Assembly: GCA_015689735.1 (NCBI GenBank)
Contig: WVSP01000005.1
Coordinates: forward strand, 1-64,000
Length of the DNA: 64,000 bases
Reading direction: 5' to 3'
From: Rhodobacterales bacterium LSUCC0031
GTDB lineage: Bacteria > Pseudomonadota > Alphaproteobacteria > Rhodobacterales > Rhodobacteraceae
Shown here: positions 1 to 64,000 of the stretch, one piece after another
Position numbering within the stretch: position 1 is the first letter of the stretch
Layout of the letters: each line of letters starts with the position of its first letter
The notes under the pieces: model-generated
What the model saw: only the letters and a program-made list of their open reading frames with translations
Told to the model about the DNA's origin: nothing
The model's database searches: none
Position numbers and translations under genes: made by a program

Positions 1-156
1 CGGCAGGAAGCTCGTCACGATATCGCGCATCACACCCTTGGGGATCACCGCGTAGCTTTCGGTGAACACGGCGCGGTCGGTCATGACCTGGGTCTGCGGC
101 GGATGCCCGCCAAGCGGTGTGGCATAGCGATGAGGCGCGTCAGGTGAAGATGGCAT
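1..156 (-). CDS. allE: (S)-ureidoglycine aminohydrolase, N-terminal part (cut by window edge)
   Basis: Only the first 52 codons are present; the gene runs off the left edge. The start is the ATG at 156-154, and the frame is open to base 1. The N-terminus includes RYATPLGGHPPQTQ, then DRAVFTESYAVIP and MRDIVTSFLP. From memory this matches the cupin-type ureidoglycine aminohydrolases of Rhodobacteraceae, which release ammonia from (S)-ureidoglycine in allantoin (purine) breakdown. The catalytic cupin residues lie outside the window, so function rests on the N-terminal match. It is transcribed leftward, like the dehydrogenase gene upstream of it. Confidence 0.7.
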   Translation of the reverse strand, partial: MPSSPDAPHRYATPLGGHPPQTQVMTDRAVFTESYAVIPKGVMRDIVTSFLP

Positions 157-240
157 GGTGTGTGGTCCAGTGAAGGCGGTGCTTTACCATGCTTGCCCAA
201 GCAGGACGCCGATGGAAAGACCAAATCGCTGCGTGGAACG

Positions 241-984
241 TCAGGTCGCCTCGCCGCCATTCACGGCGATCATCTGGCCGGTCACAAAGCGCGCCTCGGG
301 CGAGCACAGAAAGGCCACCACGGCGGCAACATCAGCGGGTTGGCCCATGACGCCTGCGGGGATGGTCTTGACCCGTGCGGGGTCATCCCGTGTTGCGGCT
401 TCGCTGCGAATTTGACCGGGCGAGACGATATTGGCGGTGATCCCATGGGCGGCGAATTCCTGAGACAGCGCCTTGGTCAGACCCCAGACCCCGTGCTTGG
501 CCGCCGAGATCGGCGCGCCCTCATAATAGCCACGCATCGCCTTCATCCCGGCGAAATTGACGATGCGGCCCCATTTTTGGGCGACCATATGGGGCAGAAC
601 CGCGCGGCTTAGCCGAAAGGAGGCGGTCAAGGCGGTGTCGAGCACTCCGTCCCAATCGGCATCCGTTGTTTCTAGAAAGGGTTTGTGCGGCCGGATGGCG
701 GCATTATTGATCAAGATATCGATGCCGCCAAACTGCGCCTGTGCCGCCGCGATCATGCGCGCGACATCATCGGATTTGGCGACATCACCCATCACGACCA
801 GCGCGCCCGCACCTGCCGTTGTGACAGCTTCGGCGGTTTTTTCGCACGCTGCCTGATCGCGTGCGCCATTGACGACCACATTGCACCCGAGGGCCGCGAG
901 CTGTTGCGCAATCGCACGTCCAATATTCTTGCCCGACCCAGATACAAAGGCTGTTTTTCCCAAAAGCGGTGTGTCCGTCACCAT
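241..984 (-). CDS. Short-chain dehydrogenase/reductase-like protein lacking catalytic Ser and Tyr
   Basis: A 247-residue Rossmann-fold SDR of the usual family length. The nucleotide-binding turn SGSGKNIG is at about residues 15-22, and NNA is at 93-95. The family active site is Ser...Tyr-x-x-x-Lys. Here Lys is present (about 163, in ISAAKHGV), but the Tyr position four residues earlier is Ile159 and the Ser position is within FAG (144-146). Canonical oxidoreductase chemistry is therefore doubtful; Tyr153-Tyr154 lie nearby and might substitute. I chose the start at 984 because GAGGGG lies 8-9 bases upstream; an in-frame ATG at 1005 is the alternative. It is divergent from a GntR regulator gene and probably under its control. 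Confidence 0.8.
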   Translation of the reverse strand: MVTDTPLLGKTAFVSGSGKNIGRAIAQQLAALGCNVVVNGARDQAACEKTAEAVTTAGAGALVVMGDVAKSDDVARMIAAAQAQFGGIDILINNAAIRPHKPFLETTDADWDGVLDTALTASFRLSRAVLPHMVAQKWGRIVNFAGMKAMRGYYEGAPISAAKHGVWGLTKALSQEFAAHGITANIVSPGQIRSEAATRDDPARVKTIPAGVMGQPADVAAVVAFLCSPEARFVTGQMIAVNGGEAT

Positions 985-1114
985 GCCACTTGCCCCCTCG
1001 TTCATGTCATGCCCCCCCGCCGCATGCAGGTTGCCTCAATGCGGAGCCGCCTATGCTACCGGCGGCTGCGGCCTGCGCCCGTGATGATCGGGGTAGCGGG
1101 GCTTTGTCTGGCAA

Positions 1115-1132
1115 TCAACAGAATATTGTTGA
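1115..1132. promoter_or_regulatory. Putative GntR operator in the SDR/GntR divergent region
   Basis: Inverted repeat TCAACA-N6-TGTTGA lies in the 178-base gap between the divergent dehydrogenase and GntR genes. It overlaps the 11-mer ATTGTTGACAA (1125-1135), which recurs at 7755-7765 in front of the second GntR gene. FCD-type GntR proteins commonly bind short palindromes between themselves and a divergent target. TTGACA at 1129-1134 could also be a -35 box for the GntR gene, but no good -10 follows. Assignment as an operator is inference. Confidence 0.45.
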
Positions 1133-1162
1133 CAATCTGCAAAGCTCAGCTTGAATTGGGCC

Positions 1163-1837
1163 ATGAAGATCGATCAAGACATCCGTCACGCCACCATGTT
1201 CAAACGTCAGCGTCCGCTGGTGCTTGAAGTACGTGATGAATTGGAGCGGATGATCTTGCATGGCGATATCGCGCCGGGTGAGAGGCTCAACGAATATGCT
1301 CTTGCCGAACAACTTGGCGTCAGCCGCGGCCCAGTGCGCGAGGCGGCCCGCTCGCTCGAGCGCGAGGGATTGGTCACGGCGGTCGCCAATGAAGGTGTCT
1401 ATGTGCGCAAATTATCGGTTGATGACGCGCTTGAGCTTTACGATCTGCGCGCACTTATGGCGGGGCATTTGTGCGCGGCGCTTGCGCGACGCGCTGATGC
1501 GGCGATCAAGGCCGAGCTGCGCGATTTCATGGCGCAAATGGATCAGGCGATCGCCGCCGGCGACGAGGCCGGCTATTTCGAGATCAACCTTGCCTTCCAC
1601 GACCGCATCGCCGAGGCTGCGGGGTCGGAGCGCGCGCGCGCGCTCTATGTCGCCTTGGGCAAGGAAGTGCGCTTGATGCGGCGCCGTGTCCTGCATGGGG
1701 CGCCCGCACTTGCCCGCTCGAACTGCGAGCATGATCGCATCGTCTGCGCCATCGAGGCAGGCGATGCCGCCGCAGCCCGCGCGGCCGGGGCAGGCCACCA
1801 CCAAAACGGAAAGAAACGATTGCTGGACACGCTTTAA
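1163..1837 (+). CDS. GntR family transcriptional regulator, FCD (FadR-like) subfamily
   Basis: About 224 residues. A winged-helix DNA-binding domain occupies roughly residues 10-80, with the typical LAEQLGVSRGPVREAARSLE recognition segment and a wing ending in NEGVYVRK. An FCD effector domain follows; its likely metal/effector residues include LAFHDRIAEAAG and SNCEHDRI, both with the expected His. FCD regulators sense small organic acids or their CoA esters and usually repress a neighbouring catabolic operon. An in-frame TTG at 1151 is an alternative start. It is divergent from the SDR gene and about 100 bases ahead of tctC, so the tricarboxylate-type transporter is the likely target. Confidence 0.88.
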   Translation: MKIDQDIRHATMFKRQRPLVLEVRDELERMILHGDIAPGERLNEYALAEQLGVSRGPVREAARSLEREGLVTAVANEGVYVRKLSVDDALELYDLRALMAGHLCAALARRADAAIKAELRDFMAQMDQAIAAGDEAGYFEINLAFHDRIAEAAGSERARALYVALGKEVRLMRRRVLHGAPALARSNCEHDRIVCAIEAGDAAAARAAGAGHHQNGKKRLLDTL

Positions 1838-1934
1838 CGGCATCTGACGGCCATGTGCCCAGACATTGAAGCCGGTCCCACCCCGGGGAGGGGGTGGTCC
1901 GGAGCAAGACAGACCAAAACCTAGGGAGGACTAC

Positions 1935-2927
1935 ATGACACTTCAAACCGGACCCATCACCGCGCGCGTCAAGCTGGGTGTGCTGGGCATGGCCTTGGCC
2001 GCGCCCCTCGCATTTGCAGGGGCTGCGACGGCGCAAAGCTACCCCGATGCGGGCGAAACGCTGGACTGGACCATCGCCTTTGGTCCCGGCGGCGGCAATG
2101 ACATCATGGCCCGCACCATCGTCGACATTCTGGCCAAGTATGACCTCTACCCCGGCGAGATCGCGGTCGAGAACCGTGCCGGCGGCTCGGGTGCCGTGGG
2201 CTGGGGTTACCTGTTTGCGCAGGACGGATCGGGCTATGGCATCTCGACCACCTCGGGCAGCTTCGTGACCACGCCCTTGCAGGCTGATACGCCGTGGCAG
2301 CCCGCCGATTTCACGCCCGTGGCACTCTTGGCAACCGATGACCTGGTCTTGGTCGTCAATGGCTCGTCCGACATTCAGGATATCGGCCAGTTCATCGACT
2401 ACGCCAAGGCCAACCCGATCACCATCGCTGGCACCGGCACGGTCAATGTGGACTTCATCGTGCCGACGCTGTTTGCACAGGCCGCAGGCTTTGAGTTCGA
2501 ATATGTCTCGTTCAACTCGATGGCCGATCAGACCACCGCGCTGTTGTCGGATTCGGTCGATGCGATGGTCGGCAACCCCGGCGAGATCCTCGGCTTGATC
2601 GATAGTGGCGATCTGCGCGCGCTGGTCTATTCGGGTGCATCGACCCCCGCGGCGCTGGGCGATGTTCCCACCATGGGGGATGTGGGCCATGACATCGGCG
2701 TGTCGATGCCGCGCGGCCTGATCTTGGCGCCCAATGCACCGGCCGAAGCACAGGCCTTCTGGATCGAGACGATGAAGCGTGTCGTCGAGACACCGGAATG
2801 GGCGGCTTATATCGAGAACAACACCCTGACGCCGACGATCGTCTATGGCGAGGATTTCCGCACCTTCCTGACCCGCACCCAGAACGGGTTTGCCGAAGTG
2901 CTGCGCTCAGTCGGCGCAATCCAGTAA
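1935..2927 (+). CDS. tctC: Tripartite tricarboxylate transporter substrate-binding protein (TctC/Bug family)
   Basis: 330 residues with a clear Sec signal peptide (hydrophobic stretch, then AGAATAQ before SYPDAGETLDW), so it is periplasmic. FGPGGGNDIMAR and ENRAGGSGAVGW are the ligand-loop motifs of TctC/Bug binding proteins, which carry an organic acid to the TctAB membrane complex. The start is supported by GGAGGA ending five bases before the ATG. The substrate cannot be read from sequence; nearby CoA-acid genes suggest a dicarboxylate. It is the first gene of tctC-tctB-tctA, and a strong hairpin separates it from tctB. Confidence 0.9.
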   Translation: MTLQTGPITARVKLGVLGMALAAPLAFAGAATAQSYPDAGETLDWTIAFGPGGGNDIMARTIVDILAKYDLYPGEIAVENRAGGSGAVGWGYLFAQDGSGYGISTTSGSFVTTPLQADTPWQPADFTPVALLATDDLVLVVNGSSDIQDIGQFIDYAKANPITIAGTGTVNVDFIVPTLFAQAAGFEFEYVSFNSMADQTTALLSDSVDAMVGNPGEILGLIDSGDLRALVYSGASTPAALGDVPTMGDVGHDIGVSMPRGLILAPNAPAEAQAFWIETMKRVVETPEWAAYIENNTLTPTIVYGEDFRTFLTRTQNGFAEVLRSVGAIQ

Positions 2928-2942
2928 GCGTCACACACCGAA

Positions 2943-2970
2943 GGGCCGGGCGCGGTTTTGCGCCCGGCCC
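2943..2970 (+). terminator. Intercistronic hairpin between tctC and tctB
   Basis: A 10-bp perfect GC stem, GGGCCGGGCG with CGCCCGGCCC, closes an 8-base loop. No U-run follows, so it is more likely an attenuator or mRNA-stabilising 3' hairpin than a full terminator. This would let the binding protein be made in excess of the membrane subunits, as is common for such systems. Confidence 0.6.
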
Positions 2971-2995
2971 ATTTCACTTATCCAACGAGGGCGCC

Positions 2996-3466
2996 ATGCG
3001 CATCGTCTTTTTGCTTGCCTTGCTCGGCGGCGCCGTTTTCTACACCTACATCGCCTTTACCGATCTGGGCTTTCTTACCCGCACTGGCCGCCTTGGGCCG
3101 GGGTTCTTCCCGCGGATCGTGGGACTGGGGATCATCGTCATGACGCTATGGGCGATCTTTGACGCGCTTGGCCAACGCCGCACCGCCGCTGCGGCCGATC
3201 ATGTGACCGACGAGCTGGAAGATGCCCGCTGGCGCGATTTCTTGCTGCTTGTCGCGCTGGTGATCGGCTATGCGGTGCTGATCCGGCTGTTCGGTGGCTG
3301 GATTTCGACAATCCTGTATCTGGGCGTCGCGCTGAGCCTGCTCAACCCTGGACAGCTCAAGCAGAATTTGCTTGTCGCCACCCTGTTTCCTTCGGGCGTT
3401 TACCTGCTGTTCGACCGTGTCTTGAACGCGAATATGCCCCCTGCCCTGATCAATCTACCGTTCTGA
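2996..3466 (+). CDS. tctB: Tripartite tricarboxylate transporter small membrane subunit (TctB)
   Basis: 156 residues with four predicted membrane segments: residues about 3-20, 40-60, 80-100 and 115-140. The N-terminal half includes TGRLGPGFFPRIVG, the conserved TctB loop. TctB is the small membrane partner of TctA in sodium- or proton-driven uptake of organic acids bound by TctC. The ATG at 2996 follows AACGAGG. An upstream in-frame extension into the hairpin region has no family support. It sits 34 bases before tctA and is presumably co-transcribed with it. Confidence 0.85.
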   Translation: MRIVFLLALLGGAVFYTYIAFTDLGFLTRTGRLGPGFFPRIVGLGIIVMTLWAIFDALGQRRTAAAADHVTDELEDARWRDFLLLVALVIGYAVLIRLFGGWISTILYLGVALSLLNPGQLKQNLLVATLFPSGVYLLFDRVLNANMPPALINLPF

Positions 3467-3500
3467 GCGCGCCACTGCGCCGCGCCACTGGGAGCCAAGT

Positions 3501-5024
3501 ATGGATATCTTTTCCGACCTGATGATGGGCCTGTCCATCGCCATCACACCCATCAACCTCGCTTATCTTTTGGTCGGTGCGATGGTCGGGATGATCGTGG
3601 GGGTAATCCCCGGCTTTGGTCCGTCGGCGGGGCTTGCGATCTTGCTGCCCTTGACCTTCGGGATGGACCCGGTTGGTGCCATCGTGATGCTGGCCGCAAT
3701 CTATTACGGGGCGATGTATGGCGGAACGATCACATCGATCCTGCTCAATACGCCAGGCGAAAGCGCGACAGTCGCCTCGACCTTTGACGGCTATCCACTG
3801 GCCAAGCAGGGGCGTGCAGGACCTGCGCTGGTGATGCAGGCCGTCGCCTCCTTCGTGGGTGGCACGGTGGGGGTGATCTTGATCACCATCCTTGCGCCGA
3901 TGTTCTCCCAGGTCTCGCGAAGCTTTGGCCCGCCTGAGTATTTCCTGCTTGCCATGATGGGCATGCTCACACTGATCGTGATGATTGGCGCGAATTGGAA
4001 GCTGGGCGTCATCTCGGCCTTGATCGGTTTCGCGCTTGGCACGGTCGGCGTGGACCTCGAGACGGGTCAAAGCCGCTACACCTTCGGCTCGGCGGAATTG
4101 ATCGGCGGGATCTACTTCATCCCCATCGCCATCGGTCTGTTCGGTTTGGGAGAGCTGCTTTACGCCTTTTACACCGGCATGCACCGCACGGGATCGGGCG
4201 GGCTGGTGCAATACGACAAGGAAAGCCGCTTTTGGCCGACCGCGCAGGATTTCATCTCGACGCGCTGGACCATGGTGCGCGGCTCGATCCTCGGCTTTGT
4301 TGTCGGCGTGATCCCCGGTGCGGGCGCGACCATCGCCTCGCTCATGGCCTATTCGACGGAACGCTCGCTGTCGAAGAACCCCGAAAATTTCGGCAAAGGG
4401 GAAATGGCGGGCCTTGTCGCGCCCGAGACGGCGAACAACGCCGCCTCCTCCGGGGCGATGATCCCGCTCTTGACGCTGGGCATTCCCGGCTCGGCCTCGA
4501 CCGCGGTGCTGCTCGCGGCGTTCCTGCTGTGGGGTTTGCGACCGGGACCGCTGTTCATGGGCCAGAACCCGGAACTGGCATGGGGGCTGATCGCCTCGAT
4601 GTATCTGGGCAACATGGTACTCTTGGCGATCTCGATCTTCGCGATTCCGCTTTTCGTGCAGATCATCAAGGTGCCTTACCGCATCCTTGGCCCTTGCATC
4701 GTGGTGATCTGTGCGCTTGGTACCTTTACCGTGCATGCAAGCTTCGTCGAGATGTGGCTGATGGTGGCCGCAGGCATCGTGGGGTTCTTCATGCGGCTTT
4801 ACGGCTTTTCGCCTGCCGCGCTTGTGCTGGCGCTAGTGCTCGGTCCCTTGGCCGAAGAGGCGCTGCGCCAGACCATGACCATCTCGCGCGGGTCGTTCGG
4901 AATATTCCTCGACCGTCCGGCATCGGTCTGGATCATCATCGTCACCATCGCGCTGCTGATCATTCTGCCCTTGATCGGGCGGATCGGCGCGCGCGCTAAG
5001 GCAAACAAGGCCACGGGGCATTGA
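3501..5024 (+). CDS. tctA: Tripartite tricarboxylate transporter large membrane subunit (TctA)
   Basis: 507 residues, the usual TctA length, with about 11-12 hydrophobic segments. GVIPGFGPSAGLAILLPLTF near residues 34-53 and VIPGAGATIASLMAY near 270 form the repeated G-x-IPG-x-G signature. Other family motifs include GMYGGTITSILLNTPGE and NNAASSGAMIPLLTLGIPGS. It is the channel-forming subunit of the TTT system in the inner membrane. The start follows a GGGAG site. It ends the tct operon; the next genes are convergent. Confidence 0.93.
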   Translation: MDIFSDLMMGLSIAITPINLAYLLVGAMVGMIVGVIPGFGPSAGLAILLPLTFGMDPVGAIVMLAAIYYGAMYGGTITSILLNTPGESATVASTFDGYPLAKQGRAGPALVMQAVASFVGGTVGVILITILAPMFSQVSRSFGPPEYFLLAMMGMLTLIVMIGANWKLGVISALIGFALGTVGVDLETGQSRYTFGSAELIGGIYFIPIAIGLFGLGELLYAFYTGMHRTGSGGLVQYDKESRFWPTAQDFISTRWTMVRGSILGFVVGVIPGAGATIASLMAYSTERSLSKNPENFGKGEMAGLVAPETANNAASSGAMIPLLTLGIPGSASTAVLLAAFLLWGLRPGPLFMGQNPELAWGLIASMYLGNMVLLAISIFAIPLFVQIIKVPYRILGPCIVVICALGTFTVHASFVEMWLMVAAGIVGFFMRLYGFSPAALVLALVLGPLAEEALRQTMTISRGSFGIFLDRPASVWIIIVTIALLIILPLIGRIGARAKANKATGH

Positions 5025-5153
5025 CGCCCGCGTGACACGCGGGATGCGAGGGGCGGCAGGCAAACATCGCCTGCGCCCCCTGCTGCGCCCGAGGCACGAT
5101 GACGGCTCCACTGGCCGAGCATGGGGCATGGGGCATGGAAAATCTTTGTCGGA

Positions 5154-5624
5154 CTATGTCTGGGGCATTTTCCACGTTGCCGTGGCGTGGGCTGCAAGCT
5201 TCATCTCGGCGTCAAGGAGATGGCTTTCCATGAAGGACAGGCTACGCCCGCGCTTGGTGAACCGCCCCTCGCAGGTCACCAGCCCAGCTGAAACGGGGCG
5301 CATGAACTGCACCTTCATCTCGATCGTGGCGCCAGGACCGGCCACCTTGGCGACCAGATGTCCCATCGAGATATCCATGACGGAGGCCATGACACCGCCA
5401 TGCAGCACCCCTTGGGGGTTCTTCAACATGTCGTTGACGGTGAATTGTACACGGCAGACCTGTTTCTCGGCATCCGCCGCGTCCGCGGGCAGATAGGCGA
5501 AGGACAGACCGAGGAAGCGCGCGAAGAAAAAGGTCTCAAACGCCTGCGCATGCTGGTCAAAGGCACGCTCGATATGGGCGCGCGCAGGCCCCGTATCGAT
5601 GCGCTTGGGCGGTGTCCCAGACAT
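5154..5624 (-). CDS. PaaI-type hotdog-fold acyl-CoA thioesterase
   Basis: 156 residues. The hotdog signature NPQGVLHGGVMASVMDISMG is at about 69-88, with the HGG turn and the downstream Asp expected to activate water for CoA-thioester hydrolysis. IEMKVQFMRPVSAG is the typical second strand. AAGGGGG lies just before the ATG. It belongs to the same leftward group as the crotonase and CoA-transferase genes (10-base gap to the crotonase gene). It probably removes stalled acyl-CoA intermediates; the exact substrate is unknown. Confidence 0.82.
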   Translation of the reverse strand: MSGTPPKRIDTGPARAHIERAFDQHAQAFETFFFARFLGLSFAYLPADAADAEKQVCRVQFTVNDMLKNPQGVLHGGVMASVMDISMGHLVAKVAGPGATIEMKVQFMRPVSAGLVTCEGRFTKRGRSLSFMESHLLDAEMKLAAHATATWKMPQT

Positions 5625-5634
5625 CGCGCCCCCT

Positions 5635-6420
5635 TTATGCGCCGATGAAGTTCGGCTTGCGCTTTTCCATGAAGGCGCGGCGCCCCTCGATATAATCCTG
5701 GCTGTCGAAGCAGGCCTTGACGCGGGCCTCGCAGGCGGCCAGATCGCGCTGGCTTTCGGGGGCGACGGTCTGGCCCACGATGAATTTCACCGACCCCACC
5801 GTCATCGGCGCATTCTCGGCGATCATGCGCGCGGTCTCTTCGGCGATTTGTCCGACCTGATCATCAGGCACGACGCGGTTGACCAGACCCATGATCCGCG
5901 CCTCTTCGGCATCGAAACGACGGGCGGTGAAGAAGATCTCTTTCGCAAAGGCGGGGCCAACGACATCGACCAGCCGTTTGATCCCCGCAAAACCATAGCC
6001 CAGCCCCAGCTTGGCAGCAGGCACCGCGAATTGCGATCCCGCGCCACAGATGCGCAGGTCGCAGCACAAGGCCAGCGCCACACCGCCACCGACGCAGAAG
6101 CCGTCAATCTGGGCGATGGTGGGCTTTGGGAAGGCCTCGACCATGTCATAGACGCGCTTGGTGGTGGCGTTGTAATGGGCAACCGCCGTCTCGCTTGCGC
6201 GTTCGCTTTCGAATTTCGAGATATCGGCCCCCGAGACAAAGGCTTTGCCGCCCGCACCCGACAAGATCAGGATCCGCACATTTTGGTCAGCTTGGAAGCG
6301 GATCAGCGCAGCCTCGACCGCCTCCCACATCTCGAGCGAGACGGCGTTGCGCTTTTCGGGCTGGTTGAAGATGATGCGCGCGATATCGCCATGCTGCTCG
6401 GTCAGGATCTTGTCGGTCAT
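5635..6420 (-). CDS. Crotonase-family protein, possibly a (methyl)malonyl-CoA decarboxylase-like enzyme
   Basis: 261 residues with the crotonase fold: the oxyanion-hole segments FVSGADISKFE (about 61-71) and GGGVALALCCD (111-121) are present. The two catalytic Glu residues of true enoyl-CoA hydratases are both replaced by Ala (about 115 and 135). Tyr142 in LGLGYGFAGI and the C-terminal FMEKRKPNFIG resemble, from memory, E. coli methylmalonyl-CoA decarboxylase (ScpB/YgfG), which uses a Tyr there. Hydratase activity is therefore unlikely, and decarboxylation of a malonyl-type CoA is an inference supported by matB nearby. It lies 21 bases downstream of the CoA-transferase gene. Confidence 0.75.
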   Translation of the reverse strand: MTDKILTEQHGDIARIIFNQPEKRNAVSLEMWEAVEAALIRFQADQNVRILILSGAGGKAFVSGADISKFESERASETAVAHYNATTKRVYDMVEAFPKPTIAQIDGFCVGGGVALALCCDLRICGAGSQFAVPAAKLGLGYGFAGIKRLVDVVGPAFAKEIFFTARRFDAEEARIMGLVNRVVPDDQVGQIAEETARMIAENAPMTVGSVKFIVGQTVAPESQRDLAACEARVKACFDSQDYIEGRRAFMEKRKPNFIGA

Positions 6421-6441
6421 GTCATGCGTCCCTTTGGGTCG

Positions 6442-7683
6442 TTAGATGGCGCCCGCGGCCTTCATCGCCGCGATGTCTTCGGTAGAATAGCCGATCTCGG
6501 TCAGGATATCGGCGGTGTGCTGACCCGCAAGCGGCGGGGGAGCGGCGATATGGCTGGGAGTGCGGCTCATGATGATGGGCTGACCCACCAATTCCGTCGC
6601 GCCGCGTTCTTGGCTGACGACGGGTTGGGCAAGCCCAAGATGGCGCACCTGCGGGTTGGAAAAGACCTGTCCGATATCGTTGATCTCGCCTGCTGGCACA
6701 CCGGCGGCGTTGAAGCGGTCGATCCATGCGGCGGTGGTGTCGGTCGCGGTGATTGCCGCGATCTCGGCATTGAGCGCAGCGCGGTTCTTGGACCGCGCGG
6801 CGGCGTTGACGAACCGCTCATCTGCGATCCAATCGGCCCGGCCCATGGTTTCACAGAATTTCTGCCAGATCTGGTTGCCGGTCACCGCGATGTTCATGTG
6901 ACCATCACTGGTCGGGAACACGCCGGTGGGTATGGTCGTGGGGTGGTTATTGCCCGCCTGTTTTGGGATATCGCCATCCATCAAGAAGCGCGCGGCTTGA
7001 AAATCGAGCATGAAGACCTGTGCTTGCAAAAGCGAGGTTTGCACCCACTGGCCGTGGCCGGAGTGTTGACGCTCGTAGAGCGCGATCAAGATGCCTTGGG
7101 CAGCGAAAAGCCCGGCGCACAGATCGGCAATAGGAATGCCCACGCGCATCGGGCCAGTCCCCGGCTCGCCCGTGATCGACATCAGCCCGCCCATGCCTTG
7201 GGCGATCTGGTCGAAACCGGGACGGTCCGCCAAAGGCCCATCCTGCCCAAAGCCGGAAATCGAGGCGTAGATCAGCCGCGGATTGGTCATCGACAGCGTG
7301 TCGTAATCGATGCCGAGGCGCTTTTTCACACCAGGACGAAAATTCTCGACGATGATATCGGCGGTATCGGCCAAGCGGCGGAACGCCGCCATGCCCGCGG
7401 GCGATTTCAGGTCCAGCGTCAGACTGCGCTTGTTGCGGTGGAGGTTCTGGAAATCGGGGCCATGGCGGGGGCCACCAAACTGCGCCTCGTCAACGGGGGC
7501 CTCGATCTTGATGACATCGGCCCCCCAATCGGCCAATTGTCGCACACATGTCGGACCAGAGCGCACACGCGTCAGATCAAGCACGCGCAACCCCTTGAGG
7601 GCATGGCTTGCCATCGGCGGCACAGCGGCATTTTCGACCCTCTCGTCAGCATTTTCACTGTGCTGGTTTACAGGCGATGTCAT
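6442..7683 (-). CDS. Class III (CaiB/BaiF) acyl-CoA transferase
   Basis: 413 residues with the family I CoA-transferase III architecture: LKGLRVLDLTRVRSGP at the N-terminus, then LADWGADVIKIEAP, FRPGVKKRLGIDYD and [16 protein letters not shown]. The Asp expected to form the acyl-anhydride intermediate is in VGIPIADLCAGLFAA. These enzymes move CoA between carboxylic acids, here possibly activating the imported acid. I chose the ATG at 7683 (GGGAGGACGC just upstream) over an upstream in-frame start. It is first in a leftward operon with the crotonase and thioesterase, and divergent from the second GntR gene. Confidence 0.88.
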   Translation of the reverse strand: MTSPVNQHSENADERVENAAVPPMASHALKGLRVLDLTRVRSGPTCVRQLADWGADVIKIEAPVDEAQFGGPRHGPDFQNLHRNKRSLTLDLKSPAGMAAFRRLADTADIIVENFRPGVKKRLGIDYDTLSMTNPRLIYASISGFGQDGPLADRPGFDQIAQGMGGLMSITGEPGTGPMRVGIPIADLCAGLFAAQGILIALYERQHSGHGQWVQTSLLQAQVFMLDFQAARFLMDGDIPKQAGNNHPTTIPTGVFPTSDGHMNIAVTGNQIWQKFCETMGRADWIADERFVNAAARSKNRAALNAEIAAITATDTTAAWIDRFNAAGVPAGEINDIGQVFSNPQVRHLGLAQPVVSQERGATELVGQPIIMSRTPSHIAAPPPLAGQHTADILTEIGYSTEDIAAMKAAGAI

Positions 7684-7754
7684 GCGTCCTCCCCGTGGTG
7701 CAACACCTTGGAATGATGTATGGGAAAGGGCGATGTTTGACAATAAAAATGTTA

Positions 7755-7765
7755 ATTGTTGACAA
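7755..7765. promoter_or_regulatory. Shared motif ATTGTTGACAA, putative GntR operator
   Basis: The 11-mer lies in the 110-base divergent gap between the CoA-transferase and second GntR genes. A second TTGACAA half occurs about 20 bases away at 7737-7743. The identical 11-mer is at 1125-1135 in the other GntR divergent region. This suggests one operator read by one or both regulators. It could instead be coincidence around a -35-like TTGACA. Confidence 0.45.
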
Positions 7766-7793
7766 AAACGATGCGAGGGGCTGAGGTGGTGAT

Positions 7794-8492
7794 ATGGTCA
7801 AAACACTCAAGACAATCGGGGCGCAGCGCGCGACGCTTGCCGGCGAGGTGCGCGGCGAGATCGAGCGGATGATCGTGAGCGGCGACCTGGCAGCGGGCGA
7901 AAAACTCAACGAGTTGGCTTTGTCCAACGCAATGGGGGTGAGCCGCGGCACGGTGCGGGAGGCGATCCGCTCGCTGGCCGACAGCGGCCTGATCGACCTG
8001 ATCGCCAATCGTGGCGCTTTCGTGCATAAAACCACACTCGCAGAGGCGCGCAATCTTTATGATTTGCGTGGCGCGATCTTTGCCATGGCCTGTGCGGCGG
8101 CTGCGCGCCGCCTGCGCGACGGGCAAGAGGCGCGATTGATCGCCCAGCTGGAGCGCAACCTTGAACAGATGCGCAATGCCCATGCCAATGGCGATACAAC
8201 CAAGTATTACGCGCTCAACATCGAATTTCACGACATGTTACTTGCAGCCTCGGGCAATCCAAAGGCCAAGGTGACCTATGACAATCTTGTGCGCGAGATG
8301 CACCAGTTCCGCCGCCGTGGCCTATCGTTGGTGACCAATGTCGCCGAGTCGATCGCCGAGCACGAGGCGATCAAGAGCGCGATCGCCTCAGGCGATGAGG
8401 ATGCGGCCCGGCGCGCGGCCTTTGATCACATCACAGGAGGTTTCAGCCGCTACATGACATTGGCTGAACCGCAAAACACCGGCGCGGCCTAG
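7794..8492 (+). CDS. GntR family transcriptional regulator, FCD subfamily (second copy)
   Basis: 232 residues. The winged helix includes LALSNAMGVSRGTVREAIRS and a wing at NRGAFVHK. The FCD domain holds ALNIEFHDMLLAASGN and SIAEHEAIKSAI, with the usual metal/ligand His residues. It shares architecture with the regulator at 1163-1837 and is probably a distant paralogue. It is divergent from the CoA-transferase operon and 31 bases before matB, so it is likely to control both. The start follows GAGGTGGTG. Confidence 0.88.
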   Translation: MVKTLKTIGAQRATLAGEVRGEIERMIVSGDLAAGEKLNELALSNAMGVSRGTVREAIRSLADSGLIDLIANRGAFVHKTTLAEARNLYDLRGAIFAMACAAAARRLRDGQEARLIAQLERNLEQMRNAHANGDTTKYYALNIEFHDMLLAASGNPKAKVTYDNLVREMHQFRRRGLSLVTNVAESIAEHEAIKSAIASGDEDAARRAAFDHITGGFSRYMTLAEPQNTGAA

Positions 8493-8523
8493 GCTACCGC
8501 CTCCCATGACCCAAGGATTTGGC

Positions 8524-10047
8524 ATGACAAACCCGCTTTATGACGCGCTTTTTGCCCCGCATGAGGGCAAAACGACCCCGTTCCTGCATCTGCCCGATGG
8601 CAGCACGCTAAGCCATGGGGCGTTTTTGCAACAGGCCAATCAAATGGCTCATGCGCTCAGCGCGCTTGGCGTGACAGCGGGCGACCGGGTGGCCGTGCAT
8701 ATCGAAAAATCGCCGCAAGCCTTGGCGCTCTATGCTGCCTGCATCAAGGCAGGCATCGTGTTCTTACCGCTCAACACCGCCTACACGCCCAAGGAATTGG
8801 ACTATTTCGTGAGCGACAGCCAAGCCGCCGTCTTTGTCTGCGATCCCGGCGAGGCCGATGCCATGGCACCCATTGCATCGGCCGCAGGAGCCAAGTTGAT
8901 GACGCTGGGCGGCGATGGGCGTGGTCGTTTGACCGATCTGGCCGCAAGCCAGCCGACGCATTTCGCGGCGGTGGCGCGCGAGCCTGACGATCTGGCGGCG
9001 CTGCTCTACACCTCTGGAACAACGGGCCGCTCCAAGGGCGCGATGCTGACGCAAGAAAACCTCTTGTCCAATGCCCGCGCGCTGGTCGAGTGCTGGCACT
9101 TCACGGCAAAGGATGTCTTGCTGCACGCATTGCCGATCTTTCACAGCCATGGGCTATTCGTGGCCACGAATGTGATGCTTCTTGCAGGCGGCGCAATGAT
9201 CTTCTTGCCCAAGTTCGACCTTGAAACCGTGCTTGCGCGCCTGCCGCAGGCGACCAGCATGATGGGTGTGCCGACCTTTTACACACGGCTATTGGACGAT
9301 GCCCGCTTTGACCGCGATCTTGTCGGGCATATGCGGCTTTTCATCTCGGGCTCGGCCCCGCTTTTGGCCGAAACCCACCGCCAATTCGAAGCGCGCACCG
9401 GCCATCGTATCCTTGAGCGCTACGGGATGACCGAAACCTCGATGAACACCTCGAACCCCTACGAGGGCGACAGGCGGGCAGGCACGGTAGGCCACCCCCT
9501 GCCTGGCGTGGAGGTACGTGTCTGCGACCCGGCCACACATTCCGAACTGCCCGTGGGCGAAATCGGTGTGCTGCATGTGCGCGGGCCGAACGTCTTTAAA
9601 GGTTATTGGCGCATGCCCGAAAAAACGCGCGAGGAATTGCTGCCCGACGGCTGGTTCATCACCGGGGATTTGTCGCGTGTCGATACCGACGGCTATGTCA
9701 CCATCGTGGGGCGCGGCAAGGATCTGATCATCTCTGGCGGCTACAACATCTACCCCAAGGAGATCGAGCTGTTTCTCGACGCTCAACCGGGCGTCAAGGA
9801 GAGTGCCGTGATCGGCGCACCGCACCCCGATTTCGGCGAAAGCGTGGTGGCGGTTCTTGTCCCAGAGTCGGGGGCCAAAATCGATCTGGCGGCGATCGAA
9901 GCGGCGGCGCGCAATGAGCTAGCCGGCTTCAAACGCCCGCGGCGGTTCGAGATCCTCGATGTGCTTCCGCGCAACACGATGGGCAAGGTCCAGAAAAACG
10001 AACTGCGCGCGACCTATGGAACAGTGTTTCAGCCCAAAGCGAGCTGA
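8524..10047 (+). CDS. matB: Malonyl-CoA synthetase (MatB type)
   Basis: 507 residues, an ANL-superfamily ligase. Motifs: LYTSGTTGRSKGAML (P-loop), HMRLFISGSAPLLAETHR, ERYGMTETSMNTSNPY, GWFITGDL, and NTMGKVQKNELR with the adenylation Lys near the C-terminus. From memory the whole chain closely follows Rhodopseudomonas MatB, which forms malonyl-CoA or methylmalonyl-CoA from the free diacid, ATP and CoA. I chose ATG 8524 because AAGGA lies six bases upstream and MTNPLYDALF matches the family N-terminus; an in-frame ATG at 8506 is weaker. No standard malonyl-CoA decarboxylase (matA) is in the window. Confidence 0.88.
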   Translation: MTNPLYDALFAPHEGKTTPFLHLPDGSTLSHGAFLQQANQMAHALSALGVTAGDRVAVHIEKSPQALALYAACIKAGIVFLPLNTAYTPKELDYFVSDSQAAVFVCDPGEADAMAPIASAAGAKLMTLGGDGRGRLTDLAASQPTHFAAVAREPDDLAALLYTSGTTGRSKGAMLTQENLLSNARALVECWHFTAKDVLLHALPIFHSHGLFVATNVMLLAGGAMIFLPKFDLETVLARLPQATSMMGVPTFYTRLLDDARFDRDLVGHMRLFISGSAPLLAETHRQFEARTGHRILERYGMTETSMNTSNPYEGDRRAGTVGHPLPGVEVRVCDPATHSELPVGEIGVLHVRGPNVFKGYWRMPEKTREELLPDGWFITGDLSRVDTDGYVTIVGRGKDLIISGGYNIYPKEIELFLDAQPGVKESAVIGAPHPDFGESVVAVLVPESGAKIDLAAIEAAARNELAGFKRPRRFEILDVLPRNTMGKVQKNELRATYGTVFQPKAS

Positions 10048-10359
10048 TCGGCGTTGCGATGTGTGACAAGGCAGAGGCAGGGCATGCCCAACCTCTGCGC
10101 ATGATCATGGCACCGGGACGACGGCATCGAATGCTCAGATCTGGTCTCTGGGATTGTCGCGCGCGGCGCGAAAAACGCGATCAGAGGAGTAAATACAACA
10201 TCTTTTCATGCGATTTCTGCGATTAATGCGACTGCGACACGCACAGCGCATTGCCGGCAAGGCACACCAAAAAGATGAAATAGCTTGACTGAATACAGCT
10301 TTTATGAGTGAAGCTTATGTAAGAATTACAGATACGTGAATGCATCACGATACAGGTCA
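10048..10359. other. Intergenic region after matB
   Basis: No gene is seen. A hairpin at 10071-10098 (stem GCAGAGG/CCTCTGC with an inner GGGCATGCCC palindrome) could end matB transcription, though no U-run follows. The second half becomes visibly AT-rich toward the membrane-protein genes. TTGACT near 10284 is a weak -35 candidate with no convincing -10. Confidence 0.5.
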
Positions 10360-10806
10360 ATGAAACTCACCTTTCGCCTAGCGACCTTGCCAAGGTATTC
10401 CAAGGCTTTCTGGTTCAGCTATTTCTTCTGCATGACATGGGCCATTCTCGCGATTGCCTCCATCTATTTGTTTGCCCCGAACAACGATAATTTTCAAAAC
10501 TTGGACAATGTCGAAGCAGCGCTTTCTGTCAAACTTTCAGTTCGCAGGATCTTTGCAGTTTTGATCGGCGCAATCACGATTACCGTGTTGCTGTTTAGCC
10601 AAAGCAAATATCTCGACAAGGTTTTGATCTTTATCGCGGCGTGGATGTGGGCCGCATATATTGACGATTATTTGGTGATGTACCCCTATGTCTATGTTCC
10701 AGAGGAAATTTTTGCCCAGTTCGTTATCAAACTCAGACCTGTGATTGTGATCCTGGTTAGCTGGATGGCGTTCGAAAGTCACTTGCGCCGGGAAGCCGCA
10801 TTATGA
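10360..10806 (+). CDS. Hypothetical four-helix membrane protein (first of a tandem pair)
   Basis: I do not recognise the family. It has about 148 residues from the ATG at 10360 (an in-frame GTG is at 10336), with four hydrophobic segments at about 18-38, 60-78, 86-103 and 122-137. A YIDD motif follows the third segment, and a basic C-terminus (SHLRREAAL) is probably cytoplasmic. It overlaps the next gene by four bases (ATGA), so the two are translationally coupled. That gene has the same topology and an equivalent SID motif, suggesting tandem duplication. The coding region is much more AT-rich than its neighbours, which fits horizontal acquisition. Confidence 0.65.
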   Translation: MKLTFRLATLPRYSKAFWFSYFFCMTWAILAIASIYLFAPNNDNFQNLDNVEAALSVKLSVRRIFAVLIGAITITVLLFSQSKYLDKVLIFIAAWMWAAYIDDYLVMYPYVYVPEEIFAQFVIKLRPVIVILVSWMAFESHLRREAAL

Positions 10807-11285
10807 CCAAGAAGAAGCTGAGCAAAGAAGAAATCGACACAATCCTTGGGTCGTTCGGCGTGGAAGACCTGAGCATGCGCTCGATTTGGCGGCAGTCACG
10901 CTGGTTCCAGGCAGCATACATTTTTCTCAACTTGTATGTCATCGCGTACATCGTGACCGCGAGCTTTTTACCAGATATGATCTTCCAAGAAGGTGTGACG
11001 AAGCGCATATACGAAAATTATGCGCATTTGATTACAGAAAGAGCGCTGATTGGCCTGATCTTGATCTTTCTTTTCAACGTATGTTTCCTTTTGACCAATA
11101 GTTTCCGCTTTGTTGCGCTAGTCTGTTTTTCCTATTTGCTCAACGCGTCGATCGATGTCTTCACGATCTTTGCGCCATTCTTTGATCTTGGGAAATTCAA
11201 TATTGCGACACTCTATTATTGGCTTTGTCCAGCAAGCCTTGTTGCGATCCTCGTTTGCATCTGGACCTTTGACCCCGATTTTTGA
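10803..11285 (+). CDS. Hypothetical four-helix membrane protein (second of a tandem pair)
   Basis: 160 residues of unknown family. A charged N-terminus (KKKLSKEEIDTILGSFG) is followed by four hydrophobic segments at about 36-55, 80-98, 102-118 and 138-154. An ASID motif follows the third, and a conserved Pro begins the fourth, as in the upstream protein. It starts inside the upstream stop codon (ATGA). The two products may form a hetero-oligomer, but this is inference. The gene ends about 270 bases from the 3' end of tRNA-Arg, a typical place for acquired DNA. Confidence 0.65.
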   Translation: MTKKKLSKEEIDTILGSFGVEDLSMRSIWRQSRWFQAAYIFLNLYVIAYIVTASFLPDMIFQEGVTKRIYENYAHLITERALIGLILIFLFNVCFLLTNSFRFVALVCFSYLLNASIDVFTIFAPFFDLGKFNIATLYYWLCPASLVAILVCIWTFDPDF

Positions 11286-11556
11286 TGCTCAAGAACCAAG
11301 CTCGCGGGATAATGGTGCTTGGTCAAGCGGTCGAAAGCTGCGACCTCGTGATCGTCGTGGCAGGCCAATGAGCGATTGATCATCAAATCTATCGCTGCAC
11401 CATTGAGCACGGTGATGATCGCAAGCGCTGACGCAAACGCGGTTGCAAGAAAAACAGTGGTTCTCACCTGGCGCCAAAGCGGCCGTTCGGCTGCGACGAC
11501 CTCAAGGAATTCAGGTACGCACACCTGCGCCCACGGCTCTTTTCATTGTTGGTAAA

Positions 11557-11633
<77 letters not shown>

Positions 11634-11692
11634 AACTCCTGCGGGGTATAGCCCCCTGCCCCAGATGCCGCAACGGGAAATGCGGGCAGCGC

Positions 11693-12826
11693 CTACTGGG
11701 CGGCTTGCGCTTCGGCGGCGCGGGCGGCCTCGAGTGCGGCGGCCTTTTTCTCGACCTGTTCGACGATGTGTTCGATCATCTGGTCGTTCGAAAGCTTGTG
11801 GCTTTGCTTGCCCGCAAGATAGACCATACCCGACCCTGCCCCGCCGCCGGTAAAGCCCACATCGGTCATCAGCGCCTCGCCCGGCCCGTTGACCACGCAG
11901 CCGATGATCGAAAGGCTCATGGGCGTCTTGATGTGTTCCAGCCGCTTTTCCAGCGCCTCGACCGTCTTGATCACGTCGAAACCCTGACGCGCGCAAGACG
12001 GACAGGAGATGATGTTGACGCCCCGGTGGCGCAGGCCCAGCGACTTGAGGATCTCGAAGCCGACCTTGACCTCTTCGACCGGATCGGCCGACAGGCTGAC
12101 GCGGATGGTGTCGCCGATCCCCGCCCACAAAAGACTGCCAAGACCGATCGCCGATTTGATCGTACCGGACATCAAGCCGCCGGCTTCCGTAATGCCCAGA
12201 TGGATCGGCGCGTCGGTCGCTTCGGCCAGGCCTTGGTAGGCGGCAGCGGCAAGGAAAACGTCAGAGGCTTTGCACGAAATCTTGAATTCGTGGAAATCAT
12301 TGTCCTGCAAGATGCGGATATGATCGAGGCCGCTTTCGATCATCGCCTCGGGGCATGGTTCGCCGTATTTGTCGAGCAGATGCTTCTCGAGGCTGCCGGC
12401 ATTGACGCCGATGCGGATCGAACAGCCATGATCGCGCGCGGCGCGGATCACCTCCCGCACGCGGGAGGCGTCGCCGATATTGCCCGGGTTGATCCTGAGG
12501 CAGGCGGCCCCCGCCTCGGCGGCCTCGATGGCGCGTTTGTAGTGGAAATGGATATCGGCCACGATCGGCACCGGGCTTTCGCGCACGATCTCGTGGAGGG
12601 CGCGGGAACTGTCCTGATCGGGGACCGAGACGCGCACGATATCGGCACCCGCATCGGCGCAGCGCTGCACTTGGTCGATTGTCGCCCTCACATCGGTGGT
12701 CAGCGTATTGGTCATGGTTTGCACGCTGATCGGTGCGTCACCGCCCACCGCCACGGGGCCGACATGGATCTGGCGGCTTTTGCGACGCGCGATGGAACGC
12801 CAAGGTCTGATCGGGTTATGTGACAT
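11693..12826 (-). CDS. ispG: 4-hydroxy-3-methylbut-2-enyl diphosphate synthase (flavodoxin)
   Basis: 377 residues. GcpE/IspG makes HMBPP from methylerythritol cyclodiphosphate in the MEP isoprenoid pathway, using a [4Fe-4S] cluster. The N-terminal TIM-barrel part includes [17 protein letters not shown] and RVSVPD. Cluster Cys ligands are visible in [12 protein letters not shown] and [11 protein letters not shown] near the C-terminus. The length and both motifs are standard. It is followed at its 3' side by tRNA-Arg on the same strand and preceded by the rodZ-like gene. Confidence 0.95.
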
Positions 12827-12924
12827 GCGCGGGCCTTTTCGCTCGTCCGTGAGGATTTGGCGCTAGGATAACCATGTCAGACGAACTGGACAACGGGGCA
12901 GTGTCAGAGCGTGACACCCTGCCG

Positions 12925-14142
12925 TCAGTTTCCGTCGGCCGCACCGATCACGAGGGCGGCAACCTCGGGCAGGTCAGGATCAATGGCGGCATTCGCCATG
13001 CTAAAGCTGGCCGTCACGGCGTCCGCTGTTAGGGCGATATCGCGCACAACTGATGCACCCGGCCCTGCGGGACCAAATGTCACGCCATTCACCATGAAAT
13101 AGACCGACCCCGCATTGCCCGAACGCAGGACCGGCGGTGCCTCGCCCGAGAGGGCAACCGTGTAGCTGTCACCGCGATTGAGCGTGCCTTCGAACACGGT
13201 CTCCCCAGAGGCGGCGCTGACCCTGATCCATGACGGGCGCACGGCGAAAACCACCAACTCGTCATTGCGCGCCGCGGTCACCTGCACGGCCGGGCCGGGT
13301 ACTTGCTGTTGGGCTGTTGCCACAGCCTCGGGCTGGCGGGTGATTTGGGAAGCAGGGCCGATCGCACCTACGGTATCGGGATCGAGGGTCGCCAAGGCAC
13401 CATCGCGAGGCGTCAATACCGGCGCATCCAACGCCTGTGGGCGGTACATGCGCGGTGCATCATCCATTGCAGGCATTGTCACGCCGAGATCTTGGGCGAT
13501 GTCAAAGTTGCCCGCACGCGCGCCAGACAAGGGATCAAGGACAGCCAAGGGCATGGGGGCATCATCAATCGGCGCGATCTGAAGTCGCTGGATGTCATGC
13601 AGCACCGCCCAAGCGCCGTAGCCGATCCCCAAGACCAGCGCGACGAGAACCGCAGCCGATCCCAATGCACCTGGCTCGATCCCGGCGAAGGGGCTTTGCT
13701 TGCTGGGCGCGAAATTGATCCGGCTGCCTGCGATCACCTCGTTGGGATCGACAAGGCGCGGAATTTGGGACGGCGCGCGCTTGACGGATTGCCCCTGCGG
13801 GGCGCTGCCATCGTGAACACCAAAAAATCCGGTCTCGGCGCAAAAACGGCGATAGCTCCATTCCGGGTCAATCCCCAGATAGCGCGCATAAGATCGGACA
13901 TACCCTGCGATAAAACCTTGGCTGGAAAATGCACCGACATCGCCATTCTCAATCGCTGCGATATATGCGGCGCGGATCTTGAGTTCGCGTTCGACATCAA
14001 GCAGCGATTTGCCCATCGTCGCGCGCTCGCCGCGCAACAGGTCGCCCAAGGGAACATCCGTGATATCATAGCCGTCAAAGCCACCGGCAGGCGCAGCAAC
14101 GCGATGTACATCGTCAGCCAGCTGATCTTGTTCCTGCCCCAT
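12925..14142 (-). CDS. RodZ-like helix-turn-helix membrane protein with DUF4115
   Basis: 405 residues. An N-terminal HTH_25 domain covers about 28-100 (LGDLLRGERATMGKSLLDVE, IENGDVGAFSSQGFIAGYVR, ARYLGID). One membrane helix lies at about 165-182 (SAAVLVALVLGIGYGAWAVL). A periplasmic C-terminal DUF4115 (RodZ_C) domain follows, ending VRDIALTADAVTASF. RodZ links MreB filaments to the membrane for rod shape. In many alphaproteobacteria it lies just upstream of ispG, as here. The Pro/Ala-rich middle is probably unstructured. Confidence 0.85.
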   Translation of the reverse strand: MGQEQDQLADDVHRVAAPAGGFDGYDITDVPLGDLLRGERATMGKSLLDVERELKIRAAYIAAIENGDVGAFSSQGFIAGYVRSYARYLGIDPEWSYRRFCAETGFFGVHDGSAPQGQSVKRAPSQIPRLVDPNEVIAGSRINFAPSKQSPFAGIEPGALGSAAVLVALVLGIGYGAWAVLHDIQRLQIAPIDDAPMPLAVLDPLSGARAGNFDIAQDLGVTMPAMDDAPRMYRPQALDAPVLTPRDGALATLDPDTVGAIGPASQITRQPEAVATAQQQVPGPAVQVTAARNDELVVFAVRPSWIRVSAASGETVFEGTLNRGDSYTVALSGEAPPVLRSGNAGSVYFMVNGVTFGPAGPGASVVRDIALTADAVTASFSMANAAIDPDLPEVAALVIGAADGN

Positions 14143-14304
14143 CTACCACTCACATGCGCTGCGGTCGTTCTTTGATCCACCATATCGTGGTTCAAGCACC
14201 GCTTACCCCAGTTACCCCATGCCGATCGGAAGTGATTCCCGCATACTTCCGTTGACACGGGCAGCCTAACATGGCGCTGCGGTTCAGGAAACAACCAGAT
14301 CGTG

Positions 14305-15528
14305 CTATCCGGCCAACTCGGCACGATTCAGCGCACAATGGCTCCAGAGTGCGTCCATGGCGCGCACCAGCGCATCCATCGCCTTGGGGTCATGCACGGG
14401 TGACGGTGTAAAGCGCAGACGCTCGGTGCCACGCGGCACAGTGGGGTAATTGATCGGCTGCACGTAGATGCCGAACTCCGACAACAACATGTCCGAGATT
14501 TTCTTGGTGTGAACGGGGTCGCCCACGATCACCGGCACGATATGCGACCCATGATCGATGATCGGCAAGCCAAGCCCTTTGAGGCGCAGCTTAAGAACCG
14601 CCGCGCGCTCTTGGTGGAGATCGCGCAGGGCCTGATCGGTCTTGAGGTGGCGCACACTGGCCGCCGCCCCGGCAGCCACGGCAGGCGGGATCGAGGTGGT
14701 AAAGATAAAGCCCGGCGCGTAACTGCGGATCGCGTCGCACATTTTTGCACTGGCAGCGATATAGCCGCCCATCACGCCGTAAGCCTTTCCAAGTGTACCG
14801 TTTATGATGTCGATCTGGTCCATCAGTCCGAGCTTTTCGGCTACGCCACCACCACGCGGGCCGTAAAGCCCCACCGCATGCACCTCGTCGAGATAGGTCA
14901 GCGCGCCGAATTCGCGGGCGAGTGCCACGATCTCGGCGATGGGGCCGAAATCGCCATCCATGGAATAGACGCTCTCGAAGGCGATGAGCTTGGGGGCTGC
15001 GGGATCGTCGGCGGCGAGTTTCGCGCGCAGATCGGCCAAATCATTGTGTTTGAAGATGCGCTTGGCCCCGCCATTGCGGCGGATCCCCTCAATCATCGAA
15101 GCATGATTCAAGGCATCCGAATAGATGATGAGCCCCGGAAACAGGATGGGCAGCGTCGAGAGCGTTGCGTCGTTGGCAATATAGGCCGAAGTAAAGACCA
15201 ACGCGCCCTCTTTGCCGTGCAGATCGGCCAATTCCGCCTCAAGCTCTTTGTGATAAACCGTGGTTCCCGAGATATTGCGCGTGCCGCCCGAGCCTGCGCC
15301 GGTTGCCGCGAGCGCCTCGTGCATGGCATCCAATACGACCGGGTGCTGGCCCATGCCGAGGTAATCATTGCCGCACCAGACGGTAATGTCTTGCGTGCTG
15401 CCATCGGGTTTTTTCCAGACAGCATGGGGAAACTGGCCACGACGGCGCTCGATATCGATGAAGGTGCGATAGCGCCCCTCGGCATGTAGGCGGCCCAAAG
15501 CCGCATCGAGCGCATTGTCATAATCCAC
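14305..15528 (-). CDS. hemA: 5-aminolevulinate synthase
   Basis: 407 residues from the GTG start, the length of Rhodobacter HemA. It condenses glycine and succinyl-CoA, the first step of C4-pathway tetrapyrrole synthesis. [50 protein letters not shown] and [11 protein letters not shown] (PLP Lys) are all present. I chose GTG 15528 because AAGGAGAG lies 8 bases upstream and the product then begins (M)[13 protein letters not shown] as in relatives; an upstream in-frame ATG at 15600 would add a poorly conserved tail. An FnrL-type box lies about 130 bases upstream. Confidence 0.95.
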
Positions 15529-15657
15529 TGGCTGTCTCTCCTTTTCCGGCGCGCCTGGTCGGGCTGCGGCTGTCAAAGACGCTTGCTTTCGTTCTGTCAT
15601 GCGACATAGGCCGCGATGCCCTCAAGGGAAAAGTTACAAAATGCCGCGCATCACACC

Positions 15658-15671
15658 TTGATCTCGATCAA
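15658..15671. promoter_or_regulatory. FnrL/FNR box upstream of hemA
   Basis: TTGATCTCGATCAA is a perfect match to the FNR consensus TTGAT-N4-ATCAA. It sits in the divergent gap between hemA and the M20 peptidase gene, about 130 bases before the hemA start. FnrL activation of hemA at low oxygen is known in Rhodobacter sphaeroides. The site is about 90 bases before the peptidase start and could act on that gene too. Confidence 0.8.
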
Positions 15672-15756
15672 CCCGCATGGGGGCTGACGCTGGCTGGACA
15701 TTTGCAATCATGCGGTATCTGCTTGCGCCAAAGACGACCACATCGGAGTGCGCCGC

Positions 15757-17133
15757 ATGTCGCTTGATGCCATCCTTGCCCGTATCGACACCGATCTTGA
15801 CCCGGCCATTGCGCGACTTTTCGCGCTTTTGCGGATCCCCTCGATCTCGACCGATCCAGCCCATATGCGCGACGTGCGCACAGCCGCCGATTGGCTGCGC
15901 GATGATCTGGCCAGCATGGGCTTTCAGGCCGCGGTCCATGACACACCGGGTCATCCAATGGTCGTTGCCCACATGGATGGTCCGGGGCCGCATGTGCTGT
16001 TTTACGGCCATTACGATGTGCAGCCTGTCGATCCCTTGTCGCTTTGGCATCGCGCGCCTTTCGATCCGGCGCTGGAAGAGACGCCGAAGGGGACCGTGAT
16101 CCGCGCGCGCGGTGCGGCCGACGACAAGGGGCAGCTGATGACCTTTCTCGAGGCCTGCCGCGCGATCATCGCGGAAACGGGCTCCCTGCCCTGCAAGGTG
16201 ACCGTGTTCCTCGAGGGGGAGGAGGAATCGGGCTCGCCCTCGCTGGTGCCGTATTTACGCGAACACGCCGATATGCTGCGCGCCGATCTTGCCTTGATCT
16301 GCGACACCGGGCTGTTTTCCGACGATGTGCCGGCCATCACCACCCAGCTGCGCGGGCTCTTGGGTGAAGAGGTCGTTATCACCGGGCCGCGGATCGACTT
16401 GCATTCGGGCATGTATGGCGGGATCGCGATGAACCCGATCCGGGTGCTGAGCCGCATCTTGGCCGGTCTGCATGACGATCAGGGCCGGGTACAGGTGCCG
16501 GGATTTTACGATGGTGTCGAAGAACTGTCGCCAGAGTTGCGCGCGCAGTGGGCAGGCTTGGGTTTTGACGACACGGCCTTTTTGGGTGAGGTCGGGCTGT
16601 CGCATCCGGCGGGCGAGGTTGGGCGCACGGGGCTGGAGATGATCTGGTCGCGCCCCACGGCCGAGGTGAACGGGATCACCGGCGGCTATACGGGAGCGGG
16701 CTTCAAGACCGTGCTGCCCGCGCAGGCTTCGGCCAAGGTGTCGTTCCGGCTGGTGGCAGGGCAAGACCCGCTCAAGCTGCGCGAGGCATTCCGCGCCTGG
16801 GTGCGCGCGCAATTGCCCCCCGATTGCAGCGTGACCTTCCACGACCACGGCGCAAGCCCGGCCAGCCGGATGGACATCACCCACCCTGCTTTTGAGATCG
16901 CGCGGCGCGCGCTGTCACAGGAATGGCCGGGCGAGGCGGCCTTTATCGGTGGTGGCGGTTCGATCCCCGTGGCGGGCTATTTCAAGCAAATCCTGGGAAT
17001 GGATTCGATCCTCGCCGGGTTCGGCAAGGATGACGACGCGATCCACAGCCCCAACGAGAAATACGATCTGTCGAGCTTCCATCGCGGCACGCGGGCCTGG
17101 GCGCGCATCCTGACGGGTATCGCGGGGGCCTGA
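15757..17133 (+). CDS. M20 family metallopeptidase (dipeptidase)
   Basis: 458 residues. The zinc ligands are in LFYGHYDVQP (His, Asp), RGAADDKGQ (bridging Asp), EGEEESGSPS (general base and ligand Glu), ALICDTG (Asp) and a C-terminal His in KDDDAIHSPNE. These define the M20A/ArgE-DapE-dipeptidase group with its central dimerisation domain. The likely role is cytoplasmic hydrolysis of dipeptides or acyl-amino acids. GGAG eight bases before 15757 decides the start over an in-frame GTG at 15748. It is followed by a double-hairpin repeat. Confidence 0.88.
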   Translation: MSLDAILARIDTDLDPAIARLFALLRIPSISTDPAHMRDVRTAADWLRDDLASMGFQAAVHDTPGHPMVVAHMDGPGPHVLFYGHYDVQPVDPLSLWHRAPFDPALEETPKGTVIRARGAADDKGQLMTFLEACRAIIAETGSLPCKVTVFLEGEEESGSPSLVPYLREHADMLRADLALICDTGLFSDDVPAITTQLRGLLGEEVVITGPRIDLHSGMYGGIAMNPIRVLSRILAGLHDDQGRVQVPGFYDGVEELSPELRAQWAGLGFDDTAFLGEVGLSHPAGEVGRTGLEMIWSRPTAEVNGITGGYTGAGFKTVLPAQASAKVSFRLVAGQDPLKLREAFRAWVRAQLPPDCSVTFHDHGASPASRMDITHPAFEIARRALSQEWPGEAAFIGGGGSIPVAGYFKQILGMDSILAGFGKDDDAIHSPNEKYDLSSFHRGTRAWARILTGIAGA

Positions 17134-17141
17134 GGGCGCAT

Positions 17142-17205
17142 GGGGGCGCTGCCCCCGCCGCGCCTTTGGCGCGCCTCCCCCGGGATATTTTTGAAACAGA
17201 GAAGC
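17142..17205. repeat. Rhodobacteraceae-type double-hairpin intergenic repeat (probable terminator)
   Basis: Two adjacent hairpins, GGGGGC/GCCCCC (17142-17156) and CGCGCC-TTT-GGCGCG (17159-17173), are followed by CCTCCCCCGGGATATTTTTG and AGAGAAGC. I recall this composite, especially the CCCCCGGGATATTTTTG tail, as a very common intergenic element after genes in this family. Here it ends the M20 peptidase gene and lies between convergent genes. I saw only one copy in the window. Confidence 0.65.
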
Positions 17206-17265
17206 AAGGTCCGGCGAAGGTGAGCGGCGTGGGCTTTGTCATGTCTGCGTGAAGAAGGACGGAAC

Positions 17266-18630
17266 TCAGATCTGGACTACACGTCTTGGGCGGCGCGCGG
17301 GGCCGCGCCAAAACCGCGTCATCATCAGCCCTGCCGCAAAGGCAAGGCCCACGACCAGACCCGCCCAGATGCCTTCGCCGCCAAAGCCCATGGGAAAGCC
17401 CAACGCCCATGCCGCCGGCAGGCCCAATAGCCAGTAAGAGACCAGCGCATAGATCATCGGCACCCGCGTGTCTTGGACCCCACGCAAGAGGCCCAGCGCC
17501 ATCACTTGCCCCGCGTCGGCCAACTGAAACAGCGCTGCGACAGCCAGAAGGCTGACACCCATGGCCACGATCTCAGGGCGGAGCGGATCGGCAGGGTCGA
17601 GGAACAGGCCGACGAGCGGCGCAGGGATCACCAAGAAGGCCGCGATCGTTGCCGCCACCATGACGCCTGACAAGATCAGCGCGCCAAAGCCTGCCAGCCG
17701 GAGATTTGCGATGTCGCCCACACCCCAAGCCCGCCCGGCGCGGACGGTGGCCGCTTGGCTCAGCCCGATATGGACCATGAAGGTCGTAGAACAGATCTGG
17801 ATCGCGATCCCATGGGCGGCCAATGCATTGGGGCCAAGCCAGCCCATCATCACCATCGTCGCCATGAACAGGCCCGACTCCGACAAAAGTGTGAGACCGA
17901 TCGGCCAGCCGAGGCGAAAAACTTGGCCCATCGCCTCCCAATCGGGGTTCCAAAAGCGGGCAAACAGTGTGTCTTGCCGCAAATCCTTGTGCAGGGCGGC
18001 ATAAAGTGCGGGCAACACCAGGATCAACAGATGCGTGAGGAGCGAGGCGAGCGCGGCCCCGCGCACACCCATTTCCGGCGCGCCGAGATTGCCAAAGATC
18101 AAGAGCCAGTTGACGAAAGCATTGACCACCACCCCGGCAAGTGTCGCCCAGAGCACGATGCGCGGATGATCAAGTGCCGAAAGATGGCTGCGCAAGACCG
18201 TCATCAAGACGGCAGGCGCGATCCCCCATCCGGCGATCACCAGATAGGCCTCGGTTAGCTCGGCAACCAGCGGGTCCTGGCCCAAGGATAACAGGATTGG
18301 CCCGGAAAACAGGAAAAGCGGCAGGACGAGCGCCGAGAAAATCAGGCCGATCCACAGCCCCATCCGCGTGACGCGCCGCACTTGGCGCCGGTCGTCATTG
18401 GCCGCCGCCGCGGCCACCAGCGGCATTACCGCCAAGCCAAACCCCATGCCGAGGATCAGCACCACGTGGAAATAGCTGCCGCCCAGTGCCACCGCGCCCA
18501 ATTCTGCGACACCATACCAGCCCATCATCACCGTATCGGTGAGCGTGATGGCGATCTGTGCCAGCATGCTGCCAATCAGCGGCAAGCCGAGGGTAAGCGT
18601 CGCGCGCAGGTGGCTGGAGAGGGTGGACAT
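17266..18630 (-). CDS. MATE family multidrug efflux transporter
   Basis: 454 residues with 12 hydrophobic segments in two halves of six, as in MATE proteins. N-terminal GLPLIGSMLAQIAITLTDTVMMGWYG and the repeated second-half segments fit the family. It exports cationic drugs or metabolites by H+ or Na+ antiport at the inner membrane. The ATG at 18630 gives MSTLSSHLRATLTLG; longer in-frame starts add a Cys-rich unlikely tail. It is convergent with the peptidase gene, and 52 bases downstream of the NicO gene. Confidence 0.88.
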   Translation of the reverse strand: MSTLSSHLRATLTLGLPLIGSMLAQIAITLTDTVMMGWYGVAELGAVALGGSYFHVVLILGMGFGLAVMPLVAAAAANDDRRQVRRVTRMGLWIGLIFSALVLPLFLFSGPILLSLGQDPLVAELTEAYLVIAGWGIAPAVLMTVLRSHLSALDHPRIVLWATLAGVVVNAFVNWLLIFGNLGAPEMGVRGAALASLLTHLLILVLPALYAALHKDLRQDTLFARFWNPDWEAMGQVFRLGWPIGLTLLSESGLFMATMVMMGWLGPNALAAHGIAIQICSTTFMVHIGLSQAATVRAGRAWGVGDIANLRLAGFGALILSGVMVAATIAAFLVIPAPLVGLFLDPADPLRPEIVAMGVSLLAVAALFQLADAGQVMALGLLRGVQDTRVPMIYALVSYWLLGLPAAWALGFPMGFGGEGIWAGLVVGLAFAAGLMMTRFWRGPARRPRRVVQI

Positions 18631-18682
18631 GTCGCTAGCCCTTACCCTTGGGCAAGGCTTGCAGCAAGTAGACTTGCGCGGG

Positions 18683-19609
18683 TCACAGCGCGGACAGCGC
18701 GATGCGCGCAGCGAGGATCGCAATCACGCCACCGACCCCTATCTCGATCAGCCGTTGCACACGGGCCGCGGCGGGGCTCTCGATCATCCCTTCCAAAAGG
18801 CCGCGCCGCAGTGTGACGGCTCCGAGGGCAACGACGATGGTGACAGTGGCCGTGCCGATCGACATGGCCATGGTACCCGCCACGCCGATCGCAAACATGC
18901 CCATCTGCGCGGTCAGGATCAAGATGAACAGCGCGCCCGTGCAAGGGCGGATCGCGATCGCCCCGATCAAAAGCGCCATGTCACGCCAACCGGCCACTGC
19001 GGCGATCTTGGCGGGATCGGGCAGATGGGCATGCCCACAGGTCGCGCAGATCGCCCCATGCGCAGGCGGGTGTTGATGGCGGTGCTCATGCAGAGGGTCA
19101 TGGCGTTGCGCACGCGCCAAAGCGCGCAATCCCGCCACCCCGCGCCAGACCAGCCATAGCCCGATCAGCGCAATCGCCCCAAAGCTGAGCGGTGCCAGAA
19201 AACGGTCGGCAAGATCGGTCATTTGCGCCCGCCCCACCTGCCAGATCCACAGACCCGCGCCGACCAAGACAATGGCGCTGAGCCCTTGGGCGAGGCTGGC
19301 GAACAAGGCAATGCTGGACAGCCACACCGGCCCAACCGCGCGCGCTGCACCATAGCCTCCGATCAGCAGCTTGCCATGCCCCGGCCCCACGGCATGAAAA
19401 AAGCCGTAGCCGAAACAGACCAGCAAAAAACCGGCAAGCGCTGCCCCTTCGCCCACGCGCAAGGCGCGCAAGCCACCCGCGATGGCATCTTGCGCCGTAC
19501 GTTGACCCGAGAGCGCCCATTGGGTGAGCGCATGATCCGCGCCACTTGCGAAGATGGCGATCAAAAACACGATCGCCACAAAGGCGATGACTCGGATCAG
19601 CCACGGCAT
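18683..19609 (-). CDS. NicO family nickel/cobalt transporter
   Basis: 308 residues with about six to seven membrane segments. The family motif HAVGPGHGKLLIGG is near residue 72, and IRPCTGALFIL is in the second half. A His-rich loop (HDPLHEHRHQHPPAHG, then CATCGHAH) in the middle is a metal-binding segment typical of NicO/RcnA-like permeases. It likely moves Ni2+ or Co2+. The start overlaps the DUF1007 gene by 13 bases, so the pair is an operon. Direction (uptake or efflux) cannot be settled from sequence. Confidence 0.85.
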   Translation of the reverse strand: MPWLIRVIAFVAIVFLIAIFASGADHALTQWALSGQRTAQDAIAGGLRALRVGEGAALAGFLLVCFGYGFFHAVGPGHGKLLIGGYGAARAVGPVWLSSIALFASLAQGLSAIVLVGAGLWIWQVGRAQMTDLADRFLAPLSFGAIALIGLWLVWRGVAGLRALARAQRHDPLHEHRHQHPPAHGAICATCGHAHLPDPAKIAAVAGWRDMALLIGAIAIRPCTGALFILILTAQMGMFAIGVAGTMAMSIGTATVTIVVALGAVTLRRGLLEGMIESPAAARVQRLIEIGVGGVIAILAARIALSAL

Positions 19610-20250
19610 GCAATCACTGCCCTATCGGCGAAATAGGCACCCACGGGGGGGAAATTATCCTCGGCCGCGACCGCGCCACCGATTGCCGACAGGGCGGCAT
19701 CAAGCACGGCATAGGCGGCATCGAGATCGGGACGTTCCAACGCGACGGTGCAACCGTCATTGCCATCGGTGGAGATGTCGAGGATCATCTCGAAGGCAAT
19801 ATAGAACTCAGGATCGTAAATCTGCGCCTCGAGCGGGGTGGCTGGCCTCGCCCCGAGAACCGCGCGGCGATGGGTTGTTTCGATCTGACCATTGGGATGC
19901 ATCGTCAAGGAGACGGGCTGAGGCGGGCCAAGCTGCAATGCCGCGCCCGATTGCCTCAGGACAAGCCCACCCTCAAACCCCGCGGACCAATTCAGATCGA
20001 AGCCCAGCATCGCGGCTGTCTCATCCGGCGTCAGGATGGTGTCGAAATCAGGATCAAGGCCGTAATCGCTGACCAACAAGAGCGAGTAAAGTTCATCATA
20101 ACGCCATGTCACTTCAACCGTTGTGACGGCACCTGCCCCGTCATGCATGACGCGCAGCCCTGCATCGACGAAGATATGAGGATGGGCAGCCAGCGGCAGG
20201 GCGGAACCCAGCGTCAGGATAACAGAAAGCGAGAAACGTGTTGCAACCAT
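19597..20250 (-). CDS. DUF1007 family periplasmic protein, partner of the NicO transporter
   Basis: 217 residues with a signal peptide (LSVILTLGSALPLAA), followed by HPHIFVDAGL, the His motif at the mature N-terminus of DUF1007 proteins. These are commonly paired with NicO permeases and thought to bind or deliver nickel or cobalt in the periplasm. AAGGA just before the ATG at 20250 fixes the start. The 3' end overlaps the NicO gene. I saw no cobalamin riboswitch or clear metal-regulator box upstream. Confidence 0.82.
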   Translation of the reverse strand: MVATRFSLSVILTLGSALPLAAHPHIFVDAGLRVMHDGAGAVTTVEVTWRYDELYSLLLVSDYGLDPDFDTILTPDETAAMLGFDLNWSAGFEGGLVLRQSGAALQLGPPQPVSLTMHPNGQIETTHRRAVLGARPATPLEAQIYDPEFYIAFEMILDISTDGNDGCTVALERPDLDAAYAVLDAALSAIGGAVAAEDNFPPVGAYFADRAVIACRG

Positions 20251-20452
20251 GATCCTTGAGATAAGGGCAAGCTGGCTGTTTGCACAGCCCTTTGCTGGGC
20301 CAAACCGAAAAGGGAAGGTGGCAAGACGAGGATATTGTTGACCATCATGGCGGTCGCTGTTTCGCGGATGCGAGGTAATGGGACACAATCCTGCCGTGAT
20401 CTCGCGCTAGGTTGCAGCGGTGCCGTTGTCGGTCGAGGCCATGTGCGTGAAG

Positions 20453-20893
20453 ATGAACAGCTTTTGGATTAGCGAAACCGGTGCGGTCACCGTTGATTGG
20501 ACGGTGCTTGCATCAGGCGCGGTGGGTTTGGCCTTGGCGACGGCAGCGATGCTGACCGACACCTTGGACATGGTATTTTCGCGCGCCGATCACGAACTGC
20601 GCCAACAACAATTCAGCGACGATTTCGTTCAATATACCCCGGCGCATTTCGAGCATCTCTTTGCCCATGGCGTGGTGGATGCAGAAACGGCGGCAAGCCA
20701 GTTTGCAGCCGCCAACGCCATGATGAACCACGAGATTGTCGATGCGCTCGAATGGGGTGTCACGCAGATGCAGGCCGGCACCTTGTCGGCGACGGACCTC
20801 GCGATGCTCTATGCGATGGCCTCGGTCGCTTATCAGCGCAACATCGTCCCCGATCATCTGTTGCGCCAGTATTTCCCCTTTATCCCGGCCTGA
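20453..20893 (+). CDS. Small protein with Flp-pilin-like membrane N-terminus, function unknown
   Basis: About 146 residues. The N-terminus reads FWISETGAVTVDWTVLASG, then a hydrophobic stretch to about residue 35. That resembles the N-terminal helix of Flp/TadG-like pilins in this family. The remaining 100 residues are soluble, Ala/Met-rich and probably helical, unlike a normal short Flp pilin. No pilus genes are nearby. In-frame starts at 20420 and 20441 are possible. It is about 120 bases upstream of parE on the same strand. Confidence 0.6.
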   Translation: MNSFWISETGAVTVDWTVLASGAVGLALATAAMLTDTLDMVFSRADHELRQQQFSDDFVQYTPAHFEHLFAHGVVDAETAASQFAAANAMMNHEIVDALEWGVTQMQAGTLSATDLAMLYAMASVAYQRNIVPDHLLRQYFPFIPA

Positions 20894-21015
20894 CGCAACC
20901 CTCGCGGCTTGTGTGCGCGCAGATGCGACTTGCCGATCATTCGCGCCCTTCCCCTTTCCGTGGCCCACTAAAGCTGCCAGTATGTGCGCGCGCATATACA
21001 AGATAGAGCAGAACC

Positions 21016-22977
21016 ATGCCCAACGACCTGTTGTCCGGCACCCCAGACAGCCAAGCCTATGACGCCAGCCACATCGAGGTGCTGGAAGGGCTGGAGCCTG
21101 TCCGTAAACGCCCCGGCATGTATATCGGCGGTACCGATGAACGTGCGATGCACCATCTCGTGGCCGAGGTCTTGGACAACGCCATGGACGAGGCCGTAGC
21201 GGGACATGCCAGCCGGATCGAAGTCGAGTTATCCGCCGATCACACCATCACCGTGCGCGACAATGGGCGCGGCATCCCGACCGATCCACATCCGAAATTC
21301 CCCGACAAATCCGCGCTGGAGGTGATTTTCTGCACCCTACATGCGGGTGGCAAGTTCTCGGGCAAGGCCTATCAGACCTCGGGGGGCCTGCATGGTGTGG
21401 GGGCCTCGGTGGTCAACGCGCTCTCCGATCATTTGCGGGTTGAGGTGGCGCGAAACCGCGAATTGTTCGTGCAGGAGTTTTCGCGCGGTATCCCCCAAGG
21501 GCCGGTGCGCCCGGCGGGCGCCGCCCCCAACCGGCGCGGCACGACCGTCATTTTTCACCCTGACGAACAGATTTTTGGCAGTCACCGTTTTCGGCCTGCA
21601 CGCCTGCTCAAGATGGTGCGTTCAAAGGCCTATCTGTTTTCCGGCGTGGAAATCCGCTGGAAAACCGAGATCGACGATAATGAGACCCCGCGCGAGGCCG
21701 TGTTCCACTTCCCCGGCGGCTTGGCCGATTACCTGCGCGAGACGATGGGGAATGCAGTCACCTATTCCGACGCGCCCTTTGCCGGAAAGGTGGAGTTCGC
21801 CGAGAAATTCGGCGCGGTCGGGTCGGTCGAATGGGCGATCAACTGGACGCCTGCGCGCGACGGCTTCATCCAATCCTATTGCAACACTATCCCCACCCCC
21901 GAGGGCGGCACACATGAGGGTGGCTTTTGGGCCGCGATCCTCAAGGGCGTACGCGGCTACGGCGAATTGGCGGGCAACCGCAAGGCCGCCAATATCACGC
22001 GCGAAGACCTGATTTCAGGCGCGGGCGCGCTGGTGTCCTGCTTCATCGCCGAGCCCGAGTTTGTGGGCCAGACCAAGGACCGGCTTGCCACGACCGAGGC
22101 CGCCCGCATGGTCGAAGGCGCGGTGCGCGACCATTTCGACAACTGGCTGGCCGCCAACACGAAATCGGCGGGTGCGATCCTCGATTTCCTCGTGCTGCGG
22201 GCCGAAGAACGGATGCGCCGCCGCGCGGAAAAGGAAACCGACCGCAAGACCGCCACCAAAAAGCTGCGCCTGCCCGGCAAGCTGGTTGATTGTTCGCAAT
22301 CGGCGCGCGAGGGGACGGAGCTGTTCATCGTCGAGGGCGACAGCGCGGGTGGATCGGCCAAGATGGCGCGCGACCGCAAGACCCAGGCGCTGTTGCCGCT
22401 TAGGGGCAAGATTTTGAACGTCTTGGGTGCGGCCTCGAACAAGATGAGCCAGAACACCGAGATTTCAGATCTGTGCCAAGCGCTTGGCGTGGGCATGGGG
22501 ACCAAGTTCAACATCGACGATCTGCGCTATGACAAGGTCATCATCATGACCGACGCCGATGTGGACGGCGCCCATATCGCGGCCCTTCTGATGACCTTCT
22601 TCTTCACCCAGATGCGGCCGATGATCGACCGCGGCCACCTCTACCTCGCCTGCCCGCCGCTGTTTCGCCTGACCCAAGGGGCCAAACGCGTCTATTGCCT
22701 GGACGAGGCGGAAAAAGCCGCATGGCTCGCCAAGGGGCTAGGCGGCAAGGGCAAGATCGACGTATCCCGCTTCAAGGGCTTGGGCGAGATGGACGCCAAG
22801 GACCTGAAAGACACCACGATGGACCCCGCCACCCGCAAGCTGATCCGCGTGTCAGTGGACGAGGACGCGCCGGGCGAGACCGGCGATCTGGTGGAACGGC
22901 TGATGGGCAAGAAACCGGAATTGCGGTTCCAGTATATTCAGGAGAACGCTAGGTTCGTTGAGGATGTGGATGTGTGA
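21016..22977 (+). CDS. parE: DNA topoisomerase IV subunit B
   Basis: 653 residues, the usual ParE length. The GHKL ATPase domain has EGLEPVRKRPGMYIGGTDER, AEVLDNAMDEAVAGH, DNGRGIPTDPHP and QTSGGLHGVGASVVNALS. The TOPRIM domain has LFIVEGDSAGGSAKMARDRK (acidic Glu) and IIMTDADVDGAHI (DxD). The ending KPELRFQYIQENARFVEDVDV is typical. It acts with ParC to decatenate chromosomes. KSALEVIFCTLHAGGKF favours ParE over GyrB. Confidence 0.95.
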   Translation: MPNDLLSGTPDSQAYDASHIEVLEGLEPVRKRPGMYIGGTDERAMHHLVAEVLDNAMDEAVAGHASRIEVELSADHTITVRDNGRGIPTDPHPKFPDKSALEVIFCTLHAGGKFSGKAYQTSGGLHGVGASVVNALSDHLRVEVARNRELFVQEFSRGIPQGPVRPAGAAPNRRGTTVIFHPDEQIFGSHRFRPARLLKMVRSKAYLFSGVEIRWKTEIDDNETPREAVFHFPGGLADYLRETMGNAVTYSDAPFAGKVEFAEKFGAVGSVEWAINWTPARDGFIQSYCNTIPTPEGGTHEGGFWAAILKGVRGYGELAGNRKAANITREDLISGAGALVSCFIAEPEFVGQTKDRLATTEAARMVEGAVRDHFDNWLAANTKSAGAILDFLVLRAEERMRRRAEKETDRKTATKKLRLPGKLVDCSQSAREGTELFIVEGDSAGGSAKMARDRKTQALLPLRGKILNVLGAASNKMSQNTEISDLCQALGVGMGTKFNIDDLRYDKVIIMTDADVDGAHIAALLMTFFFTQMRPMIDRGHLYLACPPLFRLTQGAKRVYCLDEAEKAAWLAKGLGGKGKIDVSRFKGLGEMDAKDLKDTTMDPATRKLIRVSVDEDAPGETGDLVERLMGKKPELRFQYIQENARFVEDVDV

Positions 22978-22980
22978 GGG

Positions 22981-23108
22981 CCGTAGGGTGGGTGAAACCC
23001 ACCATTAACCCGTCCATCCACCTATCACACGCCGTCACGGCATGGTGGGTTTCACCCACCCTACGGATAATTGTCGGTAATGGCTTTGTGGTGGGTTTCA
23101 CCAACCCC
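22981..23108. repeat. Inverted GGTGGGTTTCACCC repeats after parE
   Basis: A perfect 25-base inverted repeat has one arm at 22981-23005 (begins CCGTAGGGTGGGTG) and the other at 23042-23066 (ends CACCCACCCTACGG), with 36 bases between. A third, diverged copy is at 23088-23108 (GTGGTGGGTTTCACCAACCCC). Each arm is itself partly palindromic (GGTGGGT...ACCCACC). It resembles dispersed REP-like elements widespread in proteobacteria and may end parE transcription. Confidence 0.75.
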
Positions 23109-23114
23109 AAAACA

Positions 23115-23480
23115 CTAGGCTTTCTGAATTGAGCAATTTTTCCTAACAGCCACACTCTCTATTGCGTCCATTTCACCTTTAAGCCTTGAAAGCTCCTGAC
23201 GCGTTTCATCGTCACCTCCGATCAAAAACGCTGCCGGCCAAAAGAGAATAAGAGACACTCCTGTTGCGATAGCGTCGCTCTTTGCCTTTTGGTCTTGCAC
23301 GCCGGAAATCTGACTAACCCGAGCGGACAGCCGTGCCGCTTCTTCTGAAAGCTGACGACAAGAGTAACTCGAATAAGCAATGGGCGACACGTATGTTGCA
23401 TTCACAGATTCACTGCGATCTGCGCACCCGCCCAACAAGGCAAAGGAAGTAGCCACAAACACAAACAAAGATTTCTTCAT
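23115..23480 (-). CDS. Putative small lipoprotein
   Basis: 121 residues. MKKSLFVFVATSFALLGGCA is a type II signal peptide with the lipobox LLGGC, so the mature protein is lipid-anchored at Cys20. An internal hydrophobic segment, VSLILFWPAAFLIGG, is near residue 85. A charged helical C-terminus follows (RQELSRLKGEMDAIESVA). The family is not recognised with certainty; similar small lipoproteins with a LFWPAAF segment are widespread and uncharacterised. Codon use is more AT-rich than in the neighbours. It is convergent with parE across the repeats. Confidence 0.7.
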   Translation of the reverse strand: MKKSLFVFVATSFALLGGCADRSESVNATYVSPIAYSSYSCRQLSEEAARLSARVSQISGVQDQKAKSDAIATGVSLILFWPAAFLIGGDDETRQELSRLKGEMDAIESVAVRKNCSIQKA

Positions 23481-23783
23481 AAGGTACACCCCGAACTAAC
23501 CGACATCGTTAAGCAAACATCTTACCCAAAGCTCTTGCATCGCTTGTTCTGCGTGATCAACATTTTTCTGTCTGATTTGATCGGATGACTACGCTTCGCG
23601 GCCAACCTTCCTACCACGCCCCCTTGCGCGCCCCGCCCCGAACCGCCATCTTCTCCACAGGGGCCACCGCCCCCTCACCGGACATCATCGCCCTGCCAAG
23701 GCAGGCAACCCTGATCGCCCCGCGAGCCTCTGCCCCGCGCGTGGCATCGTGCCCCGTGCGGACCATCATGCCGGAGCATCCCC
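23481..23783. other. Intergenic region, no gene seen
   Basis: About 300 bases between the divergent lipoprotein and Lys-rich peptide genes. The left part is AT-rich, and the right part is GC-rich with several short C-runs. No tRNA, riboswitch, clear promoter or coding frame with a credible start was recognised. GGAG at 23773-23776 is the ribosome site of the next small gene. Confidence 0.5.
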
Positions 23784-23915
23784 ATGTCCAAGGAAAAGAA
23801 CAAAGGTAACAAGGAAGCCAAAAAGCCGAAAAAGGAAAAGCCCAAGGTCTTGGCCACCGCCAATTCCAACGCGGGCAAGCCGCTTGATATCGGCGGCGGC
23901 AAAAAGGGCAAATAG
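23784..23915 (+). CDS. Lys-rich 43-residue conserved small protein
   Basis: This is a short gene with 14 Lys in 43 residues. It starts MSKEKNKGNKEAKKPKKEKP, then VLATANSNAGKPLDIGGG and a KKGK end. GGAG lies eight bases before the ATG. From memory, short proteins with the same KPKKEKPKV-ATAN-GKP layout occur widely in alphaproteobacteria without known function. The extreme positive charge and lack of hydrophobic residues suggest a disordered nucleic-acid- or ribosome-associated peptide, which is inference. Confidence 0.7.
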   Translation: MSKEKNKGNKEAKKPKKEKPKVLATANSNAGKPLDIGGGKKGK

Positions 23916-24051
23916 GCGCAAAGCCGCGCCCTTACCCGGCGCAACCAGATGGTGGTCGGGCCACGCGCCCGGCCACCCCGCTTGAGCAAGATCAAGGCGC
24001 GCATCGCCCGGCGCTACCATGCTCGGCCCATTCCCAGCCGGAGTGATGCCG

Positions 24052-24443
24052 ATGCGCCCCCTGCCCCTTGCCCTGAGCCTCGCACTGCTTTGCCCGCCCG
24101 TCATGGCGCAAGATATCGCCATAGGTGCCGTGCTCTACCGTGATTTCTGCGCGGCCTGTCATGGGGTTGCGGGCAAGGGGGATGGCACGATGGCCGATCT
24201 CATGCGCCGCCCGCCCGCCGATCTGACCCGGCTCGCAGGTGGCGGCCCCTTTCCGATCCTGCGCGTCGCTGCCACCATCGATGGGCGTGGGCGTCTGCCC
24301 GCGCATGGGGGCGACATGCCCGTTTTCGGCCGGTGGTTCGAGGGGGCCGGCCCCGTTGTCGCGATGGCCGGCCCCGACGGTCAGCCGATCTTGATGAGCG
24401 CGCCTGTCGCCGATCTGATCGCCTACCTGATCACGCTACAGGA

Positions 24444-24447
<4 letters not shown>
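24052..24447 (+). CDS. Small periplasmic c-type cytochrome
   Basis: 131 residues with a signal peptide (LPLALSLALLCPPVMAQ). CAACH at about 33-37 attaches haem c, and Met89 in GGDMPVFG is the likely axial ligand of this class I cytochrome. It probably carries electrons in the periplasm; no obvious redox partner is adjacent. ATG 24052 is preceded by GGAG at an eight-base spacing; in-frame starts at 24046 and 24019 are less likely. It overlaps the 3' end of the convergent ABC-F gene by four bases. Confidence 0.85.
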
Positions 24448-26267
<1,820 letters not shown>

Positions 26268-26313
26268 GGCTGGCAGCTAGTGGCCGGCGCGGATGGCGTC
26301 AAGCAGCAAGCGA

Positions 26314-26339
26314 AAAGGCCGCCCAACGGGGCGGCCTTT
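26314..26339 (-). terminator. Intrinsic terminator of rplM-rpsI
   Basis: An 11-bp stem, AAAGGCCGCCC with GGGCGGCCTTT, closes a four-base loop. On the minus strand it is followed by TTTTCG. It lies 26 bases after the rpsI stop and before the ABC-F start. Confidence 0.85.
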
Positions 26340-26364
26340 CGACGTCATGAGAGCGTGCAGCGGA

Positions 26365-26859
26365 TCAGCGCTTGGAGAACTGGAAGCTGCGGCGCGCCTT
26401 GCGCTTGCCGTACTTCTTGCGTTCGACCACGCGGCTGTCGCGGGTCAGGAAGCCTGCGGCCTTGAGCGCGCTGCGCAAGGACGGCTCGTATAGCTGCAAT
26501 GCCTTGGAGATGCCGTGCTTGACGGCCCCTGCCTGACCCGACAGGCCACCGCCCTTGACGGTTGCCATCACGTCGAACTCGTTTTCGACACCAGCGATCT
26601 GGAAGGGCTGGCGCAAGATCATTTGCAGCACGGGGCGAGCGAAATAGGCATGCATTTCCTTGCCATTCACCACGACCTTGCCCGAGCCAGGCTTGATCCA
26701 GACGCGGGCGACCGCATCCTTGCGCTTTCCGGTGGCATAAGAGCGGCCCAGCGCGTCGCGCACGGGCGCACGGGGTGCATCATCAAGGCTGATCGCAGTC
26801 GCGCCTGCGGTGGCGACAGCGCCTTTCAGTGCGTCGAGCGAAGAAAGTGTCTCGGCCAT
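26365..26859 (-). CDS. rpsI: 30S ribosomal protein S9 (uS9)
   Basis: 164 residues. The C-terminus [17 protein letters not shown] is the S9 tail that reaches the P-site t[23 protein letters not shown] and HGISKAL are conserved body motifs. An N-terminal extension of about 35 residues (from [13 protein letters not shown]) is usual in Rhodobacteraceae. It starts two bases after the rplM stop, forming the conserved rplM-rpsI operon. Confidence 0.97.
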
Positions 26860-26861
26860 GG

Positions 26862-27323
26862 TTATGCGCTCCGGGTGTTCTTGGGGTTCATCGACTTGAC
26901 GTCGAGAACGGTGGGCTGTTGGGCATCATGGGGATGCTCGGCACCGGCATATACGCGCAGATTGGTCATCTGCTGGCGGCTCAGCTTGCCACCGGGCAGC
27001 ATGCGCTTGACGGCCTGCGTCACCACGCGTTCGGGGTGATCACCCTCGAGGATCTGACCAGTGGTGCGCGACTTGATCCCACCGGGAAAGCCGGTGTGCC
27101 AGTAGTTGGGCTTGTTGCGCTTGTTGCCCGTCACCTGCACCTTGTCGGCGTTGATGACGATGACATTGTCACCCATATCCATCGACGGGGTGAAGGTCGG
27201 CTTGTGTTTGCCGCGCAGGCGCATGGCGATGATCGAAGCGAGGCGGCCAAGAACGACACCCTCTGCGTCGATCAAGATCCACTGCTTATCGATATCCGCC
27301 GGGGTGGCAGAAAAGGTTTTCAT
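26862..27323 (-). CDS. rplM: 50S ribosomal protein L13 (uL13)
   Basis: 153 residues. It begins [20 protein letters not shown]. It contains [21 protein letters not shown], the GDNVIVINA strand and [26 protein letters not shown] nine bases before ATG 27323 fixes the start; a second ATG six bases earlier is too close to the site. First gene of rplM-rpsI. The roughly 200-base upstream region is AT-rich in its far half, but I could not identify a clean promoter. Confidence 0.97.
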
Positions 27324-27536
27324 GTCCATCGGTCCTTTCGGGGCCGGCAAAGTTGCACGGCCGAAATAACGCTCGCGGCACGCGACCGCGAAGTGATGGC
27401 GTCTTCTACCTGAATTATGGGCGCCGTCAATGGCAGCGATCCTTATAAAATCTTTTATAAACAATGAATTGCAGTTGAGGTATTATTTTACCCCACAAAA
27501 TTTCCGCTCAAGAATCCCGCTGATCTGGCCGACGGT

Positions 27537-28517
27537 TCATTCCGGGCGGCAAATCTCGTCGCGTAGGATGGCGATGCCAGTGCGCCACAACAGCCCCAAA
27601 ACCACCGCTGACAGGGCCAACAGAACGATCAGGCCGATCACCAGATGCGCGCGGCTTTCTTCGGCCCCACCATAGACGAAGCTCGCCACACTCAACGCGG
27701 CAAGCGGAAAGCTGAGCGCCCACCAACTCAGCGCAAATGGGAGCCGCATTAGCTTGGGAACCTGCACCAAGACCAAGACGGTAAACACATAGGCACAACT
27801 CAACAGCATATGCGCAAAAGCATCGATGCCCCCCACAAGCCGCACATAGGAGACAAAGGCCACGGCAGGCGGTGCGATCAAGATGACCAATGTAGGAAAC
27901 AGCCGCGCCGGGATTGGTGCATGAAAGATCAGCCGGTTGAAGACAAGCACCAGCAGCACCAGCCAAAAGATCATGCCAGCCGAGAAGAACAGCCAACTGA
28001 TCTCGATCCAGCCAAGCGACACACCTGCCAATGGCACGATCACGTTTCCGACCGCCGGGATGAACCACGCCGGCGTCAGATGCCCAACCTCGAAGGCGCG
28101 ATGGCTGATCCAGCCCGAGATCACGGCGACCGTCAACACGCCTTGGCCCGCCACACCGGCAAGCCAGATAGGCAAGGCCAAATCGGGGCGATAGCCATGG
28201 ATAGCCGTCGCCATCAGCAAGAGTGAGATGGTAATGGTCGGGAAAAAGGCCAATCGCACGGGATGATGCCATTCCGCACTGACCGCGGCGGGGTGGCGCA
28301 TCAGCTTGAGCAGGTAGAGCGCGCCGATCGCCAGAAAACAGCCAAGCCCAAACCACAGCACGGCGCGCGCGGCATCTTCGGCGGCGGCAAAATGTGCGGC
28401 GGCGGCATGCAGCGCAAGGGCAAGCCCGAACAATCCCATCAAGACCGCGAAAAAAGTCACCGGGAAATGCGCGAGGCGGCTGAAGGAATGGGCAGTGTCG
28501 GTCGGTGTGTGGGGCAT
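27537..28517 (-). CDS. TDT/SLAC1-family transporter (TehA-like)
   Basis: 326 residues with about ten membrane helices. The segments FPVTFFAVLMGLFGLALAL and LTPAWFIPAVGNVIVPLAG match the tellurite-resistance/dicarboxylate transporter (TDT) family, whose pore is lined by a central Phe. Members carry anions such as C4-dicarboxylates, nitrate or sulfite, or affect tellurite resistance. The substrate here is unknown. It is a single gene, divergent from the crotonase gene and about 210 bases downstream of the divergent rplM start. Confidence 0.82.
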   Translation of the reverse strand: MPHTPTDTAHSFSRLAHFPVTFFAVLMGLFGLALALHAAAAHFAAAEDAARAVLWFGLGCFLAIGALYLLKLMRHPAAVSAEWHHPVRLAFFPTITISLLLMATAIHGYRPDLALPIWLAGVAGQGVLTVAVISGWISHRAFEVGHLTPAWFIPAVGNVIVPLAGVSLGWIEISWLFFSAGMIFWLVLLVLVFNRLIFHAPIPARLFPTLVILIAPPAVAFVSYVRLVGGIDAFAHMLLSCAYVFTVLVLVQVPKLMRLPFALSWWALSFPLAALSVASFVYGGAEESRAHLVIGLIVLLALSAVVLGLLWRTGIAILRDEICRPE

Positions 28518-28730
28518 GATCCGTCTCGGTCTGAATTGTCAGTGTCAATGATAGCCTGCCCGCTTGGGTGGCGACAGGGCGCTTGGGACGCTGCGGCGAT
28601 TTCTCCGCGCAACGTCACCGCGCTGCCGCGTGACTGCGCACAATGGTCGCAAGCACGCCTTTCGGCGACTGCTCCGATCGATATACTGGCAGCAGGCGAT
28701 GTAGGATCGCCGCAAGAAGGGGGGCAAGCC

Positions 28731-29522
28731 ATGTCCGATGAATTGGTCCTGCGCAACGACCGGGGGGCGGTCACATATCTGACATTGAACCTGCCCGCGC
28801 GGCTCAACGCCTTGTCCGATGCGATGCTCGCCGCGATCTGCACGCGCTTTGAGGAGATGATGCATGCCCAAAGCCAAAGGGTGATCGTGCTGCGCGGCGC
28901 GGGCAAGGCGTTTTGCGCAGGCCATGATCTGAACGAGATGCGCGACAAGCGTGCAGGCCCCGATCAGGGCGCCGCCGCACTGCATGATCTGTTCACCCGC
29001 TGTGGTGCCATGATGCAGATGATCCCGCGCTTGCCCCAACCCGTGATCGCGCAGGTGCATGGCATCGCCACGGCGGCAGGGTGCCAACTGGTCGCCAGCT
29101 GTGATCTGGCCGTCGCCGCCGAGGATTGCCGCTTTGGGGTGAACGGGGTGAATATCGGGCTGTTCTGTTCGACGCCGATGGTGGCGCTGTCGCGAAACGT
29201 GGCGCGCAAGCAAGCCTTCGAGATGTTGGTGACGGGTGAATTCGTCACCGCCGGGCGGGCGCGCGATCTGGGTCTGGTCAACCGCGTGGTGCCGCCCGCT
29301 GATTTGGCCGACGCGACGACGGCGCTGGCCGAACAGATCGCGGCCAAGCTCGGCGTCGCGGTACGGATCGGCAAGCGCGCCTTTTACGACCAACTCGGCC
29401 TGCCGCTGGATCAGGCCTATGCGATGACGGGTGCGGCCATGGTCGAGAATATGCGCGCGCCCGACACGGCCGAGGGGGTCGCGGCCTTCCTCGAGAAGCG
29501 CAAGCCCGATTGGCGGCAATAA
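28731..29522 (+). CDS. Enoyl-CoA hydratase/isomerase family protein (ECHDC3-like)
   Basis: 263 residues with the crotonase fold. Oxyanion-hole segments are FCAGHDLNEMR and HGIATAAGCQLVASCDLA, and the C-terminus is AAFLEKRKPDW. The first catalytic Glu position is Gln (GCQL), and the second is Asn-like (FGVNGVNIG). From memory this is the pattern of ECHDC3-type members, which lack classical hydratase residues. True activity is therefore uncertain. AAGAAGGGGG precedes the ATG. It is convergent with the alcohol dehydrogenase gene, with a six-base gap. Confidence 0.82.
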   Translation: MSDELVLRNDRGAVTYLTLNLPARLNALSDAMLAAICTRFEEMMHAQSQRVIVLRGAGKAFCAGHDLNEMRDKRAGPDQGAAALHDLFTRCGAMMQMIPRLPQPVIAQVHGIATAAGCQLVASCDLAVAAEDCRFGVNGVNIGLFCSTPMVALSRNVARKQAFEMLVTGEFVTAGRARDLGLVNRVVPPADLADATTALAEQIAAKLGVAVRIGKRAFYDQLGLPLDQAYAMTGAAMVENMRAPDTAEGVAAFLEKRKPDWRQ

Positions 29523-29528
29523 GCGCCC

Positions 29529-30623
29529 TCATAGCCCCGGCAAGATCAGCACGTTGCGCCGCGCCTGACCGGCATTGGTATCGGCGATGGCTTGGTTGAT
29601 CTGGTCGAAATCCCAGCGCCGCGAGATCAGCTCATCGAGCTTGAGGCGCCCTTGGCCGTAGAGATCGACCATCCAAGGAATATCGCGGGCTAAAACGACA
29701 TCGCCCATCTTGGTGCCGCGCATGCCTTGGCCGGTGAAGGCCATGATCACCGGCTCGAATTGGGCGGTCTGGCCGGAATGGGGCATGCCGACAGCGTGGA
29801 TCGTGCCACCCCAACCCAAAAGGCGTGGTGCAACCTCATAGGCGGGAATGGCACCGACACTGACAAAGACATGATGGGCCATGCGCCCGCCGGTCAGCGC
29901 CGACAGCGCGCGCCACGGCTTGGGGTCAGAAGCAAGGATCGTATCGGTTGCGCCGAACGCTATGGCATCGCCAAGTTTCTCGGGTGACAGATCGATGGCG
30001 ACGATCCGTGCGGCGCCGGCCAGCCGCGCCCCTTGGATCACGTTCAGGCCAACCCCACCCGCACCAATGACTACGACCGTCTCACCGGGCCGCAGGCGGG
30101 CGCTGTTGACGACAGCCCCCAGCCCCGTTGGCACGCTACAAGCGAGAAGACAGGCGGCCTCGGGTGCAATGGCGCTGCCCAATGGGGCGATCTGGCTTTG
30201 ATCGACGACAACCTTTTCGGCAAAGGCCCCGCAATCCATGGCGGCTTGCACCGCAGCGCCATCGACGTCAGTCAGTTTGGGCGCGGCCTCGGGCGCGTCG
30301 CGGCAATAGACGGGCGCGCCGGAGGCACAGCTCAGGCAGCTGCCGCAAGCGCGGATCAAGGTGACCAGCACGCGATCACCAAGGCGCAGGTGAGTGACCC
30401 CGGCCCCCAAGGCCGTAACCCGCCCGGCCGCCTCATGCCCGTAAACTGCCGGAAGCGTACCGCCCCATGCCCCCTCCATGAAGGAGATATCGGAATGGCA
30501 GATCGCCACCGCCTCGACCATCACCTCGACCTCGCCCGGTCCGGGATCGCGCAAGGTGAGCGTCTCGATGGCGAGCGGCGCACCGAAAGCACGGCAAACG
30601 GCGGCACGAATGGTCGATGGCAT
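29529..30623 (-). CDS. Zinc-dependent alcohol dehydrogenase (MDR, class III-like)
   Basis: 364 residues. The catalytic zinc site has CHSD (about residue 42) and GHEAAGRV (His, Glu). Structural-zinc Cys residues are in CGSCLSCASGAPVYC. The NAD fold contains VVIGAGGVGLNVIQGARLAGA. The length and the linker CSVPTGLGAVVNSARLRPGE fit the glutathione-dependent formaldehyde/aryl-alcohol branch. It oxidises an unspecified alcohol. GGGAGAG precedes the ATG. It is divergent from pcaD-pcaB across 138 bases. Confidence 0.87.
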   Translation of the reverse strand: MPSTIRAAVCRAFGAPLAIETLTLRDPGPGEVEVMVEAVAICHSDISFMEGAWGGTLPAVYGHEAAGRVTALGAGVTHLRLGDRVLVTLIRACGSCLSCASGAPVYCRDAPEAAPKLTDVDGAAVQAAMDCGAFAEKVVVDQSQIAPLGSAIAPEAACLLACSVPTGLGAVVNSARLRPGETVVVIGAGGVGLNVIQGARLAGAARIVAIDLSPEKLGDAIAFGATDTILASDPKPWRALSALTGGRMAHHVFVSVGAIPAYEVAPRLLGWGGTIHAVGMPHSGQTAQFEPVIMAFTGQGMRGTKMGDVVLARDIPWMVDLYGQGRLKLDELISRRWDFDQINQAIADTNAGQARRNVLILPGL

Positions 30624-30761
30624 GTGCTCTCTCCCGGTCTGGGTGGTATGTCATATCCTTGCACAGAGGCAAACCACGGCAACCCCTATCTGCGCCGTGA
30701 CAAAGACTTGCGTGCCGTGACGGGCTAGCGCAAAACCGCAGTAGTCCGCGCGGGGGAGGAA

Positions 30762-31565
30762 ATGATGGATAGTCTCGATCTGGGCGATGTGGTGCTGCAT
30801 TACGCCGATACCGGCCCACGCGGTGCGCCGGCGGTGGTCTTCGCCAATTCGCTCGGCACCGATTTTCGGCTATGGGATGCAATCTTGCCGCTTCTGCCTG
30901 CCGGGTTGCGGGTGATCCGCTACGACAAGCGCGGTCATGGCCTGTCGAGTTGCCCACCCGCGCCCTATACCATGGGCGCGCTGATCCACGATGTCGAAAG
31001 GCTGCTGGATGCATTGGGCGTGCGCGATTGCGTTTTCGTAGGGCTGTCGATTGGCGGCATGATCGCGCAAGGGCTGGCCGCCAAACGGCTCGATCTGATC
31101 CGCGCGGTGGTTTTGTCCAACACCGCGCCCAAGATCGGCACTCGCGAGATGTGGCAAGACCGCATCGCCATGGTCGAGAGCCAAGGGCTGTCGGCCATGT
31201 CCGACACGATCATGACACGCTGGTTTTCCAAGGCATTTCGCGAAGGCCCAGCAGTGTCGCCGTGGAAGCGAATGGTCGAGACCACTCCTGCCGCCGGTTA
31301 TGCCGGGGCTGCCGCCGCGATCGCGGGCAGCGATTTCTACGCCAGCACCGCCAGGCTGCGCCTGCCTGCACTGATCATTGCAGGGTCCGAGGATGGATCC
31401 ACCCCACCAGATCTTGTGCAAGAATTAGTCGGGCTGATCCCCGGCGCGCACTTTGCACTGATCCGTGGCGCGGGCCATCTGCCTTGCGTTGAAAAACCGG
31501 CGGATTTCGCGGGCCATCTCAACGCTTTTTTGGGCGATATCGGCCATGTGGGGGCAAGGCCATGA
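30762..31565 (+). CDS. pcaD: 3-oxoadipate enol-lactonase
   Basis: 267 residues with an alpha/beta-hydrolase fold. The nucleophile elbow is GLSIGGM, the acid is in AGSEDGSTPP and the His is in GAGHLPCVEKP. YDKRGHGLS and the N-terminal FANSLGTDFRLWD are typical of PcaD, which hydrolyses 3-oxoadipate enol-lactone in the beta-ketoadipate branch of protocatechuate breakdown. GGGGAGGAA precedes the start. It overlaps pcaB by four bases (ATGA), which strongly supports the name. Confidence 0.9.
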   Translation: MMDSLDLGDVVLHYADTGPRGAPAVVFANSLGTDFRLWDAILPLLPAGLRVIRYDKRGHGLSSCPPAPYTMGALIHDVERLLDALGVRDCVFVGLSIGGMIAQGLAAKRLDLIRAVVLSNTAPKIGTREMWQDRIAMVESQGLSAMSDTIMTRWFSKAFREGPAVSPWKRMVETTPAAGYAGAAAAIAGSDFYASTARLRLPALIIAGSEDGSTPPDLVQELVGLIPGAHFALIRGAGHLPCVEKPADFAGHLNAFLGDIGHVGARP

Positions 31566-32914
31566 GCGCCAGCCCCTTTGACAGCCTGATCCATGCCCGC
31601 CTTTTCGGTGATGCCGAGATGGGGCGGCTTTTCTCCGACACCGCGGAGATCCGCGCGATGATGCTTGTGCTTGGTGCCTTGGCCAAGGTGCAGGGACAAA
31701 CAGGTGTGATCCCCGAGGTCTCGGGCGCGTTCCTGCATCGCGCCACGATGGAGATCCAGATCGACCCGGCGGGCTTGGCTCAAAGCGTGGGTGAGAATGG
31801 TGTCAGCGTGCCGGGGCTGGTGGCCGCGATGCGTAAGGCGCTGGAGGCGCCCGAGCATGCCGCTTATCTGCATTGGGGCGCCACCAGCCAGGATATCCAG
31901 GATAGCGCGCTCATGCTGCGGCTCCGCCAAGCGCTGGGGCTGATCGAGGGGCGGCTTGCGGCAGCGCTTGGCGCTCTGGCCGATCTCGCCGAGGCCGAGG
32001 CCGAAACGCCGATGGCTGCACGCACCTATGGACAGATCGCGGTGCCGTCCTCGTTTGGGGCAATGGTGGCGGTGTGGGGTTGGCCCGCGATCGTCGCACT
32101 TGAAGGGCTGCGCGCACTGCGTCCACGCCTTGCGGTCTCGCTGTCCGGGGCGGGCGGCACGGCCACGATGCTTGGCCCCGATCCTGCTTTGATCCGGGCA
32201 AGGCTGGCAGCAGCATTGAGCCTTGCCGATCCAGGGCGCAGTTGGCATGCAGAGCGCAGCCTTATCACCGCATTGGCGCAAGCCTGTCAGGCCGTGACAG
32301 TGGCAGCGGCCAAGCTTGGCGAGGATCTGTTGATCCTGACCCGCTCGGATGTGGGCGAGGTGAAGCTGTCGGGCGGCGGCGCCTCCTCGACCATGCCACA
32401 AAAGGAAAACCCGGTCGCGCCGAGCGTGCTTGTGGCTTTGGCACGCTTCGGTGCGGCGCAGGCAGCGACGCTCAGCGCACCCGCGCATCGCGAAGCGCGC
32501 GATGGCGCGGCTTGGTTCACCGAATGGCTGATGCTGCCGGGGCTCGTGCTGGCCGCAGGCAAATCGGCGGCAGTTCTGGCCGAGCTGGCAGGGCAGATTA
32601 CCCCCGACCGGAGCGCGATGGCCGCGCGTTTGGCCGACCCCTTGGGGCTGATCCATGCCGAGAGCCTGAGCTTTGCCTTGGCAGGGATCATGCCCCGCCC
32701 CGAGGCACAGGCCGAGGTCAAGCGATTGGCACAAGACGCCAAGGCGCAAGGCACCCCCCTGCCCGATCTGGTCAAGGCTGCCCATCCCGCGCTCGCCATG
32801 CCGCCACTTACCGGGACGGCGACCCTTGGCACCGCCCCACGGGAGGCGCGCGATTTTGCCAAGGCCGCGCGCGCGATCGCGGATGGACAATCGCAAGGTG
32901 TCAACCTAGATTGA
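31562..32914 (+). CDS. pcaB: 3-carboxy-cis,cis-muconate cycloisomerase
   Basis: 450 residues of the fumarase/aspartase superfamily. HWGATSQDIQDSALMLRLRQ is the first signature and SSTMPQKENPVAPSV the second, with the catalytic Ser loop. It lactonises 3-carboxymuconate in protocatechuate catabolism. It is translationally coupled to pcaD. Other genes of the branch (pcaGH, pcaC, pcaIJ) are not in the window, so this pair must rely on genes elsewhere. Confidence 0.92.
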   Translation: MSASPFDSLIHARLFGDAEMGRLFSDTAEIRAMMLVLGALAKVQGQTGVIPEVSGAFLHRATMEIQIDPAGLAQSVGENGVSVPGLVAAMRKALEAPEHAAYLHWGATSQDIQDSALMLRLRQALGLIEGRLAAALGALADLAEAEAETPMAARTYGQIAVPSSFGAMVAVWGWPAIVALEGLRALRPRLAVSLSGAGGTATMLGPDPALIRARLAAALSLADPGRSWHAERSLITALAQACQAVTVAAAKLGEDLLILTRSDVGEVKLSGGGASSTMPQKENPVAPSVLVALARFGAAQAATLSAPAHREARDGAAWFTEWLMLPGLVLAAGKSAAVLAELAGQITPDRSAMAARLADPLGLIHAESLSFALAGIMPRPEAQAEVKRLAQDAKAQGTPLPDLVKAAHPALAMPPLTGTATLGTAPREARDFAKAARAIADGQSQGVNLD

Positions 32915-32942
32915 CAGTCTCTTGCCACTTGGAAAGCCACCG

Positions 32943-34169
32943 ATGGCCCGCCCGCGCCTGCCTATCCTGTTCATCTTGATCACCGTCACGCTCGACGCGA
33001 TGGGGATCGGTTTGATCCTGCCCGTGATGCCCGACCTGATCCGCGAGGTGCGCGGCGCCTCGCTGGCCGATGCCGCCCTTTGGGGTGGGATGCTTTCGGC
33101 GGTCTATGCGGTGATGCAGTTCGGCTTTTCGCCGCTCATCGGCAACCTGTCCGACCGTTTCGGGCGGCGGCCTGTCTTGCTCGTGTCGATGGCGGTGATG
33201 GCGCTCGATTATGTGGTCATGGCCGTGGCCGGCACGATCTGGCTGCTCTTTGCGGGCCGCATTGTCGCAGGTATCACGGCGGCAACCCATTCGACCGCCT
33301 TGGCCTATATGGCCGACATCACGGATGGCAGTAAACGTGCGCAAAATTTCGGCCTGATTTCAGCGGGTTTCGGGATGGGCTTTATCCTTGGGCCGGTGAT
33401 CGGCGGGCTTTTGGGCGGGCTTGATCCACGCGCGCCTTTCGTGGCGGCGGCCTGTCTGGCGGCGGCGAATTTCGCCTTTGGCTGGTTCGTTCTGCCCGAA
33501 AGCCTGCCGCCCGAGCGCCGCCGCGCCTTTGACATCCGCCGCGCCAACCCGGCGGGTGCGCTCAAGGCCGTGCGCAAACTGCCCGGTGTCGGCGCGCTGC
33601 TGGCGGTGATGCTGGCCTACCAGATCGCCAATTTCACCTATCCCGCGGTCTGGGCCTATTACACCCAAGGGGCCTTTGGCTGGGATACCCATATGGTCGG
33701 GCTGTCACTTGCCGCCTACGGCGTGGCGATCGCGGTGGTGCAAGGGGGGCTGATCCGCGCCATCTTGCCCCGTCTGGGCGAAGGGCGCGCGGTCTTTTGG
33801 GGGCTGATCCTGAACACGGGCTGCCTGTTGGCCTATGGACTTGCCAATCAGGGCTGGATGATCTGGGTCTTGATCCCGATCTCGGCTGTGGGCGCGATCG
33901 TGGCCCCCGCGATGCAGGGCGTGATGAGCCGCGCGGCAGGGGCCGACCAGCAGGGCGAATTGCAGGGGGTGCTCTCCTCCATCTCGGCGCTGTCGATGAT
34001 CCTGTCGCCGCTGATGATGACACAGGCGTTTTTCTGGTTCACCCGCGAGGGCGCTGATCCACGTCTTCCAGGCGCGCCATTTCTGCTGGGCGCGGTGCTG
34101 ATGGGGGCCGCCCTGTTGATCTTTCTGCGCACCCGGACAAGCCGGGCCGAGGCGCAAGCGGCCGAGTAA
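32943..34169 (+). CDS. MFS transporter, TCR/Tet-like
   Basis: 408 residues with 12 membrane segments. GNLSDRFGRRPVLL is the loop 2-3 MFS motif, and GFGMGFILGPVIGGLLGG is the antiporter motif C of drug exporters. LDAMGIGLILPVMPDLI at the start is typical of TetA-type proteins. It could be an antibiotic exporter or a metabolite exporter; resistance cannot be inferred from sequence alone. ATG 32943 follows GGAAAG. It lies 28 bases after pcaB and could be in the same transcript. Confidence 0.85.
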   Translation: MARPRLPILFILITVTLDAMGIGLILPVMPDLIREVRGASLADAALWGGMLSAVYAVMQFGFSPLIGNLSDRFGRRPVLLVSMAVMALDYVVMAVAGTIWLLFAGRIVAGITAATHSTALAYMADITDGSKRAQNFGLISAGFGMGFILGPVIGGLLGGLDPRAPFVAAACLAAANFAFGWFVLPESLPPERRRAFDIRRANPAGALKAVRKLPGVGALLAVMLAYQIANFTYPAVWAYYTQGAFGWDTHMVGLSLAAYGVAIAVVQGGLIRAILPRLGEGRAVFWGLILNTGCLLAYGLANQGWMIWVLIPISAVGAIVAPAMQGVMSRAAGADQQGELQGVLSSISALSMILSPLMMTQAFFWFTREGADPRLPGAPFLLGAVLMGAALLIFLRTRTSRAEAQAAE

Positions 34170-34175
34170 GCGCCA

Positions 34176-35150
34176 TCACCCCGCGGCGAGGATCGCAGCA
34201 TAGGCACCCGGGTCGGCATTGCCGCCCGAAAGCGTGCAGATGACCGGCCCATCGGCCAAGGCCGCCCCGTGAAACAATGCCGCCGCCAGCGCCACCGCGC
34301 CACCCGGTTCCACCACCAGCTTGAGGCGGGAGGCGGCAAGTCGCATCGCCTCGCGGACCTCATCCTCGGTCACGACGATGCCCGCGCCACAGAGGCGATG
34401 CAGGATCGGAAAGGTCAGAATGCCGGGCATGGGCGTCAGGATCGCATCGCAAAACCCGGCCTCGGGGCGGCCATGGCCAGTGCGTTCTCCCGCCGCAAGC
34501 GAGCGCGCGGTGTCGTCGAAACCCTCCGGCTCCACCGGGCGCACGGTCAACCCCGGCGCATGCGCTTCAAGCGCCAGCGCGATACCGGCGGTCAAGCCGC
34601 CCCCGCCGCAACAGGTGAGAACAGTGCCTTGGGTGATCCCAAGCGCCGCTGTTTGTGCCGCGATTTCAAGCCCACAGGTGCCTTGGCCCGCGATGACCTG
34701 TGCGTCATCAAAGGGCTTGATCAGCGACATCCCGCGCTCGGCCTGTACGCGCGCGCCGATCTCCTCGCGCTTCTCGCCGCCGGCGCGGTCGTACAAGATG
34801 ACCTCGGCGCCCAAGGCGCGGGTATTCTCGATCTTCAGCGCGGGCGCATCGCGCGGCATGATGATAATGGACGGCACAGCATGCAGGGCCGCAGCATAAG
34901 CTACGCCTTGGGCATGATTGCCCGAGGAAAAGGCCAAGACCCCCTTGGCGCGTTCCGCCACCGGGAGGGCCGAGACCGCCGACCAACCGCCACGAAACTT
35001 GAAGCTTCCCGTGTGCTGCAACACCTCGGCCTTGGCGAAAACGGGACGGCCCGCGATCTCGTCAAGGAAAGGCGAGGACAAAAGCGGCGTTTCACGGACC
35101 ACCCCTTTGGCGCGGGTTTGGGCGGCTTCGATCAGGGTGATATCGGTCAT
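34176..35150 (-). CDS. PLP-dependent threonine/serine ammonia-lyase family protein
   Basis: 324 residues, fold type II PLP enzyme. The Schiff-base Lys lies in HTGSFKFRGGWSA (about residue 50). The phosphate-binding loop is CCGGGGLTAG, and SSGNHAQGVAYAA is conserved. It has no C-terminal ACT domain, so it is the short catabolic type (serine/threonine or 3-hydroxyaspartate ammonia-lyase; EutB of ectoine breakdown is also similar). Substrate is not decidable here. Its start overlaps the hydrolase gene by four bases, and it is the distal gene of a leftward trio with the HAD protein. Confidence 0.83.
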   Translation of the reverse strand: MTDITLIEAAQTRAKGVVRETPLLSSPFLDEIAGRPVFAKAEVLQHTGSFKFRGGWSAVSALPVAERAKGVLAFSSGNHAQGVAYAAALHAVPSIIIMPRDAPALKIENTRALGAEVILYDRAGGEKREEIGARVQAERGMSLIKPFDDAQVIAGQGTCGLEIAAQTAALGITQGTVLTCCGGGGLTAGIALALEAHAPGLTVRPVEPEGFDDTARSLAAGERTGHGRPEAGFCDAILTPMPGILTFPILHRLCGAGIVVTEDEVREAMRLAASRLKLVVEPGGAVALAAALFHGAALADGPVICTLSGGNADPGAYAAILAAG

Positions 35151-35980
35151 ATTGAACGTTCCAGAACGGTTGCGATCACATCGATGGCGGCGGGTTCATC
35201 AAGAAAGGGGACATGGCCGCGATCGGCCAGTTCCGCATAGGCCATGTCGGGACGGCGGCGGCGCATCTCGGCCGCCGTTTCTACCGACAGGATATTCGAT
35301 CCCGCCCCCCGGATCAGGCCCATGGGCGCAGCCGCCAACGCATCGAACAGGGGCCAGAGGTCAGGCGCCACGGCATCGGGGGCAAAAGCGGGTGCCACCG
35401 CCGCGCGCAGCGCGGGGTCATAGCGGTTAACGAGGCGCCCCCCCTCCTCGCGGTAGATGTTGCGGGCAAGCGCCGCCCAATTGGCCTCCGGCACATCGCG
35501 AAAAGCGGGCGCATAATGGTGCGGGAGAGCAGCGGCGGCTTCCGCCAATGTGCGGAACTTGGGCGGTTTGCCAAGGTAATCCATGATATAGGCCAGCCCC
35601 TCGGGCATGATCTCGGGGCCGATATCGTTAAAGATGACGCCCGCGATACGCGCGCGTGCTACCGCAGCCATGACAAGCGCGACGAGACCGCCGCGCGAGG
35701 TACCAAGGATCGTGACCCGGTCAAGCCCGAGATGGTCGAGAAGCGCCACGACATCGGCGGCCTCGACCGGCACCTGATAGCTTGCCGGATCGCCCCAGTC
35801 CGAGGCACCGCGCCCGCGGAAATCCAGCCGAATGACCTGTGCACGATGGGCGAAAGCCGCAAGGATCGGCTCGAAATCATCCATGTTGCGGGTCAGACCG
35901 GGCAGGCACAAAAGCGGCGCGCCCTGCCCTTGTACATCATAGGCAAGTTTCAGCCCATCGGCGCTTTTCACATAGCGCAT
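35147..35980 (-). CDS. Alpha/beta-fold hydrolase
   Basis: 277 residues. LCLPGLTRNMDDF is the oxyanion segment, GTSRGGLVAL the nucleophile elbow (Ser), and RGHVPFLDEPAAID carries the catalytic His. RLDFRGRGASDW is characteristic of this broad family. Substrate unknown; operon neighbours act on amino acids and halo- or hydroxy-acids. It overlaps the ammonia-lyase gene by four bases and starts one base after the HAD gene stop, so the three genes are co-translated. Confidence 0.82.
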   Translation of the reverse strand: MRYVKSADGLKLAYDVQGQGAPLLCLPGLTRNMDDFEPILAAFAHRAQVIRLDFRGRGASDWGDPASYQVPVEAADVVALLDHLGLDRVTILGTSRGGLVALVMAAVARARIAGVIFNDIGPEIMPEGLAYIMDYLGKPPKFRTLAEAAAALPHHYAPAFRDVPEANWAALARNIYREEGGRLVNRYDPALRAAVAPAFAPDAVAPDLWPLFDALAAAPMGLIRGAGSNILSVETAAEMRRRRPDMAYAELADRGHVPFLDEPAAIDVIATVLERSI

Positions 35981-35981
35981 C

Positions 35982-36668
35982 TCAGGCCTCCAATTGATCG
36001 AGGACCGCGGTCAGGTCGCGGGCCACCACCATCGGCCTGCCGGGCATGCGATCGACGGGATCGCCCGCGCGGTTGATCCAGATCGTCTGGAACCCATAGG
36101 CTGCGGCCCCTGCGATATCCCACCCGTTCGACGAGACGAAAAGCACTTGGTCGGGCATTACGCCAAAGCGCGTACCAACCATGTCATAGACGATGGGATG
36201 CGGCTTGAAGTGGCCCACATCCTCGACGCTCAGCACATCGTCAAGCACTGCCCCAAGCTTGGCCGAAGTGACGGCTGCCGCAAGCATCTCGGGGCTGCCG
36301 TTGGACAAGATGGCGCGCGCGATCCCCGCCGCTTTGAGGCGCGACAACACCTCCGTGGCCTCGGGATAGGGGGGGAGTTGGCGATAGAGCTCCAAAAGCT
36401 GCGCCCGCAGGGCCGGGTCGTCATGGCCGGCGCGCTCAAGCGCCCAATCCAGCCCATCTTCGGTGACCTGCCAAAAATCGCAATGCGCGCCCGTCAATGT
36501 CCGCAGCCATGAATACTGCAACTGCTTATTGCGCCAATCGGCGGCAACTTGGGGCCAGATCGCCGCAAATTCGGCTTGCCCGGGCATGGTGGCAACCGCG
36601 CGGGCCGCGGCATTGACATCAAACAGCGTACCATAAGCATCGAAGATGCAGGTCGTGATCTGTCCCAT
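35982..36668 (-). CDS. Haloacid dehalogenase, type II ((S)-2-haloacid dehalogenase family)
   Basis: 228 residues. The nucleophile Asp10 is in CIFDAYGTLFDV. LSNGSPEML is motif II, the motif III Lys is in VGHFKPHPIVYD, and SSNGWDIAGAAAYGF is motif IV. The SNG-SSNGWD combination is specific to L-2-haloacid dehalogenases, which hydrolyse 2-haloacids to 2-hydroxyacids. The actual substrate may be non-halogenated. ATG 36668 sits after GGGGGATC; a second start 12 bases earlier is possible. Confidence 0.87.
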   Translation of the reverse strand: MGQITTCIFDAYGTLFDVNAAARAVATMPGQAEFAAIWPQVAADWRNKQLQYSWLRTLTGAHCDFWQVTEDGLDWALERAGHDDPALRAQLLELYRQLPPYPEATEVLSRLKAAGIARAILSNGSPEMLAAAVTSAKLGAVLDDVLSVEDVGHFKPHPIVYDMVGTRFGVMPDQVLFVSSNGWDIAGAAAYGFQTIWINRAGDPVDRMPGRPMVVARDLTAVLDQLEA

Positions 36669-36833
36669 ATGATCCCCCATTCATTTGGGCGTGACACTGG
36701 CACGGGCGCAAAGCTTGGGCAATCACCCGCAGCGCGGGTTTCCTCCTTGTGGTCTTTGCCCTATGATGCACCCGAGCCGCGGTCAAACAATGCGCACCGC
36801 ACAACCCATTTCCCAAACATGAAGGCGATCACG

Positions 36834-37262
36834 ATGACGCAGGCAAGCGCGGGCGCGACCGTATCCATTCACTATACCGGCACGCTGGATGACGGTAGCC
36901 AGTTCGACAGCTCGGCCGGGCGTGACCCCCTGACGTTTCAAATGGGCGAGGGGCAGATCATCCAAGGCCTTGAAGCGGCACTTGACGGGATGCGCGTCGG
37001 CGAGAAAAAGACCGTGACGATCCCCGCAGAGCAAGCCTATGGCCCCCGGCACGACGAAGCCGTGCAAGAGGTGCCGCGCGCGATGATCCCCGATCACATC
37101 CCGCTTGATCTGGGTACGGCCCTGCAAATGCAGACACCTAATGGCCAAATGCTGCCCGTGACGGTGTCGGCCGTGACCGATGAGACAGTGACGCTTGACG
37201 CCAATCATCCGCTTGCGGGCAAGGCGCTGACATTCGCGGTGGAGGTCATCGAGATAGTCTGA
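36834..37262 (+). CDS. FKBP-type peptidyl-prolyl isomerase, SlyD-like
   Basis: 142 residues. An FKBP domain is split by an insert-in-flap: VSIHYTGTLDDGSQFDSS, then GEGQIIQGLEAALDGMRVGE and KKTVTIPAEQAYGPRHDEAV. It lacks the His-rich metal tail of E. coli SlyD. It catalyses proline isomerisation and acts as a chaperone. AAGG eight bases before ATG 36834 fixes the start; an ATG at 36819 is an alternative. It ends in a strong hairpin shared with the convergent fabI. Confidence 0.88.
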   Translation: MTQASAGATVSIHYTGTLDDGSQFDSSAGRDPLTFQMGEGQIIQGLEAALDGMRVGEKKTVTIPAEQAYGPRHDEAVQEVPRAMIPDHIPLDLGTALQMQTPNGQMLPVTVSAVTDETVTLDANHPLAGKALTFAVEVIEIV

Positions 37263-37275
37263 CCCATCATCAAAA

Positions 37276-37295
37276 GGCCGGGCTGAAGCCCGGCC
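37276..37295. terminator. Hairpin between the FKBP gene and fabI
   Basis: An 8-bp stem, GGCCGGGC with GCCCGGCC, closes a TGAA tetraloop 13 bases after the FKBP stop. It has no long U-run, but its position between convergent genes suggests it ends both transcripts. Confidence 0.65.
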
Positions 37296-37321
37296 TACGG
37301 CTTCGGCGTAATGCGGGCCGC

Positions 37322-38110
37322 CTACATGTTCTCGGGCTGCATCATGCCCAGGACATGATAGCCGCCATCGACGATGATAATCTCGCCGCTGGTGCAGGCG
37401 CCATAATCGGAACATAGGTAGGACGCCGTGCCGCCGATAGCCTCGAGCGTGGCATTGGCGCGCAAGGGCGCGTTCGCCTCGGTCGTCTTGAAGGTCTTGC
37501 GCGCGCCGCCGATGGCCGCACCGGCCAGCGTCTTCATTGGGCCGGGGCTGATTGCGTTGACGCGGATCTGTTGCGGCCCGAGATCGTTGGCGAGGTAGCG
37601 GACGGAGGATTCCAGCGCCGCCTTGGCCACACCCATCACATTGTAGAAGGGCGTCACGCGGTTCGATCCCTGATAGGTCAGGGTGATCAAGCTTCCGCCA
37701 TCGGGCATGAGTTCGGAGGCGCGGCGCGCCACATCGATGAAGGAATAGCAGCTGATCGTCAGCGAGTTGCGGAAATTCTCGCGGCTGGTGTTGATGAAAC
37801 GGCCGGTCAGCTCGTTCTTGTCGGAATAGGCGATGGCATGGACAAGGAAATCGATCTTGCCCCAGCGATCCTTGAGCGCGGCAAAGGCCGCATCAAGGCT
37901 TGCGTCATCCATCACATCGACATCGACAAGGAAATCCGACCCGACTGAGGCAGCGAGCGGCTCGACCCGCTTGCCAAAAGCCTCACCTTGGTAGGAGAAT
38001 GCCAATTCTGCCCCTTCAGCGGCCAGCGCCGATGCGATGCCCCATGCAATGGAGCGGTCATTGGCAACCCCCATCACAAGACCGCGCTTGCCTGTCATCA
38101 ACTGTGCCAT
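37322..38110 (-). CDS. fabI: Enoyl-[acyl-carrier-protein] reductase (NADH)
   Basis: 262 residues. It shows the divergent SDR pattern of FabI: GVANDRSIAWGIA for the cofactor, SYQGEAFGKRV, VHAIAYSD, and the Tyr-x6-Lys pair in YNVMGVAKAALE. AISPGPMKTLA and the C-terminal IIIVDGGYHVLG are standard. It performs the last reduction in fatty-acid elongation and is the triclosan target family. It starts five bases after the fabB stop, forming fabB-fabI. Confidence 0.95.
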   Translation of the reverse strand: MAQLMTGKRGLVMGVANDRSIAWGIASALAAEGAELAFSYQGEAFGKRVEPLAASVGSDFLVDVDVMDDASLDAAFAALKDRWGKIDFLVHAIAYSDKNELTGRFINTSRENFRNSLTISCYSFIDVARRASELMPDGGSLITLTYQGSNRVTPFYNVMGVAKAALESSVRYLANDLGPQQIRVNAISPGPMKTLAGAAIGGARKTFKTTEANAPLRANATLEAIGGTASYLCSDYGACTSGEIIIVDGGYHVLGMMQPENM

Positions 38111-38115
38111 GCTCG

Positions 38116-39345
38116 TTACCCGTGATAGCGGCTGAGCAGCATCGAGCCATTCGTGCCGCCAAAGCCAAAGGAATTGGTCATTACCGTATCAAGGCCTGCA
38201 TTCTCGCGCAGGCTGGTGGCGATCTCGTCAGGCGCAAGCGCCGGATCGAGGGTTTCGACATTGATCGAGGGCGCGATGAAATCGCCCTTGAGCATCAGAA
38301 GGCAGAAGATCGCCTCGAGCGCGCCGGCGGCCCCTTGGGCATGGCCGGTCATCGATTTAGTGGAGCTTATGGGTGGCGTTGCCCCCTCGCCAAAGACGCG
38401 GCGCACGGCCTGCACCTCGCCCACATCGCCCACGGGGGTCGAGGTGCCATGGGCGTTGATGTAATCGACCTTTCGGCCCGCAGGCAGGGTTTGCAGCGCG
38501 AGCCGCATCGCGCGCTCGCCGCCCTCGCCCGAGGGGGCGACCATGTCATGCCCATCCGATGTCGCGGCAAAGCCCGTGACCTCGGCAAGGATTTGCGCCC
38601 CGCGTGCCAGCGCGTGATCGAGCGCTTCCAGCACCACGATGCCGCCACCGCCCGCAATCACGAAGCCATCGCGCCCGGCGTCGAAAGCGCGCGAGGCGCG
38701 CGTGGGCGTGTCATTGTATTTCGACGACATCGCGCCCATCGCATCGAACAGGCACGAGAGGGTCCAATCGAGTTCCTCCGCGCCGCCTGCGAACATCACA
38801 TCCTGCTTGCCCAGCATGATCTGCTCGGCCGCTGCCCCGATGCAATGCAGCGAGGTCGAGCAGGCCGAGGTGATGGAATAGTTGATCCCCTTGATCCGAT
38901 AGGCAGTTGCAAGGTTCGCGCTGATGGTGGACGACATGCATTTCGGCACCGCGAAGGGACCGATGCGCTTGGTCGCACCCGTGGACAGCACTGATTGATG
39001 GGCCGCAAACATGGCGGAGGTCGAAGGCCCGCCCGAGCCCGCGATCAGCCCCGTACGCTCGTTGACGATCTGATCCTCAGTCAGGCCCGCTTGCGCGATT
39101 GCTTGGCCCATCGCGATATGGGCATAGGCCGCGCCCGGCCCCATGAAGCGCAGTGCGCGTTTGTCGATATGCTCGGATGGGTCGATCTTGAGTGTGCCTG
39201 CGACCTGACTGCGAAAGCCATGTTCGACCATGTCGGCGTGAGTCTCGATCCCCGAGCGGCCAGCGCGCAAGGACGCCTCCACCTCGGCGGCATTGTTTCC
39301 GATGGGCGAGACGATGCCCAGCCCCGTGACGACGACACGTCTCAT
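38116..39345 (-). CDS. fabB: 3-oxoacyl-[acyl-carrier-protein] synthase I
   Basis: 409 residues. Catalytic Cys is in [11 protein letters not shown], and the His pair is in [12 protein letters not shown] and [12 protein letters not shown]. It elongates unsaturated intermediates made by FabA. GGAGGA nine bases before ATG 39345 sets the start; upstream in-frame codons are not conserved. In relatives I recall fabA directly precedes fabB; here a gene on the other strand lies between them, so fabB needs its own promoter in the 128-base gap. Confidence 0.93.
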
Positions 39346-39473
39346 TTGCTGTCCTCCGGGTTGGCGTGGCGCATATCTTTCCTCCCACTTTCCTTCGGGC
39401 TGTGTAGGATAGCGGAAGGGTTGGGGCAAGGCGCTTTGCCTGAACTGCTCTCACACGAAAGGTCGCAAGGCAC

Positions 39474-40094
39474 ATGATCACCGACCCGGAGGAGTTTTTC
39501 ACCCGTGGCTGCGGGCGTTGCGCACGGTTCGATACGCCTGAATGTGCGACGCACATCTGGGCCGAAGGGGTGGCGGCGCTGCGGCGGCTTTGCCTTGCGG
39601 CAGGGCTTATGGAACATGCGAAATGGGGGCATCCCTGCTACATGGCGCATGGGCGCAACATTGCCATCATCGGGGCGTTCCGGGGGGATTTCAGGCTGAA
39701 TTTCTTTGATGCAGCGCTCTTGACCGATCCTGTCGGCGTGCTGGAACGCCAAGGCAAGAACGCCGCCCATGCCGATAGCCTGCGCTTTACCGATAACGCT
39801 GGCCCGGCTGCACTGGCTGATCTGATCCAGACCTACCTGGCCGAAGCAATCGGATATGCGGCCCAAGGGACAAAGCCCGTGAAAGAGGCGAAAACCTTGG
39901 TCTTACCGCAGGAATTGATCGAAGCCTTGGCCCGTGATCCTGAATTGTCGTCCGCCTTCGATGCGCTGACGCCGGGGCGGCAACGCAGCTATGTAATCAA
40001 CCTTGCAGGGGCAAAGGCTGCGGCCACGCGCATGGCACGCATCGCACGGTTTCGCGACAAGATCATCGCTGGCAAAGGCGCAACAGAGCGTTAG
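39474..40094 (+). CDS. YdeI-like protein (DUF1801 plus OmdA/YdeI C-terminal region)
   Basis: 206 residues. The first half (WGHPCYMAHGRNIAIIGAFR) is DUF1801-like. The second half contains LVLPQELIEALARDPEL, then FDALTPGRQRSYVINLAGAK, the motif of the bacteriocin-protection YdeI/OmdA family. Its role is not firmly known. It is convergent with fabA (three-base gap) and divergent from fabB, thus splitting the fab genes. AAGGCAC precedes the ATG. Confidence 0.8.
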   Translation: MITDPEEFFTRGCGRCARFDTPECATHIWAEGVAALRRLCLAAGLMEHAKWGHPCYMAHGRNIAIIGAFRGDFRLNFFDAALLTDPVGVLERQGKNAAHADSLRFTDNAGPAALADLIQTYLAEAIGYAAQGTKPVKEAKTLVLPQELIEALARDPELSSAFDALTPGRQRSYVINLAGAKAAATRMARIARFRDKIIAGKGATER

Positions 40095-40097
40095 GCC

Positions 40098-40607
40098 TCA
40101 GCTTTCGCTCAGCGCCACCTTCATATCCTTGACGAGGTAGATTGTTTCGCCATCGGCCTCGACCCGGCCATCGGCGACACCCATCGTCAGGCGGCGGGTC
40201 TGGATCGCCTTGGTGAAATCGACGTAATAGGTCAGCATCTTACGGTCAGGGCGGACCATGCCGGTGAGTTTCACCTCGCCCACGCCCAGCGCATAGCCCC
40301 GCCCCTGCCAGCCGCGCCAGCCAAGGTTGAAGCCCGTCAACTGCCACAGCCCGTCGAGGCCAAGACAGCCGGGCATGATCGGGTTGCCGGGAAAATGGCA
40401 GTCGAAGAACCACAGATCGGGGGTGATGTCGAACTCGGCCACCACATGCCCCTTGCCATGTTCGCCGCCATCCTCGGAAATCGATGTAATGCGATCCATC
40501 ATCAGCATGGGCGGTGCGGGAAGCTGGGCATTGCCCGGCCCGAACAACTCGCCGCGTGCGCACGCCAAAAGCGCGTCACGATCGAAGGATGTGGGATAGT
40601 CTGCCAT
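40098..40607 (-). CDS. fabA: 3-hydroxydecanoyl-[acyl-carrier-protein] dehydratase/isomerase
   Basis: 169 residues of hotdog fold. The catalytic His is in [20 protein letters not shown], and the Asp is in [26 protein letters not shown] and [11 protein letters not shown] are typical. It introduces the cis double bond in unsaturated fatty-acid synthesis. The first codon is ATG 40607, preceded by CGGGGGGAC. It is divergent from irr across 159 bases, the common arrangement in this family. Confidence 0.95.
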
Positions 40608-40766
40608 GTCCCCCCGCAGGTCTCTTGCCCGGTCCTCGTGCCGGTCCGCCCGGTCTAGCACCGCGACTTGGCGCCGCGCAAGCGAAAGGGCATGGTCGCT
40701 TTGCGATTGAAACAGGCGGGGAAAAGCCCCACTATAGCACCGTCTCGCTGAAGGAAGACCTACGCC

Positions 40767-41186
40767 ATGACACCCGAAGCGCTGGAACGCGGAAAAGGCT
40801 GGCTTGCCAAGGCCGATCTCAGACCGACACGCCAAAGGCTGGCACTCGCCGCACTCTTGGTGGGGGACGGCCATGACCGCCATGTCACCGCCGAGGGATT
40901 GCATGATGCCGTATTGGCGACAGGCGACAGGGTGTCACTTGCCACCGTCTATAATACGCTCAAGGCGTTTTGCGATGTGGGCCTGATGCAAGAGGTGACG
41001 GTGGACGGCTCGCGGAGCTATTTCGACACGCGGATGGACGATCACCCACATTTCCATTTCGAAGAGAGCGGCCATCTCATCGATGCTCCGGCGGCCGAGC
41101 TTCAAATCCGCGCCCTGCCCGCGATCCCCGAAGGATACGAGATCGCCAAACTCGATGTCGTGATCCGGCTGCGCAAGAAAGCCTGA
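40767..41186 (+). CDS. irr: Iron response regulator Irr (Fur superfamily)
   Basis: 139 residues. The winged helix contains [15 protein letters not shown] and [18 protein letters not shown]. The His-rich segment [14 protein letters not shown] is the metal/haem site of alphaproteobacterial Irr. Irr senses haem/iron status and represses haem-using or iron-using genes when iron is low. AAGGAAGAC lies before the ATG. The divergent position next to fabA is the usual synteny. I did not find a clear Irr box (ICE motif) in the window. Confidence 0.88.
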
Positions 41187-41282
41187 GCTGCGGCACGAAA
41201 CCTTCCGTTTCGGCCTAGCCAAACTTGGCTCGAGCCTGTAACGGCTCGGCCAACCCGAAAGCTTCCCCACAAAAGGCCCCCC

Positions 41283-43103
41283 ATGGACCTCCGCAATATC
41301 GCGATCATCGCGCATGTCGACCACGGCAAAACAACGCTCGTGGACAATCTTCTCAAGCAGTCCGGCGCCTTCCGCGACAACCAAGCCGTGGCCGAACGCG
41401 CCATGGACAGCAATGATCTGGAGCGCGAACGCGGCATCACGATCTTTGCCAAGCCGACATCGGTCGAATGGAAAGGCACGCGCATCAATATCGTCGATAC
41501 CCCCGGCCACGCCGATTTCGGCGGTGAAGTCGAACGTATCCTGAGCATGGTTGATGGTGTGGTGCTACTCGTCGATGCCGCCGAGGGGCCAATGCCACAG
41601 ACCAAGTTCGTGACCTCCAAGGCGCTTGCCTTGGGGCTGCGACCCATCGTGGTGCTCAACAAGGTCGACAAGCCCGACGCCGAACCCGATCGCGCACTTG
41701 ACGAGGTGTTTGATCTTTTTGCAGCGCTCGATGCCGACGAAGATCAGCTTGATTTCCCGCATATGTACGCGTCAGGGCGTGCTGGCTGGGCCGATCCTAC
41801 GCTTGATGGCCCGCGCAAGGATTTGCATGCGCTGTTCAACCTGATCGTGCGCCATGTGCCGCCACCGCGCCAGATCGCGCGCCAGAACGACGATTTCCGC
41901 ATGCTCGCCACCACCTTGGGGGCTGACCCTTTCGTGGGCCGCTTGCTGACAGGCCGGGTTGAGTCCGGCCGCCTTAAGGTCGGGCAGACGGTGCAAACCC
42001 TCTCGCGTTTGGGTGAGAAAATCGAACAATTCCGGGTCACGCGGATCCAAGCCTTTCGCGGGCTTAGCCAACAAGACATCGAGGAGGCGTTGGCCGGTGA
42101 CATCGTCAGCCTGGCAGGTATGACGAAATCGACTGTTGCCGACACGATCTGTGCCCTGGCTGTCGATGAGCCGCTCCATGCCCAACCCATCGATCCACCG
42201 ACCATCACCGTGACCTTCGGGATCAACGACAGCCCGCTTGCCGGCCGTGATGGCAAAAAGGTGCAATCCCGCGTGATCCGCGAGCGGCTGATGAAAGAGG
42301 CCGAAAGCAATGTTGCGATCAAGGTCAGCGACACACCCGGTGGCGAAGCCTTCGAAGTGGCAGGCCGCGGCGAATTGCAGATGGGCGTTCTGATCGAGAA
42401 CATGCGCCGGGAGGGGTTCGAATTGTCGATCTCCCGCCCACAGGTGTTGTTCCGCGAGATCGACGGCATCCGCCATGAGCCGGTCGAGGAAGTCACGATC
42501 GACGTCGATGACGACTATACCGGCGCCGTCATCGAAAAGATCACAGGCCCGCGAAAGGGCGATCTGAAAGAGATGAAGCCCGCAGGTGCCGGCAAGACGC
42601 GGATCATCGCGCAAGTGCCATCGCGCGGCTTGATCGGCTATCATGGGGAATTTTTGACCGACACGCGCGGCACAGGTGTGCTGAACCGCGTCTTCCACGC
42701 GTGGGAGCCCTATAAAGGCCCGATCGAAGGACGGCGCGCAGGTGTCTTGATCTCGATGGAGAACGGGGTGTCTGTGGCCTATGCGCTATGGAACCTCGAA
42801 GAACGCGGGCGCATGTTCATCGGCGCGCAAGAGCCCGTCTATACCGGGATGATCATCGGCGAACATAGCCGCGACAATGATCTTGAGGTGAACCCGCTCA
42901 AGGGCAAGAAGCTGACCAACGTGCGCGCCTCCGGTACGGACGAGGCCGTGCGCCTGACCACCCCCATCACCATGACGCTGGAACAGGCCATCGCTTATAT
43001 CGATGATGATGAACTGGTGGAAGTCACGCCCAACGCGGTCCGCCTCCGCAAGCGCTATCTCGACCCGCATGAGCGCAAGCGCATGTCGCGAAGTGCCGAC
43101 TAA
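41283..43103 (+). CDS. typA: Translational GTPase TypA/BipA
   Basis: 606 residues, standard length. G1 [16 protein letters not shown]2 [13 protein letters not shown]3 [17 protein letters not shown]4 [11 protein letters not shown]-like domains follow, ending in the TypA-specific C-terminal domain ([20 protein letters not shown]). It binds ribosomes and matters in stress and low-temperature 50S assembly. It is monocistronic and ends in a strong hairpin eight bases after the stop. Confidence 0.96.
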
Positions 43104-43111
43104 AGCCGTTG

Positions 43112-43133
43112 GGGTGCGCCCTTAGGCGCACCC
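43112..43133. terminator. Terminator between typA and cysE
   Basis: A 9-bp stem, GGGTGCGCC with GGCGCACCC, closes loop CTTA and is followed by TTCT. It lies between convergent genes and can serve both directions. Confidence 0.8.
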
Positions 43134-43144
43134 TTCTACCCATT

Positions 43145-43963
43145 TCAGCCGTTTGATCCGGCGCCAGGCAGCAGGTGATCCATCCGCATCGCCGGTTGAT
43201 CGCAACCCGCCTCGCCAACGATGCGCGCGGGAACTCCTGCCACCGTTTTGCAAGGCGGCACTTCTTCCAGCACCACCGAGCCTGCCGCGATCCGCGAGCA
43301 ATTGCCCACGCGAATATTGCCCAAAACCTTGGCCCCTGCCCCGATCAGCACGCCATCCCCGATCTTGGGGTGACGATCCTCGGTCTCTTTGCCGGTTCCG
43401 CCCAGCGTGACCGAATGCAGCATCGAAACATTGTCGCCAACTACGGCCGTTTCCCCCACCACGATCGAATGGGCATGGTCGATCATGATCCCTTGGCCGA
43501 TGCGCGCGGCAGGGTGAATATCGACACCAAATACCTCCGATACACGCATCTGCACGAAATAGGCAAAGTCGCGCCGACCCTGCTGCCAGAGCCAATGACC
43601 GACGCGATAGGCTTGCACGGCTTGGAAGCCCTTGAAGAATAACAAAGGCTGGATGAATCGATGGCACGCCGGATCGCGATCATAGACCGCCATGATATCG
43701 GCGCGGGCGGCAACACCAAGCGCGGCATCGGCGGCGTACGCCTCGTCTGCGATTTCACGCAAAAGCTGCTCGGACATCTCGCCCGATGCCAGTTTTTGCG
43801 CCATCCGATAAGCCAAGGCTTTTTCCAAGGTCGCATGATGCAGCACGCAGCCATGGATCATACCCCCCAAAAGCGGCTCATCTGTCACGGCTTGCGCGGC
43901 CTCTTCGCGGATCCGGCTCCAGACGGGATCGACCCCGGCCAACTTGGGTTGCAGCTTTGCCAT
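43145..43963 (-). CDS. cysE: Serine O-acetyltransferase
   Basis: 272 residues. An N-terminal helical domain (LLGGMIHGCVLHHATLEKAL) precedes the left-handed beta-helix: GVDIHPAARIGQGIMIDHA, VVGETAVVGDN, GGTGKETEDRHPKIGDGV and GAGAKVLGNIRVG. It makes O-acetylserine for cysteine synthesis. ATG 43963 has GGAGG eight bases upstream; a nearby upstream ATG is too close. It directly follows the GTA cluster; I recall cysE in that position in other Rhodobacterales. Confidence 0.94.
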   Translation of the reverse strand: MAKLQPKLAGVDPVWSRIREEAAQAVTDEPLLGGMIHGCVLHHATLEKALAYRMAQKLASGEMSEQLLREIADEAYAADAALGVAARADIMAVYDRDPACHRFIQPLLFFKGFQAVQAYRVGHWLWQQGRRDFAYFVQMRVSEVFGVDIHPAARIGQGIMIDHAHSIVVGETAVVGDNVSMLHSVTLGGTGKETEDRHPKIGDGVLIGAGAKVLGNIRVGNCSRIAAGSVVLEEVPPCKTVAGVPARIVGEAGCDQPAMRMDHLLPGAGSNG

Positions 43964-44044
43964 GACCATGACCTCCGATAACGTGGTGCCGTCATACCGC
44001 AAATAGCTGCGCCGGTCCATGAAGGAAGCGGCAAGCGGAAAAAC

Positions 44045-44755
44045 CTAGACCGGGGCGGGCAGGCTCAATTGAGCATAATGGATCACCAATCGCACCATAC
44101 CATCGGCAAAGTCACCCCCTTGCGCGCTGACCAATAGGGGCGTCCCGTCCCAATACACGATCGGAGCCGCCGGGCCATTGACCCACGAATTGAGCGACAC
44201 ACCAAGCCCTGTTCCAAAGCGGCCGGTATCGCCGGCAACCCCAAGGCTCCAACTTTGGGCTGTACCGCTTATCGTCGCGACCACGCGCCCTGTCACCCCG
44301 AACAAGACCGCACGGGGCGGGATCAAGACGCCGCTTTCCACGCTCGCTCCCGCTGTGATGGACAGGTCGAATTGCAATGATTGCAGCGCCAGCGCCGCAC
44401 CTTGAGGGCTGAGGGTCATGGCACCCAAGCGCCAGACTTCCCCATCCCACAGGGCAGAGTTTCCCACATCTTGCACAAAGGCCCGCCAGCCTCGCTGGGG
44501 CGGCACAAAGACCCATCCACCACCCAAGCGCAGCGCAAGTCGGCCCGCCTGGCCTGCCCATTCATCGGCAGCCCCCTCCGGCACAGCGTAAAGCATGCCG
44601 TCATGCGCCGACACGGGCGGGACTGATACGCTGATCGAACCTAATACCAGATGCGTCAAGGCATCGATCCGCACTAAGGCTTCGTTCACAGTCACATGCT
44701 TTTGCGCCTGTGCAGGGGCCAAGAGCGGTAGCAACATTCGCGGTGTGTCAGTCAT
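44045..44755 (-). CDS. DUF2793 protein at the distal end of the GTA cluster
   Basis: 236 residues. The N-terminus MLLPLLAPAQAQKHVTVNEA with ALVRIDALTHLVL is the DUF2793 signature. RPxW-rich segments follow (VPPQRGWRAFVQDVGNSALW). The second half is beta-rich and ends in VRLVIHYAQLSLPAPV, suggesting a tail-tip or fibre-like trimer protein. It overlaps the g15 stop by eight bases, so it is translated with the tail genes. DUF2793 proteins occur next to GTA tails and in phages of this group; the function is not established. Confidence 0.8.
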   Translation of the reverse strand: MTDTPRMLLPLLAPAQAQKHVTVNEALVRIDALTHLVLGSISVSVPPVSAHDGMLYAVPEGAADEWAGQAGRLALRLGGGWVFVPPQRGWRAFVQDVGNSALWDGEVWRLGAMTLSPQGAALALQSLQFDLSITAGASVESGVLIPPRAVLFGVTGRVVATISGTAQSWSLGVAGDTGRFGTGLGVSLNSWVNGPAAPIVYWDGTPLLVSAQGGDFADGMVRLVIHYAQLSLPAPV

Positions 44756-47700
44756 CGATCTCGATCCTTGTAAATGGCCCTGGCCCGTAGCGATCGGACA
44801 GCTGGGCAACCTCGATTGCATATCCACCTGCGACGCCATCCCCCGCTCGCATCGCGGCGGCGTAAGTGAATACTGGCGCACTCAGCACCGTCTCGCGGCG
44901 CATCGCGCCATCAACCCAAACCCGCATCAGATATTGCTCGCTCGCCTCACCCAGCGGCACGTCAAAGCCTTCCCAGCTGTCTCCGTCGATCCGTGTACGC
45001 CGCACCCAAGTCAGCGCGAGGTCATCGCCTTGCTTGCGCGCGCGCAGATGTGCAGGTGCAAATGGCCGCAAGCCAACACCACGAAAGGCGCGCACACGTT
45101 CAACATAACTTGCGTCATCGACCGCCCGTAACGCAGGTCCAACCCGGTAGTGACGCGCCAAGCCACGGGCAGCGATCGGCAAATCGATCTGCACCGGCGC
45201 CCCATCGAGCAGCACGAACAGGCTGCCCTCGGGCCAGATCGCCGGCATGATCGCATCCGTGCCTTGTTGGCCGCGCAACCGCATCCCGATCTCCCAAAGG
45301 TTTTCTCCAACCAATTGCGCGCCGGCGAACTGGATGACCTCCCAATCCTCCTCATCGCCCATGCCGATCGCTGCGACATTGCCCCCATTCAGCACCGTTC
45401 CCAAATCCGCGGCCGCAAGCTGACCTGCGGGCAGTTGCACCCGCAATGCCGCCCCGCGATCCCAAAGGCCCGCTGGCGCGGCACGCAGCGGCGTGACGAG
45501 CCGCCCGATCACAGCGCGGCGCTCGATCAAGCGGTTCAGCACGAAACCATCCGCCGCCGGCGCAGCATAAGCTGCAACCGTTCCGGGCCAAGGCACCGCC
45601 GAAATGGCCAGATGGGGGGCATGTTCAACCTCTGCCCCGCTCAAGAGTGGCAAATCGAGAAAGACCGGGCTGACAGGAACAGGCGCGATATAGGGGGTGG
45701 TGGCGACAAACTCTTCAACCGCATCCGACGGCTCCCGCGATGTCGGTTCCACGCGCACCGCTTCGATCTCACGCACCCCACGGTCTTCGATCCGATCGAT
45801 GCGCCATGTCGAGCCATCCTGCAACGCGACCATCTCCCCTGCGCCCAGCGCCCGGCGCGAGGGCGGCAAAATGAGCCGCAGTTGATCGCGTGCGATCCGT
45901 GCCTCGGCCAGCCAGCGTTCAGCCACCGCTTGGCCCTCTGGCGCGGTCATCGCCAATGGGAGGTCAAGCGCGGTCACCCCATCGGCCCCGTCGCCGGGGA
46001 ACACCGCCTCGGCGACCCGATCTTCATAGCCTGCCTCGGCGGCCACATGGCTCACACGCACGCGCCCCACGACTTCAACTTCCGCCGCACGGGTTTCGCT
46101 GATACCGCCCCCGTCTTCGTGTTCATAAGCCGTTTCCGCCTGAGAAATCAGGGCCGAACTCCGACGCGGCAAGGGCAAGAAAACCAGTTTTCCATCACGC
46201 TCCACCGCCTGAAATCCATGGCTGAGCATCAGGGCTTGCAAACGCGCACGCGCGCTTTCCGTCTCACCCGAAATGTGACCGCGTACCAAACCAAACAGCG
46301 CGGAAACATCATAGTCGTCTACCCCCGCACCTTCGCAAAGTTCGGCCACCACACGGTCAAGCGGTGCCGCTTCGATCCGGCCTGTCACCCAATGGCCCAA
46401 ACGCCAATTTGCCCCATCCGACCACAACCCTGTTTCATTGGGAAAGGCAGGCCAAGGCCGCGCATCCCACGCCCATACATGGGCATAATCCATCGCAAGC
46501 ATGGGTCCACCATAGACAGCAGAAATCGGATTATGGGCAGGATCATCCCAATAGGACATGATCGCGCGCAGATATTGCGCTTGGATTACATCGTCGCGCC
46601 GCCCACTCGAATGACGCGGCAAGGCGCTTTCGTCGCTTTTGGGATCAAAAAACTTATTGGGCTCGTTGGAGCCCTTATCGACCGCCGGACAACCGATCTC
46701 GGTAAAGCGGACGGGCTTGGAACCGGGGATCCAAGGCGTTTGATGCAACGCGCGCGCGGTGACCTCAAGCCCAACGAATACGACCGTATGACCAGCAATA
46801 TTGTTGCCTGGACCAAATCCGAAATTGGCCCGAGGGTCGGTCGATTTGGGAATGATCTCGCACCGAAATTCGAATGTGCCGTCGACATGGGTGATATTCT
46901 CGACCGCTTGCACGACATGGCCTGATAGGATGCTGGGCTGCAAATTCCCCGGCGGTCCGACAACGTAGATCCATTCCACCGCCGCCCCGCGATGATCAAG
47001 CGTCAAGCGCAGATAGCTTGCGGTGCCAGCGCGATAGAAAAGCCGAACTTGGTACAGCGTATCTTGCCGGCTGAGAAAATCCGCTGACTGCACACGTGAG
47101 AGGTAATTTCCCGCCGCATCGACAATCTCGACGGCGTGGCGAAACCGCCCTTCGACAAATTCCCCCGCCACCGGGGCCAAAGTCGCTCCAGCCACCGGCG
47201 TCCAAAGATCGGGCCGGTCCCCATGTGCGACAGCCCATCCCGCTGGCCCATTGATGCGATTGTGGTGCAGCTGCGACCACCACCCGCGCAAATCCTTGTA
47301 GCGAAAAGTCCAAGGCTCTCCATACTGCCCATCTGTGATTGGCTCACGCCGTTGTGCAGCACGGGCTTCTTGCGTGGGATAATACCAATCATACCCCTCA
47401 CCGCCCGCGATGTTCGCCTGCAAATAGTCGAGATCGTAAATCTCTCCCCAGCTTGAATCCGCATGGTCATCACCATCGCGCCAATCGCTGAGCGGCATGT
47501 AATTGTCGATCGCGATGAAATCGATATTGGCATCGGCCCAAAGCGGGTCGAGATGGAAATAGACATCCCCGGTCCCATCCTGTGGCTGGTAGCCGAAGTA
47601 TTCCGACCAATCGGCCGCATAACTGAGCTTTGCGACGGGCAGCAATGCGCGCACCTCGGCCGCCAATGCGATCAGCTGGGTGACAGCCGGAAAGCCTTGG

Positions 47701-49166
47701 GCATCGCGCATCTGCGTCAATCCCCGCATTTCCGACCCGATGCAAAACGCATCCACCCCGCCTGCCGCCGCAGCAAGGGCCGCAGCATGTAAAATGAAGC
47801 GCGAATAGCTCCATTCATCTGGACCCGCATAGAGGACGGCACCTGGGCTAATCGTAAAATGATTGGCACGCGCCGTGCCAAAGAAGGAAGCCACCGCTGC
47901 GCCATTGGCCGCGCTGCGGTCAGGGCTTGCAGGCATGCCAGGGGCCAAGGCCGCGGTCATCCGGCCCCGCCATGGCAAGGGCGGTTGTTCGGCACGCCCA
48001 TAGGGGTCGGGCAAACCATTGCCTTGCAAGATCTCCATCAGCAAAAACGGATAGAGCATCACCTCTTGACCACCGTCGTGGATCGCTTGGATCGCTTCGA
48101 TCACCGAGGCATCGGCCGGTGTGCCGCCATAGATCGGCCGCCCGTCAACACGGGCTAGAATGCTCGCCTCTGCCCGACCAATCCCGCCGGCACGCCAAGG
48201 CATCTCGACCCCGTCAAGCGCGGTGTCCTCTACCTTAGGGCGCACCTTGCAGGTACCGGCGCGCAAATCATCGCCGAACCACGAATAAATGAGGCTGACC
48301 GATCGCAGATTGGGCAAGCTAGCGCGCATCTGCCCCAGCGCGCGATTGAAATCTGCCCCACCCGCTTGCGTGTTGGTGTTGATTGCCTTGCGATGGCCAA
48401 AGCCGTTCTCAAGCGTGATCTGGCGCGTCGAAAGCGCATATTCTCCAGTCCCCGGCATCAGCGCAACCGCGCGCACCAGATCAGCGGCCGCAGGCAAGAG
48501 CGCGCGCTTGGGTTGCGCCGGACGCACCACCTCAAAGGCGAATTGCGGCACCCTGTTGCCAAAAGGGGAAAGATCAAGATCTTCGATGACCACATAGGCA
48601 ATCCCGCGATAGGCCGGAACATGGCCTGCCCCTTCGACCGCCGCGATCAACGGATCGGGCATCTGGCTTTGGCTTCCTTGATAGACCCGCATCGCGATAC
48701 CGGTCTGATCCAGTTCTACGCCATCGGCCCAGATCCGCCCCACCCGGCGGATCTCGCCTTCGCACAGCGCAAGGGCGAGGCTCACGGAATAGCTATAGGT
48801 CGTCGTCACCGGCGTCGGTGCCGGACGCGGTGCAGCCCCCTTGCCGCGCCCGCCACCGCCGCCACCACTGGTGGTCACGGTCTCGACGAAATGCGTGGCC
48901 CAAATCACCTGACCGCTCAACCGCATCCGCCCGAAAAGCTGGGCAATCGGCGCGCCTTCGCTTGCACCTGTGATGCGGAAGCGGTCCACCCGACCTCGCT
49001 CGACAGGCTCGGATCCTGACCCCGTCGCCATCAGGCGTTGATCGATCACCCGGCCAAGCGTCGCACCGACTGCACGGCCGACAATCGCCCCCGACAACCC
49101 AAGGATTGGCCCCGTCGCCATACCTCCGATGGCCGCACCCGCGGCTGACAGTAGGATCGTCGCCAT
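44748..49166 (-). CDS. GTA host-specificity/tail hub protein (g15 megatron) with an extra domain
   Basis: 1472 residues; I recall about 1300 for RcGTA g15. It starts with a short Gly/Ala hydrophobic segment (about 10-45), a Gly-rich stretch at 100-107 and hub-like domains. A GTA TIM-barrel glycosidase-like domain begins near 440 (DEWSYSRFILHAAALA, DVYFHLDPLWADANIDFIAI, FRYKDLRGWW). The barrel resumes at 810 with PWIPGSKPVRFTEIGCPAVD after a roughly 168-residue insertion (640-807). The C-terminal tail/baseplate domain runs from about 940. It anchors the tail tip and helps reach the recipient cell. It lies four bases after g14. Confidence 0.92.
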   Translation of the reverse strand: MATILLSAAGAAIGGMATGPILGLSGAIVGRAVGATLGRVIDQRLMATGSGSEPVERGRVDRFRITGASEGAPIAQLFGRMRLSGQVIWATHFVETVTTSGGGGGGRGKGAAPRPAPTPVTTTYSYSVSLALALCEGEIRRVGRIWADGVELDQTGIAMRVYQGSQSQMPDPLIAAVEGAGHVPAYRGIAYVVIEDLDLSPFGNRVPQFAFEVVRPAQPKRALLPAAADLVRAVALMPGTGEYALSTRQITLENGFGHRKAINTNTQAGGADFNRALGQMRASLPNLRSVSLIYSWFGDDLRAGTCKVRPKVEDTALDGVEMPWRAGGIGRAEASILARVDGRPIYGGTPADASVIEAIQAIHDGGQEVMLYPFLLMEILQGNGLPDPYGRAEQPPLPWRGRMTAALAPGMPASPDRSAANGAAVASFFGTARANHFTISPGAVLYAGPDEWSYSRFILHAAALAAAAGGVDAFCIGSEMRGLTQMRDAQGFPAVTQLIALAAEVRALLPVAKLSYAADWSEYFGYQPQDGTGDVYFHLDPLWADANIDFIAIDNYMPLSDWRDGDDHADSSWGEIYDLDYLQANIAGGEGYDWYYPTQEARAAQRREPITDGQYGEPWTFRYKDLRGWWSQLHHNRINGPAGWAVAHGDRPDLWTPVAGATLAPVAGEFVEGRFRHAVEIVDAAGNYLSRVQSADFLSRQDTLYQVRLFYRAGTASYLRLTLDHRGAAVEWIYVVGPPGNLQPSILSGHVVQAVENITHVDGTFEFRCEIIPKSTDPRANFGFGPGNNIAGHTVVFVGLEVTARALHQTPWIPGSKPVRFTEIGCPAVDKGSNEPNKFFDPKSDESALPRHSSGRRDDVIQAQYLRAIMSYWDDPAHNPISAVYGGPMLAMDYAHVWAWDARPWPAFPNETGLWSDGANWRLGHWVTGRIEAAPLDRVVAELCEGAGVDDYDVSALFGLVRGHISGETESARARLQALMLSHGFQAVERDGKLVFLPLPRRSSALISQAETAYEHEDGGGISETRAAEVEVVGRVRVSHVAAEAGYEDRVAEAVFPGDGADGVTALDLPLAMTAPEGQAVAERWLAEARIARDQLRLILPPSRRALGAGEMVALQDGSTWRIDRIEDRGVREIEAVRVEPTSREPSDAVEEFVATTPYIAPVPVSPVFLDLPLLSGAEVEHAPHLAISAVPWPGTVAAYAAPAADGFVLNRLIERRAVIGRLVTPLRAAPAGLWDRGAALRVQLPAGQLAAADLGTVLNGGNVAAIGMGDEEDWEVIQFAGAQLVGENLWEIGMRLRGQQGTDAIMPAIWPEGSLFVLLDGAPVQIDLPIAARGLARHYRVGPALRAVDDASYVERVRAFRGVGLRPFAPAHLRARKQGDDLALTWVRRTRIDGDSWEGFDVPLGEASEQYLMRVWVDGAMRRETVLSAPVFTYAAAMRAGDGVAGGYAIEVAQLSDRYGPGPFTRIEIDD
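46746..47249 (-). other. Jelly-roll/CBM-like domain inserted in the g15 TIM barrel
   Basis: Residues about 640-807 of g15 separate two segments that are adjacent in typical GTA barrels (LRGWWSQLHHNRI and PWIPGSKPVRFTEIG). The insert has the layout of phage tail carbohydrate-binding jelly-rolls: HAVEIVDAAGNYLSRVQSAD, YQVRLFYRAGTASYLRLTLD, THVDGTFEFRCEIIP and FGFGPGNNIAG, then VVFVGLEVTA. The frame is intact. Domain identity is inferred from pattern, not from a search. Confidence 0.7.
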
Positions 49167-49170
49167 GTCT

Positions 49171-49602
49171 TTACATCCTTTCGGGAAACGCGAACCGCGC
49201 CACGATGCGCCGCGCCCAAGGCGGCGTCAGAGGGCTTTCCACGACCCCATGCCCGCTATAGGCATGGATAAAACGCGCCTCTTGGCCCGTCTCGGCTTGA
49301 AAACCCAGATGCTTGGCGACCCCGCCGTCTCGCATGCGAAACAAGATCACATCACCAATTGCCGCATCGCCCAGTACCTTGGGCTGCAAATGCCGAAGCG
49401 CGGCTTGCCAAAGCCGCTCCTGCCCCGAGGCTTCCGACCAATCAGGTGTATAGGGTGGTGCCAGTTCGGGTTCTTGACCCAATACTTCGCGCCACACTCC
49501 GCGCACCAAGCCAAGGCAATCGCACCCCGCGCCACGGCAACTGGCCTGATGCACATACGGCGTGCCAAGCCAGCCTCGCGCCGCCACAAGAACGGCGCTC
49601 AC
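49171..49602 (-). CDS. GTA NlpC/P60-family peptidase (g14)
   Basis: 143 residues. Catalytic Cys is in GCDCLGLVRGVW, with His in HLGFQ and HAYSGHGV. NlpC/P60 enzymes cut cell-wall peptides; in the RcGTA tail tip this protein probably opens the recipient peptidoglycan. The start is the GTG at 49602, which overlaps the g13 stop as GTGA and has GGGGAA seven bases upstream; a TTG at 49656 would extend 54 bases into g13. Confidence 0.9.
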   Translation of the reverse strand: MSAVLVAARGWLGTPYVHQASCRGAGCDCLGLVRGVWREVLGQEPELAPPYTPDWSEASGQERLWQAALRHLQPKVLGDAAIGDVILFRMRDGGVAKHLGFQAETGQEARFIHAYSGHGVVESPLTPPWARRIVARFAFPERM

Positions 49603-50483
49603 CGCCTGCTTCCCCCATCGCGCGCCGAGACGCGGCTGGGATGGGCCAGCAACCAATCATCACCCGGTAGATCCGGAAACCCACGAAAATTCAGGATATT
49701 GGCGAATTTCAGCCGACAGGTCTCCATCCGCTTATCGCATCCGGCACGAAGCTCTACTTGATCACCAACCGCCAGGTTAGCACGCAGCCGATCCCATAAC
49801 TCGACCCGCCGCAGATCACCGGCAACCCGGTCGATCTTGATCGCACCACCAAGCCCCTTGGCCGCGCCGGTGGTAATGCGGCAATGCCCGCGCTCGAACC
49901 AACGCGGCGCAAAGGCCCCGGTCAATGCCAGCATCAAGACACGGCTATTGGTGACCGCGACAATCTCGGCTTGAGTGTGAAATGCGGCGTCCGACAGATC
50001 GACACCACAGGCTCCATCACCCAAGACCGCCGCGCAGGCGCGCTGGTAAACACGACCCGTGGCTACATTCATCTGCGCGGACAACCCGCGCAATTCCGCG
50101 CGAAAGGCACCGCCCGATCGCGTCAGCTCGCCCAAGTTTCCACGAAACTGCAACACCCGGTTTTCCGGGGCGCTCCATTGCACAAGCCAAGTCTCGATCT
50201 GCGCCCCATCATAACGGCCTGCTGCGATATCGACCTCGGTGATTGCCGCATCGCTAAGGGCGCCCACCGCCTCGGTATTGTCAACGGCCAAGCCGGTGCT
50301 TTGGCTCAAGGCGCGCGCCGACAACCCTGTCTCGGGCCGAAATTCGCAACCATCAAAGGCCAAGGCACGATCATGATCGGTAAAGCCCAAGGTCAAGCCA
50401 TCGCCACGCGTCAGCCGCCAACAGCGGCAAACCTCGGTCGTCCCCGTGGCCAAATGTGTATCTAACCCCACAGGCCCGCTCAT
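49599..50483 (-). CDS. GTA baseplate hub protein (g13, DUF2163/BR0599 family)
   Basis: 294 residues. It begins with the DUF2163 region (CRCWRLTRGDGLTLGFTDHD). Conserved Cys residues in ACAAVLGDGACGVDL and AGCDKRMETCRLKFANILNF suit a metal or iron-sulfur site in the hub. FRGFPDLPGDDW is the family end motif. It overlaps g12 (ATGA) and g14 (GTGA). It connects the distal tail ring to the megatron. Confidence 0.9.
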   Translation of the reverse strand: MSGPVGLDTHLATGTTEVCRCWRLTRGDGLTLGFTDHDRALAFDGCEFRPETGLSARALSQSTGLAVDNTEAVGALSDAAITEVDIAAGRYDGAQIETWLVQWSAPENRVLQFRGNLGELTRSGGAFRAELRGLSAQMNVATGRVYQRACAAVLGDGACGVDLSDAAFHTQAEIVAVTNSRVLMLALTGAFAPRWFERGHCRITTGAAKGLGGAIKIDRVAGDLRRVELWDRLRANLAVGDQVELRAGCDKRMETCRLKFANILNFRGFPDLPGDDWLLAHPSRVSARDGGSRR

Positions 50484-51112
50484 AGCCGGATCTCCACCAC
50501 CGGCACGACAGGCACCTCGCCTGCTTGGAAGCTGGCGACGCTGGTTTGGATCATCTCGGTGTCAAAGCGCACCGGCACGTCAAATTCGAAACCGGCGGTG
50601 ATGACCTCGCCTGCATCAGGCGCCTCGGCAAAGGTGACAACCCCCGTGGCAAGATCGATGTCAAAATCGACGCCCAAGACCTGTTCATCTGTCGAAATCC
50701 CGACCAACACCGATCCCTCGACCGGCTTGGTGATCGGCCGCAGATAACCCTGCGCACCCTCACCATAGCGCTTGCTCAGTGAAAAATCGCGCTTCACCCC
50801 ATCGGCAATCGCGATCTCTTGGTCGCGAAAACCAGGGGAGGCCGACGGCAGGCAGCTTTTGTAATCTGCCCAATCCTTCCACCGAAAACCGAACATCTGC
50901 CCGCGCCGTGCCTCGAAAAAGGCGATCAGCACGGCGATATCATCCAAGGATCTCAGGCTCAAACCCGCATCATAGCGCCGCCGCGACTGCGCCCACGGCG
51001 TGTTGCGCTCCTCGAAGCCATTGGTCAACTGCACCACCTCGGTGCGCCGCTCTGGTCCACCCGATGAACCAAAACTCAGATTTGCCGGAAACCGAACTTC
51101 GTGAAATCCCAT
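50480..51112 (-). CDS. GTA distal tail protein (g12, DUF2460)
   Basis: 210 residues. MGFHEVRFPANLSFGSSGGP, RRYDAGLSLRSLDDIAVLIA and FEARRGQMFGFRWKDWADYK are the DUF2460 (TIGR02217) motifs. It forms the ring at the end of the tail tube. ATG 51112 follows GAGGAGGCAGGCC; an in-frame start 15 bases earlier is less likely. It ends in an ATGA overlap with g13. Confidence 0.92.
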   Translation of the reverse strand: MGFHEVRFPANLSFGSSGGPERRTEVVQLTNGFEERNTPWAQSRRRYDAGLSLRSLDDIAVLIAFFEARRGQMFGFRWKDWADYKSCLPSASPGFRDQEIAIADGVKRDFSLSKRYGEGAQGYLRPITKPVEGSVLVGISTDEQVLGVDFDIDLATGVVTFAEAPDAGEVITAGFEFDVPVRFDTEMIQTSVASFQAGEVPVVPVVEIRL

Positions 51113-51123
51113 GGCCTGCCTCC

Positions 51124-51789
51124 TCAACGGTTGCGCTGACCGCGCGCCAAGGCACGGCTCATCTGGGCGGCGATCTGTGTCTGGCTGCGCGCGAACCCCT
51201 GCACATCGGGTGTGGTGATGTTCATCACGACCTGCACCGGCCCACCGCCACCGCTTGCGGCCACACCCAAACGCCCATCAGGGCCACGGCGTAGCGGCAT
51301 GATCGCTTCCGGCCCCGCCTCCCCCATCAGCCCCATGCCACCGCGCATGGCAAAGCCCGTAGGCCCCTGCACCACCCCGCCCCGCGCAAAGGGCATCACG
51401 CGGCCTTGCGCGATCGCGCCACCATGCTGAAAGGGCAAGATGCTGCCGACCAGCCCATTGACCCCGTTTGCCAACGCCGCACCCAAGGCGTTCTGTACAG
51501 GCCGCATCGCGGTGTTATAGGCGGCATCCATCATGCTTTGCGCCACTCCACGCAGCGCATCCGATAACCGCATCCCGTCAAACACCACCCCGTCGAAGGC
51601 CCTGCGCAATCCGCCGCCAATGGCGCGGCTCATGCTCTGCACCTCGCGGCCGGTATATAGCAGGCTTCCCTGCATGCCCCGCAACTCAGCTTGGAAGGCC
51701 GCCGCCACATTCGCGGTTCCTGCCATCGTGACCTCCAGATCGGCGATCTGCACCTCAAGGGCATCAATACCCTCATCCATCCCGGTCAT
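51124..51789 (-). CDS. GTA tail tape measure protein (g11)
   Basis: 221 residues. LEVQIADLEVTMAGTANVAA is coiled-coil-like, followed by a central hydrophobic region (NTAMRPVQNALGAALANGVN) and a Gly-rich FQHGGAIAQGRVMPFARGG segment. GEAGPEAIMPLRRGPDGRLG is conserved in phage tape measures. The small size fits the short GTA tail. It overlaps g10.1 by 17 bases. Confidence 0.88.
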   Translation of the reverse strand: MTGMDEGIDALEVQIADLEVTMAGTANVAAAFQAELRGMQGSLLYTGREVQSMSRAIGGGLRRAFDGVVFDGMRLSDALRGVAQSMMDAAYNTAMRPVQNALGAALANGVNGLVGSILPFQHGGAIAQGRVMPFARGGVVQGPTGFAMRGGMGLMGEAGPEAIMPLRRGPDGRLGVAASGGGGPVQVVMNITTPDVQGFARSQTQIAAQMSRALARGQRNR

Positions 51790-51994
51790 TGCCCGTCTCC
51801 TGTGTCACCCTGTCTGGAAATCGCGCGATCAAGGCCTCTAGCCCCGCGCGCCCAAGCGGCGCCGACTCCGGCGCATCGCCAAGCATCAGCAAGAATTCCG
51901 CTGGGCTCAGCCGCCAAAACACCTCCGGCGCAAGGCCAAGCCCTTGGATACCCGCCCGCATCAAGGCCGCCCAATCAAAGGCCGCCGCGCTCAC
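51773..51994 (-). CDS. GTA tail assembly chaperone (g10.1, TIGR02216)
   Basis: 73 residues from a GTG start that overlaps the g10 stop (GTGA). FDWAALMRAGIQGLGLAPEV, then FWRLSPAEFLLML is the TIGR02216 signature. It is thought to guide tube polymerisation around the tape measure together with g10. Confidence 0.85.
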   Translation of the reverse strand: MSAAAFDWAALMRAGIQGLGLAPEVFWRLSPAEFLLMLGDAPESAPLGRAGLEALIARFPDRVTQETGNDRDG

Positions 51995-52305
51995 CCCGGC
52001 ACCCGAAAGGCCAGCACCAGCAACCGCGCGGCCACCCTTGCCGCCTCCAATGGCCCACCTTCGATATCGGCCGCCAAAAGATCAGCCAGATCGCCCTGCC
52101 ATCCGCCGCCACGCAGACCCGCGCAAACCAGTAAGAGCACGTCGCGCATCCGCAACGCGTCGCCCTCGAACCGCCCAACAAGATCAGCCAAGCTCTCGGC
52201 TTCCAGCCTTGTTTCCAGCTCCGCCAAGGCCCCGAGCGTCAGTTTCGCCACATGACGCTTCCCATCGATGACCAGAACCGCTTCACCCGCCCAAGGGTTA
52301 GCCAT
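51991..52305 (-). CDS. GTA tail chaperone (g10, GTA-gp10 family)
   Basis: 104 residues. GEAVLVIDGKRHVAKLTLGA, LAELETRLEAESLADLVGRF and DVLLLVCAGLRGGG match the GTA-gp10 family, related to phage tail assembly chaperones. It is three bases downstream of g9 and coupled to g10.1 by GTGA. Confidence 0.88.
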   Translation of the reverse strand: MANPWAGEAVLVIDGKRHVAKLTLGALAELETRLEAESLADLVGRFEGDALRMRDVLLLVCAGLRGGGWQGDLADLLAADIEGGPLEAARVAARLLVLAFRVPG

Positions 52306-52308
52306 CGC

Positions 52309-52722
52309 TCAGATCGCCGAAAAAATCAGCGCACCCGCCGAGGCCAACGACACCTCATAGGTCGCCTCGCCATCATGGCTGCCGGCATACTCGATCCCGG
52401 TGATTTGGAAATGCCCCTCCACGATCCCGAAATCGGGGATCACCACCTGGAATGCAGGCGTGGCCCCATCAAAAAAGATCTGCCGCGCGCGCGCATCCGT
52501 CGCGGCATCGCGAAACACCCCCGACCCCGAGATGCTGGCCGATTTCACCCCGCCCCCGGTCAATAGCTCACGCCAACCGCCCGCCGACTCTAGACTGGTC
52601 ACATCGATTTGTTCAGCATTGAAACTCAACCGCGTCGCCCGTAGCCCCGCCAGTGTCTCGAACACGCCGTTGCCATCCATATCGACCTTGACCAAAAGGT
52701 CCTTTCCACTTTGCGCAGACAT
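52309..52722 (-). CDS. GTA major tail (tube) protein (g9)
   Basis: 137 residues. SGKDLLVKVDMDGNGVFETL, LRATRLSFNAEQIDVTSLES and FRDAATDARARQIFFDGATP are highly conserved in RcGTA g9. It polymerises into the tail tube. AAGGA lies just upstream of two adjacent ATGs (52725, 52722); I used the second. Confidence 0.93.
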   Translation of the reverse strand: MSAQSGKDLLVKVDMDGNGVFETLAGLRATRLSFNAEQIDVTSLESAGGWRELLTGGGVKSASISGSGVFRDAATDARARQIFFDGATPAFQVVIPDFGIVEGHFQITGIEYAGSHDGEATYEVSLASAGALIFSAI

Positions 52723-52761
52723 CATATTTCCTTTTCACTAACAGAGAGATGAATGGCGTTT

Positions 52762-53172
52762 CTAAGCGTGTTCCGCATCGACCACGGCACGAAACCACAA
52801 TTCGATTTCCCGCCCCCCATCGCGTCGGAAAGCGCGGGCGCGCAAAAAGCGCAACGCGATCAACCGCCCATGCGACAAGGCAAGCTCCGCGTCGCTCAAA
52901 CGATCCGATATCGCTGCGGCCAACGTCTTGGCCGGACCAAACCCCGCACCTTGGCTGACCACGGTGACCGAAAAATCATGGATCGCGCCATCATGCGTCT
53001 TATCCGAGGCATCGCGCACCCGCTCAGGCCCCAAGACAAGGTAAAGCGGCGCCATTGGCCCCGAGGGCAGGGCATCATGCACTGCCCCCCCCGAAAGCGT
53101 GGCCACCGTCGGATCACTGCTCAACGCATCGAAAACCGCCGCCTGCAAGGCGGCCGACATGGCATAGCTCAT
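52762..53172 (-). CDS. GTA tail terminator/completion protein (g8, DUF3168)
   Basis: 136 residues. MSAALQAAVFDALSSDPTVA, PYLVLGPE-like LYLVLGPERVRDASDK and the end FRRDGGREIELWFRAVVD match DUF3168. It caps the tail at the head junction. The ATG at 53172 has GGAGG seven bases upstream and overlaps the g7 stop as ATGA. Confidence 0.9.
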   Translation of the reverse strand: MSYAMSAALQAAVFDALSSDPTVATLSGGAVHDALPSGPMAPLYLVLGPERVRDASDKTHDGAIHDFSVTVVSQGAGFGPAKTLAAAISDRLSDAELALSHGRLIALRFLRARAFRRDGGREIELWFRAVVDAEHA

Positions 53173-53498
53173 CGCCCAACCTCCTCGACAGCAAAGCAAC
53201 TCAGCCAGCGTGCAGCCGGGTCGACCTCATGCACCGCCGCGATCCGATATATGCGTGCGCCATCGCGAAACCGCATTGTCGCATCGGGACGCGCGGCTGC
53301 TCCCGGCGGCACCGCCCGCATGGTGATCACCAATTGCAAACGCGCAGCCTGATCCACCTCACGGCCTGCGCCACGCAGTGTTACCGCCGCCCAGATTTGC
53401 CCGCGCGCGGCCCAAACCTCGTGATATCCGCCCGACCCATCGGCGACCCGCGCTGGGGCCTCCAGCACAAGGCGACGGTTGAGATGATACGATCTCAT
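53169..53498 (-). CDS. GTA head-closure/stopper protein (g7)
   Basis: 109 residues. LNRRLVLEAPARVADGSGGY, HEVWAARGQIWAAVTLRGAG and RFRDGARIYRIAAVHEVDPA are the phage head-tail joining (gp16/SPP1 type) motifs. ATG 53498 overlaps the g6 stop (ATGA) and the gene ends in g8 (ATGA). Confidence 0.88.
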   Translation of the reverse strand: MRSYHLNRRLVLEAPARVADGSGGYHEVWAARGQIWAAVTLRGAGREVDQAARLQLVITMRAVPPGAAARPDATMRFRDGARIYRIAAVHEVDPAARWLSCFAVEEVGR

Positions 53499-54082
53499 GC
53501 ACCACCACCCCTCAGCCGGATCGGCCGATATGGCTCCAGCAAGACCGCGACCGCTTGCGGCACACCCTGCGCCGGATCGCTCTCCTGCCCCCAATAGCTT
53601 GCCGCGAGCATGATCACAGCCTGTTGCAGATCGGCGGGAATACCACCCCAATCCGCCCCAAAGCCCGCGTCGAACTCCACCTCAACCGACCCGGCATGTG
53701 CAGGTTGCACCAGTTGCGCCCCGGTCGCCACCAAGCGCGGGCGATGCATGTCGGGTTGCAAACGATAACTACCCGGGTCCACCGTGACGGATGTGCCATG
53801 GCGTGACAGCGTCCTAACGGCGTGGATCTCACGCACTGGGGCAAGCGGAAAAGGATGGGACCCCGCGCTTTGCCACTCCAGAACCGTCAGCAGAAATCGC
53901 CGCGCAAACAACGCCTTCCCAATGCGCGCCTCGATCGCGGCACAGGCCGCGCGCAAACACCGCTCAAGCACAGCATCTTGATTTACATCGTCCACGAAGC
54001 CTTGCGCCAACCGCAAATGCGCGGCGAGAACCGCGACAGGAAAGGCCGCGCTGGGGATCGCGGTCAATTCGACCATCATCAT
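53495..54082 (-). CDS. GTA head-tail connector/adaptor protein (g6)
   Basis: 195 residues. FPVAVLAAHLRLAQGFVDDV, CLRAACAAIEARIGKALFAR and LQQAVIMLAASYWGQES match the HK97 gp6-like adaptor family. It docks on the portal. The first of three ATGs (54082) has GGGAG eight bases upstream. It is separated from the capsid gene by a 164-base gap with a strong hairpin. Confidence 0.9.
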   Translation of the reverse strand: MMMVELTAIPSAAFPVAVLAAHLRLAQGFVDDVNQDAVLERCLRAACAAIEARIGKALFARRFLLTVLEWQSAGSHPFPLAPVREIHAVRTLSRHGTSVTVDPGSYRLQPDMHRPRLVATGAQLVQPAHAGSVEVEFDAGFGADWGGIPADLQQAVIMLAASYWGQESDPAQGVPQAVAVLLEPYRPIRLRGGGA

Positions 54083-54187
54083 TCTGTTATCTCCCGAATT
54101 CCTGCCGTCAAAGGGTGGGACGGTGCGCCATCCGCGCTGCTCAAGCGGAGAGACGCGCAGCTGGATCGCGTATGGCACACCGCCCCT

Positions 54188-54220
54188 CCCGCCCCACGAT
54201 CGTCGCCGTACGGGGGCGGG
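54188..54220 (-). terminator. Hairpin after the GTA capsid gene
   Basis: An 8-bp stem, CCCGCCCC with GGGGCGGG, lies 27 bases after the g5 stop on the minus strand. There is no U-run. It is the only sizeable non-coding gap inside the GTA cluster and may stabilise or attenuate the message so that capsid exceeds tail proteins. Confidence 0.6.
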
Positions 54221-54246
54221 GTTGCGTCGCTCCGCTTATCGACGGA

Positions 54247-55443
54247 TCAGGATTGACCGAACTTCAACAACTTGATCGCCGCGAAATCCGAAATCGCCCC
54301 ACCCACGCGCTTTGTGGCGTAGAAAAGAACATGTGGCTTGGCGCTGAAGGGGTCGCGCAGCACCCGCAGCTCGGGGCGTTCGGCAATGGTATAACCGGCG
54401 CCGAAATCGCCGAAAGCGATCGCCGTGCTGTCAATGGAAATATCGGGCATGTCCTCCGCAATCAGGACCGGATACCCCATCAACCGCGCTGGCTCACTGG
54501 CCGCCAGCCCGTCCGCCCAAAGGAAGCGCCCATCGGCATCCTTCATCTTGCGCACCGCACCCGCTGTTTTGGAGTTCATGACGAAGGTGGCATTTGCCCG
54601 GTACTGCGCCCCAAGCGCATAGACCAGATCGACAACCGCATCGGCAGGGTTTGCCGCGTCGAAATCACCAGCAGTACCAGTCACGACATAACCAAGCGTG
54701 CCCCAAGACCACGCATCATTGGGCATGACGAAGTTATTCAACATCCCCGAAGGGCGGCCCATCCCATCCCCATTGATAAAGGCATCCGCCTCGGCGCGGG
54801 CGAATTTGTCTGCGATACGGCCGGCCAACCAGCCTTCGATATCAAACGCCGCATCGTCGAGAAGGCGTTGCGACGCCTTGGGCATTGCCGACAATTCATG
54901 CAACGCAATCGAGATCCGCTCAATCTGCGGCGTCCCTGTCTCGGCGGTATCGGTCACCTCGTCGGCCCAGCCCGCGCCGGTATCGGTCGTGTCGATCAAC
55001 ACATCGAAACTGCTTGCTTCGACCTGCACAATGTTTGCAACGGCACGCAAACTCGCAGAACCGCGCAACACCGACTGGATCGTCTCGGCTGTCTGGGGAT
55101 CGACCAAATAGCCGCCTTCGGCATTGACCGCGGTGCTCATGCCCTTGCGCTCAATTTCAAGACCCCGCAACGCATCGTCATCACCATTGCGCAGATAGCT
55201 CGCCAAGGCCTTCCTATGCGGCGCGGCCTGGTCGATCTGCGATGAAAGTGCCGGGCGGGAATGGGTCGTCATCTTCGTGTTCAGCATGGCAATACGCTCT
55301 TCCTGCTTTTGAAACTTTGCCTTCATGTCGTCCTGAAACTGATTGAATTCGCACAAGAAGCCGCGCATGGCATCCTTCACGTCCGCAATCGCAAAAGGGG
55401 CCGCACGGGTATCGTCCGCCGCCCCTGATCGGGTCTCGGTCAT
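54247..55443 (-). CDS. GTA major capsid protein (g5)
   Basis: 398 residues, the RcGTA capsid length. An HK97-fold precursor: an N-terminal coiled scaffold (DDMKAKFQKQEERIAMLNTK), then the mature shell from about residue 100 (GGYLVDPQTAETIQSVLRGS, MPKASQRLLDDAAFDIEGWL, INGDGMGRPSGML). ATG 55443 has AGAGG eight bases upstream; earlier in-frame GTG/ATG codons are possible. The scaffold is expected to be removed by g4. Confidence 0.95.
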   Translation of the reverse strand: MTETRSGAADDTRAAPFAIADVKDAMRGFLCEFNQFQDDMKAKFQKQEERIAMLNTKMTTHSRPALSSQIDQAAPHRKALASYLRNGDDDALRGLEIERKGMSTAVNAEGGYLVDPQTAETIQSVLRGSASLRAVANIVQVEASSFDVLIDTTDTGAGWADEVTDTAETGTPQIERISIALHELSAMPKASQRLLDDAAFDIEGWLAGRIADKFARAEADAFINGDGMGRPSGMLNNFVMPNDAWSWGTLGYVVTGTAGDFDAANPADAVVDLVYALGAQYRANATFVMNSKTAGAVRKMKDADGRFLWADGLAASEPARLMGYPVLIAEDMPDISIDSTAIAFGDFGAGYTIAERPELRVLRDPFSAKPHVLFYATKRVGGAISDFAAIKLLKFGQS

Positions 55444-55473
55444 CTCCATCACCTCTGCTTTGGATGGTTGGGG

Positions 55474-56055
55474 TCAGCGGGGCTCGCGCGCCGCCAGCTT
55501 GGCACGGGCATCCTCGAACGCCTGTGTCAGTTCAATCAGGTCGTGATCAGCCTTGGCCTCATGGGCCGCGCTGGCCGAACCGACCCGCGCCTTGGGCAGC
55601 ATCGGGAATGTCACCAGCGACACTTCCCAAAGCTCCACCTCGGACAAAAGCCTACGCCCCTGCCCGTCTTTGGTCGCACGTAAAGTACGATAACCAATCG
55701 ACAATCCGTCGATTGCGCCCGCCGCGATCAGCGCCGCCGCCTCACGCGCCCGCGCCACTTCCATGAGCAAGCGCCCCTTGACGAACAGGCCACGGGCATC
55801 CTCGCGTACCTCGTCCCAGATCCCGATGGGCTCGGTTGGATCGTGCTGCCATAACATCCGCACCCGCCGCCCGGCACCGGCCAATCGCTTCAGACTGTCG
55901 CCATAAGCGCCGCGCTCGACGATATCGCCGCCCTGATCACATTCGCCAAACAGGCTCGCATAACCTGCGATCGCGTGATCATCGGTGACCTTCAATGCCT
56001 CGGCATCGAAGCGGGCGAATTTCGTCTCGATTTGAGATGGGAAAAACTCATTCAT
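55474..56055 (-). CDS. GTA prohead protease (g4, HK97 family)
   Basis: 193 residues. GYASLFGECDQGGDIVERGA, MLWQHDPTEPIGIWDEVRED (catalytic His) and GAIDGLSIGYRTLRA (catalytic Ser) define the U35 prohead protease fold. It cleaves the capsid N-terminal scaffold. The C-terminus is charged and helical. It is 30 bases before g5. Confidence 0.93.
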   Translation of the reverse strand: MNEFFPSQIETKFARFDAEALKVTDDHAIAGYASLFGECDQGGDIVERGAYGDSLKRLAGAGRRVRMLWQHDPTEPIGIWDEVREDARGLFVKGRLLMEVARAREAAALIAAGAIDGLSIGYRTLRATKDGQGRRLLSEVELWEVSLVTFPMLPKARVGSASAAHEAKADHDLIELTQAFEDARAKLAAREPR

Positions 56056-56064
56056 ATCAGAAAC

Positions 56065-56310
56065 CTACCTCAAGATGTTCAGTTGCAGAATGTCCGAGAC
56101 ACCCTGTGCCAGCACGACCGACACCATGCCGAAAACGGCGACCCATAGCCGACGCTCCAACCGCTCCAGCGCCGCCTCGATCCCTTCCAGTCTGACGCTC
56201 AAAGCCTGCCAACGCTCCTCCAGAACGCGCTCATTGGCATCGATCCGTGCGCTGGCCGCATCGAAAGGGTCGTAAAGGTAGCGCGATCCGCCCGAGCTAC
56301 GCCCGCTCAT
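56065..56310 (-). CDS. GTA head formation protein (g3.5)
   Basis: 81 residues. SRYLYDPFDAASARIDANER, then a coiled helix (EERWQALSVRLEGIEAALER) and one membrane-like segment (LWVAVFGMVSVVLAQGVSD) near the C-terminus. Small proteins of this layout sit between portal and protease in RcGTA clusters and are needed for head formation. ATG overlaps the g3 stop (ATGA). Confidence 0.8.
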   Translation of the reverse strand: MSGRSSGGSRYLYDPFDAASARIDANERVLEERWQALSVRLEGIEAALERLERRLWVAVFGMVSVVLAQGVSDILQLNILR

Positions 56311-57470
56311 GCGTTTGCCGACCGGTCGGGCAGGCCCAGCAATCGCCGCTTTTCGGCCTCGGTCAGGAAATCCGCCTCCGCGATACGCCGCCATTGGCTG
56401 TCGCGCTCCGTGGCCAAGGCTGGCACCTGATCAAGGTCGGGTGCCAAATCGACCGAGACGCCCCCGATGCTCGACATCCAGTTGGCCAAATGTGCCATCA
56501 CCTTTTGCGCCAAGGGCAAGACCGTCAACCTGTAGAATGCTCGGTTTGCCTCCGCGTAATTGGCATAGGTCGCATCCCCCGGAATACCGAGCAGCATCGG
56601 CGGCACCCCAAAGGCCAAAGCGATGTCGCGCGCTGCCGCCTCCTTGGTCTTTTGAAACTCCATATCCGAGGGGCTAAAGCCCATCGGTTTCCAATCGAGG
56701 CCACCTTCCAACAGCATCGGCCGTCCGGCATTGCGCGCGCCCTGATGATGGGTTTCAAGCTCTTCTTGCAGCCGTGTGAACTGATCGTCCGACATCGCCC
56801 CCGCACCATCCACACCGCGATAGACAATCGCCCCCGAGGGCCGCGCTGCGTTATCAAGTAAGGCCTTCGACCAGCGCGCCGCAGCATTATGCACATCGAT
56901 TGCCGTGGCAGCGGCCTGCAATGGGGCAAGGCCGTAATGGTCATCATGCGGATGAAAGGTCTTGATGTGGCAGATCCCCTCCGCAGCATAGCGATGCGTG
57001 CGCCCTCCGACGACATAGTCATAGGCCATCGGCCAGCCATCCGCCCCAGGGACAAGGCTGATCCGGTCCGAGCGTAGAACATGCAACTCGATCAACGCGC
57101 CATCGGCACCCTGCACCGCCTCAAGATAGGCATTCCCCGCCAACATCAGCTGCGCATAGACCGCCTCCAACAGCTCGGCCCGCCCCTGTGCCTGGTTGGG
57201 GCGCGCCAATAGCGCCAGCAACGGATGCGTCTCCATCCGTTGCCCATCTTCCCAGCACAGCAAAGGCAAGGCCGCCGCAGCTTCGGCGATCAAGCGGACG
57301 GCACGAAATCCGACAGGATTGCCCTGAAAGCCGTTGCGCGTCAGCGACACGGTATCCCGCGGGCTCCAAGCCACGCGCCCGACACTGCCCCAAACAGCCA
57401 CGCGCGCCGCGGCAGATGCCTTGGCCTCAACCACCTCGCCCTTACTTTTTCTAAATATTTTCAAACCCAT
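56307..57470 (-). CDS. GTA portal protein (g3, HK97 family)
   Basis: 387 residues. RNGFQGNPVGFRAVRLIAEA, LLARPNQAQGRAELLEAVYA, GICHIKTFHPHDDHYGLAPL and RDIALAFGVPPMLLGIPGDA are the phage portal motifs. It forms the dodecameric DNA gate and packaging motor base. ATG 57470 follows GAGGAG; a start nine bases upstream is possible. Confidence 0.94.
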   Translation of the reverse strand: MGLKIFRKSKGEVVEAKASAAARVAVWGSVGRVAWSPRDTVSLTRNGFQGNPVGFRAVRLIAEAAAALPLLCWEDGQRMETHPLLALLARPNQAQGRAELLEAVYAQLMLAGNAYLEAVQGADGALIELHVLRSDRISLVPGADGWPMAYDYVVGGRTHRYAAEGICHIKTFHPHDDHYGLAPLQAAATAIDVHNAAARWSKALLDNAARPSGAIVYRGVDGAGAMSDDQFTRLQEELETHHQGARNAGRPMLLEGGLDWKPMGFSPSDMEFQKTKEAAARDIALAFGVPPMLLGIPGDATYANYAEANRAFYRLTVLPLAQKVMAHLANWMSSIGGVSVDLAPDLDQVPALATERDSQWRRIAEADFLTEAEKRRLLGLPDRSANA

Positions 57471-57568
57471 GCAACGCACTCCTCAGAAAAAAGAAAGGCC
57501 GGGCTGCGACGACAGTACCCAACGCAGCCCCTCCAGGGCCGAGATCCAGATCATCAAGAAACGAATGG

Positions 57569-58975
57569 CTAGATCGCGCGGATCTGAGGGCTCAAGGCCC
57601 GCATGCCGGGGCGTAACAACCCGTCGGTCAACGCCCAGACCAAGGCGTCCAGCCGGTCAGGACTACCACCGCCCTCATAGCCGCGCAGGGTCATCAGGCA
57701 CATCTCGTCTTCCAGCATTGGCAACCCGCCGAGATGATGGACCCGCCCCTGTTCATACAGCGCCGCCACAGGCTCGGCCCGTGCGGCCTTGCCAATCACG
57801 GCACGCACGGGGCGCAAATTCACATGCGGATCGACCTGCCGCATGATCAACCCGACCATATCCCCGCCTTGGTTCACCTCGGCCACCATCCGTGTCGCGC
57901 CATGGCGATGATAGGCAGCGGCCGCAGCTTCGGCCCATGCCATGGGGCTCGCGGCCTTGACGCTTGCATCTTCCAGTACGACCGCCCGCCACTCATGCGG
58001 ACCACCACATTCCTCGATCGCAACGGCCACGATCCCGCAGGCATCCGAACGGGCATGGCCTGTCACCGGCGGATCGACGGCGATGATCACCCGCGCATCC
58101 TCCGGGGCATGATCGACACGCAACCCGTCCAGCATGGCGCGCGTCCACAGCGCATCTTGGGCATCCTCCAACAACTCGCCGTCCAATTCCTGTCGGCCCA
58201 GCCGCGACTTGCCATAGCGCGCCCGCACCTCACGTAAGAAACTTGGGGCCAGATTTGCCCGGTTCGCCTCCGTCGCGGCTTGCGTCACCACCGTGCTGTT
58301 GCGCTGCAAGAGCGATTTCAGCACCGCTACATTGCGTGGCGTCGTCGTCACCACCTGCCGGGGATGATCGCCCAACCGTAAACCGAATTGCAGCATGTCC
58401 CATGTCTCCTGACCTTTCGGCCATTTCGCCAATTCATCGGCCCATGCTGCATCGAATTGCGGCCCCCGCAACGCCTCGGGGTCATGCGCCGAATAAAGCC
58501 GCGCCTCGGCCCCGTTGGGCCATTCCAACCGCCGCTCACCGGCAATCCAGCGCGGCGCACGGTCAGGCGGCGAACAGGCAATGATCCCGCTCTCGCCCTT
58601 CACCATCACCGCCAAGGCCTGATCATAGGTCTCGCCCACCAAGGCTAGCCTGCGCGCCTGCCCGGGTGCGGCCGCAGTCGGCCCTTCTACCATCGCGCGC
58701 ACCCATTCGGCACCTGCCCGTGTCTTGCCTGCACCACGCCCCCCAAGAATGACCCAGCTTGTCCATTCCCCATCCGGCGGGAGTTGATGGGCCAAGGCCC
58801 AGAATTCGAACACATAGGGCAGTGCCGCCAAAGCCTCGTCACTCAACCCCTTCAGAAACGCGTCCACCGTCGCGGGTGGCGCGCAAGCGAGCCAATCTGC
58901 GCCCGATTTCAGCACGGGCAGCATCGAGATCAAGCTGCCCCGTTCCGTGTCGTGTATATCTCTGGCTTCCTGCAT
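57569..58975 (-). CDS. GTA terminase large subunit (g2)
   Basis: About 468 residues. Walker A is VILGGRGAGKTRAGAEW and nuclease-domain Asp residues are in IIAVDPPVTGHARSDACGIV. FEFWALAHQLPPDGEWTSW precedes the ATPase. It pumps host DNA into the head and cuts it. The start is uncertain: ATG 58975 has AAGGCG upstream but overlaps g1 by about 137 bases; ATG 58924 overlaps by 86, and TTG 58846 (which follows GAAGGGG) by only eight. Confidence 0.9.
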   Translation of the reverse strand: MQEARDIHDTERGSLISMLPVLKSGADWLACAPPATVDAFLKGLSDEALAALPYVFEFWALAHQLPPDGEWTSWVILGGRGAGKTRAGAEWVRAMVEGPTAAAPGQARRLALVGETYDQALAVMVKGESGIIACSPPDRAPRWIAGERRLEWPNGAEARLYSAHDPEALRGPQFDAAWADELAKWPKGQETWDMLQFGLRLGDHPRQVVTTTPRNVAVLKSLLQRNSTVVTQAATEANRANLAPSFLREVRARYGKSRLGRQELDGELLEDAQDALWTRAMLDGLRVDHAPEDARVIIAVDPPVTGHARSDACGIVAVAIEECGGPHEWRAVVLEDASVKAASPMAWAEAAAAAYHRHGATRMVAEVNQGGDMVGLIMRQVDPHVNLRPVRAVIGKAARAEPVAALYEQGRVHHLGGLPMLEDEMCLMTLRGYEGGGSPDRLDALVWALTDGLLRPGMRALSPQIRAI

Positions 58976-59192
58976 CACGCGCCTTCACCTCCACCTGAAG
59001 CGCAGTCTGAAAGGCGGCGGCCACAGCACGCACATCCTTGACCACCTCGGTTGCATCGCCCTTGGGTGCTGCGCGCGCCGCGTCGAGCGTGCTCTCCAAC
59101 AGCTCGACCGCGACCTCCAATGCCTTATAGGCCCGCGCCACTGTCCGGTCCGCTTGGGCGAGATCCTCACTCTCGGTCATATTGTCGATCAT
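58839..59192 (-). CDS. GTA terminase small subunit (g1)
   Basis: 117 residues, mostly helical. EDLAQADRTVARAYKALEVA, VVKDVRAVAAAFQTALQVEV and DLDAARAEIGRRLARLRA match the GTA TerS pattern, which lacks the usual specific pac-site HTH and helps non-specific packaging. ATG 59192 has GAGG seven bases upstream; ATG 59180 is an alternative. It is the first gene of the GTA operon. Confidence 0.85.
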   Translation of the reverse strand: MIDNMTESEDLAQADRTVARAYKALEVAVELLESTLDAARAAPKGDATEVVKDVRAVAAAFQTALQVEVKARDAGSQRYTRHGTGQLDLDAARAEIGRRLARLRATRDGGRVSEGVE

Positions 59193-59253
59193 CGCATCGC
59201 CTCGCGTGGGAAACCCTCCCGGACACGAGCAGCACATGAGTTCGGATCAACGC

Positions 59254-59273
59254 ACCTGATTTGCACGTCAGGC
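59254..59273. promoter_or_regulatory. lux-box-like palindrome in the GTA leader
   Basis: ACCTGATTTGCACGTCAGGC contains CCTGA-N8-TCAGG in a 20-base frame, like LuxR-type boxes (ACCTG-N10-CAGGT). It lies 62 bases before g1, just after an intrinsic terminator. RcGTA production responds to quorum sensing in Rhodobacter capsulatus, but direct binding here is inference. Confidence 0.4.
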
Positions 59274-59275
59274 AC

Positions 59276-59309
59276 AAAAAAACGGTCGCAGGGTCAAACC
59301 CCGGACCGT
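59276..59309 (-). terminator. Intrinsic terminator between mltG and GTA g1
   Basis: On the minus strand the stem ACGGTC/GACCGT, with an inner GGGT/ACCC stem, is followed by seven U. It ends mltG transcription, or forms an attenuator if the GTA transcript begins upstream of it. A -35-like TTGACC is at 59364-59359 on the minus strand, upstream of this hairpin, with only a weak -10 (CATCTG). Confidence 0.8.
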
Positions 59310-59404
59310 CGCCCATGTATTCCAGCATGCCAAAACAGATGCCACGGAGCGCGCGGCGGGTCAATATCTTTTTTACTTACAAAGGGTTAACGAAAAATTT
59401 CTTG

Positions 59405-59419
59405 TTAATTCTCCGTTAG
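59405..59419. promoter_or_regulatory. Near-consensus CtrA box upstream of the GTA cluster
   Basis: TTAATTCTCCGTTAG fits TTAA-N7-TTAA with one mismatch in the last half. It sits in an AT-rich block (59361-59420) just after the mltG stop. CtrA is required for GTA gene expression in Rhodobacter, though mostly indirectly. Short AT-rich matches occur by chance. Confidence 0.35.
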
Positions 59420-59433
59420 GACAATAGGTCGGC

Positions 59434-60597
59434 CTACTGTCCCGCCGCATCACGCTGAGCCTCGATTTGCCGCCACCGCGCAACATTTCTGTTATGTTCA
59501 TCAAGTGTTTCGGCGAATGCATGGCCGCCCGTGCCATCCGCCACGAAAAAGATGAGGCGCGTCTCTTCCGGGTTCACCGCCGCCTCGATTGCTGCACGGC
59601 CAGGGTTTGCAATCGGCGTCGGCGGCAACCCATCGATGACATAGGTGTTCCACGGCGTCTCAGCGCGCAGCTCGCTTGCGCGAATCCCCCGCCCCAGAAC
59701 GCCCCGCCCTTCGGTGATTCCATAGATAACCGTCGGGTCAGTCTGTAGCCGCATGCCCCGGTTCAAGCGGTTGATGAACACGCTCGAGACCAGCCGCCGC
59801 TCCTCGGCGACGCTGGTTTCCTTTTCGATGATCGAGGCCAGGATCAACGCCTCCTCGGCACTGGTCAGCGGCAGACCATCTTGCCGATTGGCCCAAGCCG
59901 CAGCCAAGATCGCCTCCTGTGCCGCGACCATGTCGTCAACGATGCCTTGGCGATCCTGCCCGCGCCGCACTTCGAATGTGTCGGGTGCCATGCGACCTTC
60001 TGGTGGCACTTCCGCGATCTCGCCCGACAAGAAATCGGCGGCGCGCAGCCCTTCGACGATCTGCCAACTGGTCAGCCCCTCTGGCACCGAAATGCGATAG
60101 GCAATGGGTGATCCATCCGCGATCAAGCTGGAATAGATCTCCGGCACCCCGTCCTCATAGGCGAAATCGGCCAGCGCCACGACCTCACCAGACCCCGGCA
60201 CCCGCTCGCGCAAGCGCAACTCGCCGCTGCCCTCAAGGCGCAGCACATAGGTCGCGGTATAGCGGAAGGTGGACGGACCGCCCGTGGTCACAATCGCCAG
60301 GACCTCCTCCATCGAGGCGCGTGCCGGGATCTCGTAATTTCCGAACCGCAACTGCCCCGCCATATCGGCGTAATCGGCCCCCAGCCGAAACAACATCGCG
60401 GACGAGATGATCCCTGCCTCCGCCAATTGCTCCGATACACGGCGCAGGGTCGCACCCCGCGGCACTTCGAAAAAGGCCGCCTCCGCCAAGGGGCCTTCGG
60501 CGCGAAACTCCCGCTGGCCCCACGCAATTGCCCCCGCCAATGCAATAAAGGCAACGATCAGAAAACTCATGCCATTGGCGGCGACACTCTTCCACAT
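59434..60597 (-). CDS. mltG: Endolytic murein transglycosylase MltG
   Basis: 387 residues. One N-terminal membrane helix (FLIVAFIALAGAIAW), then a LysM-like region (FEVPRGATLRRVSEQLAEAG) and the YceG domain. The catalytic Glu is in ILASIIEKETSVAEERRLV, with LQTDPTVIYGITEGRG and TYVIDGLPPTPIANPGRAAI. It cuts nascent glycan strands in the periplasm. It starts seven bases after the fabF stop and so is probably co-transcribed. Confidence 0.95.
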   Translation of the reverse strand: MWKSVAANGMSFLIVAFIALAGAIAWGQREFRAEGPLAEAAFFEVPRGATLRRVSEQLAEAGIISSAMLFRLGADYADMAGQLRFGNYEIPARASMEEVLAIVTTGGPSTFRYTATYVLRLEGSGELRLRERVPGSGEVVALADFAYEDGVPEIYSSLIADGSPIAYRISVPEGLTSWQIVEGLRAADFLSGEIAEVPPEGRMAPDTFEVRRGQDRQGIVDDMVAAQEAILAAAWANRQDGLPLTSAEEALILASIIEKETSVAEERRLVSSVFINRLNRGMRLQTDPTVIYGITEGRGVLGRGIRASELRAETPWNTYVIDGLPPTPIANPGRAAIEAAVNPEETRLIFFVADGTGGHAFAETLDEHNRNVARWRQIEAQRDAAGQ

Positions 60598-60604
60598 TAG
60601 CGCG

Positions 60605-61861
60605 TTACACCCGCCCCATGATCAAACAAGCATTCGTGCCGCCAAACCCGAATGAATTCGACTGCACGATGTTGATCTCGCCCTTCTGCGCAGCATTGGC
60701 ACACAAGTTGATCGCCGTCTCGGCCGCCGGATTGTCAAGGTTGATCGTCGGCGGCGCAATCTGGTCGCGAATGGCGAGGATCGAGAAAATCGCTTCGATC
60801 GCGCCTGCCGCCCCCAGCAAATGCCCGGTCGACGATTTGGTCGAGGACATCAAGACCTTGCCTGCGTGATCGCCCATCAGACGCTCGACCGCACCAAGCT
60901 CAATCGTATCGGCCATGGTCGATGTGCCATGTGCATTCACGTAATCGATCGCCGAGGGTGCGAGCCCGGCCCGCTTCAAGGCTGCGCGCATCGCCCGCTC
61001 CGCACCTTCATGATTAGGCGGCGGCGCGGTGATGTGATAGGCATCGCCCGATAGGCCATAGCCAAGGATCTCGGCATAAATCTTGGCACCGCGCGCTTTC
61101 GCGTGCTCGTATTCCTCCAGCACGACCACACCAGCGCCCTCGCCCATGACGAAGCCGTCGCTATCGGCATCCCATGGGCGGCTCGCCTTCTCCGGTTCAT
61201 GGCCGCGCTTGGTCGATAGCGCCTTGCAGGCGTTGAACCCCGCGATCCCGATCTCGCAGATCGGGCTTTCAGCGCCGCCCGCGACCATGACATCTGCATC
61301 ACCCCATTGGATCAACCGTGCTGCATCACCAATCGCATGCGCGCCTGTCGAACAGGCCGTGACAACCGCATGGTTTGGCCCCTTGAACCCATAGCGGATC
61401 GACACCTGACCAGAGATCAGGTTGATCAACGCCCCCGGCACAAAGAAGGGCGAAACCCGCCGTGGCCCCTTTTCCTTCAGCGTGATCGAAGTATCGGCAA
61501 TCGACGACAAGCCCCCGATCCCCGAACCGATCAAGACGCCCGTGCGCTCTTGACCATCAGTATCGGTCGGCATCCAGCCCGAATCCGTCACCGCCTGCAC
61601 GGCCGCTGCCATCCCGTACAGGATAAAATCATCGACCTTGCGTTGTTCCTTGGGCTCCATCCAATGATCGGGATTGAAGGTGCCATCGCTGCCATCGCCG
61701 CGCGGCAGTTCGCACGCATAAGTCGTCGCATGCCCGGTCGCGTCAAAACGCGTGATCGGCCCTGCGCCGGATTGCCCGGCCAAAAGGCGTTCCCATGTCT
61801 TTTCGACACCACAAGCCAGCGGCGTCACCAGCCCCAGCCCCGTCACAACCACTCGACGCAT
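60605..61861 (-). CDS. fabF: 3-oxoacyl-[acyl-carrier-protein] synthase II
   Basis: 418 residues. Catalytic Cys in VTACSTGAHAIGDA, His in VNAHGTSTMADTIE and [39 protein letters not shown] is the usual start, and ATG 61861 is preferred over in-frame codons upstream. It elongates acyl-ACP. It follows acpP, from which a terminator separates it, so fabF probably has partial readthrough or its own promoter. Confidence 0.95.
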   Translation of the reverse strand: MRRVVVTGLGLVTPLACGVEKTWERLLAGQSGAGPITRFDATGHATTYACELPRGDGSDGTFNPDHWMEPKEQRKVDDFILYGMAAAVQAVTDSGWMPTDTDGQERTGVLIGSGIGGLSSIADTSITLKEKGPRRVSPFFVPGALINLISGQVSIRYGFKGPNHAVVTACSTGAHAIGDAARLIQWGDADVMVAGGAESPICEIGIAGFNACKALSTKRGHEPEKASRPWDADSDGFVMGEGAGVVVLEEYEHAKARGAKIYAEILGYGLSGDAYHITAPPPNHEGAERAMRAALKRAGLAPSAIDYVNAHGTSTMADTIELGAVERLMGDHAGKVLMSSTKSSTGHLLGAAGAIEAIFSILAIRDQIAPPTINLDNPAAETAINLCANAAQKGEINIVQSNSFGFGGTNACLIMGRV

Positions 61862-61967
61862 GCTTCCGAGCCCCTTTTGTCCCTGTGTCCGACATGTCTG
61901 ACCTGATACCGCGCCCAATGGCCAAGGTGCAATCCCTCGACCGCCGCTGATATCGTCACAAAATGAA

Positions 61968-61999
61968 AAACGGCCCCTGCGCTGCTGCAAGGGCCGTTT
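61968..61999 (-). terminator. Intrinsic terminator after acpP
   Basis: A 9-bp stem, AAACGGCCC with GGGCCGTTT, has a 14-base loop and a U-rich end on the minus strand, 24 bases after the acpP stop. It allows abundant acpP message with reduced readthrough into fabF-mltG. Confidence 0.8.
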
Positions 62000-62023
62000 A
62001 TGGCATCCTATACCGGAAAAGGC

Positions 62024-62257
62024 TTACTGGGCGCCTTCGATGAATTTCACCGCGTCGCCGAAGGTCTGGATGGTTTCGGCAGCATCATCGGGGATCTCGA
62101 TGCCAAACTCTTCTTCGAAAGCCATGACCAGCTCGACCGTGTCGAGCGAGTCGGCACCCAGGTCGTCGATGAACGAGGCGTTTTCCGTCACCTTGTCTTC
62201 TTCAACGCTCAGGTGCTCCACCACGATCTTCTTCACGCGCTCTGCGATGTCGCTCAT
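62024..62257 (-). CDS. acpP: Acyl carrier protein
   Basis: 77 residues. Phosphopantetheine Ser is in [20 protein letters not shown]; the N-terminus is [15 protein letters not shown] and the C-terminus [13 protein letters not shown]. It carries growing acyl chains. ATG 62257 gives the family start MSDIAERVK. It lies between fabG (194-base gap, likely its own promoter) and fabF. Confidence 0.97.
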
Positions 62258-62451
62258 CTTCATCCTCGTTCGTTGCGGTGCCGTTTTTGACCGGCGCCTC
62301 GTTTGCACTGTGCCACTCGGGCCGCTCATGGGCGCCCTTCATGGCCACGCCCTTGCCTGTCGAAAATGCACGCATGTCCGACAAATCTGCGCCGCCTATA
62401 ACATAGAACGAAACGAAGGCAACTGCCTTAGCGTCATGGCGGCTTGATCCG

Positions 62452-63189
62452 TTACACCATCGCCATGCCGCCATTCACATGCAGCGTTGTCCCCGTGACA
62501 TAACCTGCCTCCGGGCTGGCAAGATACAGCGCTGCCGCCGCGATCTCATCGGCATGGCCCATCCGCCCTGCGGGAATTTGACCAAGGATCTTACCCTTCT
62601 GATCCGCGTTCAGCTTGTCGGTCATTGCCGTTTCGATGAACCCAGGCGCGATGCAATTGACCGTGATGCCCCGGCTTGCAACCTCGTAGGCAAGGCTTTT
62701 GGACATCCCCACCATCCCCGCCTTCGAGGCGGCATAGTTCCCCTGCCCTGGATTGCCCGTGGCCCCAACCACGGACGAGATATTCACGATCCGCCCCCAG
62801 CGCGCCTTCATCATCCCACGCAACACACCTCGGCACAGCCGCATGGTCGAGGTCAGGTTCACCTCGAGCACCTCCGCCCATTCCGCATCCGACATCCGCA
62901 TGAAGAGATTATCACGCGTGATCCCGGCATTATTGACCAAGATATCGACCGCACCCATCGCGTCGATCGCCTGTTTGGGCAAGGCCTCGACCTCGGCCGC
63001 ATCGCCAAGGTTGCAGGTCAGAACATGGGTCCGCACGCCCAATTCGGAGGCCAGGGCCTCGAGTGGGGCAAGCCGCGTCCCCGACAGCGTCACTTGCGCG
63101 CCCGCGCCATGCAAGGCCCGCGCAATCGCCGCCCCGATCCCGCCCGAAGCCCCTGTCACCAAGGCCGATTTTCCCGTCAGATCAAACAT
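62452..63189 (-). CDS. fabG: 3-oxoacyl-[acyl-carrier-protein] reductase
   Basis: 245 residues. NADPH motif TGASGGIGAAIA, NNAGITRDNLFMRM, catalytic Ser in VNISSVVGATGNPGQ and YAASK (Tyr, Lys), then CIAPGFIETAMTDKL. All canonical catalytic residues are present. It reduces 3-oxoacyl-ACP. It follows the unknown 190-residue gene by 15 bases. Confidence 0.96.
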   Translation of the reverse strand: MFDLTGKSALVTGASGGIGAAIARALHGAGAQVTLSGTRLAPLEALASELGVRTHVLTCNLGDAAEVEALPKQAIDAMGAVDILVNNAGITRDNLFMRMSDAEWAEVLEVNLTSTMRLCRGVLRGMMKARWGRIVNISSVVGATGNPGQGNYAASKAGMVGMSKSLAYEVASRGITVNCIAPGFIETAMTDKLNADQKGKILGQIPAGRMGHADEIAAAALYLASPEAGYVTGTTLHVNGGMAMV

Positions 63190-63204
63190 GATTGCCCCCT
63201 ATCT

Positions 63205-63777
63205 TCAATTCGCAGTCAATAACCCAAACCGCGCCATATCCGCGTCGGTCAGCCGATATTCATCACTGCCTGCCCGCATTTGTCCCATGAATGCGGCAAA
63301 GGCGACATCTCCCAACATAGCTGCGATCAAGCGCTGGCGATCCGCATCAGCGGCGATGCTACGATCCACGCTCACTCCCATACGCTGCTGCAAGGCGTCA
63401 GACTGCAAGACCAGCGCGCCACCAGTGTCGTTGCGCGCCACCCCGCCCAAGAACAGCAAGATCGCATCATTCACAACCACGCCATCGAGCTCGGTCCGCA
63501 GCGCGGCTGCACGGATCAACCCGCTCATCTGCGCGGCCCAGACGACATCATCGGCCCCCGGCATATCGCCCAAGGCGATGACAGCGATCTGTGGGTTTTC
63601 GTCCAATAGCCGCTGAAGCCGTTCGGCCGCCGCGCCATTGACCGGCCCCGACAGATGCAACACCTGCCCCTCAACCCGAAAGGCCGTCGCACCCGCACCG
63701 GCAAGCTGGATCAACATGGCCCCACCCAAGGCAAAGGCCAGCAAGACGGCCCCAATGACCGCAAGGCGCTTACCCAT
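63205..63777 (-). CDS. Uncharacterised membrane-anchored protein between fabD and fabG
   Basis: 190 residues. An N-terminal hydrophobic helix (LAVIGAVLLAFALGGAMLIQ) is followed by a soluble domain with alternating strands and helices: VEGQVLHLSGPVNGAAAERL, AVIALGDMPGADDVVWAAQM, and MRAGSDEYRLTDADMARFGL at the end. The GDMPGADD and LHLSGPV segments recall secreted ClpP/crotonase-like domains, but I cannot name a family with confidence. It overlaps fabD by eight bases, so it belongs to the fab operon. Confidence 0.75.
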   Translation of the reverse strand: MGKRLAVIGAVLLAFALGGAMLIQLAGAGATAFRVEGQVLHLSGPVNGAAAERLQRLLDENPQIAVIALGDMPGADDVVWAAQMSGLIRAAALRTELDGVVVNDAILLFLGGVARNDTGGALVLQSDALQQRMGVSVDRSIAADADRQRLIAAMLGDVAFAAFMGQMRAGSDEYRLTDADMARFGLLTAN

Positions 63778-64000
63778 CGCGCAAACTTTCGGCGGCCGCG
63801 CGTACTTCATCGGCGGTGCCGATACTGCGCGTCTCCACCTCGCGCGCGATCCGTTTGACCATACCGCTCAGGGCTTTGCCTGCGCCGATCTCCCATGTCT
63901 CGGTGACACCGTTTTGGGCCATCCAGCCAATGCTTTCGCGCCAGCGTACCCGGCCCGTCACCTGTTCGACGAGCCGCGCCTTGATGTCATCCGGGTCGCT
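63770..64000 (-). CDS. fabD: Malonyl-CoA:ACP transacylase, C-terminal part (cut by window edge)
   Basis: The last 76 residues are present; the 5' part lies beyond the right edge. DDIKARLVEQVTGRVRWRES, then TETWEIGAGKALSGMVKRI is the conserved C-terminal part of FabD. It loads malonyl groups onto ACP. The catalytic Ser and His lie outside the window. It is the first visible gene of fabD-unknown-fabG-acpP-fabF-mltG. Confidence 0.9.
   Translation of the reverse strand, partial: SDPDDIKARLVEQVTGRVRWRESIGWMAQNGVTETWEIGAGKALSGMVKRIAREVETRSIGTADEVRAAAESLRDG

What the first reader, a model, noticed from the sequence alone, without database searches (positions are those of the whole stretch)
46746..47249. 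Extra jelly-roll-like domain inside the GTA tail-tip protein g15
The TIM-barrel region of g15 is interrupted by about 168 residues. The flanks read LRGWWSQLHHNRI and PWIPGSKPVRFTEIG, which I recall as nearly contiguous in other GTA g15 proteins. 1472 minus 168 gives 1304, close to the remembered RcGTA length. The insert has the layout of carbohydrate-binding jelly-rolls in phage tail proteins (YQVRLFYRAGTASYLRLTLD, FEFRCEIIP, GPGNNIAG). The GTA may have acquired a glycan-binding module that alters recipient range.
Basis: partly seen in the sequence, partly recalled or inferred. Interest (0 to 1): 0.75.

Follow-up and report, generated by a model that had tools for sequence, protein, structure and literature searches.

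The report
Sugar-binding domain in GTA tail tip
A virus-like particle that marine bacteria make to share DNA has gained an extra domain at its tail tip, predicted to bind sugars and related to the domain that similar particles carry on their heads, and relatives carry other, different domains in the same place.

Summary

Two results go beyond the finding. First, the insert is homologous to proteins that are probably GTA head-spike fibres: in 8 of 9 their gene lies beside a head-spike-base-like gene. Second, the barrel is a swap site: five domain families without clear mutual similarity sit at three neighbouring positions, three of them within the window's genus, and the g15 tree needs 11 changes of insert state.

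Best explanation: an exchangeable glycan-binding module that helps the particle hold recipient surface polysaccharide. Binding and recipient range are untested. One phage megatron (R4C) with such an extra domain is published, so this is a new variant of a known kind.

The parts
44748..49166 (-). g15, GTA baseplate megatron, 1472 aa (homologue of RcGTA Rcc01698)
46743..47246 (-). inserted jelly-roll domain, aa 641-808 (type A, head-spike-fibre-like)
   Evidence: boundaries from alignment to 6tba_8A and GTA_TIM split; profile match 46740-47246; fold
47247..47813 (-). N-terminal part of the GTA_TIM barrel (aa 452-640), holds helix alpha6 (aa 626-631)
46422..46742 (-). C-terminal part of the barrel (aa 809-915), holds strand beta7 (aa 819-825)
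47730..47732 (-). codon of Glu479, end of strand 4, acid/base-type residue of clan GH-A (role inferred)
   Evidence: E in 32 of 32 rows of A7 and 57 of 57 rows of the tree alignment; GH113 fold match
46698..46700 (-). codon of Glu823, end of strand 7, nucleophile-type residue of clan GH-A (role inferred)
   Evidence: E in 32 of 32 and 57 of 57 rows
47328..47348 (-). place of the type C inserts of relatives (before helix alpha6, GTA_TIM position ~167); no insert here in the window
44045..44881 (-). ORF downstream of g15 with DUF2793 (PF10983); GTA tail fibre by recalled knowledge
   Evidence: Pfam 7.5e-27; similar gene near g15 in seven relatives' GTA loci
49171..58978 (-). rest of the GTA head-tail cluster: g14 position, baseplate hub, DUF2460, g11 position, capsid, prohead protease, portal, large terminase
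   Evidence: Pfam hits for 6 of these 8 ORFs tested, none for the g14 and g11 ORFs. Beyond it lie YceG/mltG and an ORF named fabF by recall

Best explanation
The insert is a carbohydrate-binding module grafted into the alpha6-beta7 loop of the GH113-like TIM barrel of the GTA megatron. Three copies per particle (megatron is trimeric in RcGTA) would project from the periphery of the baseplate and bind the capsular polysaccharide or O-antigen of recipient cells, adding avidity and specificity to the tail fibres and the TspA tailspike and helping the particle settle tail-down. The loop works as a docking site where different beta-sandwich modules are exchanged. In the window's lineage the module is of the kind found in GTA head-spike fibres. 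SHOWN here: domain boundaries, predicted fold, homology to head-spike-fibre-type proteins, purifying selection, repeated exchange at the site, co-existence with a TspA-like gene. INFERRED: sugar binding, exposure in the particle, effect on recipient choice.
Against: No ligand, binding residue or particle structure was tested. Jelly-roll folds of this kind also serve in protein contacts: MAM-domain and ephrin-receptor structures appear among the hits, as do insecticidal crystal proteins. Insert A has no match in Pfam or PHROGs and none in the PDB by sequence. The alignment behind the model is shallow (15 rows, 11 of them distant). One of three spike-fibre loci checked has no polysaccharide genes among the neighbours tested (L069).
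Confidence: 0.65

Rival explanations
1. The module targets an active hydrolase. The megatron barrel is a working GH113-like endoglycosidase, and the insert is its substrate-binding module, as in many cellular CBM-GH enzymes; the particle cuts its way through capsule or biofilm.
Against: No activity of the barrel is reported in the passages read (PMC7296036, PMC13420450; the latter calls its function unknown). Insert A leaves an alpha-to-beta loop, opposite the catalytic end (inference). The glutamates are just as invariant in the 37 insert-free rows.
Confidence: 0.18
2. Structural role: the insert is a contact module that stabilises the baseplate, for example docking TspA or another peripheral protein.
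For: In RcGTA, TspA touches megatron loop 591-599, some 35 residues before the insertion point (PMC13420450, passages). A TspA-like gene is present in 10 of 10 genus genomes tested and 9 of 9 other insert-bearing genomes.
Against: TspA-like genes are also in 39 of 46 genomes without a known insert (one of the 39, G098, only a short weak match). Domains of different families occupy the same loop, which a conserved protein contact would not tolerate easily.
Confidence: 0.12
3. The insert is a neutral hitch-hiking remnant of a prophage recombination, tolerated in an exposed loop.
For: It is a loop insertion, and relatives of the domain occur in phage fibres.
Against: dN/dS about 0.14 in the least saturated pair, near the rest of the protein (0.155); kept in 5 genus genomes and open in other genera.
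Confidence: 0.03

Closest known systems
Carbohydrate-binding domain of the roseophage R4C megatron (PDB 8gtc_M, residues 482-629; PMC10276861)
   Same: Extra beta-sandwich, carbohydrate-binding-like domain inserted into the peripheral TIM barrel of a megatron, absent from RcGTA
   Different: Different loop (window aa ~492, after strand 4), no sequence similarity seen, a free phage rather than a chromosomal GTA
RcGTA head-spike fibre (Rcc01080) and its relatives
   Same: Homologous jelly-roll domain in spike-fibre-type proteins of other genera; in RcGTA the fibre binds the capsule (PMC10218006)
   Different: There it is a separate head protein anchored to spike base Rcc01079; here it is a domain inside a tail-tip protein. 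Homology was shown to genes beside a spike-base-like gene, not to Rcc01080 itself, whose sequence was not at hand
Tail fibre of Pseudomonas phages E217/Pa193, domain at residues 199-381
   Different: 13-15% identity; part of a separate fibre
CBM22/CBM4/CBM16/CBM29 families
   Different: 5-16% identity; sugar specificity cannot be transferred

Membership tests
RcGTA-type gene transfer agent | g15 megatron homologue with GTA_TIM, Phage-tail_3 and Rcc01698_C domains | tested here: met
   alignment to 6tba_8A
RcGTA-type gene transfer agent | Head-tail cluster from terminase to g15 in the chromosome | tested here: met
   same order in relatives
RcGTA-type gene transfer agent | Packages and transfers random host DNA | not testable with these tools
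   needs an experiment
GTA head-spike-fibre domain family | Sequence homology to proteins encoded next to the head-spike base | tested here: met
GTA head-spike-fibre domain family | N-terminal peptide that binds the spike base | tested here: not met
   the insert is only the domain, inside g15; so it is a relative by domain, not a spike fibre
Carbohydrate-binding module | Beta-sandwich jelly-roll fold of CBM type | tested here: met
   predicted model
Carbohydrate-binding module | Demonstrated binding of a carbohydrate | not testable with these tools
   no binding data
Carbohydrate-binding module | Match to a curated CBM sequence family | tested here: inconclusive
   no Pfam hit for the insert; HMM libraries miss remote members
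Glycoside hydrolase GH113 (host barrel) | GH113-like TIM barrel with two catalytic-type glutamates | tested here: met
Glycoside hydrolase GH113 (host barrel) | Match to Pfam GH113 over its cut-off | tested here: not met
   25.0 bits against 27, so the barrel is called GH113-like, not GH113
Glycoside hydrolase GH113 (host barrel) | Hydrolase activity | not testable with these tools
   needs an assay

The most novel reading that the evidence does not exclude
The barrel loops of the GTA megatron are a cassette site through which domesticated particles exchange glycan-binding modules. GTA recipient choice then evolves by module swapping as in phage receptor-binding proteins, although the particle cannot replicate. 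In lineages such as Roseicyclus, where a head-spike base gene was found in only 1 of 13 genomes, the capsule-binding head-spike module has moved to the tail tip.
Probability: 0.35. Interest if true: 0.8.

Novelty: new variant of a known kind. Interest (0 to 1): 0.6.

Why it matters
GTAs are kept by their hosts and cannot be selected for infecting new hosts, so recurrent turnover of predicted glycan-binding modules at their tip would imply that who receives the DNA is itself under selection. The domain's homology to head-spike-fibre proteins, some of them encoded beside polysaccharide-synthesis genes, gives a concrete ligand hypothesis (the producer's own kind of capsule) that can be tested with purified domains. 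It also recasts an unassigned part of the baseplate, the peripheral barrel, as a GH113-like barrel that can carry a binding module.

Tried and rejected
Insert is common to the family's g15: rejected. Of 394 family genomes, 346 have GTA_TIM and 12 were found with an in-frame insert inside it (G000, G004, G023, G096, G154, G164, G198, G255, G301, G324, G343, G394). This is a lower bound: the match list is capped, 37 genomes were listed again, and genomes with several copies were not read in full. Long open frames as hidden inserts: of 14 g15 frames of 1395-1540 aa with intact GTA_TIM, 13 were only upstream-extended frames and 1 (G288) has an insert elsewhere, near reference position 384.

The insert replaces TspA: rejected. 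PF12218 was a poor marker: 0 of 64 genomes over its cut-off, 19 of 64 at E 0.1, so an alignment of four TspA-like proteins was used instead; that they are TspA rests on length, layout and prevalence and was not checked against the published sequence.

The insert replaces the head spike: not shown. A head-spike base was found in 139 of 394 family genomes and 1 of 13 genus genomes, both at E 0.01. Among the 12 insert-bearing genomes 3 have it, and among the 6 with type A in a GTA none has; Fisher p 0.55 and 0.09, or 0.17 counting the window's genus once.

Same domain as the R4C insert: no similarity seen. Close relatives of insert A in isolated phages: best tblastn E 0.3. In viral contigs the pattern search found none, yet two megatron loci fetched later from that collection (L179, L171) carry type A inserts (i-E 5e-20 and 5e-10), so that empty answer was a limit of the patterns. 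The first PDB query for the spike base used a longer frame of the wrong gene and was empty; one search used the right one. The tree count was first 12 changes with L171 as a state of its own; with L171 counted as A, or left out, it is 11.

Full report
OBSERVATION. The window holds one chromosomal RcGTA-type cluster on the minus strand (terminase, portal, prohead protease, capsid, tail and baseplate genes) beside YceG/mltG. g15 (44748-49166, 1472 aa) matches GTA_TIM in two pieces, profile 1-193 and 195-299. Against RcGTA megatron (6tba_8A, 1304 aa) it aligns from 1 to 640 and from 809 to 1470, with 5 RcGTA residues facing 168 here. The insert is aa 641-808, DNA 46743-47246.

WHERE THE DOMAIN COMES FROM. 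The insert has no Pfam, PHROG or PDB sequence match. A profile of five genus copies found matches in 14 of 394 family genomes. Five lie in g15-type proteins (G000, G004, G164, G324, G394; G394's looks phage-borne, with neighbour genes g12-g14 41-53% identical to the window's). The other nine genomes have matches in separate, smaller proteins (E 1.4e-11 to 3.5e-4; wider profile: 1.2e-15 to 2.7e-5); one further match in G168 holds stop codons and was dropped. Profile comparison gives 98.2%, E 6e-14 over 116 columns, and the reverse search of 13 genus genomes returns only g15 inserts, in 5, best the window's own (2.4e-12). Upstream of these nine genes I looked for a short gene: seven showed one ending 2-14 nt before the start. 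Six of the seven (without L071) were aligned as A4, and one, tested, matches head-spike base Rcc01079 (6tb9, E 2.4e-7). A4 then finds a base gene in all nine genomes (circular for six): beside the fibre gene in eight, including L073, whose base one search had missed, and about 5.5 kb away in G233 (L068). RcGTA's spike fibre (325 aa) is anchored by a glycine/leucine N-terminal peptide in the base pentamer (PMC7296036, passages); several of the homologues begin MLGLGL, MLGIGY or alike. In two of three loci checked the neighbours include polysaccharide genes (L074: Wzz, sugar transferase, glycosyltransferase; L070: flippase-type, OpgC); the third (L069) has cytochromes. In R. capsulatus the fibre gene precedes capsule genes by locus tag, and the tagged fibre binds capsulated cells (PMC10218006, passages). 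So the tail-tip insert belongs to a family of GTA head-spike-fibre-type domains with a link to surface polysaccharide. More distant relatives occur in phage fibres, in tandem in some.

A SWAP SITE. Three type A loci found in named genomes are titled Roseicyclus, so I take the genus to be that; the family is then Rhodobacteraceae. In the genus (13 genomes, 9 with GTA_TIM), five carry type A, one (G005) a different domain (B) at the same loop, two (G001, G002) a third, LamG-like to the eye (C), about 26 residues upstream before helix alpha6, and one (G011) none. G002's second, insert-free megatron looks like a prophage copy (g12-g14 42-51% identical to the window's against 67-82% in the genus GTAs). 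Outside the genus, type A or its relatives sit in G164, G324, G198 and G023; B in G301 (41% to G005); D in G096 and G255 (39%); C in G343 (45% to G001); and an F5/8 type C domain (Pfam 1e-7) in G154. The families show no clear similarity to each other; A against B is marginal (E 0.002-0.18), and there are two short chance-level pairings. On a tree of 57 g15 rows without insert columns the insert state needs 11 changes. Type A alone needs 6, 5 of them forced by starred branches with L171 counted apart, and G198 (A), G255 (D) and L179 (A) form one starred clade. The tree used a short search, its insert-free rows were chosen by me, and three wanted rows could not be cut out (L003, L055, L184). 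Among 80 viral-contig loci, 69 were measurable and 5 have inserts: A in L179 and L171, B in L170, C in L169 and L184 (B by identical sequence to G005). Of 62 phage records with the megatron I read 8. R5C and RcIroh carry about 190 residues near the type C place, R4C 146 at aa 492, and ParKuw1 and RcZahn have inserts elsewhere; RcOceanus, RDJL Phi 1 and RcSimone-Hastad show none that splits the alignment. None of the eight matched the type A profiles convincingly.

SELECTION AND PARTNERS. Insert dN/dS is about 0.14 for the least saturated pair (barrel 0.10, rest 0.155); synonymous sites of the other pairs are near saturation. A TspA-like gene is in 10 of 10 genus genomes tested, 9 of 9 other insert carriers and 39 of 46 others (one of the 39 only a short weak match), so the insert does not replace it. 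A head-spike base was not found in the window's genome nor in 11 further genus genomes of 13 searched, but it was also not found in 255 of 394 family genomes; the link with type A inserts is not significant.

MECHANISM. I take the insert to be an exchangeable glycan-binding module on the peripheral barrel, three per particle, holding recipient polysaccharide beside the tail fibres. Boundaries, predicted fold, homology, selection and exchange are shown; binding, exposure and effect on recipients are inferred. The main rival is that it feeds an active GH113-like hydrolase; both may hold.

NOVELTY. The R4C paper describes one megatron with an extra carbohydrate-binding domain that RcGTA lacks (PMC10276861, passages). 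The TspA preprint says the function of the barrel is unknown (PMC13420450, passages). My literature searches showed no report of inserted domains in GTA megatrons or of their exchange; they cover open-licence papers only, and I saw capped listings, abstracts' first lines and passages, not whole texts. Hence a new variant of a known kind.

The tree count was lowered from 12 to 11, two viral loci were confirmed as type A, 'unrelated' was softened to 'without clear similarity', and the spike-base neighbourhood was recounted (8 of 9).

Noticed in passing
L162 (G373:C1:438001-458000) and L163 (G393:C1:44001-64000): In two other genera g15 is interrupted by about 15.5 kb of foreign DNA (integrase-like, and in one ParA-like, plus large primase-like genes, all judged by eye) at the same codons, IDNYMPLSDW (window aa ~551-560), with a short repeated stretch. 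The GTA gene may serve as an integration site for a mobile element.
   Followed up: partly
L164, L165, L166 (G082, G055, G104): GTA cluster reduced, in the 17 kb read, to one in-frame fusion of the N-terminal part of terminase g2 with the C-terminal half of g15 (open frames of 845-878 aa, 58-62% identical, pN/pS about 0.5), beside mltG/fabF-like genes in two of the three. The N-terminal part of g15 was not found in 12 of 12 genomes with such a half match, in a search without a positive control.
   Followed up: partly
G288:C1:298000-305000 (L149): g15 with about 170 extra residues at a further position (reference ~384, before GTA_TIM).
   Followed up: no
L067-L075: Head-spike-base-like and fibre-like gene pairs; two of three loci checked lie among polysaccharide genes, which suggests the particle's binder and its ligand may be inherited together.
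   Followed up: partly
G000:C4:86606-88795: The window's own genome encodes a full-length TspA-like tailspike (764-aa open frame) on another contig.
   Followed up: no
L099, L103: Viral contigs with proteins holding two to five tandem copies of the head-spike-fibre-type domain.
   Followed up: no
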